Shown: positions 1 to 36,788 of the stretch, piece after piece
How positions within the stretch are numbered: position 1 is the stretch's first letter
Layout of the letters: every line of letters begins with the position of its first letter
NCBI GenBank assembly: GCA_009692615.1
Contig: SHYW01000046.1
Coordinates: forward strand, 1 to 36,788
From: Deltaproteobacteria bacterium
Lineage (GTDB): Bacteria > Desulfobacterota > Binatia > UBA9968
Direction of reading: 5' to 3'
DNA length: 36,788 nucleotides
Notes under the pieces: model-generated
Databases searched by the model: none
Told to the model about the DNA's origin: nothing
The model's input: only the letters and a program-made list of their open reading frames with translations
Translations under genes and position numbers: made by a program

Positions 1-113
1 GGGGGCAAATCGAGGCAAAACTAAGGACCCTATTAACCGCGAGAGCAAAATGTAATCTGATATAACTTCGCAAAAAACTGTAACTCATTACGAAAAAAAC
101 GATCTATCCTCCG

Positions 114-138
114 CTGCCCTGCTTCCAGGGCAGTTGTT
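114..138 (+). terminator. Hairpin, possible terminator
   Basis: A perfect 8-bp stem (CTGCCCTG / CAGGGCAG) closes a CTTC tetraloop and is followed by TTGTT on the plus strand. The U-tract is short, so it may be a weak intrinsic terminator for a gene left of the window. It lies about 125 bp past the stop of the LLM gene on the opposite strand, so it could also end that operon. The rest of positions 1-261 shows nothing I recognise. Confidence 0.4.
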
Positions 139-261
139 CAGAGGTTCCTGAAGTAGCAACTAACCGCGGCTGAGAAAAATCTTTTCCCCTTCGGTTCTGG
201 TTCCGCGTCCGCGGGAGTGACGCCTATCGGAGCCTCGAACGACTCTGCGAAGTTTTGCAAA

Positions 262-1299
262 CTACAGTAGTTTCGCCATGACCTCTTTGGCGATCAAGCC
301 GAGCGCGCGGCGGCGGTCGGGGCCAACGATTTCCCAAACGATCGGCAACGTGAGGCCCGTGCCGATAAATGCTTGCACTCCTTGAACAACCTGATCCGGC
401 GTGCCCGCGATGGTAACCTTGCGGACAAGATCATCATCCAGTTCCGCCGCCGCTTTCGCCACACCCAGGGTCTCGACTTTTTCTCTCACCGCAGCAATTT
501 CCGCCGCGGTCACGCCGGCGTGGCGGAGCATTTCGGAATGGCGCGTCGCCAATTTTTGCGCGACAAACCGTTTAGCCGCGTCCAGGGCTTTTTTTTCGTT
601 CTCATCCACCGAAATCAGCAGATAAGCCGCGACGCCGAACTTTTCTAGCGATCGACTCGAACGCGTCAATCCTTCCGTGATGAACGGCATCGCGTATTCA
701 ACGAAGCCCGGCGTGCAAGGATAGTTGAACAGGACACCGTCGGCGTACTGCCCCGCGAGCCTGAGCATTGCCGGTCCGGTGGCGCCAACATAAATTGGTA
801 ACTCGCCGCAGGGATCAAGATCGAGCCGGCTCCCCGGCGGCGGAATCTTAAATATCCTCCCGTCATACTGAACCCGTTGGCCGCTCAAGATTCCTTTGAT
901 GATCTCGATCGACTCCTTGACTAACTGCGTCGTGCCTGCGCTATCGAGTGCGTGTTTGCGCAGGGCGTTTAAGACCCGGCCGATACCGAGAATCACTCTG
1001 CCGCGCGCCACTTCATCAAGAGAGGCCGCGTCCATCGCCAAGAGCGCGGGATGTTTGGTGTGCGGGCTCAAAATACCGAGAGCGATTTTTATTTTGCTCG
1101 TAGCTGCGGCAATCAACGTCGCCCGAACTATGGCGCTTCTTGAATGGTATCCCTCGGACAGCCAGAAGCTATGGTACCCCAGAGCGTCGGCCGCTTTGGC
1201 AAGCTCCAGCGTCTCGCTCATGGAGGTGACGCCATCCGTACCGACACCTAAACTTTCGAAGCCGTTGCTAGCCATCGTCAAAGAAAAATCGAATCCCAA
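262..1299 (-). CDS. LLM-class (luciferase-like) oxidoreductase
   Basis: About 345 aa, a usual length for bacterial luciferase-like TIM-barrel proteins that use FMN or F420. Visible family features are the early helix AKAADALGYHSFWLSEGYH, the LGIGRVL segment after a DEVARGR stretch, and the later IYVGATGPAMLRLAGQYADG segment, which is typical of the F420/FMN-site region. It is probably cytosolic; the substrate cannot be assigned. It is the last gene of a minus-strand operon after two amidohydrolases and begins 6 bp past the stop of the preceding gene. The start is uncertain: the longest frame opens with TTG at 1299, which has AAAGGG immediately in front (too close for a good ribosome site), and an ATG lies at 1275. 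The family call is firm; the reaction is unknown. Confidence 0.85.
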   Translation of the reverse strand: MGFDFSLTMASNGFESLGVGTDGVTSMSETLELAKAADALGYHSFWLSEGYHSRSAIVRATLIAAATSKIKIALGILSPHTKHPALLAMDAASLDEVARGRVILGIGRVLNALRKHALDSAGTTQLVKESIEIIKGILSGQRVQYDGRIFKIPPPGSRLDLDPCGELPIYVGATGPAMLRLAGQYADGVLFNYPCTPGFVEYAMPFITEGLTRSSRSLEKFGVAAYLLISVDENEKKALDAAKRFVAQKLATRHSEMLRHAGVTAAEIAAVREKVETLGVAKAAAELDDDLVRKVTIAGTPDQVVQGVQAFIGTGLTLPIVWEIVGPDRRRALGLIAKEVMAKLL

Positions 1300-1305
1300 C
1301 CCTTT

Positions 1306-2343
1306 CTATAGGCCGTAAAGTTTCCTGGCATTCTCGCTGAGAATCTTATCGGCTACGCCGGCGCTCACGCCCGGCAAGTGTCGCAAGGTTTTCAACGCGT
1401 CGATTTCGGCGGAGACATCGGAATGGCCGTAGTCTGTGCCGATGACCAGGCTATCGTCACCGGAGTATTGGAGAATGTAGGCCAGGTCGTCGTCGGTTTG
1501 GCAGGTAACGAAAAAACGATTATCGGCTAAAAAATTCTTCTTGAGCTTGCCTTTGGGATTGCCCCTTTGTCTTTCGATTCGTCTAGCCAGATCGTGGACC
1601 GCGTAAGGCACCCACTGCGCGCCGCTTTCGACGAAAGCAAAGCGAAGTTTTGGGAACAGGTCCGGGATGCCGTTAAAAATTAACGTGTTAAACGCCGCGA
1701 CGTTGAGAAGCTTGAACTTGGAGAAACTGGTTTCGTTTACATAATAGTCATGCATGGGAAAGCTGCCGTTGCCCGAGTGGATGCAGATCGCAAGGTCCAG
1801 ATTAGCGGCCTCCTCATAGAGCGGAAAGAAATACGAATCGCAGAGATGCTTATCGGCCTCCAAGCCGCGCATGAACACACCGCAGGCGCCGTTTTCCTTG
1901 GCCCAGCGCAACTCGCTCAAGGCTTTATCCATGCTGAGTAACGGCAGCAGCACAACCCAACGGATGCGATCTTTACCCGCTTTCCAAACATCGGCGAGCC
2001 AGCGGTTGTAACTTCTATATAAGGCGATCTCGACTTCAGCGCGGCGGGTAAAGGGGCGGAGAAAAACCGTCGGGTAAATCACCTGGATATCGACACCTAG
2101 CTGATCCATATGGCGCAGCCTGGCATCAACATCGGTCAGCTCGCGCGATTCGCGCGGCGTGTCGATCCCCATGTTTTGAGACTTGGGCTGCACCAGGCCA
2201 TCCATCAGCCAGAACTCTTCCTCGGCGCCACTCTTTGTCGTTGCTTTGACCACCACTGGCTCGAACGATGCCTCCGCCCTGCTCAGATACGACCAGGTCG
2301 CCTCGCACTCCAAAACATGGGCATCGGCATCGACGATATGCAT
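1306..2343 (-). CDS. Amidohydrolase-2 family metal-dependent hydrolase or decarboxylase
   Basis: 345 aa from the ATG at 2343, chosen because GGAGG (2349-2353) sits 5 nt upstream and the protein then opens with the metal-binding strand MHIVDADAHVLE. Other family landmarks are the histidine strand AICIHSGNG, the FVESGAQWVPY strand (a Glu where many relatives have His), and the terminal GTDYGHSD metal loop. PF04909 proteins hydrolyse or decarboxylate small cyclic and aromatic acids in the cytosol. The gene lies 55 bp downstream of another amidohydrolase and 6 bp upstream of the LLM oxidoreductase, so all three are probably co-transcribed. A longer frame to 2361 begins with TTG-ATG-ATG but lacks a ribosome site. 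The substrate is unknown. Confidence 0.87.
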   Translation of the reverse strand: MHIVDADAHVLECEATWSYLSRAEASFEPVVVKATTKSGAEEEFWLMDGLVQPKSQNMGIDTPRESRELTDVDARLRHMDQLGVDIQVIYPTVFLRPFTRRAEVEIALYRSYNRWLADVWKAGKDRIRWVVLLPLLSMDKALSELRWAKENGACGVFMRGLEADKHLCDSYFFPLYEEAANLDLAICIHSGNGSFPMHDYYVNETSFSKFKLLNVAAFNTLIFNGIPDLFPKLRFAFVESGAQWVPYAVHDLARRIERQRGNPKGKLKKNFLADNRFFVTCQTDDDLAYILQYSGDDSLVIGTDYGHSDVSAEIDALKTLRHLPGVSAGVADKILSENARKLYGL

Positions 2344-2398
2344 CTTGTCCTCCATCATCAAACGGCGCTTAACGAAGAGTCACCCGATCGGGCCGGCG

Positions 2399-3229
2399 TC
2401 AGATCTGCGAAATTTCCATGGTTTTCGGCGCTGACGGTTTGGGCTCGATGCGGAGTAGACGCGCGAGGTTTTTGCCGAGTATCAGGTCCAGCTGATCGGA
2501 AGTGAGTCCGGCGTATTTGACGATCTTGCCGATCTCGAAGCCGAACGGCAGCGTCGGGTGATCCGAGCCATAAACCACCCGCTCGGGACCGAGCGCGCGA
2601 ACGACGTTGGTGGTGATATCAGGATAGCCGTTCGACGCCGTGTCGAAATATAAATTATCTTGATGGCGCGCCACCACGATCGCCTCTTGATGCCCCTCGA
2701 AGCCCGCCGAATGGGCGATCACGAAATTCGCCTTGGGAAAATTGCGCGCCAGATCGCCGATCAGCGTCGGCGCGCAGTTCCATGAATTGCCGCTGTGCAC
2801 CAGGAGCAAGAGCTTCTCCTCCTGCGCCGCTTGTACGATGGGAAACATCAATTCGGGATCGTTTACGCGGTTGCCGGAGAAGTCGCGCAGTGGATGGATC
2901 TTAAGGCCGAGCGCTCCTTTCGACGCGTAGTCGTGAACGTCGGCAACCGCCTTGGCGCCGAAGTAAGGATTGATCCGCGCAAAGGCGACAATCCGCGTGG
3001 GGTGCTGCTTCATCGCGGCGATGATGCGCTCGTTCTCAACCCGATAGTCCGTGTGTGGATTCGCCTTCGGAAACCCCACTACCATGTCGACGCCGCTTGC
3101 GTCCATATTGACGATCAATTCGTCCGGCAAGTAAGAACTCGAAGCGGTCGTCGAGCGCGCCGGCCGCATGCCGACATGGACATGCTGGTCGATGACGAAA
3201 TGGGCATTACCCGCTTTATCGATGATCAT
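2399..3229 (-). CDS. Amidohydrolase-2 family protein, short TIM-barrel form
   Basis: 276 aa. The metal motif DQHVHVG opens the barrel; LLLVHSGNSW and FVIAHSAGFEG supply the middle histidines, and VYGSDHPTLPFG is the late Asp/His loop. All four landmarks are intact, so an active metal enzyme is likely. The start at 3229 is supported by AGAGGAG at 3238-3244 with 8-nt spacing. It is the first gene of the operon with the next amidohydrolase (1306-2343) and the LLM oxidoreductase. It is divergent from a solute-binding protein at 3434, which suggests that uptake and breakdown of one compound are controlled from the 204-bp shared region. It is shorter than its operon neighbour and clearly a different subfamily. 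The reaction (hydrolysis or decarboxylation) is not determinable. Confidence 0.87.
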   Translation of the reverse strand: MIIDKAGNAHFVIDQHVHVGMRPARSTTASSSYLPDELIVNMDASGVDMVVGFPKANPHTDYRVENERIIAAMKQHPTRIVAFARINPYFGAKAVADVHDYASKGALGLKIHPLRDFSGNRVNDPELMFPIVQAAQEEKLLLLVHSGNSWNCAPTLIGDLARNFPKANFVIAHSAGFEGHQEAIVVARHQDNLYFDTASNGYPDITTNVVRALGPERVVYGSDHPTLPFGFEIGKIVKYAGLTSDQLDLILGKNLARLLRIEPKPSAPKTMEISQI

Positions 3230-3433
3230 GGATGGAACTCCTCTTTTTTACGCCTTTGTGAAGATTGAAAAATAAAAAATCTCAGGCCGACGTATAACAC
3301 GCCATTAGCGAACTCTGTCAAGCGCTGCATCCGGCCGGTGCCGCGCCATTTTTATAATTATCCTTTGCACGCGTTGACAGGTGCGCATGACCTGAATTAG
3401 TTTCGTTTAGCATCGATACGAAGGGGCCAACCG
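3230..3433. promoter_or_regulatory. Divergent intergenic region with candidate promoter
   Basis: This 204-bp gap separates the divergent amidohydrolase operon and the solute-binding protein gene, so it must hold promoters for both. On the plus strand a perfect TTGACA (3374-3379) precedes the solute-binding gene, but the matching -10 (TTAGTT or TAGTTT around 3397-3403) is poor. No clear operator palindrome is visible. The plus-strand gene has GAAGGGG just before its ATG. Confidence 0.3.
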
Positions 3434-4399
3434 ATGAGAAAATATTCGATCCTTTTTTTTCTGCTTTCCGTGCCTTTCGGCAGTGCAAAACTTGCGGCGC
3501 AGGACAAGTTGGTTTTACCGGTAACCTACTCGGCGACCAACGCCAACATGTTGACTCTCTGGGTCGGCAAGGACGCCGGATACTTCGATGAACAAGGCCT
3601 GGATGTGCGCATGCTATTGATCCGTGGCGGCTCGCTCGCCGTCCAACTGCTGGTTACCGGCCAGAGTCCGATTGGCTTAATCGGCGGGACATCGGCGGCG
3701 TATGCATACCTTCAAGGCAACAAAGACGTCGTCGTCATCAGCAGATTGCAAAATGTCATGGCCTACACTCTCGGCGCCAAACCGGAAATCCAAAAACCGG
3801 AAGACATCAAGGGCAAGATACTAGCCGTAAGCCGCTTCGGCTCAACCTCCGACTTCGTCGCTGAGTACGCATTGAAACACCTCGGCTTAAAGAAAACCGA
3901 CGTGACCATGATTCAGATTGGGCTCGAAGGCGACCGGCTGCTCGCCATGCAGCGGGGAGATGTTTCCTTGTCGGTTTTTTCGCCGATCATCACACCGGTG
4001 GTGAAGAAAGCCGGCATGCGCATCTTGCTCGATTTGGAAGAACTCAAAGTTCCCTACTTGCTCACCGGACATGGGACGACGCGCAGTTACCTAGAAAAGA
4101 ATCGCTCGGTGGTGGTGAAGTTCATGAGAGCATCGATCATGGCGATCAAACGGATCAAAAATGACCGGCCGTTCGCCGAAAAAGTGCTCGCCAAATACGT
4201 CCGCACCTCGGACCACGATGCCGTGAAGACGGCCCTGGAACACCAAATAAAAATTCTTCCCGACGTTCCCTATCCGTTCGAGGACGGCATCAAAACCATT
4301 TTGGAAGATCTCGCCAGAACTACACCCGAGGCGCGACACCTCGCCCCCAGCGCGCTGATCGACACCTCCGTTGTGCGCGATGCCGCTAAAGGTCTTTAA
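3434..4399 (+). CDS. NitT/TauT-type ABC solute-binding protein
   Basis: 321 aa. The N-terminus RKYSILFFLLSVPFGSAKLA is a Sec signal peptide, probably cut near AAQD. The mature protein shows the NMT1/THI5-like pattern: KDAGYFDEQGLDVRMLLIRG, the GG-S-AVQ-L-VTGQ ligand loop, and the KPEDIKGKILAVSRFGSTSD hinge segment that marks this binding-protein class. It would capture a small organic anion in the periplasm for an ABC importer. No permease or ATPase lies next to it; the genes across the divergent promoter are amidohydrolases and an LLM oxidoreductase, which may metabolise the ligand (inference). The ribosome site is GAAGGGG upstream of the ATG. Confidence 0.85.
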   Translation: MRKYSILFFLLSVPFGSAKLAAQDKLVLPVTYSATNANMLTLWVGKDAGYFDEQGLDVRMLLIRGGSLAVQLLVTGQSPIGLIGGTSAAYAYLQGNKDVVVISRLQNVMAYTLGAKPEIQKPEDIKGKILAVSRFGSTSDFVAEYALKHLGLKKTDVTMIQIGLEGDRLLAMQRGDVSLSVFSPIITPVVKKAGMRILLDLEELKVPYLLTGHGTTRSYLEKNRSVVVKFMRASIMAIKRIKNDRPFAEKVLAKYVRTSDHDAVKTALEHQIKILPDVPYPFEDGIKTILEDLARTTPEARHLAPSALIDTSVVRDAAKGL

Positions 4400-4519
4400 C
4401 AACGCCTGACAGTAATTGTTTTGACGTGCGATCGAGACGCCGATCCATGAATCGAAACTCAAGACGATCCGCATCATAAGAGGTCGGAGGGTCAGTGAGT
4501 AAGGGGTCTGTCACGCTTA

Positions 4520-4550
4520 GGCCTCAGCGGAGCACGCGGCGGATGAGGCC
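4520..4550. repeat. Short hairpin beside the inverted-repeat element
   Basis: GGCCTCA (4520-4526) and TGAGGCC (4544-4550) form a 7-bp stem, and the flanks AGCACG / CGTGCT offer an alternative pairing. It lies 30 bp left of the larger inverted repeat at 4581-4663 and may belong to the same element. The sequence between 4400 and 4580 holds no convincing gene. Confidence 0.35.
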
Positions 4551-4580
4551 GTGCTGGCCGCTTGTATCGGATCGGAGCCA

Positions 4581-4663
4581 GGGTCAGGCCTGAATATTGA
4601 CTATTTAGGCTAGGCGCCCGGATACGAGAGAGAGAGAATAAGTCAATACTCAGGCCTGACCCC
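4581..4663. repeat. REP-like inverted repeat element
   Basis: The left arm 4581-4602 (GGGTCAGGCCTGAATATTGA...) and the right arm 4641-4663 are inverted copies that match at 21 of 22 positions. They flank a 38-bp centre with a GAGAGAGAGAG run. The arm carries the AGGCCT palindrome and the GGTCAGGCCTG string that I associate with dispersed palindromic elements in many proteobacterial genomes, sometimes near Y1/RAYT transposases. No transposase is present, so it would be non-autonomous. Its right edge coincides with the point where the neighbouring decarboxylase-like fragment is cut off. Confidence 0.6.
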
Positions 4664-4664
4664 G

Positions 4665-4778
4665 CTAATTCCGCAGCATGATATAAGTTAAGTCGATGCC
4701 CTCTGCCCGAACCCGACCGTCGCGGAGCGCCTCCGTCCGATCATAGTGGCCCGCAGCCAGCGTCAAGCGTAGCATACC
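4665..4778 (-). pseudogene. N-terminal remnant of a 4,5-dihydroxyphthalate-decarboxylase-like gene
   Basis: Only about 37 residues remain. From the ATG at 4778 the text LRLTLAAGHYDRTEALRDG and then RVRAEGIDLTYIML closely follows the conserved start of the 4,5-dihydroxyphthalate decarboxylase / solute-binding-fold family (about 320 aa when complete). The frame then runs straight into the inverted-repeat element and stops (TAG at 4665-4667). No continuation is visible on the far side of the repeat, so most of the gene is deleted. It lies downstream of the ACMSD-like amidohydrolase on the same strand and was probably its operon partner. The frame is open further upstream to 4895, but that part does not resemble the family. 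Confidence 0.6.
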
Positions 4779-4995
4779 CACCTCCGGGTGCGGATGTCCT
4801 GTCAGGTGTCTGACTTGCCTAACTCTACTAACGTTTGATGGAAAAAGATGATGCCCCGCGATCCGCGAGTCCATGCCGAAAGACTGCTCTATCACGTGGC
4901 GATGACGGGCAGAACTACGAGTCGGTCAAACTGTCGCTTAACTAACTGTCCGCTGGGCTAGCTCAATTCGATCCCGTTCTGCGACCGCGCGAGGA

Positions 4996-6021
4996 TTACG
5001 CGGCGACTGTTTCGCGCTGCGCGACCTTTGCGAGCCGCGATAGCATCGCTGCGGCATTGCGGTGCAGGATCTGCGCGCGCTCATCCGCGCCGATCCGCGC
5101 TTCCGCAAGCGCCTTGCTGGTCCACTCGCAGCCGAATTCGGTTCCGTCGGTACCGCAGACGATGCGCTCGGCGCCGTACAGGCGCACCGCGGCCTCGATC
5201 GCGCCCGGGCCGAACGAGTTGCAATCCACGTACACCTTGGCGCGGCGGAAGCGCGACGACGGCAGTTCCTCTTTCGCTGTATCCAGCAGGCTGCGGTGAT
5301 CCATGCGCTCGATCTCGTACGGAATATTGCCGCCGAGATTGTGAACCAGGACCATCGCATCGGTGTACGGCGCGAGGTAGTCGGTGAGGCACAGCGTCAC
5401 CATCACCGAGGACAGGCTCGCCTGCATGTCGAGCGTGCCGTTGCGGCGGCGCGCGTTGTCGGTGTCGCCGGCTACCTTGGGAAACGCGTCGCCAGGGCGC
5501 GGACCGTGGTGAATGAACACGATCGCATTGTGCCGGTTCGCCACCTCTAACAGCGGGCGCATGTTCTCGGCGTCCTTCTTGGTGAGAAACCCGTTTCCCG
5601 GTACTTGCGCGCCGATCACGCCCAGCAGCGCCAGCGCGCGCTCAAACTCGGCGGCGGCGGCAGACATATCCACGAGCGGCAGCGCGGCAAACGCACTGAA
5701 GCGCCCCTGGTATTTCTGGCAAATCCCTGACAGTGCATCGTTGACCATCCTGCACAGCGGCAGTGAAACCTCGACCGGCTGCGACTCAATCCAGCAGAAC
5801 GAACCGAGCAGCGACAGCGCACTGGTGCTCACGCCCTGGCGATCCATCCTTGCGAGATGGAATCCCACGTCATCAAACGCCGTGGCCAGCGGCTCCTCGC
5901 CGATCCGGCTCTTCAGCATTTCTACGCCGTCCTGATTGCGCACGATGCGCGGTTCCTTGGTGCGGGCGCGCAGGGCGTCGATCAGCTCGGCGGGCCGCCA
6001 ATGGGCATGCATGTCGATCAT
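4996..6021 (-). CDS. ACMSD-like amidohydrolase (amidohydrolase-2 family)
   Basis: 341 aa, the usual length of aminocarboxymuconate-semialdehyde decarboxylase-type proteins. The start IDMHAHWRPAEL carries the D-x-H-x-H metal pair; AIVFIHHGPRPGD, MVLVHNLGGNIPYEIERMDH and IVCGTDGTEFG supply the remaining metal and catalytic positions. The family decarboxylates or hydrolyses carboxylated ring-cleavage products in the cytosol. By eye the gene is GC-richer and uses more G/C third positions than its neighbours, and it adjoins a decarboxylase remnant and a repeat element. Together these suggest an acquired block of which only this gene survived intact. The ATG at 6021 lies in a weak context (AAGGAGACAGCC upstream is an acceptable ribosome site). 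The exact substrate is unknown. Confidence 0.85.
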   Translation of the reverse strand: MIDMHAHWRPAELIDALRARTKEPRIVRNQDGVEMLKSRIGEEPLATAFDDVGFHLARMDRQGVSTSALSLLGSFCWIESQPVEVSLPLCRMVNDALSGICQKYQGRFSAFAALPLVDMSAAAAEFERALALLGVIGAQVPGNGFLTKKDAENMRPLLEVANRHNAIVFIHHGPRPGDAFPKVAGDTDNARRRNGTLDMQASLSSVMVTLCLTDYLAPYTDAMVLVHNLGGNIPYEIERMDHRSLLDTAKEELPSSRFRRAKVYVDCNSFGPGAIEAAVRLYGAERIVCGTDGTEFGCEWTSKALAEARIGADERAQILHRNAAAMLSRLAKVAQRETVAA

Positions 6022-6257
6022 GGCTGTCTCCTTAGTTTGTCAGTTTATCGTGCAACGGATTAACCCCGAAAGTCCCAGTGTGCGCGAGGTTGTTTGGCAA
6101 CTATCGTGCAATCTATTTCAACCACCACAGCGAAGCAAGCGCTTTCCCGCAGCCGTGCGGCCGCGGGCGGGGCTTCGGTGAGTCAAATAATAATATGAAC
6201 GACGACTTGACGGCATTGTCCTATTTGCTATCGAAGTAAGCACAGGAGGGCTGATCG

Positions 6258-7112
6258 ATGCCGCTCAAGATGCAAGCTTTGTCGAACAAGTTCGGTGTCG
6301 CCATTACCGGCGTAGATTTGTCAAAAGAGCTGGACCAAAACCTCTTCAATGAGATCGTCGATGTCTTCGTGAAGAAGCAGGTGGTGGTTTTCCGCGATCA
6401 GCATATCGAGCCGCAACAACAGCTTGCCTTCAGCCGGAGGTTTGGCCCCCTCGAAATGTTGTTCGACGACGATCAGCGGGTGCCGGGTTTTCCGGAAGTC
6501 GCCATTCTCTCCAATGAAAACGTCGACGGTAAATTCATCGGCGTGGTCGCGGCTGGCGATTTCTGGCATTCGGATCAGTCCTACCGAAAACAGCCCTCGC
6601 TCGCGACCATGCTGTACGCTCATAAGATACCCAATGTCGGCGGCGATACTGAGTTCGCCGACATGCATGGCGCCTACGAAAGCCTACCCGCGGAAATTAA
6701 AAAGCGCATCGACGGGCGCATGGGTATCCACCAGCGCAGCAAGTTGGGCAATCCACGCGTGGCGGTGACGCGCGAAGGCGGCGAGGAATATTACAAGCGC
6801 CAGGCCACTAAGAATGTGCTCCATCCGCTTGTCCGTACCCATCCGGTATCGGGTCGCAAGGGGCTTTATGTCTCGCCGCGTTTTACCGTCGGCATAGAAG
6901 GTATGGACGACGCCGAGTCGCAGCCGCTGCTCGACACGCTATTCGCCTACCAGACGGCAGCTGAGAACGTGTACCGTCATAAATGGACCCTGGGAGATTT
7001 CGTGATGTGGGATAATCGTAGCGTCAATCACCAGGCCTGCGGCGGCTACGCGATGGACGACATCCGCTTGATGCATCGCACATCGACGATCGGCGACGAG
7101 CCATTCGTCTAA
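6258..7112 (+). CDS. TauD/TfdA-family Fe(II)/2-oxoglutarate dioxygenase
   Basis: 284 aa, normal for the family. The iron facial triad is visible: FWHSDQSY gives the H-x-D pair, and the distal His lies in WDNRSVNHQA or RLMHRTS near the C-terminus, where the R-x-MHR segment also supplies the 2-oxoglutarate-binding Arg. The N-terminus (FGVAITGVDLSKELD) and VVFRDQHIEPQQQLAFSRRFGPLE match the TauD/TfdA start. Such enzymes hydroxylate taurine, 2,4-D-like ethers, alkyl sulfates and similar molecules in the cytosol; the substrate here is not predictable. Ribosome site AGGAGG at 6244-6249 lies 8 nt before the ATG. It is followed 46 bp later by a small gene on the same strand. Confidence 0.9.
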   Translation: MPLKMQALSNKFGVAITGVDLSKELDQNLFNEIVDVFVKKQVVVFRDQHIEPQQQLAFSRRFGPLEMLFDDDQRVPGFPEVAILSNENVDGKFIGVVAAGDFWHSDQSYRKQPSLATMLYAHKIPNVGGDTEFADMHGAYESLPAEIKKRIDGRMGIHQRSKLGNPRVAVTREGGEEYYKRQATKNVLHPLVRTHPVSGRKGLYVSPRFTVGIEGMDDAESQPLLDTLFAYQTAAENVYRHKWTLGDFVMWDNRSVNHQACGGYAMDDIRLMHRTSTIGDEPFV

Positions 7113-7158
7113 CTCAGTCACCGCATTATCCCGCCCCGATACCGGGTGACAGGGCTCG

Positions 7159-7440
7159 ATGAAATTTGGCCGAATCAAACGTAAACACGGCCGCGTCGAC
7201 GGACTGGATCAACTACTGAGCCGCGTCGTCCGCGACTGCCCGCATGTTTCACGGATTGTGCCCGGTCGAATCTCACGCCGAAGCGGAAGAACCGCGCCGA
7301 GTTTCAAAGTCCAATATGAAACGGCGGCCGGCGTAAAGTGCATTTACGTCGGCCCAAACACTGTCCAGGAAGTCTTCCTGATCTGTTCCGACGCGAAAAA
7401 AGCCATCGAATGGGTGAATGACCAATTCCCTCTGCCTTGA
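7159..7440 (+). CDS. Small DUF2103-like protein
   Basis: 93 aa, basic N-terminal half. The layout GRIKRKHGRVDGLDQLL, then RIVPGRISRRSGR, then VQYETAAGVKCIYVG and VQEVFLICSD follows what I remember of DUF2103 (a small family once listed as predicted metal-binding). I cannot confirm this without a search. The region has coding character and a single plausible start; its ribosome site (AGGGCT) is weak. It lies 46 bp after the dioxygenase gene and may be carried on its transcript. It converges with the large amidohydrolase on the other strand. No function is claimed. Confidence 0.6.
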   Translation: MKFGRIKRKHGRVDGLDQLLSRVVRDCPHVSRIVPGRISRRSGRTAPSFKVQYETAAGVKCIYVGPNTVQEVFLICSDAKKAIEWVNDQFPLP

Positions 7441-7531
7441 ACTCAATCCATACCTGTCCGCTCGATGTGAGATGGTTCGCAATTGTCGCATGCTGTGAGC
7501 GACGAATGGTCCAAGGGCTAATTAATTTCGC

Positions 7532-8992
7532 TTACGTACTCGCAGTCGGCGACGGTGTCTTCAGTCCAAGTTCATCGGCCACCGCTTGCTCGACAACGGT
7601 TCCTTTGAAGAAGTCCGGGTTATTGCGCGTGTGCAACGTGGCGGCGTTGGCGAAGGTGAACTCGCGAAAATCCTGTTCGGTGACGAAACCCTTTTCGACC
7701 ATCTCAAATGCTTCAGGAATTACCTCGCGGAAATCAGGCACGTCGAAATGGGTGAAGTCGGAGCTGAAGACCGGCCGGAGGCGAAAGCCCATGCGCGGAT
7801 CGAAGGCCCACATGGTGGTTCGGTCGTCAGACTCGCAACCAAAGTAGAAGTTACTGGAGAACGTCGCCCGGATATCGTCTTTCGATTCGATTCCTGCCGC
7901 GGCGAAATCGTCGGTGACAAACTCTGGCCGCGCCAGTTCCTCGACGCTACATTCCGGGCGCAAGAAGTCCAGGCTGTTCATGAGCGCGGCGGCATTGGCT
8001 GTTAGCTTCGCGTCGCCATACTTGGCGATAAAATCATGCATCTCGGCGATGTTGGTGGCATTGGGGTTTTGTAAGCCGGCGGGGCTACGCTTCTCCCAGT
8101 GTTCGATCAGATCGGCGCATAACTGGCAGGCCCAGCTGACGCCGCCTTCCATGAAACCGAAATTGAGAGTGGGATAGCGGCGCACCAGACCGCCGAGGAA
8201 AACGCCTCGCGCGAAGGCGTGGTTCGATGCGGCGAAGTGGCCGACATGGTTGTAGGTGAAGTTGCTGATCGAGCCGCGATCGGGCCAACGGCCGCTGCCC
8301 GAGTGTTGGGTCACAGCGACGCCGAGGTCGACGCAGCGCTGCCAGAATGGCTCGTAGTTGAATGGACTGTCGAGGGCGATGGTGTCGACATACCATGCGG
8401 CTTTTTTCGCATCGATGCCTTCGGCTGCGCTTGGGATTGGCCGCTCCTGGTTTCCTTTCAACATGACCGCTCGATAGCCGAGCTTGCCGACGGCGTATTC
8501 GAGTTCCTCGATGCCTTCGTCCGGCGTATTGACGGGAACGATCGCCACCGGGGCAAATCTCGCCGCATAGGGCGCGAACATGTCAGCCGTCATCATGTTG
8601 TAGGCGCGCGCCGCGGCCCGGCGTAGGTCGTCATCGGCGATGCCGTTGAGGCCGAGCCCGAGGCTCGGATAAATCAGCGCGAAGTCGATGCCCAACTCCG
8701 GTAGCCGTTCGTTTAGTAACGACGGTAGCAGCGCCGACGCCTTGTCGAGAGTATTGCTGGTGACGCCCCACCAGTTACTGCGACGCGTGCGATTGTGCTG
8801 GCGCTCCGCCCAGTCGGAGCGATACCACGCGTGGTTGCGCTGCCAGAGCGCTCTCATTTGGTCAACCGATTTAGCGCCGCCCACTTCGCGTAGGTATTCC
8901 AAAAAGACCGGCACCGGCTCCAACCAGTGGCCGTCGCCGTCGATCACTGGGTGTTGCAAGCTGTCGTGTATTTCTGCGGCGCGATTCTTCAT
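7532..8992 (-). CDS. Large amidohydrolase-2 family protein (copy 1 of 2)
   Basis: 486 aa, longer than typical 300-350 aa members because of a helical insertion after the first strand. Metal-site landmarks are PVIDGDGHWLEP near the start, VAVTQHSGSGRW in the middle, NFGFMEGGVSWACQ, and VFSSDFTHFDVPDF near the end. It is a full-length paralogue of the gene at 13330-14772: the two align almost without gaps and are roughly three-quarters identical by eye, with shared blocks such as RAYNMMTADMFAPYA and FARGVFLGGLV. The start at 8992 has CAGGAGC about 11 nt upstream. It is isolated, convergent with the dioxygenase pair. Likely a cytosolic hydrolase or decarboxylase of a small carboxylated compound; substrate unknown. 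Confidence 0.87.
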   Translation of the reverse strand: MKNRAAEIHDSLQHPVIDGDGHWLEPVPVFLEYLREVGGAKSVDQMRALWQRNHAWYRSDWAERQHNRTRRSNWWGVTSNTLDKASALLPSLLNERLPELGIDFALIYPSLGLGLNGIADDDLRRAAARAYNMMTADMFAPYAARFAPVAIVPVNTPDEGIEELEYAVGKLGYRAVMLKGNQERPIPSAAEGIDAKKAAWYVDTIALDSPFNYEPFWQRCVDLGVAVTQHSGSGRWPDRGSISNFTYNHVGHFAASNHAFARGVFLGGLVRRYPTLNFGFMEGGVSWACQLCADLIEHWEKRSPAGLQNPNATNIAEMHDFIAKYGDAKLTANAAALMNSLDFLRPECSVEELARPEFVTDDFAAAGIESKDDIRATFSSNFYFGCESDDRTTMWAFDPRMGFRLRPVFSSDFTHFDVPDFREVIPEAFEMVEKGFVTEQDFREFTFANAATLHTRNNPDFFKGTVVEQAVADELGLKTPSPTAST

Positions 8993-9226
8993 GTGGTCAC
9001 GGCTCCTGTCGCGTTATGACTTCTTCTATAAGCGCTTAGCCGCCGAGCCGTCAAACGGCGAGCCGAGGTGAAACAGGAGGAGTAACCGGGTCAGCCGTAG
9101 CAGTGATTACAATCTATCGATCACTCTCCGTCTACCGCGTTGGCAACTGCGATTGCTCTGGATTCGCGGCCAGGTCTGGTCACGCAATCCCTATGGCGGT
9201 TACGCAAGGGCAAATAACCACTGGCA

Positions 9227-10479
9227 CTATCTCATCGCAATGCGCTCGCTCTCGATACCTATCTTGAGTTTTTGGCCGACGCGCAAGCGCGGCGAGGTGA
9301 GGCCGTTGAGATCGGCGAGGGATCGCGGCGCGGAGCCGTATTTGCGCGCGATCGACGCTAGCGTTTCGCCTTTGCGCACTTGATGGAACACTTCGCGTAG
9401 TGAACGGTATTCTTTTCTAGTATCTTTGCCGCGTAGAGCGCTGCTTTGCCGACGGGTACTTTGACGCGATAGTCCCTTGCGCCCGGCGGCGTCCACTGGC
9501 GCAGTAGTGAAGGATTGAGCTCGCGCAGTGTCGCAGCGTCAGCGGCGGTGAGTTCGGCGAGAGTGGTGAAACTAAGCGGCGCGCTCAGTTCGATCTCCTC
9601 GTAAGTCAGCGGCGCGTCAAAGCTGATTTGGCTCAAACCGTACTTTTCCGGTTCGGCAGCGATGGTCGCGATGGCGACGAATTTGGGTACGTAGTTGCGG
9701 GTTTCCTGGTTGATCTTTGTTTTGATGCCCCAGAAATCTTTGGCGCGGCTGGTTTGCAGCGCGTGATCGATTGTCCCCGGCCCGGCGTTGTAGGCGGCCG
9801 CGGCTACGTACCAGCGACCGTAGTAGTCATGCAGTTCCTTTAAATAAGCCGCGGCGGCGCGCGTCGCTTTTTCCGGGTCGCGCCGTTCATCGACCCATGG
9901 GTCGATGCGCAATCCATAGATCCGCGCGGTGGTGGGGATGAATTGCCAGAGTCCGACCGCTCCCTTGGAAGATTTGGCGTTAGGCAGAAACGAGCTCTCG
10001 ACCAACGCCAGATAAGCGAGTTCTTGCGGCAAGCCGGCGTCGCTTAGCGCGTTGGCGATCATCGGCAAATACCTTCCGGCGCGCGCTAGAGTCTGCTCGA
10101 AATAGGGCCGGCCGCGCTTGGTGAAGTAGTCGATGAAGTAACGCACCTTGGGATGGCGCATGACTTCTTTGGAAAACTCAATGCTTAGCCGCTGCTTGGG
10201 CTGCTCGACGGCTTTTTGTAGGTCTACGCCAACCAATTCTTCGAACCGGGAATCGGTTAATGGCTGGAAGTTTTTTTCCGGCGCCGGTGTCGGTAGCTCG
10301 GCAAGGCCGCTGCGCTCGCCGTTAATCTCTGCCAGCAAGATTTGCTTTGTCGGTGGTTGGAGCAATTCATCGGCTGCGTTGGCATTTGCAGAGTTGATTG
10401 CAACAATCGGCGCGTTGAAAAAAATCATCAAAATCGCCAACGATTGCGCCCATGTGCGTGGTATTAGTGTTCGTCTCAT
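9227..10479 (-). pseudogene. mltD: MltD-like lytic transglycosylase, frameshifted before the LysM domain
   Basis: From the ATG at 10479 the protein begins with a signal peptide (RRTLIPRTWAQSLAILMIFF...). It continues through a transglycosylase SLT domain with the catalytic Glu in LALVESSFLP and the GAVGLWQFIPTTARIYG and AAAAYNAGPGT motifs. Near 9396-9402 the frame is lost by what looks like one missing base: codons for ...EKNTVHY run into AKCSIKC and stop, while the next frame carries REVFHQVRKGETLASIARKY, a LysM peptidoglycan-binding domain ending near 9227. Adding one base gives a 417-aa protein, close to E. coli MltD. It would cleave murein glycan strands at the outer membrane or periplasm. 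The truncated product keeps the whole catalytic domain but lacks the final LysM, so it may still be partly active. Assembly error is possible. Confidence 0.8.
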
Positions 10480-10973
10480 GAGTCGACCCCCCGATCTGTA
10501 CCAGCGCGTGCGACAAAACCGCGGAAATATTCCGCGCCGCTGGTTATCCTCATGGTGTGAACAACGCAGATAGCGAGCCAACTAAAAAAGCGAAGGAAGG
10601 TTCGGTAGCGTCAGAGTCTGTGCGCACGCGATGGGATGTATCTTGATGGAATTGGAATTGACTGAATGGCATTTTGAGCCGCAAGTTCGCCTGGAGTCTA
10701 ACTCCTGTTTCAGGCAGGCATGCGCCAGCGCCAGAGATGGCAGGTGCAAAAGCCCGCATCACCGGTGTGTCTAAGCGTCCTTTCCGCCATTGGGAACGTA
10801 GATTGTGGCGGTGGGAGCCTGTGTCGCCGTTGATGGGCGTGTTTGAAACTCAGCCGGGAGTCGCGGCAGCTGTTCGCAGGTTGATGGACAATGTGTGGGC
10901 ATGACTGTAGTAGCTCGTGCGTGCACAAAGACGCTGGATATTTTTGTCTGCGGCGATGAAGGAGAAAAACACC
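10480..10973. other. Intergenic region, nothing recognised
   Basis: About 490 bp between the divergent mltD-like and Hcp-like genes. It must contain both promoters, but I see no strong -35/-10 pair, RNA gene or repeat. A plus-strand open frame at 10674-10904 has no ribosome site and no recognisable domain. The only clear signal is GAAGGAG at 10958-10964, which sets the GTG start of the downstream gene. Confidence 0.5.
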
Positions 10974-11468
10974 GTGAAGAAAATCTTAATGATCGTTTTG
11001 TTAGCCTTCTGTCTAGTCGGTCCCGCTGGTGTCGGTCAGGCGATGGCAGAGGTGTCGACTTTCATGTTCGTCCCGGGGATTAAAGGGTCGTCGACTGATG
11101 CACGCCACAAAGATTGGATTGATGTGGGTTCACTCACGCAAACCTTGGAGCATGCCAGGCGAAATCCACAGTGTTCATTGAAAGTCGTCAAGGGCCTCGA
11201 TATCTCGGGGCCTCTGTTGTGGGCCGCTGCCGTCAATGGCCAGCTGTTCGGTGAAATTCAGATCGACGTTACCAAGAACGGGGGGGACGGCAACGGGCTG
11301 GTCTATCAAATCAAACTGCATAACGCGCATGTCACCAACATCTCGACGATGGGCAGCCTAGAGTACGTCGAACAAGTCACGTTGGACGCTGGGTCGGTTC
11401 AACTGATTTTCTTCAACCAAGGAATAGACGGAAGAATCACCCAGATCACGTCATCCTTCGCCTGCTGA
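10974..11468 (+). CDS. Hcp-like (T6SS tube family) protein with signal peptide
   Basis: 164 aa from the GTG at 10974, chosen because GAAGGAG lies 9 nt upstream and the product then starts with a clean Sec signal peptide (KKILMIVLLAFCLVGPAGVG, cut near QAMA). The mature part follows the Hcp pattern: FVPGIKGSSTDARHKDWIDV, then a beta-rich body (LFGEIQIDV, VYQIKLHNAHVTNI, EQVTLDAGSVQLIF) ending GRITQITSSFAC. Classical Hcp is a cytosolic hexamer-ring protein without a signal peptide, so this is probably a member of the family's exported branch rather than a working secretion tube; no other T6SS gene is near. Two cysteines, one internal and one C-terminal, could form a disulfide after export (inference). 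Confidence 0.8.
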   Translation: MKKILMIVLLAFCLVGPAGVGQAMAEVSTFMFVPGIKGSSTDARHKDWIDVGSLTQTLEHARRNPQCSLKVVKGLDISGPLLWAAAVNGQLFGEIQIDVTKNGGDGNGLVYQIKLHNAHVTNISTMGSLEYVEQVTLDAGSVQLIFFNQGIDGRITQITSSFAC

Positions 11469-11974
11469 CGTTGACTGGCGATATCAAGATAGGTGTCCTG
11501 GACTTGGTGGACCTATTTCCCCAGGTTCAGGGCGCTTCATCTCTGATTCTAGCGTTCACGGCTCGTCCACATTCGGCGCGGCGACAGGCTTTCAATCGTA
11601 ACGATTTGAATCTAATATTCCCCGCTGGTTGCGGCGGGCACAACTAAATGGGGTTTCCAAAGAGGGCGAGCATCCCCTTTGGTCGCGAGCGGGGTTCATA
11701 CCCCGATCGCGAAATGCCGAGTTGAATCGCTATCTCGCGTCCGATCTTACACAGCGGTTCTGCAAATCTACGGTGTCAACGGCTATTCACAGAAGTGATT
11801 GCTAAGGCATCGCTCCGCTCTGCGAATTTTTTCGTCGACGGGGCGCGCCGGACTTATCTTCCAGACTTTCATTTCAGATTGTTGTGACGTAAGAGTCGGA
11901 GTTAGCGCTCTGATCGTTACGCCATCTTTGGTCGCAATCGTCAGAGCTAAAACTCACCGTGAAGGAGAAAAGCC
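11469..11974. other. Intergenic region with palindromic remnants
   Basis: About 500 bp after the Hcp-like gene. It holds a GC-rich near-palindromic stretch around 11619-11640 (CCCGC...GCGGG), a CCAAAG/CTTTGG pair around 11657-11682, and the strong hairpin at 11683-11712. No open frame here looks coding. The last bases carry AAGGAG (11962-11967) for the next gene. Confidence 0.5.
11683..11712. repeat. Strong REP-like hairpin
   Basis: TCGCGAGCGGGGT (11683-11695) pairs with ACCCCGATCGCGA (11700-11712) across a 4-base loop with a single mismatch in 13 bp. There is no U-tract on either side, so it is more like a REP unit than an intrinsic terminator. It is the end of a cluster of smaller palindromes starting near 11619. 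Confidence 0.55.
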
Positions 11975-13090
11975 ATGACGCAAGCCAATCCCTTACGCGT
12001 AGGTCTCATCGGCGCGGGCGGCAGATGGGGGCCGCGGGCGCATGTACCGGCGCTGCAGGGCGTGCCGGATACAGAACTCTTTGCGATGTGCACGGCGCAT
12101 GCGGAGACCGCGCAAGCAGCGGCGGAAAAGTTCGGCGTGGAGTGCGCCTACGGCAGCGACTCGGCGTTGAATGCCGATAAGCGCGTCGAAGCCGTCGCGG
12201 TGGCGGTGCGCGTGCCGGCGCATTATCAGCTGACGAAGAATGCGCTTGAAGCTGGCAAGCATGTTTTCTGCGAATGGCCGCTCGGCGCGAATACCAAAGA
12301 GGCGGAAGAACTGGCGGCGCTAGCGCGGCGGAAAAACGTCCGCACCGTAGTCGGTTTGCAGCGCCGCGCGTCGCCCGCGTATCTCTACATGCGCGAGCTC
12401 ATCCAGCAAGGTTACGTCGGCCAGGTGCTGTCGGTGCACATGACGTTGATGAACAGCGGCGTGTTGACTCGCCCGTCGGATCGCACCTGGCAGCGCGATG
12501 TGACACTGGGCGCGAATTCGCTGACGATCACCTTCGCCCATGTGCTCGACGCCATGTGCATGGTGGTTGGCGAGCTCACCGAACTGTCGGCGATTGTCAG
12601 CACGCAGGTGCCCCAGTGGTTCGAGACCGACACGAAAAAATATGTTGAGGTTACCTCGCCGGACAATATTATCGTTCAGGGCCGGCTCGATAATGGCGCC
12701 GTGGTCAACGCCAGTTGCGGCGTGCAGCCGTACCACGGCAGCGGCCACCGCTTGGAGATTTACGGCAAGGACGGGACGCTGATGATGATCGGCGGTGGCG
12801 AGGGCGGCGAGGAGCGCAGCCGCAAAGTCATGGGCGGACACAAAGAAGACAAGTCGCTGCAAGAATTGCCCGTGCCCGAGCGTTTCACATGCGTACTCGA
12901 AGCGCTGCGCAACAGCGGCGCGGCCTACGACGTAGGCCAGCTGTGGGTCAAATTCGTTGAAACGATTCGCGGCGCTACGAACGTCGATTCCGACTTGCCG
13001 GACTTCGATCACGCAGTGCGCCGGCACCGCATGCTGGATGCTATAGTACGCGCTTCACAGACCGGGCAACGGCAGAAAGTTTCGCTGTAA
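11975..13090 (+). CDS. Gfo/Idh/MocA-family NAD(P)-dependent oxidoreductase
   Basis: 371 aa. The Rossmann start RVGLIGAGGRWGPRAHVPAL contains the GxGGxxG dinucleotide loop. VAVAVRVPAHYQLTKNALEAG and HVFCEWPLGANTKEAEEL follow; the EWP motif stands where most members have EKP, as in the Gal80 / galactose-dehydrogenase-like branch. The C-terminal half is the usual beta-sheet substrate domain, with GLQRRASPAYLYMRELI at the junction. Members oxidise or reduce sugar-like or cyclic polyol substrates in the cytosol. AAGGAG sits 7 nt before the ATG. It opens a plus-strand run of catabolic genes, although a 240-bp repeat-bearing gap separates it from the next gene. The substrate is unknown. Confidence 0.87.
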   Translation: MTQANPLRVGLIGAGGRWGPRAHVPALQGVPDTELFAMCTAHAETAQAAAEKFGVECAYGSDSALNADKRVEAVAVAVRVPAHYQLTKNALEAGKHVFCEWPLGANTKEAEELAALARRKNVRTVVGLQRRASPAYLYMRELIQQGYVGQVLSVHMTLMNSGVLTRPSDRTWQRDVTLGANSLTITFAHVLDAMCMVVGELTELSAIVSTQVPQWFETDTKKYVEVTSPDNIIVQGRLDNGAVVNASCGVQPYHGSGHRLEIYGKDGTLMMIGGGEGGEERSRKVMGGHKEDKSLQELPVPERFTCVLEALRNSGAAYDVGQLWVKFVETIRGATNVDSDLPDFDHAVRRHRMLDAIVRASQTGQRQKVSL

Positions 13091-13108
13091 GCCGATCGAT
13101 AGTAGATT

Positions 13109-13252
13109 CGCCGTAAAGAACACAAAGGGCGCAAAATCTCATTCGAAATATTTCGCGCAAAGCTCGCAAAGGACGCCAAGTTAAGAGTTCAAATTTCCTT
13201 GGGCCTGGGTGGGGTGGGGCTTTGCGCGCTTGGCGTACTTGGCGCGAGAAAT
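13109..13252. repeat. Intergenic palindrome of 9-bp units (copy A)
   Basis: A first row of 9-bp units CGTAAAGAA, CACAAAGGG, CGCAAAATC (from 13111) is followed by CGCAAAGCT, CGCAAAGGA, CGCCAAGTT (13155-13181). An inverted right arm near 13219-13248 reads, on the minus strand, CGCCAAGTA, CGCCAAGCG, CGCAAAGCC. It lies between two co-directional genes. See the repeat-family finding. Confidence 0.6.
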
Positions 13253-13329
13253 CTTATGATCAAATGCGATTGACGACTCGTTAGCTTAGCGATTATAGAG
13301 AAAGTAATTTACCCAGAGGAGCAGCGACC

Positions 13330-14772
13330 ATGGAAAATCGAGCGGTCCAGATACATGACGGGTTGAAGCATCCGGTGATCGACGGCGACGGCCATTGGAT
13401 GGAGCCGATCCCGGTGTTTCTTGAATACCTGCGCGAAGTGGGCGGGGCGAAATCCGTCGATCAAATGCGCAAACTCTGGCGCGGCAGAGATGCGTGGTAC
13501 AAGGCCACCCCACAGGAACGCGAGCACAATCGTATCCGGCGCGCGATCTGGTGGGGGATCACCACCGATACTTACGATAAGGCAACGGCGCTGCTGCCGG
13601 CGCTGCTCAACGAGCGGCTGCCTGAATTGGGCATCGACTTCGCGCTGATCTATCCGACCTTCGGACTCAGCATCAACGGCATGTCTGAAACTGAACTCCT
13701 GCTCTCCGCGGCGCGGGCTTACAATATGATGACGGCCGACATGTTTGCTCCCTACGCCGATCGATTCGCTCCGGTGGCGATCATTCCATCGCAGACGCCG
13801 GAGCAGGCCCTTGAGGAGCTTGAGTATGCGGTGGTGCAGCGCGGCTATCGAGCGATCATGCTGCGCGGCAACCAGGAGCGGGCGATCCCGAGCGCGGCCG
13901 AGGGCATCGATCCGAAGAAAGCCTCCTGGTACATCGATACCATCGCGTTGGACAGCCCGCACAATTACGAACCGGTGTGGAAGCGCTGCGTTGAGCTGGG
14001 CGTCGCGGTCACCCAACACTCGGGCAGCGGCCGCTGGATGGATCGCGCGTCAATCAATAACTTCACTTTCAACCATGTCGGTCACTTCGCCGAATCGAAT
14101 CACGCCTTCGCGCGCGGCGTTTTTCTTGGCGGTCTGGTGCATCGCTACCCGAGCCTCAACTTCGGCTTCATGGAGGGCGGCATCAGCTGGGCCTGTCAGA
14201 TGTGCCTCGACTTGATCGAACACTGGGAGAAGCGCCGGCGCGCCGGCCTGCAATACCCGAACAACACCAGCGTCGCCGAGATGCGCCAGTTTATCGACCG
14301 CTATGGCGATCAAAGACTGAAATCCAACGCCGACGCGATCATGAATAACCTCGATGTGTTCCGCCCCGAGTGCAGTGTCGAAGAGTTGAGCCGGCCGGAA
14401 TTCGTCACCGACGACTTCGAAGCCTCGGGAGTCAATTCCAAGGACGATGTCCGCGGCGTTTTCGCCAACCATTTCTTCTTCGGCTGCGAGGCTGACGACC
14501 GCGCCACCATGTGGGCCTTTGACAAACGCATGGGCGTACGGCTACGGCCGGTGTTCAGTTCCGACTTCACCCATTTCGACGTGCCAAATTTCGCTGACGT
14601 AATACCGGAAGCTTTTGAGCTGGTCGAGAAGGGGTTCATCGACGAGCAGGATTTCCGCGAGTTCACCTTTACCAACGCCGCGGCGCTGCACACGCGCAAC
14701 AACCCGAACTTCTTTAAGGACACGGTCGTCGAGCAATCGGTGGCCAAAGAGTTGGGACTAAAGGCGGCATAG
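13330..14772 (+). CDS. Large amidohydrolase-2 family protein (copy 2 of 2)
   Basis: 480 aa, paralogue of the minus-strand gene at 7532-8992. The metal-site landmarks are the same: PVIDGDGHWMEP, VAVTQHSGSGRW, LNFGFMEGGISWACQ and VFSSDFTHFDVPNF. The two differ mainly in the segment after residue 55 and at the extreme C-terminus. AGAGGAG (13315-13321) is 8 nt before the ATG, a strong ribosome site. This copy is followed by a racemase-fold protein, a solute-binding protein, UbiD and an ABC ATPase on the same strand, so it may belong to a pathway that removes carboxyl groups from a cyclic acid (inference). A cytosolic metal enzyme; hydrolase versus decarboxylase cannot be decided. Confidence 0.87.
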   Translation: MENRAVQIHDGLKHPVIDGDGHWMEPIPVFLEYLREVGGAKSVDQMRKLWRGRDAWYKATPQEREHNRIRRAIWWGITTDTYDKATALLPALLNERLPELGIDFALIYPTFGLSINGMSETELLLSAARAYNMMTADMFAPYADRFAPVAIIPSQTPEQALEELEYAVVQRGYRAIMLRGNQERAIPSAAEGIDPKKASWYIDTIALDSPHNYEPVWKRCVELGVAVTQHSGSGRWMDRASINNFTFNHVGHFAESNHAFARGVFLGGLVHRYPSLNFGFMEGGISWACQMCLDLIEHWEKRRRAGLQYPNNTSVAEMRQFIDRYGDQRLKSNADAIMNNLDVFRPECSVEELSRPEFVTDDFEASGVNSKDDVRGVFANHFFFGCEADDRATMWAFDKRMGVRLRPVFSSDFTHFDVPNFADVIPEAFELVEKGFIDEQDFREFTFTNAAALHTRNNPNFFKDTVVEQSVAKELGLKAA

Positions 14773-14855
14773 CCGGTGGCGAATGGCGCGGATGAAAACC
14801 AATTCGGACTATGATATGCCAGCGCTCATTGTCGTCTTTAATTTCTTAACCCGTT

Positions 14856-14925
14856 CCACGTAGGCGACGAAGAAGTGCGAAACACAATTTGCCAACTTTC
14901 ACGCTCTTCGTGTCTTCACGGTGAA
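14856..14925. repeat. Degenerate intergenic palindrome of 9-bp units (copy B)
   Basis: The right arm (about 14898-14925) read on the minus strand gives CCGTGAAGA, CACGAAGAG, CGTGAAAGT. The left arm around 14856-14882 (CCACGTAGGCGACGAAGAAG) is recognisable but eroded. It is just upstream of the AAGGAG of the next gene, so it would form a weak hairpin in the leader or intercistronic RNA. Confidence 0.4.
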
Positions 14926-14942
14926 TAAAGGAGTTTCATTTC

Positions 14943-15665
14943 ATGTACTACGGATCACGCGGAATTGTCGGACTGGTGAAGCCCACTTACCGGCCGGGGT
15001 CGATGGAGAGTTTTATCAAGCTCATGCCGGAAGGGGTCGGCTTTATTCCTTCTCACGCCGGCATTCGGGCCGGTAATGAGAAAGAGTTGCAAGAGGCCCT
15101 GACCGTGGCGGAGAAGAAAGTTGCGCGGCTGGCTGAGCTGGGCGCGGATGTGGTGATGATCATGGGTGCGCCGCCGACCATGGTGCGCGGTCATGGGGCG
15201 GACCGGGCGATCGCCGATTCGCTGACGACGAAATACAAAATTCCCGTCACCGTCGCCACCATTGCACAAGTCGACGCCTTTCGCGCTCTAGGCATGAAGA
15301 CGCTGGTCGGGATTACCTATTTCACCGGCGAAATGAACGATCGCTTCGCCAAGTTTCTCCGCGACGACGGCTTCAACGTGAAGTCGATGACCGGTATCGA
15401 GGTGCCGTTCAAAGATGCCGGTAAATTGTCGCCGGAAGCGATTTACGACTTCGCCAAGAAGAGTTTTCTTGCGGCTGGCAAGGCCGACGGTATTTATATG
15501 CTCGGCGCCGGCTGGCATAACCTGCCGGTGATCGACATGTTGGAAAAGGATTTGAAGACCACGGTGCTATCGAGCATTCCGGCCCAGGTGTGGGCGACCA
15601 AGAAGATTTTAAACTTGCACGAGACCTTGCAGGGCTACGGCCGGTTGTTGGCGGAGATGCCGTGA
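14943..15665 (+). CDS. Asp/Glu-racemase-superfamily protein, arylmalonate decarboxylase/maleate isomerase-like, lacking cysteines
   Basis: 240 aa, the normal length for the family. The fold is recognised from GIVGLVKPTYRPGSME, AELGADVVMIMGAPPTMVRG, IAQVDAFRALGMKTLVGITY, YFTGEMNDRFAKFL, LSSIPAQVWA and the terminal GYGRLLAEMP. These line up with my memory of Bordetella arylmalonate decarboxylase and maleate cis-trans isomerases. Those enzymes use one or two catalytic cysteines; here the equivalent sites read MGAPPT and MLGAGWHNLP, and the whole protein has no cysteine. It is either a different chemistry or a binding protein. Strong ribosome site AAGGAG (14928-14933). Its stop overlaps the start of a solute-binding protein gene, so the two are probably translationally coupled. 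Confidence 0.75.
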   Translation: MYYGSRGIVGLVKPTYRPGSMESFIKLMPEGVGFIPSHAGIRAGNEKELQEALTVAEKKVARLAELGADVVMIMGAPPTMVRGHGADRAIADSLTTKYKIPVTVATIAQVDAFRALGMKTLVGITYFTGEMNDRFAKFLRDDGFNVKSMTGIEVPFKDAGKLSPEAIYDFAKKSFLAAGKADGIYMLGAGWHNLPVIDMLEKDLKTTVLSSIPAQVWATKKILNLHETLQGYGRLLAEMP

Positions 15666-16708
15666 GGGAGAGTTTGAGTTTTAGGTTCTTAGTTTTTAGT
15701 TTTGAGTTGGGCCGGGTTGTGGCGCTGGCAATTGCTGCGCTTTGCTTTTTGGCTGTCGGCCATAATGTCGCGATTGGGCAGGACGTGAAATCGCTGGCCG
15801 AGGCTGAAGGCAAGCTGATGTTTTATGCGGCCTTCAATGCCACGGACACGAAGACATTGACCGACGGATTTCAGAAACTTTATCCGAAAATCGAAAGCAG
15901 TTTTTATCGCGCCACGGATGCCCAGTTGATGGAGCGGATTCTCACCGAGAATCGCGCCGGAAAACCGTTTTGGGATGTGGTGATGACGACCACGTTCTAC
16001 GGCTACAATTTGAAGAAGCGCGGTTTGTTTGGCGTCTACGATTCGCCGGAGCGAAAATTCTTTCGCGACGGTTACAAAGATCCCCAGGCGATGTGGACTT
16101 CGCTTTACACCAACTACGCGGCTTTCGGTTACAACACGCGCGCGGTGCCGAAGACCAGCGTGCCGAAGAGTTTCGCCGATCTGCTTAAGCCCGAGTGGAA
16201 GGGCAATGTCGGACTCGACAGCCGGCCCTACGAATGGTTTGGCACGACGATCAAAGCCATGGGAGAGGAAAAAGGTTTGGCTTACATGCGCGAGCTGGCC
16301 AAGCAGGCGACGCTGCGCAATGGCCGGACGATTCTTTCACAGCTGGTCGCCGCCGGTGAATTCAAAGGCGCGCTGACCGCCTACTCGCAGACTTTCGAAA
16401 CCCTCAAGCCGGCGGGCGCGCCGGTGGAATGGGTGTACTTAAATCCAGTTTTCGCCAACACCCATCCAGTCGGCATGGCGGCCAAGGCGCCACATCCCAA
16501 TGCGGCCAAGCTGTTCATAGACTTTCTCTTGTCCAAGCGCGGCCAAGAACTGGTGCGCGGCATGAGCCGGATTCCCGATCGCAGCGATACGCCGCCTGAA
16601 CAAGCGCGCTACATCGAAGGTGTCAAGCCGGCCTTTGCACCCAACGAAGTGCTTGATAACTTCGAAGCTTACGCCAAGACTTTTCACGAGATCTTTGGCG
16701 GACGTTAG
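15662..16708 (+). CDS. Iron-type (family 1) ABC solute-binding protein
   Basis: 348 aa if translation starts at the GTG 15662, which overlaps the TGA of the preceding gene (GTGA) and has GGAG 5 nt upstream. The signal peptide core is VVALAIAALCFLAVGHNVAIG. The mature part resembles FbpA/AfuA-like and related binding proteins: AEGKLMFYAAFNATDTKTL, FWDVVMTTTFYGYNLKKRGL, LLKPEWKGNVGLDSRPYEWF, and the C-terminal HPNAAKLFIDFLLSKRGQEL, which is diagnostic. The n-region is encoded by a low-complexity AGTTTT-rich stretch (15671-15708), so TTG 15707 or GTG 15719 are alternative starts that keep a full signal peptide. The protein acts in the periplasm; no permease is encoded nearby. Ligand unknown (iron is not implied; many relatives bind organic acids). 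Confidence 0.83.
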   Translation: MRESLSFRFLVFSFELGRVVALAIAALCFLAVGHNVAIGQDVKSLAEAEGKLMFYAAFNATDTKTLTDGFQKLYPKIESSFYRATDAQLMERILTENRAGKPFWDVVMTTTFYGYNLKKRGLFGVYDSPERKFFRDGYKDPQAMWTSLYTNYAAFGYNTRAVPKTSVPKSFADLLKPEWKGNVGLDSRPYEWFGTTIKAMGEEKGLAYMRELAKQATLRNGRTILSQLVAAGEFKGALTAYSQTFETLKPAGAPVEWVYLNPVFANTHPVGMAAKAPHPNAAKLFIDFLLSKRGQELVRGMSRIPDRSDTPPEQARYIEGVKPAFAPNEVLDNFEAYAKTFHEIFGGR

Positions 16709-16792
16709 CGCCCAGCCAGCCCAACCGATTGCATTTAGCCGCCCGCTTGCATTACAACAATCGTATTAAATTCATCGATAGGAGTTCGTTTC

Positions 16793-18211
16793 ATGGCCCA
16801 GGATTTACGCAGTTACATTGACCTTATTCGCAAACAAAAGTTGTTGCTCGACATCAAAAAAGAAGTCGATCCCTTAACTAACCTCGCCGGCATCGCCTAT
16901 CGCGGCGAGAACGAGCAGGGCAAGGCGACGATGTTTCACAATCTCAAAGGCTATCCGAATTGGTCCGCCGTCAGTTATATGTGCGGCAGCCGGGAGAAGA
17001 TTGCGCTGGGGTTGGGCACGTCGAAGGATAAAGCGTTGACCGAGCTCGGCGGACGCATTGCCAAGGGGTTGATCAAACCGAAGGTTGTCAAAGACGGACC
17101 GGTGAAAGAGATCATCTGGAAAGGCGACGATGCCGATCTCGGGCGGATCCCGATTCACGTGCACTCCGACAGCGACCGCGGCGTGCCGTTTATCGGCTCG
17201 GCGATGCAGTTCGTCAAGGATCCTGAAACCGGCACGCAGAATATCGCCTTGCAGCGCGACCATATCAAAGGGCCGAAGAAGATGGGCATCTTCGTTCACC
17301 CCAAACGCCACACCGATATCTGCATGCAGAAATATTGGAAAGAAGGAAAGCCCATGCCGGTGGCGACAGTGATCGGCCATCATCCGGCCTATTACATCGC
17401 CTCGACCTGGACGACCGGTTACGAGACCGATGAGATCGATATCACCGGCGCCTTGCTGCAAGAGCCGGTGAACATGGTTCGCTGCGAAACCATCGACGTA
17501 ATGGTCCCGGCGGATGCCGAAATCGTCATCGAAGGCGAAATCCCGCCCAACTACATGGAAGATGAAGGGCCGTTTTGCGAGCATGCCGGCATGACTCACG
17601 GCACCCTGCAGCAGCCGATCATCAACGTCAAATGCATCACCATGCGCAAGAACCCGATCTACTACGCGCTCCAAGGCGGCCGGCCGATTTCGGAATCACA
17701 ACCTCTGGACGGTTTCCCCATGGAATTGGTTTTATACGCGCGCATCAAAGATGTCGGCGGATTCATTGATGTCAAAGATGTCGTTTCTCTGCCCTACGCC
17801 GGCGGCAGTCATATCATCGTCGTGCAGATGACGCCGCGCAAAATGGGCGAGGTGCGCAGCGCCTTGATGGCGCTGTTGTCGAGTCCTTATCTTCATCCGA
17901 AAATTGGCATCGCCGTAGATGAAGATATCGATCCGCACAATGCCCAGTCGATCATGTACGCGATGTCGACCCGGGTGAATCCCAAATCCGATGTCCTCAT
18001 CATTCCCGATACCCTCTGCCATACCGGCGATCTCACCGCGGAAATCGTCCCGGTCACCGGCGCGCATATGGGTTTTCATCCGCGCATCGGTTCGAAGATG
18101 CTGATCGACGCGACCAAAGGACCGGCGCTGACCGACGAGTTGCGCAATTATTTCGAACCGGTGAAGCCGCAGGGTTTAGCGAACGTGCGGCTGGAAGATT
18201 TTCTGGGATAA
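16793..18211 (+). CDS. UbiD-family prenylated-FMN decarboxylase
   Basis: 472 aa, typical of UbiD/Fdc/aromatic-acid decarboxylases. Visible blocks are LRSYIDLIRKQKLLLDIKKE at the start, NIALQRDHIKGPKKMGIFVH in the prFMN-binding domain, GHHPAYYIAST, PPNYMEDEGPFCEHAGMTHG (the acidic segment carrying the conserved Glu of the Arg-Glu-Glu triad), and the late HTGDLTAEIVP. UbiD enzymes reversibly decarboxylate aromatic or alpha,beta-unsaturated acids with prenylated FMN, which a UbiX partner supplies; no ubiX is in the window. The ribosome site AGGAG is upstream of the ATG. Its position after the amidohydrolase and racemase-fold genes supports an aromatic-acid pathway. It is not necessarily the ubiquinone-pathway UbiD, so no gene symbol is given. 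Confidence 0.92.
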   Translation: MAQDLRSYIDLIRKQKLLLDIKKEVDPLTNLAGIAYRGENEQGKATMFHNLKGYPNWSAVSYMCGSREKIALGLGTSKDKALTELGGRIAKGLIKPKVVKDGPVKEIIWKGDDADLGRIPIHVHSDSDRGVPFIGSAMQFVKDPETGTQNIALQRDHIKGPKKMGIFVHPKRHTDICMQKYWKEGKPMPVATVIGHHPAYYIASTWTTGYETDEIDITGALLQEPVNMVRCETIDVMVPADAEIVIEGEIPPNYMEDEGPFCEHAGMTHGTLQQPIINVKCITMRKNPIYYALQGGRPISESQPLDGFPMELVLYARIKDVGGFIDVKDVVSLPYAGGSHIIVVQMTPRKMGEVRSALMALLSSPYLHPKIGIAVDEDIDPHNAQSIMYAMSTRVNPKSDVLIIPDTLCHTGDLTAEIVPVTGAHMGFHPRIGSKMLIDATKGPALTDELRNYFEPVKPQGLANVRLEDFLG

Positions 18212-18218
18212 GGAGAAT

Positions 18219-18302
18219 GGCCGCAAAGAACGCAAAAGGCGCAAAATTTTGAGAACCGAATTGGAAAATCCGATTTATGTGTCCTTTGCGTTCTTTGCGG
18301 CT
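18219..18302. repeat. Intergenic palindrome of 9-bp units (copy C)
   Basis: The left arm 18221-18248 reads as consecutive 9-mers CGCAAAGAA, CGCAAAAGG, CGCAAAATT. The right arm (18279-18301) on the opposite strand reads CGCAAAGAA, CGCAAAGGA. The outer 17 bp are a perfect inverted repeat. It fills most of the gap between ubiD and the ABC ATPase gene and would fold in the transcript. Confidence 0.65.
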
Positions 18303-18322
18303 AATATTCCGGGTTTCTTAGA

Positions 18323-19099
18323 ATGAAAGTCGTCGTTCACGGGATTACCAAAGAGTTCGTCACGGCGCAGGGGACGACGCGGGCGATCGGTGGCGTCAAT
18401 CTTGAAGTGCGCGACCGCGAGTTCTTCGGCATCATCGGACCGACGGGCTGCGGCAAGACGACGCTCTTGCACATCATCGCCGGGTTGGAAATGCCGAGCA
18501 CCGGTTCGGTGCAGTTTATCGGCGAGCAGCACGGCAAATCGATGGTGTCGATGGTGTTTCAAGAGTCGGCGCTGATGCCCTGGCGCAACGTCGAAGAAAA
18601 CGTTCCCTTGGGCGCCGAGTTCCGCAAGGAAGATCCGTCGATCTATAAGAAAGTCAGCCGGTTTTTTCTCGAAGTGGTCAGGCTTTTGGATTTCGCCGGC
18701 GCGCAAACCCACGAACTCTCCGGCGGCATGAAACAAAAAGTTGCCATCGCCCGCGCCCTCGCCAACGATCCCGAAGTGATCCTCATGGACGAACCGTTCG
18801 CCAGCTTGGATGCGCAGACGCGCTTGCTTATGCGCGAAGAGCTGTTGCGCATCTGGGAACGTGACAAGAAAACCGTCATTCTCGTCACCCACAATCTCGA
18901 CGAAGCGGTGATGCTCTGCGACCGTATCGCGGTGATGAGTTCGCGGCCGGGACTGATCAAAAGCGTCATCACCGTCGACGTGCCGCGGCCGCGCACGATG
19001 AAAAGCATGAAGGATCCCGATTTCGCCGATTGCATGGACAAGATTTGGAACTTGATGAAGTACGATGTCGAATATTCAATGGATCGGCCTCATTCGTAG
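18323..19099 (+). CDS. ABC transporter ATPase, SsuB/TauB (NitT/TauT) type
   Basis: 258 aa. Walker A is GPTGCGKTT, the Q-loop is MVFQESALMPWRNVEEN, the signature is LSGGMKQKVAIARAL, Walker B is VILMDEPFASLDAQTR, and the switch His lies in VILVTHNLDEAVMLCDR. All catalytic residues are intact. The MPWRNVEEN segment is typical of nitrate/sulfonate/taurine importers. It would energise import of an organic anion at the inner membrane, but no permease is adjacent on either side and the nearest solute-binding gene upstream is of the iron type. No good ribosome site precedes the ATG, so it may depend on read-through past the palindrome from ubiD. Family very sure; partner unknown. Confidence 0.93.
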   Translation: MKVVVHGITKEFVTAQGTTRAIGGVNLEVRDREFFGIIGPTGCGKTTLLHIIAGLEMPSTGSVQFIGEQHGKSMVSMVFQESALMPWRNVEENVPLGAEFRKEDPSIYKKVSRFFLEVVRLLDFAGAQTHELSGGMKQKVAIARALANDPEVILMDEPFASLDAQTRLLMREELLRIWERDKKTVILVTHNLDEAVMLCDRIAVMSSRPGLIKSVITVDVPRPRTMKSMKDPDFADCMDKIWNLMKYDVEYSMDRPHS

Positions 19100-19157
19100 C
19101 AACCGCTAAAAGTTACGAACTCGATCTTTGGTTGCTTTCGAAAGGTGACGGATTCTC

Positions 19158-20624
19158 ATGCGATTCGGTGATTTTGAACAGCGCGCGCGGCGCATCCTGA
19201 TAATTAGCTTACTCTTCCTAGTGCCTGTGGCTCAGGCGCTGCTGCCCATCGACGATCCTGATATCTGGTGGCGATTACGCACGGGTGAATGGATCGCCAC
19301 TCACCACGCCGTGCCCTATGCAGAATACTTTTCCGCCAACGATATCGGCAAATCCTGGATCGAGTATAGCTGGTTGTTCGCGTTGTTGGTTTACTGGGTT
19401 CATTCGTATCTCGGGCTTGTCGGGCTTGTCTACTTCGTTGTCTTGATGGGGTATGCGATCGCCTACGCGGCTTACCGATTGATCCGCACTGCTGGGTTGC
19501 CATTTCTTGTTCAGGTTGCACTGCTTGCGATGGCGTTAGGCACGATGAAGTCGGTGATGACGCCCCGGCCGTGGTTGATAACTATTCTATTTTTTGCGTT
19601 AGAATTATTTGTCATCTATCGTGCGAGGACGACTGGAAATACGCGCTTGGTATGGTTCTTGCCGATATTGTTTGGTGTTTAGGCCAATTGTCATATTCAG
19701 TTTGTCTACGGTTTGGCCGCTGTGGGGCTGCTTTTTGGCGAGGCCCTGTTAGTTAGTTGCGCTCGATCGCGCGGCTGGAACTGGGCTGTGCCGACGCTCC
19801 CGGTGCGCACTCTTGCGTCGGTGACACTCGCCTGCATTGTGTCGACGTTTGTAACGCCTTACCACTATTTACTGTACGCTCAAGTGTTTCGCTACATGTT
19901 TGTCGACGTCGGGAACTTTCAGTTCCTTGCCGAAATGCACCCAATGTTTTTTCGCTCACCTGGCGATTGGCTGGTTTTGACTCTAACTCTTTGTGCCGCA
20001 TTCGCGTTGGGTTGGCAAAGGAAGTCGTCGCCATTTTCGATAATGTTGCTTTTGATCGCAGTGTTTGTTGGGTATCGTGCGCGTCGGGATGTCTGGATGA
20101 TCGCGCTCGTTTCACTTGCAATTATCGCCGACACGGCTCGCTCCGTTGTGCCTAAAAGGGATGATGATGGCATCAGCAAAGGACAGTTGGGCGTCGCGAT
20201 ACTGATGTCGCTAGTTGCCGTCTATTTTCTCGGTCAGGGCCGCGGCATTGACGAAAGAAACCTCAAAACCATAGTCCAAGAAAAATTTCCAGTTCAAGCG
20301 GTAAGCTACGTTAAAAGTAATCGTCTCTCTGGGCCGCTTCTTAACCACTTCGATTGGGGCGGATTCCTGATCTGGAGTTTGCCGGGAGTTCCCGTTTCGA
20401 TGGATGGTCGAACGGGACTATATGGCGATCGAAGAATTGAACGCTCCTTAGAGACATGGAATGGAGGGGTGGGATGGGAAACGGATCCGGATTTGCTGAA
20501 CGCAAGACTCGTAATTGCTGAAAAAGATCGCCCTTTGACAAAACTCTTGCGGCATCAGGAAAACTTTAAAATCGTTTATGAAGATGGCACGGCTGTCGTT
20601 TTTATCCGGTTGATCGGATTTTAA
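19158..20624 (+). pseudogene. Multi-spanning GT-C-like membrane protein with internal amber stop
   Basis: A single reading frame of 488 codons is interrupted by TAG at 19680-19682 (codon 175); the frame continues without shift through ANCHIQFVYGLAAVGLLFGE to the natural stop. The N-terminal part has LLPIDDPDIWWRLRTGEWIA and VPYAEYFSANDIGKSWIEYS, as in GT-C glycosyltransferase-like membrane proteins (DPDxWWHL... and pWi...). Many hydrophobic segments are present, and the C-terminal third is a soluble domain (GPLLNHFDWGGFLIWSLPGV). The stop stands where relatives have the Trp of a W-A-N-x-H motif, so a single TGG to TAG change explains it. As read, only about five membrane segments would be made, or a fragment could restart at the ATG 19713. 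An assembly error cannot be excluded. Role unknown, possibly surface glycan assembly. Confidence 0.75.
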
Positions 20625-20793
20625 GTTGGTGCGCCCTTTGTTGCTTTGTCTTGAAAGCGTTGGAAGCAAATATTCAGAGTGTTTTGGGACCGTTGAGAGC
20701 TAGCGGAAGTTCAATTCGTCAACTGTCCATAACAATGTCTCTTGCAATTCGCTTGAGAAAAACTACATTCAATCATCAAGGAGGATTTTTATC

Positions 20794-21515
20794 ATGAAGA
20801 AATTTTACAATTTTGAATCAGCTTTATTAGCCCTGGCTCTATTGGTGAGTAATGGTTGCGGTACACAGCTGAGCGATTATCGCGAGATTCTGCGCCGCGT
20901 CGAGCGCATCGCCGGTGAGTTGGACTTGGATCAAGCGCGCAAGCCGCACGAAGTTTTGGCGTTTTACGGCGTGAAGAGCGGCTATAAGGTTGCGGACCTT
21001 TGGGCTGGACGCGGCTACTACACGGCGATTCTTTCCGAGACCGTGGGCGCGAGCGGATTAGTCTAGTCTACACGCAAAATCCTAACTCGCGCGACGAGAT
21101 CAATCAGCGTTGGAAAGCGCCTAAGTTCGCCAATGTCAAAGTGGTCGATGGTACTTTTGACAAACTGCTGTTGCCGCAGGATGGCTCTCTCGATTTCGTC
21201 CTGATCCATCTCAATTATCATGATGTCGATCCGGCCATGCGCGGCGCCATGAACAAATCGATTCTCGGCGCGCTCAAACGGGGCGGCACCTACGCCGTGG
21301 TCGATCACTCGGCCAAGGACGGCACGGGCAACGAGGCGAATAAGACGCTGCATCGCATCGACAAAGGCCAAGTGATCAAAGACGTGACCGCCGCCGGTTT
21401 CACCTTCGGTAACGAAGGCGACATGCTGCGCGTGCCCAGCGACCCGCGCGATTTCAACGTCAACAAAGAGCGCAACAAAGACGATCGTTTTGTCTTGGCG
21501 TTTCAAAAACCGTAG
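20794..21515 (+). pseudogene. Exported COG4798-like methyltransferase-fold protein, frameshifted by a 5-bp duplication
   Basis: Starts at ATG 20794 with AAGGAGG (20778-20784) upstream. It has a hydrophobic leader ending in SNGC, a loose lipobox, then REILRRVERIAGELDLDQARKP and the SAM-loop-like VADLWAGRGYYTAIL. The frame ends at TAG 21064-21066, and the missing rest (YTQNPNSRDEINQRW onward to DRFVLAFQKP) continues in another frame to 21515. TAGTC is tandemly duplicated at 21059-21068; removing one copy restores GLVYTQNP and a 238-aa protein, the same size as the two intact paralogues (243 and 237 aa). The downstream part keeps VVDHSAKDGTG and LHRIDKGQV, the conserved motifs of this family. 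It is probably inactivated by replication slippage, unless this is a sequencing artefact or phase-variable. Confidence 0.8.
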
Positions 21516-21543
21516 GCTGTTACGGCTTCTTGGCTAGGAGTGG

Positions 21544-22275
21544 ATGATGACTATTGTCCGACATTTGATCGATAAACGAATGCTACCGATGGTCGTCGCG
21601 TTAGCCTTCGCCGGCTGCGCGGCGACATCGATGGTGGTGAACTACGGCGAGATTCTCACCAACGTGAACCGTCCCGAAACGGAGCGCGCCATCGACGCGG
21701 TGCGCAAGCCCAACGAGGTGATGGCTTTCTACGGCGTGAAGAGCGGTCAAAAAGTCGCCGATATTTTAGCCAGCCGCGGTTACTATACGGCGATCTTATC
21801 GCAGCTGGTTGGCGCCCAAGGCGTTGTCTACTCGGCCAATCCCGCGCCGCGCCAAGAGTTGCACGACCGATTGAAGCAGCCGGGCATGAGTAATGTGCGC
21901 GTGCTCGATGGGCCGTTCGATAAATTGGCGCTGCCCCAGGATGCTTCGCTCGATTTTGTTTTGCTCCATCTCGATTATCACGAAATCGCCGCCGACGTGC
22001 GCGGCGCGATGAACAAACGCCTCATCGGCGCGCTCAAACCGGGCGGCAGCTACGGCGTCGTCGATCATTCCGCCAAAGAAGGCGTCGGCGACAGCGAAGC
22101 GAAAACCCTGCACCGCATGGACAAGCTGTTGGTAATTAAGGAGGCGACCAGCGTCGGTTTTCGCTTGGCCGAAGAAGGCAAGATGCTAAGCCGCGCCGAC
22201 GACACGCGGGATTTTAGCGTCACCAAGATCCGCGACCGAAGCGATCGCTTTGTGCTCAAATTTGTCAAGCCGTGA
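21544..22275 (+). CDS. Lipoprotein-like COG4798-type methyltransferase-fold protein
   Basis: 243 aa. The N-terminus (LPMVVALAFAGCAATS) is a lipoprotein-type signal with Cys after AG. It then shows NRPETERAIDAVRKPNEVMA, FYGVKSGQKVADILASRGYY (the SAM loop, but with Ser replacing the first Gly of the AGxG seen in its sisters), LPQDASLDFVLLHLDYHEI, YGVVDHSAKEGVGD and TLHRMDKLLVIKEA, all features of COG4798 (annotated as predicted methyltransferases). It lies 28 bp after the frameshifted paralogue, so the pair looks like a tandem duplication in one operon; TAGGAG precedes the ATG pair at 21544/21547. Location is expected to be periplasm or outer membrane, where SAM is not known to be available, so catalysis is doubtful. 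The DHSAK and LHRxD motifs are nevertheless kept. Confidence 0.82.
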   Translation: MMTIVRHLIDKRMLPMVVALAFAGCAATSMVVNYGEILTNVNRPETERAIDAVRKPNEVMAFYGVKSGQKVADILASRGYYTAILSQLVGAQGVVYSANPAPRQELHDRLKQPGMSNVRVLDGPFDKLALPQDASLDFVLLHLDYHEIAADVRGAMNKRLIGALKPGGSYGVVDHSAKEGVGDSEAKTLHRMDKLLVIKEATSVGFRLAEEGKMLSRADDTRDFSVTKIRDRSDRFVLKFVKP

Positions 22276-22343
22276 GCGTTTGAATCCAGTTTGCGTCATC
22301 ATACGGGCGCAGCATGATGCGCTCTTAGCAATTTTCTATTCGA

Positions 22344-23420
22344 CTAGCGCAGCGCCGGCACCACTTGCTCGGCGAGCAGTTTGATCGCTTCATCATAATC
22401 CGGTCCGAGTTTGGCGAAGGCGACGTGGTCGTAGCCGAGCTTTTCGGCGTCGGCGACGAGTTCGATGATTTGATCTCGCACTTCTTCCGGCCTACCGGCG
22501 GCGTAGTAGCAGCGCAGCATTTGGTCGGTGACCAGTGTCGATGCTTGTTCGACCGTGGCGCCGGATTCGAAGGCGGCTTTCAATTTCAGCACTTGTTCGC
22601 GCGCTACTCCCATTCGACTATATTCCTCCGGCGTAAAACCCAGCGCTTCCCATTGCAGGATTGAATGCGCGACCTGGCGCTTGGGAAATTCGATCGCTGC
22701 TTCTCGGTTGCTGGAAATGGAAACATTCAGCTCGCAGACTTTGCGCAGCCGTTTGTTGGGATTCACAGCCTTCGCCGCAGCTTCAGCGGTTGCGATCATT
22801 TCTTCTAATCTGCCTGCTTTGAGCATCGGAATGTAAGTTCCTGAACTCAGCAATCCATCCATCACTTGGCCGCATAGACGCAATGCCTGCGGGCCGTTGC
22901 CGCCGCCGTAAAATTTGAAGCTCGCTTGGGGCTTGAAAGCGAGTTGGAATTTTCCGCTTTCTTGCAAGCGATAGTATTCGCAGAGAAAAGGATATTCGCC
23001 GTAGGAGAGTGCTTCGCCTGCGAGCGCGCGGCGCAATAGTTGGGTGGTCTCGCGGACCATGGCGATGGGCTTGGCCGTCTGCAGATGCTGCGGCGCTTGG
23101 CCGAGATCGCCGCGGGCGATGCCGATACTGATCTCTTCACCGGGGCGTAATTCCGATAACGCGCCGAGAGCGTCGGCGATGTCGAGCGGATTGTGAAAGT
23201 AGGGCACCATGACCGCGGTGCCCAGCCGGATCGGCACCCGCGCAGCGACGGCGGTCATGACCACCAGCTGGCTGCGGTAGCGGATGTTGTCGTTGAACCA
23301 GAGCTGGCAGAAGCCGTTATCGCGCGCCAGCTCGGCTTGGCGGATCAATTCGGGCACGGTGTAATGATTCGCCAGATGAGTGACGAATTGTAGGCCGAGC
23401 TCGCCGGTGAAGATTGCCAT
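22344..23420 (-). CDS. LLM-class flavin-dependent oxidoreductase
   Basis: 358 aa. Family marks: LIRQAELARDNGFCQLWFND, VPIRLGTAVMVPYFHNPLDI, the ELRPGEEISIGIARGDLGQ loop, the FKFYGGGNGPQALRLCGQVM segment and VRDQIIELVADAEKLGYDHV near the end. This is the bacterial luciferase-like barrel, using reduced FMN or F420, probably for oxidation of a small organic compound in the cytosol. It is not closely similar to the LLM protein at 262-1299 (different subfamily by eye). It is transcribed after the ornithine cyclodeaminase-like gene, from which it is separated by palindrome D. The ATG at 23420 has only a weak GAGAA-type ribosome site. Substrate unknown. Confidence 0.88.
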   Translation of the reverse strand: MAIFTGELGLQFVTHLANHYTVPELIRQAELARDNGFCQLWFNDNIRYRSQLVVMTAVAARVPIRLGTAVMVPYFHNPLDIADALGALSELRPGEEISIGIARGDLGQAPQHLQTAKPIAMVRETTQLLRRALAGEALSYGEYPFLCEYYRLQESGKFQLAFKPQASFKFYGGGNGPQALRLCGQVMDGLLSSGTYIPMLKAGRLEEMIATAEAAAKAVNPNKRLRKVCELNVSISSNREAAIEFPKRQVAHSILQWEALGFTPEEYSRMGVAREQVLKLKAAFESGATVEQASTLVTDQMLRCYYAAGRPEEVRDQIIELVADAEKLGYDHVAFAKLGPDYDEAIKLLAEQVVPALR

Positions 23421-23472
23421 AGTTTGCTGTTCTCAGCGCTAGCGGCGTCGTTAGCTATTGGCCGATCTGATT

Positions 23473-23556
23473 TATCACCACGAAGGACACGAAGATCACG
23501 AAGTTCGGAATTTGAACTATCCGAACCCGTCGTGTCCTTCGTGCCTTCGTGGTGAA
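23473..23556. repeat. Intergenic palindrome of 9-bp units (copy D)
   Basis: The left arm (23478 on) is CACGAAGGA, CACGAAGAT, CACGAAGTT. The right arm, read on the other strand, is CACGAAGG, CACGAAGGA, CACGA. A second inner stem TTCGGA / TCCGAA closes the loop. It lies between two minus-strand genes and could make a roughly 80-nt hairpin in their shared transcript. Confidence 0.7.
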
Positions 23557-23573
23557 AGTATTATTTCGCTCGG

Positions 23574-24515
23574 TTAGAATTCAGTCACGTTCCGCAGTTT
23601 CATTTTCTTGCGCTTGGCCTGATCGAGGACGAATTTTCCCACGGCGAGATCTTCGTCGGCAATGCCGTTGGATTGGAAAAATATTCTTTTCGGCCGCGGT
23701 CGCGGCGCGCCGCCGGCGACGTATTTTTCCAGGGGGATAATATCTTCCCAGCGCGCGCTGCCGCTTTGGCAGGCTTCGACCAAGTCGCCGCTGTCGGCTT
23801 TCGCCGCGGCGATGTCGTCGGTGACGATCAAGTCCATGCGCCGGATTAAATCATTCGAGACCTCGTGTTTCACCGTGGCGTTGGCGCCGATGGAGGCGAC
23901 CAGGACATCGTCTTTGAGATTGTTGCCGGTGGCCACCGGCGTCGTCGAATCGGTGGAGACGACCAAAATATCGGACAGTCCTTCGCACTCGTCGATGCTG
24001 TCGACTTCTTTCCAGTCGGCTTTGACGACTTTGCTCATTTGCTTGATGAAATCTTTGCGCCGTTTCGGCGTGCGGCCCCAGACGACTACTTGTTCGATGG
24101 CGCAGCTTTCGGCCACCGCTTCGACTTGAAAGGTCGCTTGCCAGCCGGGGCCGATGACTCCCAGCACTTTGCTGTTGGCCGGCGCGAGATATTTGGCCGC
24201 GACGCCGGTGGCGGCGCCGGTGCGCAGGCTGCTCAAGTAGGCCATGTTGACGATCCCTTGTATGCCGCCCTTGCCGCCGTGGAAAAGCGTGACGATGTTG
24301 GCGCCGGCGGCGTAGGAGCGCAGGCAGATCAAGTCAGAATCTTGGTGCCAGGCGGCCATCATGTTCAATTGCTTGGAGCTACCCTTCAAGCGGCGGCGCG
24401 GCACGCTGCGCATTTTTCCCGCGGCGCGGTCGCGGAACATTTTGTCGACCTGGGCGACGGCTTGGGACATGTCGATGAGTTTTCGAGTTTGCGCTTCGCT
24501 GATGATGACGGCCAT
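23574..24515 (-). CDS. Ornithine cyclodeaminase / mu-crystallin family protein
   Basis: 313 aa, the usual length. Visible blocks: IISEAQTRKLIDMSQAVAQV (N-terminal substrate-binding helix), AAWHQDSDLICLRSYA, ALFHGGKGGIQGIVNMAYLS-like substrate strands, the dinucleotide loop KVLGVIGPGWQATFQVEAVA (GxGxQA), and VLVASIGANATVKHEVSNDL. Members include ornithine cyclodeaminase, alanine dehydrogenase (archaeal), ketimine reductases and opine-type enzymes, all NAD(P)-linked and cytosolic; the exact reaction cannot be chosen. GGAGG 9 nt before the ATG (24515) is a strong ribosome site. The LLM oxidoreductase follows on the same strand after an approximately 150-bp repeat-bearing gap, so they may share a transcript. 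Confidence 0.88.
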   Translation of the reverse strand: MAVIISEAQTRKLIDMSQAVAQVDKMFRDRAAGKMRSVPRRRLKGSSKQLNMMAAWHQDSDLICLRSYAAGANIVTLFHGGKGGIQGIVNMAYLSSLRTGAATGVAAKYLAPANSKVLGVIGPGWQATFQVEAVAESCAIEQVVVWGRTPKRRKDFIKQMSKVVKADWKEVDSIDECEGLSDILVVSTDSTTPVATGNNLKDDVLVASIGANATVKHEVSNDLIRRMDLIVTDDIAAAKADSGDLVEACQSGSARWEDIIPLEKYVAGGAPRPRPKRIFFQSNGIADEDLAVGKFVLDQAKRKKMKLRNVTEF

Positions 24516-24639
24516 GAATAAAAATCCTCCATGGGTTCTATAGCCTAAGGGTAAAGTTGGGGCAAGGCGTTGGGAATTTCGCCGGCGATCGTCTATACAA
24601 CAGACGTTAACCCGCTACGTGCATGAAAAGGAGTCGGCG

Positions 24640-25437
24640 ATGGCCCAGCCGACCAATCAAGCGAAACTTTGTCCCCATTGCGCCAACAGCGTCGCGCTTG
24701 ACGCCGTGAAGTGTCCTTACTGCAAGGCGGAGTTGAGCGCGTCGTCGTCGCGCGATTTTGTGATTGGGACAGCGGCGGATAAAGAACCGGTTGAAACCCA
24801 CGTGACCGTTACCGGCGAAACGCGGCCGATAAAATTCATCGCCTTTGGCGCGGCATTTTTGCTGCTGGCGTTAGTTGGCGGCGGCGTTTGGCTCAGCCAG
24901 CGCCGCGCCGGCGATTCGGCTCTCGGGCTTGGGGAAAAATCCAACGAGCTGCAGGAAAAAAATCAGACGATTAAAACTCTCGAAGCGGAGTTGGCGAAGC
25001 TGCGCGAGGGCAATCAAGGCAGCGCGAGCCAGACCGACGAACTCAAGAACAAACTCGCCGAGAGCCAAAAAGATCTGGCGGCGCTGGAAAAAAAGTTGGC
25101 CGATGCCAATCGTGAGATCGAGCGTTTAGCTTCAGCGCGGCAGACCGCGGCGCCAGCGCGCGCCAATCCGCAGCCGGCGAATTCATCATCATCACCACCG
25201 CCTCCACCAACGCCAGCGCGGCGAGTGGCGGAGCCGGGAATTTACGAAGTGGTGCGCACGACTTCGGTGTATGAGGAACCGTCCAGTACGGCGCGCGTGC
25301 TGACGCGGGTCGAGCGCACGACCCAGGTGACCGTGGTCCGCGCGGTCGGCGACTATCTCGAAGTGCGCTCGAAACACGATAACCCGCCTGGCTTTATTCG
25401 CGCCGATGATGCTATGTTCGTCGGCAGAGCCAACTGA
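24640..25437 (+). CDS. Zinc-ribbon, membrane, coiled-coil, SH3-domain protein
   Basis: 265 aa from the ATG at 24640; AAGGAG (24628-24633) is 6 nt upstream, so the upstream in-frame ATG at 24619 is rejected. Domains in order: a two-CxxC zinc ribbon (CPHC at 11-14, CPYC at 25-28), a disordered linker, one membrane helix (about 64-85, FIAFGAAFLLLALVGGGVW), a coiled coil (about 100-166, rich in heptad L and K/E), a Pro/Ala/Ser linker (about 171-194), and a bacterial SH3 domain (about 200-262, YEVVRTTSVYEEPSSTARVL). The topology suggests a cytoplasmic zinc ribbon and a periplasmic SH3 that could bind peptidoglycan or protein. Role unknown; possibly an envelope sensor or scaffold (inference). Confidence 0.8.
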   Translation: MAQPTNQAKLCPHCANSVALDAVKCPYCKAELSASSSRDFVIGTAADKEPVETHVTVTGETRPIKFIAFGAAFLLLALVGGGVWLSQRRAGDSALGLGEKSNELQEKNQTIKTLEAELAKLREGNQGSASQTDELKNKLAESQKDLAALEKKLADANREIERLASARQTAAPARANPQPANSSSSPPPPPTPARRVAEPGIYEVVRTTSVYEEPSSTARVLTRVERTTQVTVVRAVGDYLEVRSKHDNPPGFIRADDAMFVGRAN

Positions 25438-25525
25438 GCGAATGGGGCCGGCGTGACAAGTTATTTCGTGCAATCATGGCGCATTCGATTTCATCCCGAC
25501 AGCCAGCTCCGAAGGAACCGCCCCA

Positions 25526-26806
25526 TTGGAAGAACCGGCAGCCATCGATTCGACAACCGCGAACATTCGAGCGCAGGGATTTTTAGCCCAAACTTTTTCC
25601 TCACTACGCCATAAAAATTATCGTTATCTGTGGTTCGGCACCGTCTGTATGAGCGCCGGCCAATGGATTCAGCAGGTGACGCTGGGCTGGTTGGTGTACG
25701 ACATCACCGGATCGTCGGTGCTGCTCGGCATGCTCAACGGCCTGCGCGCTTTGCCGTTTCTGCTCGTCAGTCCGGTGGCGGGCGTGGTGGCGGACCGCAC
25801 CGATCGCAAAAAAGTGCTGCTCTTCGCTCAGTATGTTTTGATGTTCACCACCGTACTCATGGGCACGGTGGTGGCGGCCGGCTTCGTGCGCATCTGGCAG
25901 GTGTTCACCTTTACTTTCATCACCGCTATCGCTTGGTCCTTCGTCGATCCGGTGCGCCAGAGCATGGTGCCATCGCTGGTGCCCAAGGAAGAATTGATGA
26001 ACGCCGTAGCGCTCAACTCGGCGGCGTTCAACATGACTAAGGTCGTCGGACCATCGCTGGGCGGCTTGCTGATCGCGCTGTTCGGCGCCAGCGGCAATTT
26101 TTTCGTTCAAGGCGCGGCCTACGCCGGCGTGTGTCTTTCGATCTATTGGATGGTGGTGCCGGCCAATTCGGCCCAGGCGCGGCGCACCTCGGCGCTGGAA
26201 AATTTAAAAGAGGGAGTGAGTTATGTCTGGTCCAACGACGCGGTGTTCGCGCTCATGATCAGTGCCTTGATTCCGCGCGTCATCGCCATGCCTTACCAAA
26301 CTTTGATGCCGGTGTTTCAAAAAGACGTGCTCAAGGTCGGGCCCGAAGGCTTGGGTATGTTGTACGCCGCCCCTGGGCTTGGCGCGTGTCTCGCCGGCTT
26401 TGCTCTGGCGACTTTGTCGAGCCGCATTCGTCGCCAAGGCATCGTTTTGCTATCCAGTTTGATCGCCCTCGGGATCGGCATGAATATTTTCGCCTGGACG
26501 ACTTCGTTTGTCCTCGCGCTGATCGTGCTGGTGGCGATCGGCGCCTGCCAGATTTTTTATATGGCGACGACCAACACCATGCTGCAAGTGCTTGTGCCCG
26601 ATCATTTGCGCGGTCGGGTGATGAGCATTTACATGCTCGACCGTGGGCTGATGCCGATCGGCGCCATGAGCGCCGGCGTCAGCGCGCACTGGATCGGGGC
26701 GCCGGCGACGGTGGGTTATATGGGCTTGGTGGTAATCGTGCTGGCGCTATTTCTCGCCTGGCGGTCGCCAGTGATCCGCGATCTGGCCGTCACCATGGAC
26801 CATTGA
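25526..26806 (+). CDS. MFS transporter, EntS-like exporter family
   Basis: 426 aa, about 12 membrane helices. The start is TTG 25526, with GAAGGA (25511-25516) about 9 nt upstream; no ATG gives a complete first helix. Family marks: SLRHKNYRYLWFGTVCMSAG, IQQVTLGWLVYDITGSSVLL, the loop-2 motif SPVAGVVADRTDRKKVLL, FVDPVRQSMVPSLVPKEEL and LVPDHLRGRVMSIYMLD. These are typical of the MFS_3/EntS branch, which exports siderophores, macrolides or other small molecules across the inner membrane using the proton gradient. The substrate is unknown. It sits between the zinc-ribbon/SH3 gene and an exported methyltransferase-fold gene on the same strand. Confidence 0.88.
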   Translation: MEEPAAIDSTTANIRAQGFLAQTFSSLRHKNYRYLWFGTVCMSAGQWIQQVTLGWLVYDITGSSVLLGMLNGLRALPFLLVSPVAGVVADRTDRKKVLLFAQYVLMFTTVLMGTVVAAGFVRIWQVFTFTFITAIAWSFVDPVRQSMVPSLVPKEELMNAVALNSAAFNMTKVVGPSLGGLLIALFGASGNFFVQGAAYAGVCLSIYWMVVPANSAQARRTSALENLKEGVSYVWSNDAVFALMISALIPRVIAMPYQTLMPVFQKDVLKVGPEGLGMLYAAPGLGACLAGFALATLSSRIRRQGIVLLSSLIALGIGMNIFAWTTSFVLALIVLVAIGACQIFYMATTNTMLQVLVPDHLRGRVMSIYMLDRGLMPIGAMSAGVSAHWIGAPATVGYMGLVVIVLALFLAWRSPVIRDLAVTMDH

Positions 26807-26854
26807 CTTGCCCCGGCTGAACTTCCTATGATCGTAACGCGATCGGGAGGCGTT

Positions 26855-27775
26855 ATGAAATTTTTAGCGCTGCTGGTTTTTCTTCTTCATTCTACCGTCG
26901 GCATTCACGCCGCGGCCGGCCAAGGGTTTCGCGGCTCTTATAGCGCGCCGCGCGGCGCGGTCGTGACCAGCAGCTCCGGTTCCACGGTGATTGACGCGCG
27001 CTCGGGATTTGCCCACGGCACGGTGATCGTCAGTCCGCCGGTGCGAGGTTTTGCTGTGGCGCCCAACGTGCAGTTTTATGCGCCGCCGCTTGTCGTCGCG
27101 CCGCAGTTCGTGCCGCAACACTATTATCCCTACCGTTACGCGCCGGTGGCACGCTATCCGAGCGTGGTGATCATCGACACTCCTTACGTTTCGGAGCGGA
27201 CGATCGTGACCCAAATCGCCCCCGGCGTGCTGCGGTCCGAGCGGCGTCCGACTGAAGTTCCTCCCGGCGATCCGCGCACGCGGACAGCCGGACAGTTGGC
27301 GCCCTTTGATCCGACGCCTCAGGAAGTGGTCGAACGCATGCTCAAGCTGGCCGCTCTCAATAGCGGCGACGTGCTCTACGATCTCGGCGCCGGCGACGGC
27401 CGCGTGGTAATCGCCGCGGCGAAAAAGTATGGCGCCAAGGCGGTCGGTTTCGAGATCGATCCTGGTCTAGTCAAGTTGGCGCGGGAAAATGTTCGTAAAC
27501 AAGGCGTGGAGCATCTCGTCGAAATCCGCCAACAGGATTTTCTGAGTGCTGAATTATCGCCCGCTTCGGTGGTGACGTTGTATCTATCTTACGACGGCAA
27601 CTTGGCATTGCGGCAGAAGCTCTTGAATGAACTCAAGCCCGGCGCGCGGCTGGTATCGTATACTTTCGACATGGGTCAGTGGCAGCCCAAGATCACGGAA
27701 CGTTATCGCGACGGCGGCGGCGACATGCATGTGATTTATTTTTGGCAGATCGGCGAACCGCTGGCGTTCCGTTAA
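26855..27775 (+). CDS. Exported class I methyltransferase-fold protein
   Basis: 306 aa from the ATG at 26855; GGGAGG (26845-26850) lies just upstream, and the product then begins with a signal peptide (KFLALLVFLLHSTVGIHAAA). Residues about 25-140 are a Pro/Tyr/Val-rich, probably extended region (YYPYRYAPVARYPSVVI). The C-terminal half is a Rossmann methyltransferase domain: VLYDLGAGDGRVVIAAAKKY (SAM loop, intact D-x-G-x-G-x-G), AVGFEIDPGLVKLAREN (acidic ribose-binding residue), then QQDFLSAELSPASVVTLYLS and LLNELKPGARLVSYTFDMG. It is not a paralogue of the COG4798-like proteins on either side, yet it is likewise exported. Enzyme or SAM-free binding protein cannot be decided. Confidence 0.83.
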   Translation: MKFLALLVFLLHSTVGIHAAAGQGFRGSYSAPRGAVVTSSSGSTVIDARSGFAHGTVIVSPPVRGFAVAPNVQFYAPPLVVAPQFVPQHYYPYRYAPVARYPSVVIIDTPYVSERTIVTQIAPGVLRSERRPTEVPPGDPRTRTAGQLAPFDPTPQEVVERMLKLAALNSGDVLYDLGAGDGRVVIAAAKKYGAKAVGFEIDPGLVKLARENVRKQGVEHLVEIRQQDFLSAELSPASVVTLYLSYDGNLALRQKLLNELKPGARLVSYTFDMGQWQPKITERYRDGGGDMHVIYFWQIGEPLAFR

Positions 27776-27811
27776 GCGCGACAGTGCTACAATCAAAAAA
27801 GGAAGAACATA

Positions 27812-27894
27812 TTCACCACGAAGGACACGAAGAGCACGAAGGTCGGAGTAATAATTATCCGAAACCTTCGTGTCCTTCGTGCTCTTCGTGGTGA
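27812..27894. repeat. Intergenic palindrome of 9-bp units (copy E)
   Basis: The cleanest copy. The left arm is CACGAAGGA, CACGAAGAG, CACGAAGGT; the right arm on the other strand is CACGAAGAG, CACGAAGGA, CACGAAGGT. They are joined by TCGGA...TCCGA and an AT-rich loop. It lies between two plus-strand genes. Confidence 0.75.
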
Positions 27895-27941
27895 GATAGG
27901 TCTTCTCATTCAACGGGAAAATTTGGAGCTTTACTAAAACA

Positions 27942-28655
27942 ATGAACGGCGGCGAGCACATTGCACGTCTACTCTTAGGCTTCGTCATTTGGTTGCCGAT
28001 TGGCAATGCTCACGCGCAAGACTTGCGCGCGATTCTGGCCGATCGCGATCGGCCGGACAACGAACGGGCGATGGATGGGGATCGTAAGCCGGAACAGCTG
28101 ATAATATTTTTCAACGTGAAGGTTGGCGCGAAAAGCGCCGATCTGATGGCGGGAGCGGGTTATTACACGGCGCTATTGGCGTTGACCGTCGGTCCCAGCG
28201 GTGTGGTCTACTCGGCGAATCCGTCGATCAAGCGGCAAACCCGCGAGCGTTTCAGCGCGCCTCGTTTCGCCAACGTTAAATTACTGGAAGGGGCGATGGA
28301 GCAAGTGGCATTGCCGGCCGACGGCTCGCTGGATTTTATCTTGATCCATCTCGACTATCATATGATCGGCGCGCCGGCGCGGCTGGAGATGAACCGGCGA
28401 ATTTTCGCTGCGCTCAAAAGCGGCGGGATTTACGGCGTGGTCGATCACGCCGCCAAAGAAGGCGCCGGCGAGGACGACCGCAAGAAATTGCATCGCATCG
28501 ACAAACAGATCGTGGTCAAAGAAACCGCCGGCGCCGGTTTTAGATTCGCCAGCGAAGCACTCATGCTGCGCCACGCCGCCGACGCTCACGATCAGCCGTC
28601 ACAAAAACTCTACGGTAAAAGCGATCGCTTCGTTGTGGCGTTGCGCAAGCCGTAG
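27942..28655 (+). CDS. Exported COG4798-type methyltransferase-fold protein
   Basis: 237 aa; third member of the family in this window. The signal peptide (LLLGFVIWLPIGNAHA) is probably cut before QDLRAI. Conserved features shared with the two genes at 20794-22275: DRPDNERAMDGDRKPEQ, the SAM-loop-like ADLMAGAGYYTALL, VVYSANPSIKRQTRERF, LPADGSLDFILIHLDYHMI, YGVVDHAAKEGAGED and KLHRIDKQIVVKETAGAGF, ending DRFVVALRKP. It is a secretory rather than lipoprotein form. It stands about 5.7 kb from the tandem pair, separated by unrelated genes, so the duplication is not recent. No strong ribosome site precedes the ATG. The biochemical role is unknown; periplasmic location makes ordinary SAM chemistry questionable. 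Confidence 0.83.
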   Translation: MNGGEHIARLLLGFVIWLPIGNAHAQDLRAILADRDRPDNERAMDGDRKPEQLIIFFNVKVGAKSADLMAGAGYYTALLALTVGPSGVVYSANPSIKRQTRERFSAPRFANVKLLEGAMEQVALPADGSLDFILIHLDYHMIGAPARLEMNRRIFAALKSGGIYGVVDHAAKEGAGEDDRKKLHRIDKQIVVKETAGAGFRFASEALMLRHAADAHDQPSQKLYGKSDRFVVALRKP

Positions 28656-28680
28656 CAGGTTGCTGAAAAACTCTATCGGA

Positions 28681-28806
28681 GTCCTTCGACAAGCTCAGGA
28701 CGAACGGAGATGGACTTGAAGTAATTCCGTTCATGCTGATCCCTCGACAGGCTCGGGACTAAAGGCTGTCGAGGGGGCCGCCCTGAGGCCGCTCGAAGGG
28801 TCGAAG
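28681..28806. repeat. REP-type element between convergent genes
   Basis: Contains CCTTCGACAAGCTCAGGACG (28683 on), followed by a roughly inverted unit CCCTCGACAGGCTCGGGAC (28741-28759) and a third degenerate unit (28764-28806). Each unit has its own small stem (GTCCT...AGGAC; TCCC...GGGA). Sequences of this TTCGACAAGCTCAGG type are widespread dispersed repeats. Its place between the ends of convergent genes fits a bidirectional terminator role. Confidence 0.6.
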
Positions 28807-28821
28807 CGTGTTCCAAATTAT

Positions 28822-29775
28822 TTATGCCGTGCTGCCATACAACTTATCGATGAAACCGGTGTCGTCGATCTTGCGCAGATAGTGCAGGTCCCAGGGCTCC
28901 ATTGGTCCGATGTGTTGCATCTTGGGATCTTTGCCGACGTCGAGATCGTAGACGTTTTGAATCGCCGCCGGCAGCGGATAGGGTTTCTTGTTGAGCAGCT
29001 TGGCCCACTCCCGTTGCAGGTGCACGTAGTATTCATCTTCCGGCAGACCGAAACGGGTGGCTAAGTTTTTCTTCAAGATGGCTACGACTTCCATCGGTTT
29101 AGTCTTAAAGTAGTGCAGCGCTTCGATGAAGCCTTTGATGAAGGCGTCGACGGTCTCCGGGTTTTCCTTGATGTAGTCGGTGGTGGCGAGCAGCGTGGTG
29201 TTGTGAATCACCGGCCGGTCCGGCAAGTCGACGACGTGCAAGCCCTTCTTGATGCCATAAAGATCGAAGGGCATATCGACCAGCGCGGCGACCGCTTTGC
29301 CGGCGGTGATCTCGTCGACGAAGTCCAAAAACTTTCCCGAAGTGTCGTCGATGACGTCCATATTGATTTCGCTAGGCTTGAGGCCGCAGATTTCCAGCAC
29401 CGCGCGCAGATTGCCCGACACGCAGGGCGCCTTGGAATGGCAGACGATTTTTTTGCCTTTTAAATCTTCGACAGTTTTGATTTCCGGTATCGCCACCAAC
29501 CGATCGTCCCAATTGTTTTGCGCCTGGGCCAAATAGGTCAGCCGTTTTTCACCCTTGGCGCGTTCGCGATAGGTTTCGTGATGCAGGCCGCTCAGAAAAT
29601 CGATCTCGCCGGCAAGCGCGAGCTTGGCGCGGTGCGCCATGGTCGGTGCTTTGGCACCGCCGACGATGTGCAAATCGATTTCGAAGCCGTATTTCTCCAT
29701 GACCTTCGATTCTTTGAAGACGTAGAGAAATGGCAGATGGGATGAATCGCTGGCGAGCAGATCGAGCGTGCGCAT
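28822..29775 (-). CDS. Solute-binding-fold (NMT1/THI5-like) protein without signal peptide
   Basis: 317 aa. The type II binding-protein fold is seen in LPFLYVFKESKVMEKYGFEI, ALAGEIDFLSGLHHETY, KTVEDLKGKKIVCHSKA and LKPSEINMDVIDDTSGKF. Unlike the other solute-binding proteins here it has no signal peptide: the ATG at 29775 is fixed by AAGGAGA (29782-29788) and the domain begins at once (RTLDLLASDSSHLPF). It is therefore probably cytosolic. Cytosolic proteins of this fold include 4,5-dihydroxyphthalate decarboxylase and THI5-type thiamine enzymes; the THI5 CCCFC motif is absent. It may be an enzyme or an intracellular ligand sensor. Downstream on the opposite strand lies an exported methyltransferase-fold gene, convergent. 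Confidence 0.78.
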   Translation of the reverse strand: MRTLDLLASDSSHLPFLYVFKESKVMEKYGFEIDLHIVGGAKAPTMAHRAKLALAGEIDFLSGLHHETYRERAKGEKRLTYLAQAQNNWDDRLVAIPEIKTVEDLKGKKIVCHSKAPCVSGNLRAVLEICGLKPSEINMDVIDDTSGKFLDFVDEITAGKAVAALVDMPFDLYGIKKGLHVVDLPDRPVIHNTTLLATTDYIKENPETVDAFIKGFIEALHYFKTKPMEVVAILKKNLATRFGLPEDEYYVHLQREWAKLLNKKPYPLPAAIQNVYDLDVGKDPKMQHIGPMEPWDLHYLRKIDDTGFIDKLYGSTA

Positions 29776-29873
29776 GGTTTGTCTCCTTACTTGGGTTCGG
29801 AATGAATCGTTAATGCCGTGAGTGTCTCTTTAACGCAGGTTGCGGCCGATGTTCAAACGGTTTGAATGAATAT

Positions 29874-29963
29874 CCCTCGATACAGCCCTGCGGGCTTACT
29901 CGGGGAAACGGAAGCTTACATGGCCGCGGTCCTGAGTAGGCTCGGAGAGCCGTAGCGAAGGGT
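29874..29963. repeat. Degenerate REP-type inverted repeat
   Basis: The left arm starts CCCTCGATACAGCCCTGCGG (29874). The right arm, ending near 29963, is an imperfect inverted copy (reverse complement begins ACCCTTCGCTACGGCTCTCC). It belongs to the same broad class as the element at 28681 and lies in the 230-bp gap between the binding-fold gene and the SDR gene, which is otherwise empty. Confidence 0.5.
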
Positions 29964-30005
29964 GTATTTAGTTTCGACGTTTTGAACGGATGTTAATTCC
30001 GGCAG

Positions 30006-30752
<747 letters not shown>

Positions 30753-30781
30753 AGTTTCAGCAATTCGTGGGTTTTAAGAAT

Positions 30782-30862
30782 CTCCCCTAGCCGCTCTTTT
30801 TCAAAGAGGGAACTCGATCGCAGAATCTTTCCCCCTTTGAAAAAGGGGGATCAAGGGGGATT
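30782..30862. repeat. Intergenic inverted repeat with CCCCCTTTGAAAAAGGGGG core
   Basis: An 8-bp perfect hairpin CCCCCTTT-GAA-AAAGGGGG sits at 30831-30849. The whole element pairs the left part TCCCCTAGCCGCTCTTTTTC (30783 on) with the right part ending GGATCAAGGGGGA as an imperfect inverted repeat. This is a third repeat class in the window. It lies between two minus-strand genes and may attenuate transcription between them. Confidence 0.55.
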
Positions 30863-30892
30863 TTCTTATCAGACAAAAACTTTGCATCACAG

Positions 30893-31849
30893 TCACATTC
30901 CCAGTTCGCGCTGCACTTCGCGCAAGAGTGTCATGTCATGGGCGACGCTGACCGGCACGTTGGTTTTCTTAGTCTGCTGCTGGATGAAAGCCCATTCGAT
31001 GCTCAGGTCGTCGTCGGTCAGCAAGCCGTTTTTGCTGAAGCCGGGCTTGGCCAGCTCCAGCGAGCGCGCGGCGTCTTTTTCATTTGCCCGGGTCCAGTCC
31101 ATTAATATCTTCGTCGTCTCTTTGGGATTCGTTTGCAACAGTTGCAGGCTCTTCAACGTGGCTCGGATGGTGCGCTTGAGCAATTCCGGTTCCTTTTTAA
31201 TTTTGTCCTCGTGCACGCCGAGACCGGCGATGGGATTGGCGATGATTTCCGCGGTGTTGCCGAGCAGGCGGTAGCCACGGTTTTCCATTTGCACGTTGGT
31301 CGGCAGCGGCATCAAGCTGCCCTGGGCGATATTTTTCTCCATAGCGGCGACGCGCGCCGGCGTCGCGCCCATGGCGAGCAGTTGATATTCGCCTTTCTTC
31401 AATCCCAGGTGCTGCAAATGTTTTTCCGTGAGAATCGCCTGGGTATTGCCGAAGGAGCTGACCGCGAAAACTTTGCCTTTGAGATCGTTGGCGGAAGCAA
31501 TCTCCGGGCGCACCACCAGAGAAAACAGCGGTCGTGAATTTAACGCCGCGATCACTTTGGTTCCCAAGCCTTGCATGGCGCCGTTGAGTACCGGCGAGAT
31601 GTTCAACGAAAAGTCTATATAGCCGTTGGCCAGCGCGATGGTGGCGACGTTGCCGTTCATCTGGATCAGTTGCGGTTCGAGCCCTTCGCTGCGAAAGAAA
31701 CCTCTTTCGATGGCGACCTTGACCGGAAACCAAGTCATGCTCACCGCCGAGTAGGACAGCGTGATCTTACGCGCCTCGGCGCCGGCGGTGAGATCAGGTC
31801 GCGCAAACCCGATCAGTGACAGTACCGAGAGGAGAAGGAGTGTGTTCAT
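30893..31849 (-). CDS. NitT/TauT-type ABC solute-binding protein
   Basis: 318 aa. Short signal peptide (NTLLLLSVLSLIGFARPDLT). The mature protein shows VSMTWFPVKVAIERGFFRSE (the family's opening), NGYIDFSLNISPVLNGAMQG, NDLKGKVFAVSSFGNTQAIL (hinge strand) and LQTNPKETTKILMDWTRANE. This is the NMT1/THI5/SsuA-like class, closely parallel in layout to the protein at 3434-4399 though clearly divergent. It would deliver a small organic solute to an ABC importer in the periplasm; no permease gene is near. The ATG at 31849 has no clear ribosome site. Its neighbours are a rhodanese upstream and an SDR downstream on the same strand, which might hint at a sulfur-containing substrate (weak inference). 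Confidence 0.84.
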   Translation of the reverse strand: MNTLLLLSVLSLIGFARPDLTAGAEARKITLSYSAVSMTWFPVKVAIERGFFRSEGLEPQLIQMNGNVATIALANGYIDFSLNISPVLNGAMQGLGTKVIAALNSRPLFSLVVRPEIASANDLKGKVFAVSSFGNTQAILTEKHLQHLGLKKGEYQLLAMGATPARVAAMEKNIAQGSLMPLPTNVQMENRGYRLLGNTAEIIANPIAGLGVHEDKIKKEPELLKRTIRATLKSLQLLQTNPKETTKILMDWTRANEKDAARSLELAKPGFSKNGLLTDDDLSIEWAFIQQQTKKTNVPVSVAHDMTLLREVQRELGM

Positions 31850-31880
31850 TTGATGGTTACCGATTCATTTGGGCAATGTT

Positions 31881-31958
31881 TTCACCACGAAGGCACGAAG
31901 GTCACGAAGGGTTGAAAATGTGTTTCCTAACTTCGTGCTCTTCGTGTCTTCGTGGTGA
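31881..31958. repeat. Intergenic palindrome of 9-bp units (copy F)
   Basis: The left arm is CACGAAGG, CACGAAGGT, CACGAAGGG; the right arm on the other strand is CACGAAGA, CACGAAGAG, CACGAAGTT. The outermost unit is 8 bp in both arms, so the arms changed together. It lies between two minus-strand genes. Confidence 0.7.
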
Positions 31959-31966
31959 GGCGTCTG

Positions 31967-32797
31967 TTATTTTTTCGTCGGCACTTCCAGCGGTAGATCC
32001 GTGCGGTCGCCCCATTCCTTCCACGAGCCGATGTAGTTGCGGACTTTCGGATAGCCCAGTAGTCGCAGAGCGATGTAGCCGTGGGCGGCGCGGTAGCCGC
32101 CCTGGCAGTAGGCATAGACTTCTTTCTCAGGTGTGATGCCGGCTTTGTCGTACATCGCTTTCAGTTCTTGGTTCGATTTGAACTTGCCTTCGGCATTGAG
32201 GTTGTCGGTCCATTCGATGAGGATTGAGCGCGGGATCGCACCGCCGCGGGCGGCCCGTACCGTAGTGCCGAAATGTTCGCCGGCGCTGCGGGTGTCGAGG
32301 ATAACGGTGTCTTTCTCATCGAGGGCGCGCAAAACATCATCGGCGGTGGCCAGAACCTCGCGCCGTTCGGCGGTTTTGAAGGTCGATGCCTTTGGCGCTG
32401 CTCCGTCGGTGGTCACCGGCGCGCCGCCGGCGCGCCACGCTTGCATGCCGCCATCAAGTATCTTGACGTTTGGATGGCCGTAGTATTCCAAAAACCACAG
32501 GCCGCGAGCGGCGCGCATGCCGGAGTTCTCTTCGTAAAAGACCACTTCTTTAGTTTCGCTGACGCCGCGCAGTTCGAGCACGTGATGGATCATGAACATG
32601 AACGCTTTGAGCGGCGCGTCGCTGGTGTCGGCGAGGCTTAAACCAAAAAGATCGAAGTGGGTGGCGCCGGGAATATGGCCCTTGGCATAGTCTTCGGCCG
32701 GCCGGGTATCGATGATGCAAAGATCCGCCGCGCCGAGTTTGTTCCGCAGCGTGGCGGCGTCGATGAGCAGTGTCTCGCGGCTGTATTGCTTTTCCAT
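31967..32797 (-). CDS. Two-domain rhodanese-type sulfurtransferase (SseA-like)
   Basis: 276 aa, the size of thiosulfate/3-mercaptopyruvate sulfurtransferases. The N-terminal domain (LCIIDTRPAEDYAKGHIPGA) has no active cysteine (VVFYEENSGMRAARG at that loop), as expected. The C-terminal domain has VILDTRSAGEHFG, then the catalytic Cys at about residue 231 in YAYCQGGYRAAHGYIALRLL, and ends NYIGSWKEWGDR. The loop CQGGYR differs from the CG[S/T]GVTA of mercaptopyruvate enzymes and is closer to thiosulfate types. It moves sulfane sulfur to an acceptor such as cyanide or a thiol. No signal peptide. The start (32797) has TAGGGAGA upstream. It is divergent from the next gene by only about 24 bp. Confidence 0.9.
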   Translation of the reverse strand: MEKQYSRETLLIDAATLRNKLGAADLCIIDTRPAEDYAKGHIPGATHFDLFGLSLADTSDAPLKAFMFMIHHVLELRGVSETKEVVFYEENSGMRAARGLWFLEYYGHPNVKILDGGMQAWRAGGAPVTTDGAAPKASTFKTAERREVLATADDVLRALDEKDTVILDTRSAGEHFGTTVRAARGGAIPRSILIEWTDNLNAEGKFKSNQELKAMYDKAGITPEKEVYAYCQGGYRAAHGYIALRLLGYPKVRNYIGSWKEWGDRTDLPLEVPTKK

Positions 32798-32821
32798 AGT
32801 CTCCCTATAACACTAGTGGAA

Positions 32822-33967
32822 ATGGCACTGCAAATTATCTTGCGGCGTTTGCACTCGCGGCGATGTCTCGCGCGTGGCATCGCGCTGCTCGGCTGTTGGC
32901 TGATGACGGTGAGTTTCACTTATAAGCTGGCCGTGCCGGGACGCAAGCTGACGTTTCCCGCGAGCCATTATGCGCATCCCGATTTCAAAACCGAGTGGTG
33001 GTATTACACCGGGCAGTTGGCAACTGACAGCGGCAAACGGTACGGCTACCAGGTGACATTTTTTCGTTTTGGTTTGCGCGATCGGCAAAAGGATTCGCCT
33101 GGCGCGCCGCTGTTCAGAGATCTTTATATGGCGCATTTCGCGCTAACGGATATCGCCGGCAAGAAAATGCTTTTCCGCGAACGCATCAATCGCGGTTTTG
33201 CCGGCAATGCTGCTGTGAGCGGCAGCGGCGACAAGGCGGGCGCGGCGACGGATCGCTATCTGGTTTGGAACGAAGACTGGAAAGTGAGCGGCGATGGGAG
33301 CCATCATGCGATTGAGGTCAACGAACGGGGCACGCATTTGCGGCTGTCATTGAATTCCCTCAAGGCGCCGGTCCTGCATGGCGATAAAGGTTTGAGCCAA
33401 AAAGACGCCGGCGAGGGGAGGGCTTCCTACTACTATTCGCTGACGCGCATGCAGACCGATGGCGAGCTGACATTTGACGGCAAAAAGGAAAAAGTCCGCG
33501 GCGTCACTTGGATGGACCACGAGTTCGGCAGCAATCAGCTCGGCGCCGATCAAGTGGGCTGGGATTGGTTCAGCATCCAGCTCGACAACGATACTGAGTT
33601 GATGCTCTATCTCATGCGCCGCAAGGACGGCTCGGTGGACCCGCATTCGAGCGGCACTTTGATTGGCGCCGATGGCACGAGCAAGCATCTCGCCTTGAAA
33701 GATTTCCAAGTCGAAGTGTTGGAGCGCTGGAAAAGCGCCAAGAGCGGCGCCAACTATCCGATGAAATGGCGCGTGACGCTGCCCAGCGAACAAATCGAAT
33801 TGGAAATCAGTCCGGCGTTCGCCGAGCAAGAACTCGGCACGCAGCGCAGCACCCGGGTAACTTATTGGGAAGGCGCGGTGCGGATTCGCGCCAAGGTGCG
33901 CGGCCAAACGGCCAACGGCGCCGGCTATGTCGAGATGACGGGCTATGCGGGGAAGCTGACGATATGA
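32822..33967 (+). CDS. AttH/CrtC-like lipocalin-type predicted secreted hydrolase (COG5621-like)
   Basis: 381 aa from the ATG at 32822; the frame is open further upstream to 32657, but that part lies inside the rhodanese gene on the other strand and is rejected (GTG 32816 is the other possible start). A hydrophobic N-terminal segment (RGIALLGCWLMTVSFTY) acts as signal anchor or lipoprotein signal. The body shows the AttH/carotenoid-1,2-hydratase-like pattern: FKTEWWYYTGQL, YGYQVTFFRFG, DLYMAHFALTDIAGKK, and GVTWMDHEFGSNQL followed by VGWDWFSIQLDNDTELMLYL. The family is two lipocalin-like barrels, and the CrtC relative hydrates carotenoid double bonds. Most bacterial homologues are uncharacterised and lie next to lipid-exporting ABC genes, which are absent here. 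Envelope location likely; substrate unknown. Confidence 0.82.
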   Translation: MALQIILRRLHSRRCLARGIALLGCWLMTVSFTYKLAVPGRKLTFPASHYAHPDFKTEWWYYTGQLATDSGKRYGYQVTFFRFGLRDRQKDSPGAPLFRDLYMAHFALTDIAGKKMLFRERINRGFAGNAAVSGSGDKAGAATDRYLVWNEDWKVSGDGSHHAIEVNERGTHLRLSLNSLKAPVLHGDKGLSQKDAGEGRASYYYSLTRMQTDGELTFDGKKEKVRGVTWMDHEFGSNQLGADQVGWDWFSIQLDNDTELMLYLMRRKDGSVDPHSSGTLIGADGTSKHLALKDFQVEVLERWKSAKSGANYPMKWRVTLPSEQIELEISPAFAEQELGTQRSTRVTYWEGAVRIRAKVRGQTANGAGYVEMTGYAGKLTI

Positions 33968-34011
33968 CCGGACGCTCCTCATAGAGGTGGCTTTACAGCT
34001 TAAAAGAGCTG

Positions 34012-34040
34012 TGTGATACTACTAAGCGGTTTGTATTACA
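34012..34040. promoter_or_regulatory. Candidate operator of the toxin-antitoxin pair
   Basis: TGTGATAC (34012-34019) and GTATTACA (34033-34040) are inverted copies matching at 7 of 8 positions, 13 bp apart and directly upstream of the antitoxin ribosome site CGGAGG (34043-34048). RHH antitoxins normally bind such palindromes to repress their own operon. No convincing -35/-10 pair was placed. Confidence 0.35.
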
Positions 34041-34053
34041 ATCGGAGGCGGGC

Positions 34054-34299
34054 ATGTCGAAAAGCGTACGATTCAATCACCAACAGGAAGCGCTCCTGGA
34101 GGCGGCCGCGCGGGCGTTAGGTGTTTCTCAGTCAACGCTGATCCGGGAAGCGATCGATGAAAAGTGCCGAGAGGTACTAAGACCGCCGCTTGCTCAGAGC
34201 TTAGCGCCGTTCATTGGGCGCATAAAATCCACTGGCGGACTAGCCCGTAAAACCGGTCTCGCTTTCAAGCGCGCCTTGTTGGAGAAAAAAGCTAGATGA
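34054..34299 (+). CDS. Ribbon-helix-helix antitoxin-like protein
   Basis: 81 aa, basic. The N-terminus SKSVRFNHQQEALLEAAARA is a short DNA-binding strand followed by a helix; LGVSQSTLIREAIDEKCREV supplies the second helix and turn, as in CopG/RHH antitoxins. The C-terminal third (FIGRIKSTGGLARKTGLAFK) probably wraps the toxin. It overlaps the PIN toxin gene by 4 bp (ATGA), the usual coupling for such pairs. It neutralises the toxin and represses the operon. Ribosome site CGGAGG, 5 nt before the ATG. The pair lies between the AttH-like gene and the gene for an unknown small protein. Confidence 0.8.
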   Translation: MSKSVRFNHQQEALLEAAARALGVSQSTLIREAIDEKCREVLRPPLAQSLAPFIGRIKSTGGLARKTGLAFKRALLEKKAR

Positions 34300-34712
34300 T
34301 TCTCACGGACGCCGGCCCGCTGGTTGCTCTCATCGACAAAGGAGAGCCTGATCACGATGCTTGCGTGGCGTGTCTGCCGAATCTGACCGGTCCCATGGTC
34401 ACGACGTGGCCCGCTTTCACGGAGGCCATGTATCTTCTCGGTGAAGCCGGCGGTTGGCGGGCGCAGGGAATGCTTTGGAGCATTCTTCAGCAGAGCGATG
34501 TCGAAATTGCTGTCCAAAGTTCCGATGACTATGATCGCATGCGCGTCTTGATGCAAAAGTATCAGGATCTTCCCATGGATTTGGCCGATGCATCCCTTGT
34601 CCGATTGGCTGAAGAGCGTCGTGTACGGGATATTTTTACACTGGATGAGCGGGACTTTCAGATCTACCGCATTCACGGTCGCCAGAGTTTCCGGCTGTGG
34701 CCGGCGAAGTAG
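34296..34712 (+). CDS. PIN-domain toxin (VapC-like)
   Basis: 138 aa. The PIN acidic residues are visible: D5 in ILTDAGPLVALID, E43 in PAFTEAMYLL, D95/D98 in PMDLADASLVRLAEE, and D117/D120 in FTLDERDFQIYR. This predicts a Mg-dependent RNase, as in VapC toxins that cut tRNA or rRNA. The start overlaps the antitoxin stop (ATGA), and the two form one operon with the 34054 gene. All catalytic positions are intact, so the system is probably functional. The target RNA cannot be predicted. Confidence 0.87.
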   Translation: MILTDAGPLVALIDKGEPDHDACVACLPNLTGPMVTTWPAFTEAMYLLGEAGGWRAQGMLWSILQQSDVEIAVQSSDDYDRMRVLMQKYQDLPMDLADASLVRLAEERRVRDIFTLDERDFQIYRIHGRQSFRLWPAK

Positions 34713-34817
34713 TGGGCTGGTCGTATTAGTCACTCCGTTTAAAGATTCAGCCGGTGGCGAGGCGGATCTCAAACGGATCATCGACACTGTTTTGCCGCGG
34801 CTAAAGGAGATCACTCG

Positions 34818-35087
34818 ATGAGTCGGATATTAGCCACTAAAGGAACTGAAGTTGAGAAGCCAGTGGACTATTCCACTCTCACAGTTAAAGAGCTTCAGAA
34901 ACGAATCAAAGATTACGAAACGAAATTTGGCGGCTTCGCTAAATTTTTGCGCGGCTACGATTGCGAGTCCGCTGCGCCAGACGACTATCAGACTCTGATC
35001 GATTGGAAATGTTTTCTAAATGAACTTAAAGGCAGAAGGGGCGCGGGGCTTTCTCTGGTTAAAGGCGGTAAAAGTAAGCCGTACTAA
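34818..35087 (+). CDS. Small protein of unknown function
   Basis: 89 aa; not recognised. It has a polar N-terminus, then a predicted helical stretch LTVKELQKRIKDYETKFGGF with alternating hydrophobic and charged residues. AKFLRGYDCESAAPDDYQTL follows, then a helix DWKCFLNELKGRR and a basic Gly-rich tail. Two cysteines. AAAGGAG about 7 nt before the ATG is a good ribosome site, which supports a real gene. It follows the PIN toxin by about 105 bp on the same strand. It could be a small helical regulator, but that is a guess. Confidence 0.6.
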   Translation: MSRILATKGTEVEKPVDYSTLTVKELQKRIKDYETKFGGFAKFLRGYDCESAAPDDYQTLIDWKCFLNELKGRRGAGLSLVKGGKSKPY

Positions 35088-35216
35088 CTGTTCGTTCGAT
35101 TGAGCGCTTGAACTCTGTCACGTCCACCCAACCGGATCTACGCTTCCGGGTCAACGTTTGCTGTTGATAGTCATAGGCGCTATTGATTTGCCGCGGATAA
35201 CCAGCAAGTCTCCTTC

Positions 35217-36626
35217 ATGATTTCTGATTTGGCAAAACGAATTAGGAACTATTCCCAAACCCAAGGCCTAATTTTTCCGTGCGACCATATTCTGGTCGCA
35301 GTTTCCGGCGGGCCGGATTCGGTTGCGCTGCTGCTTTTGCTATTCGAATTGCGCGAGGAGCTTGAACTCCAGCTCGAAGTGGCTCACTTGCAGCACGGCA
35401 TTCGCGGTGAAGAGGCCAAGGAAGATGCGCGCTTCGTCGCGGAGTTGGCGCACGGACTTGGTCTGCCGTTTCATCTCAAAGAGATCGATTTGCCGGAAAT
35501 TATTTCCACCGCGGGCAAGGGCAATCTCGAAGCGTTGGCGCGCGATGAGCGCTATCGCTTTTTCGCCGATGTGGTTGCCGCGCGCGGGCTGACGAAAGTC
35601 GCCGTGGCGCACACTCAAGACGATCAGGCGGAGACCCTGCTGATGCGTTTCTTACGCGGCGCGGGCATGACCGGGTTGTCCTCTATGGCGCCGTCACAGC
35701 GAATGTCATCGCTTGCAGATCTCACTGTGATTCGGCCGCTGCTGGGCGTGTCGAAGCGCGAGCTTCTAGATTATCTGGCTGAGAAGCATCAGACGTATCG
35801 GTCGGATCGGACCAATCAGGATACCGCCATGCTGCGCAATTGGGTTCGCCTCGAACTGCTGCCCAAGATCGGTGAGCGGCTGGACGGCAGATTGAATGAG
35901 CGTTTGGCCCAGCAGGCCGAGTTGCTGCGCGACGAAGACGAAGCGCTGGCGCAACTGGCGCGTGGCAAATTGGCGGAGGTTCGCGACGGCGAGAGTTTGC
36001 GCCGACAAGCGTTACTGGACGAGCCCCAAGCGTTGCAACGGCGGATTTTGCGCTTGTGGATCGAATCGCTGCGCGGGAACCTGCGCAGCCTCGACTTCGT
36101 TCACATCAAAGATATGTTGCAATTGATCGCCCATGGCGCGCCCCACGGGCGCTTCGCGCTGCCAGGGCGCTGGCAGCTAGAGATCGAGTACGATCGGGTG
36201 AAGTTGGTTCGCCTCATCGGACGGCGCACTCGGTCCTGTTATACCTGCGACTTCGTCATCGGTTCGTCGCTAGCGCTCGCGGAAGCGGGCTGGACGGTCG
36301 AAAGCGAGCTTCTCGCCAGCCCGGCGCGCTTGCCGGCGGATCCGATGGAGGCGTTTTTCGATGCTGCGCGCTTGCCGCCGGGTTTGGTTATTCGGAATTT
36401 TCGAAACGGCGACTTTTTTCAGCCCTTGGGTATGACCGGACATAAGAAAATCAAAGAGCTGTTTATGGAAAAGAAGCTGTCGCTCTCGGCGCGCGCCCTT
36501 TGGCCGCTTTTGGCGGCGCCGCGGGAGGTTCTTTGGATTCCTGGCCACGGCCGTAGCGAGGTCGCTAAAATAACTCCTGGGACAACCTCAATTTTGCGGC
36601 TAAAACTTGTGTCATTGCGCACTTAG
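35217..36626 (+). CDS. tilS: tRNA(Ile)-lysidine synthase
   Basis: 469 aa, standard length. The PP-loop ATPase motif SGGPDSVALL lies at residues 30-39, followed by VAHLQHGIRGEEAKEDARFV, the VAVAHTQDDQAETLLMRFLRG block and the RPLLGVSKRELLDYL, RSDRTN and RNWVRLELLP motifs. The C-terminal TilS_C domain begins near FRNGDFFQPLGMTGHKKIKE and runs to TSILRLKL. The enzyme converts C34 of the tRNA(Ile) CAU anticodon to lysidine with ATP and lysine in the cytosol, so it decodes AUA; it is normally essential. No strong ribosome site is seen before the ATG at 35217. ftsH, a frequent neighbour, is not found within the 160 bp that remain to the window edge. Confidence 0.95.
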   Translation: MISDLAKRIRNYSQTQGLIFPCDHILVAVSGGPDSVALLLLLFELREELELQLEVAHLQHGIRGEEAKEDARFVAELAHGLGLPFHLKEIDLPEIISTAGKGNLEALARDERYRFFADVVAARGLTKVAVAHTQDDQAETLLMRFLRGAGMTGLSSMAPSQRMSSLADLTVIRPLLGVSKRELLDYLAEKHQTYRSDRTNQDTAMLRNWVRLELLPKIGERLDGRLNERLAQQAELLRDEDEALAQLARGKLAEVRDGESLRRQALLDEPQALQRRILRLWIESLRGNLRSLDFVHIKDMLQLIAHGAPHGRFALPGRWQLEIEYDRVKLVRLIGRRTRSCYTCDFVIGSSLALAEAGWTVESELLASPARLPADPMEAFFDAARLPPGLVIRNFRNGDFFQPLGMTGHKKIKELFMEKKLSLSARALWPLLAAPREVLWIPGHGRSEVAKITPGTTSILRLKLVSLRT

Positions 36627-36650
36627 GGATTTAAACTCTATGTGTCGTGG

Positions 36651-36691
36651 CAACGTCAATATGTCATGTTAACAGCAACGCGATTATGTCA
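36651..36691. repeat. Paired direct repeats, possible insertion-sequence end
   Basis: CAACGTCAATATGTCA (36651-36666) and CAACGCGATTATGTCA (36676-36691) are imperfect direct repeats 25 bp apart, preceded by TGTCG. Multiple ATGTCA-type repeats at an edge recall IS21-family termini, where transposase-binding repeats are stacked. No transposase is in the window; the element, if real, would extend beyond the right edge. Low confidence. Confidence 0.3.
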
Positions 36692-36788
36692 GGGTAGTGC
36701 GTTGGGTTGAGGTCGTAAGTTAGAAACCTGGCCATAGCGGAACCCCACCTTGTTGGAGTTGGTTCGATATAGGCCAAGTGTGTGCGTC

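Follow-up and report, generated by a model that had tools for sequence, protein, structure and literature searches.

Two families of methyltransferase-fold proteins that carry export signals are encoded in a 36,788-nucleotide stretch of DNA from a Deltaproteobacteria bacterium (the window, which here means the whole stretch). The best reading of these proteins is that they are extracytoplasmic methyltransferases with at least one family dependent on S-adenosylmethionine (SAM), from which we infer that SAM is present in the periplasm. Opinion is evenly balanced on the fuller proposal that both families consist of enzymes that act in the cell envelope and that 26855, which resembles the archaeal enzyme aKMT, is the one most likely to use SAM. 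In bacteria, reactions that use SAM are usually regarded as cytoplasmic, which was also the premise of an earlier note on this DNA. Exported enzymes that have every examined SAM-binding residue, occur in multiple copies and lie beside transporter genes make this cytoplasm-only assumption directly testable. If the reading is true, SAM use in the envelope implies that SAM has some way of crossing the inner membrane.

Gene content of the window

The genes concerned are as follows (+, forward strand):

20794..21066, +, 5' part of the first 27942-type paralogue, 90 codons, frame-broken
21063..21515, +, 3' part of the broken paralogue 20794 in a different frame, with LNYHD, DHSAK and LHRID
21544..22275, +, second 27942-type paralogue, intact, predicted lipoprotein (LAFAGC, Cys at about 21616), tree partner L111
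25526..26806, +, MFS transporter gene, directly upstream of the aKMT-like gene on the same strand
26855..27775, +, aKMT-like class I methyltransferase with an SPase I-type signal
27942..28655, +, third 27942-type paralogue, with SPase I-type signal AHA^QD, fast-evolving, YHM replacing YHD

The earlier note described three paralogues and one unrelated methyltransferase, an observation that stands in part: there are three members of one family and a separate class I protein, 26855, but 20794 is broken. Its frame stops at 21066 and homology resumes in another frame (21063-21512); intact relatives such as L110 exist, so that the interruption either arose recently or reflects an error in the sequence. 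Both 21544 and the second half of 20794 have 46% identity to 27942, and the motifs said to be kept in all three paralogues are indeed present, as DHSAK, DHSAK and DHAAK and as LHRID, LHRMD and LHRID in 20794, 21544 and 27942, respectively. The name COG4798 for this family comes from the earlier note, and the accessible literature contains no paper that mentions COG4798 along with a methyltransferase. The SPase I-type signal of 26855 is followed by about 120 residues that have no Pfam match and then by the methyltransferase domain (27284-27772); GGGAGG lies immediately upstream of the start, and a second in-frame ATG occurs at 26828. The best NCBIfam matches of the MFS protein are an H+ antiporter and EntS, both under cut-off.

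The aKMT-like family

The whole methyltransferase domain of 26855 can be aligned with the archaeal protein-lysine methyltransferase aKMT (5fa8, 5jwj; NF041081) and its relative 5bxy, with E values of 8.4e-35 for 5fa8 and 1.2e-42 for 5bxy. The SAM loop DLGxGDGR and the strand-2 acid are common to aKMT and the 26855 family, with Ala in place of the loop Asp in 5jwj; the 26855 family differs in lying behind a signal peptide and in having eight strong copies in the genome. All 57 aligned rows have loop residues D33, G35, G37, D38 and G39, with E or D at position 57. Both the SAM loop and the strand-2 acid are thus present in 26855, and such complete conservation, in rows that mostly carry export signals, is what continued selection for SAM binding would produce. 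Against NCBIfam model NF041081 (protein-lysine N-methyltransferase) 26855 scores 124.6 bits, short of the cut-off of 200, so that a lysine substrate for the aKMT-like protein is a guess. The mitochondrial proteins FAM173A and FAM173B (ANT-KMT and ATPSc-KMT), likened here by description and not by sequence, are distant aKMT relatives that act at an organelle membrane according to the accessible text of PMC9006661. The same text gives them an uncleaved hydrophobic segment, likely a membrane anchor; this anchor and their known substrates set them apart from the 26855 family.

Fold and SAM site of the 27942-type family

An AlphaFold2 model of mature 27942 has a mean pLDDT of 97.3, and all 1000 aligned chains among its structural matches have Z >= 8, which predicts a class I Rossmann-like fold for the 27942-type. 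The best match is 3dh0, a SAM-dependent methyltransferase of Aquifex aeolicus (Z 20.8, rmsd 2.4, 172 residues), which is grouped with ArsM/UbiE-like class I enzymes as the nearest kind. 3dh0 has Asp where 27942-type proteins mostly have Asn: the strand-2 acid, which normally holds the SAM ribose, is D or E in 3 of 82 rows and is Asn in all three window copies. Within the glycine loop, D/E67 and G73 occur in 82 of 82 rows, Gly71 in 63 and Gly69, the first loop glycine, in 18. The ASRG of 21544, which the earlier note singled out as a lost glycine, is no oddity, since Ser occurs there in 7 of 82 rows and Arg at the next position in 16 of 82. Y139, H140, D168, H169, H184 and R185 are invariant in the 82 rows, although D168 and H169 are favoured by the scan pattern. 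Most 27942-type sequences thus lack the ribose acid of class I SAM methyltransferases, and with that acid so rare a ligand other than SAM is possible. If another ligand is bound, the 27942-type would be a widespread envelope enzyme family. A search of viral contigs with the 27942 protein gave 11 pattern stretches, none confirmed as a relative.

These features bear on the suggestion in the earlier note that methyltransferase folds may have been recruited for another periplasmic job. As elaborated here, that job would be independent of SAM and would consist of binding or chemistry with a different ligand, perhaps involving a metal coordinated by the YHD histidine and its acidic neighbour. This is a tentative alternative, for which the scarce acid, the drifting glycine loop and the six invariant residues speak in the 27942-type; it is not supported for the aKMT-like family, in which 26855 and its relatives keep the whole SAM site. 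In CysG and BelI, which are metal-dependent carboxyl O-methyltransferases, a His-His pair at the corresponding position binds Ca2+, which favours a metal, but both are themselves SAM users. CysG variants are among the structural matches of 27942 (Z 17.4 to 17.7, identity 21 to 22%), and the His-His of BelI, a weak sequence match to the 27942-type (E 0.017), aligns with the His and following residue of YHD. Only the His pair of their His-His-Asp metal site is aligned, and it corresponds to His-Met in 27942 and to His-Asp or His-Glu in 81 of 82 rows. A metal site by analogy with CysG and BelI was not adopted, because no alignment was seen for the metal and substrate residues past the His pair. 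Loss of the acid also does not track export: three plasmid relatives that have no signal (L332, L333 and L336) also have no strand-2 acid and L331, which has a signal, has Glu.

Export signals

Export was assessed with a crude signal-peptide rule written for this analysis, which is passed by 6 of 245 internal Met starts and by 2 of 10 other window genes (a binding protein, for which a signal is expected, and an SDR, a false positive). PIMT was considered as a cytosolic control and rejected as not clean, with 8 of 27 scored loci (30 fetched) passing. Secretion signals had been attributed to all four window proteins. The attribution is borne out for 21544, which passes as a lipoprotein (FAGC), and for 27942 (AHA^QD) and 26855 (AAA^GQ), which pass as SPase I substrates; 20794, despite a strong hydrophobic stretch, does not pass because of its cleavage site (SNGC), and a normal lipobox (VAGC) is present in L110/L031, to which it is closely related.

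Among 80 relatives of the 27942-type, 68 pass; the 12 misses comprise seven that are cut by contig ends and five that are signal-like by eye. For the 73 N-termini not cut by a contig end, composition-preserving shuffles predict 7.7 passes compared with the 68 observed and 0.65 lipoboxes compared with 40. Lipoprotein and SPase I signal types swap between close relatives, the lipobox is followed by a Pro/Ala/Ser stretch in many myxobacterial copies, and a cleavage-type site immediately precedes the conserved domain in the lineage of the window. Plasmid relatives (query L130) were examined in 7 of 34 records, and the three noted above have no signal. After removal of identical domains and those shorter than 120 residues, the gathered aKMT-like set (n = 56) has 45 that pass, eight that pass on a relaxed reading, two with no signal and one at a contig edge. 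Seven of the eight strong copies in the genome pass, L071 only when read from a start other than ATG, and in the eighth, L066, a signal can be made out by eye. Export is therefore well supported for both families, though it is not universal.

An improbable rival reading is that the N-termini stay uncleaved as anchors or come from misassigned starts, so that the domains act in the SAM-rich cytoplasm. The poor cleavage site of 20794, the relatives with no signal at all and the likely uncleaved anchor of FAM173 proteins (accessible text of PMC9006661) are consistent with such an arrangement; the excess of lipoboxes and the cleavage-type site directly before the domain in the window's lineage argue against it. 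So does the wider genome, in which 37 of 51 class I methyltransferase-like places fail the rule, housekeeping types among them, and 14 pass; the total excludes one fragment that belongs to a place counted already. One failing place, C97, holds an aKMT-like copy in which a signal is visible by eye. One that passes, C18:50472, encodes a spermidine-synthase-like protein that by eye has several membrane spans; it is counted as a false positive.

State of the three paralogues

Among the three 27942-type copies of the window, 21544 looks to be the only fully competent one, and 27942 and 20794 may be decaying. The tree branch of 27942 is very long (0.87 compared with a median of 0.19), and 27942 alone has YHM, with YHD or YHE in the other 81 of 82 rows. 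That the local paralogues are decaying and have no current function is improbable: the broken 20794 and the long-branched 27942 with its missing motif acid would fit, but 21544 and 26855 are intact and their neighbours are conserved across the family of the window.

Gene neighbourhoods and transporters

No universal Pfam partner of the 27942-type gene was found in the first ORFs scanned downstream (58 of 75) and upstream (56 of 71). Methyltransferases make up 10 of the 58 downstream ORFs, which pointed to arrays of aKMT-like genes. Of 18 genomes searched, 14, mostly betaproteobacterial, have 4 to 15 aKMT-like matches, and the other four have none or one weak match. An aKMT-like gene lies in the flank of a 27942-type gene in all 14 multi-copy genomes; the single strong copy of a myxobacterial genome (G078, Polyangium sp. 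y55x31, with 27942-type gene L128) lies outside the examined flank. Polyangium fumosum DSM 14668 likewise has a 27942-type gene (L138). Arrays were read in 10 stretches, and all five with a readable 3' end finish at an APC (amino-acid permease) gene; a fused MFS/spermidine synthase also occurs in betaproteobacterial arrays. Within the family of the window (20 contigs), an MFS gene precedes the aKMT-like gene in six and the 27942-type gene lies beside an MFS gene in six others. The lineages do not all have one transporter in common. Some members of the APC and DMT/EamA families transport SAM, but both families are large and made up of general transporters, so that the linked transporters are no more than a lead as SAM carriers. 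Mitochondria import SAM.

Proposed mechanism

Homology, the predicted fold of the 27942-type and the conservation of signals, residues and neighbourhood are what the analysis shows; the location of the proteins, their use of SAM outside the cytoplasm, their substrates and the part played by transporters are deduced from it. In the extracytoplasmic methyltransferase reading, signals of the Sec type, either lipoprotein or SPase I, would take both families across the membrane unfolded to work in the envelope. There 26855 would most likely use SAM to methylate lysines of envelope proteins or some other amine. The donor would have to reach the periplasm, perhaps via a genetically linked transporter, for which the MFS protein of the window and the amino-acid permease or fused MFS/spermidine synthase of betaproteobacterial arrays are candidates. 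The 27942-type proteins may act beside the aKMT-like enzyme through a predicted site formed by the invariant Tyr-His-Asp, Asp-His and His-Arg residues. A bolder and more doubtful possibility is a dedicated extracytoplasmic methylation system, in which transporters would deliver SAM or a SAM-like donor to arrays of exported aKMT-like enzymes with a 27942-type lipoprotein partner, in at least this lineage and the Betaproteobacteria. Plant cell-wall methylation, with its Golgi SAM transporters, offers a parallel (cited in the accessible text of PMC10349129). No bacterial periplasmic methyltransferase is among the literature matches listed by phrase, which cover subscription literature poorly. By title, the literature listed for one phrase concerns a clubroot protist, M. 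tuberculosis and host chromatin.

Methyltransferase-fold genes and their copies

The source genome comprises 5.05 Mb in 186 contigs and is 98.7% complete; the window is its contig C46. Three paralogues of one methyltransferase-fold family (the 27942-type) and one gene of another family, which resembles the archaeal lysine methyltransferase aKMT, occupy 20.8–28.7 kb:

20794 (+), 27942-type paralogue, broken
21544 (+), 27942-type paralogue, intact
26855 (+), aKMT-like gene
27942 (+), 27942-type paralogue, fast-evolving

The three paralogues and one unrelated methyltransferase described in the earlier note were all found in their places, but 20794 is split by a frame change: its frame ends at 21066 and homology resumes in a different frame from 21063. 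In the tree, the partner of 21544 is L111 (100/100) and that of the 20794 3' half is L110 (91/79), both partners coming from a single related genome. Gene 27942 has a branch of 0.87 (median 0.19) and falls into a weakly supported group (84/67) with L105, L106 and L107. The copy most likely to work in this genome is 21544. A repeated motif, CACCACGAAGGACACGAAG, and its near-complement occur in intergenic DNA at window positions 23476, 27814 and 27866, with one forward and one reverse copy between 26855 and 27942.

Fold, site and predicted export of the 27942-type family

Structure prediction for mature 27942 (mean pLDDT 97.3) bears out the methyltransferase fold previously read from sequence; the model matches class I methyltransferases, with 3dh0 the best match (Z 20.8, rmsd 2.4, 172 residues). 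Residues Y139, H140, D168, H169, H184 and R185 are invariant in 82/82 aligned 27942-type rows, although the invariance of D168 and H169 stems partly from selection because both lie within the scan pattern. D/E141 occurs in 81 rows, the sole exception being 27942 itself. At the place aligned with position 93, 3dh0 has Asp, whereas the 27942-type mostly has Asn (52/82; D/E in 3/82). This acid is also missing from signal-less plasmid relatives and signal-bearing L331 has Glu, so its loss is mostly a family trait and carries no information on export. The most natural reading is that the 27942-type is an active enzyme with an unusual putative ligand pocket.

Export signals were scored with a crude rule that combines a hydrophobic core, non-negative charge ahead of the core and a lipobox or SPase I-type site. 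It was passed by 25 of 30 loci (3 from the window's own genome, 27 from related genomes); the misses were L006, L013 (contig-end cut or uncertain start), L023, L024 and L030, with a hydrophobic N-terminus in L006, L023 and L030 and none in L024. A scan of an 84,980-species collection confirmed 115 relatives; among the best 80 of these, 68 passed (40 lipoproteins and 28 SPase I substrates), and the 12 missed comprise 7 truncated by contig ends and 5 that are signal-like by eye. Shuffling the 73 uncut relatives gave an expectation of 7.7 passes and 0.65 lipoboxes. The exported N-termini that had been proposed are thus well represented in these 80 relatives but not in all more distant ones: of seven plasmid relatives examined, four carry a signal, and in L332, L333 and L336 the N-terminus is the start of the domain. 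Judged from N-termini, export is therefore probably the rule in the nearer family and not across the whole superfamily.

Nearest matches are titled Deltaproteobacteria, and further ones include Binatus and Binataceae; the window's genome probably belongs to the Binatia. Titles among the relatives span alpha- and betaproteobacteria, the gammaproteobacterial genera Rhodanobacter and Nevskia, Myxococcales/Polyangia, Deltaproteobacteria, Binatia and a few other names. A match at E <= 0.001 was obtained in 26 of 39 genomes related to that of the window, many of these matches being weak and to other methyltransferases; none was found at that threshold in the ten genomes of other families in the same order. 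Plasmids of Nostoc, Rhizobium and Paraburkholderia carry the signal-less L332, L333 and L336; the three look very similar, suggesting that the gene has spread horizontally.

The aKMT-like family

The 26855 domain aligns almost full length with 5bxy (E 1.2e-42) and aKMT 5fa8 (E 8.4e-35), and scores 124.6 bits against the lysine-methyltransferase model NF041081, under its cut-off of 200. The window's genome has eight strong copies, seven with a signal by the rule (L071 from a non-ATG start only) and L066 by eye, and three weak matches that are other methyltransferases. Only L074 (C18 46874–47266) among the latter has a signal; it is UbiE-like, its lipobox reads LAGCA, and its SAM loop and acid are canonical. 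About 2 kb downstream of it is a gene resembling the fused MFS/spermidine synthase.

Relatives and the regions flanking the 27942-type gene together supplied 56 distinct domains: 45 have a signal by the rule, eight by a relaxed reading and two (L057, L108) none, and one lies at an edge. Adding the window domain as reference makes 57 rows. None of them departs from D33, G35, G37, D38 and G39, all have E or D at position 57, and position 85 is Asp in 54 and Asn in three. Since this exported family retains all SAM-site residues examined, a loss of SAM binding would be hard to square with residue conservation, and the earlier suggestion of a fold recruited for another periplasmic job is not supported for 26855, given SAM-loop residues invariant in 57/57 rows. 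Among the matches listed for 29 genomes of the class, strong ones come only from the three sampled genomes of the window's family and from G036, and no genome passes the NF041081 cut-off; the family is not general within the class.

Gene neighbourhoods

In the window's family, a recurrent order, whole or in part, runs from ABC transporter through 27942-type, luciferase-like, ornithine cyclodeaminase-like, zinc-ribbon/SH3 and MFS genes to aKMT-like and/or 27942-type genes, binding proteins and rhodanese. Among 20 contigs picked for carrying aKMT-like or 27942-type neighbourhood genes, MFS is followed by an aKMT-like gene in six (G017, G014, G004, G001, G003, G005) and adjoined on either side by a 27942-type gene in six (G012, G019, G007, G009, G013, G006). 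At L316 (C110 4773–7023 of the window's genome), three exported aKMT-like genes form a tandem array and carry an additional C-terminal stretch of ~90 residues matching no Pfam name. By eye, an EamA-like transporter lies near this array and two related arrays of the same lineage.

For 26 of the 80 loci, the source genomes were searched in full: a group of 18 (17 titled beta or Burkholderiales, and L140, titled Chitinophaga and grouped here) and 8 others. Fourteen of the 18 have 4 to 15 aKMT-like matches at 1e-8, and in every case one of these falls within the examined flank, at most 4 kb long, beside the 27942-type gene; the remaining four have zero or one weak match. Among the 8 others, only G078 has an aKMT-like match, one strong, outside the examined flank. 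In the ten stretches read, 31/38 aKMT-like ORFs passed a looser rule that accepts each M, V or L close to the beginning as a possible start. An APC amino-acid permease ends the array in all five with a readable 3' end (L306, L307, L309, L311, L312; family checked in four), and a divergent fused MFS/spermidine synthase gene lies on the opposite side in 5/10 (L306 to L310; family checked in L306).

Proposed mechanism and further candidates for export

Most likely, Sec export comes first and action in the envelope follows. The aKMT-like protein would use SAM to methylate lysine or another amine, which would require SAM beyond the cytoplasm; the linked transporters are candidates only. The 27942-type would carry out a reaction at its putative YHD/DH/HR site. 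In the paper collection searched, COG4798 never occurs together with methyltransferase, and none of the phrases tried on periplasmic methylation was found. Passages of PMC9006661 concern aKMT and FAM173A/B, passages of PMC11408123 the metal site of CysG/BelI, and passages of PMC10349129 a fungal N-terminal histidine methyltransferase, with Golgi SAM transporters mentioned.

Among 27 scored relatives of protein-L-isoaspartate methyltransferase (PIMT), eight pass the rule (L075, L078, L079, L080, L082, L083, L087, L088). By the rule, further methyltransferase-fold proteins of the window's genome, at C9 12911, C21 47468 and C78 20955, carry a signal or anchor at the N-terminus; they belong to other families.
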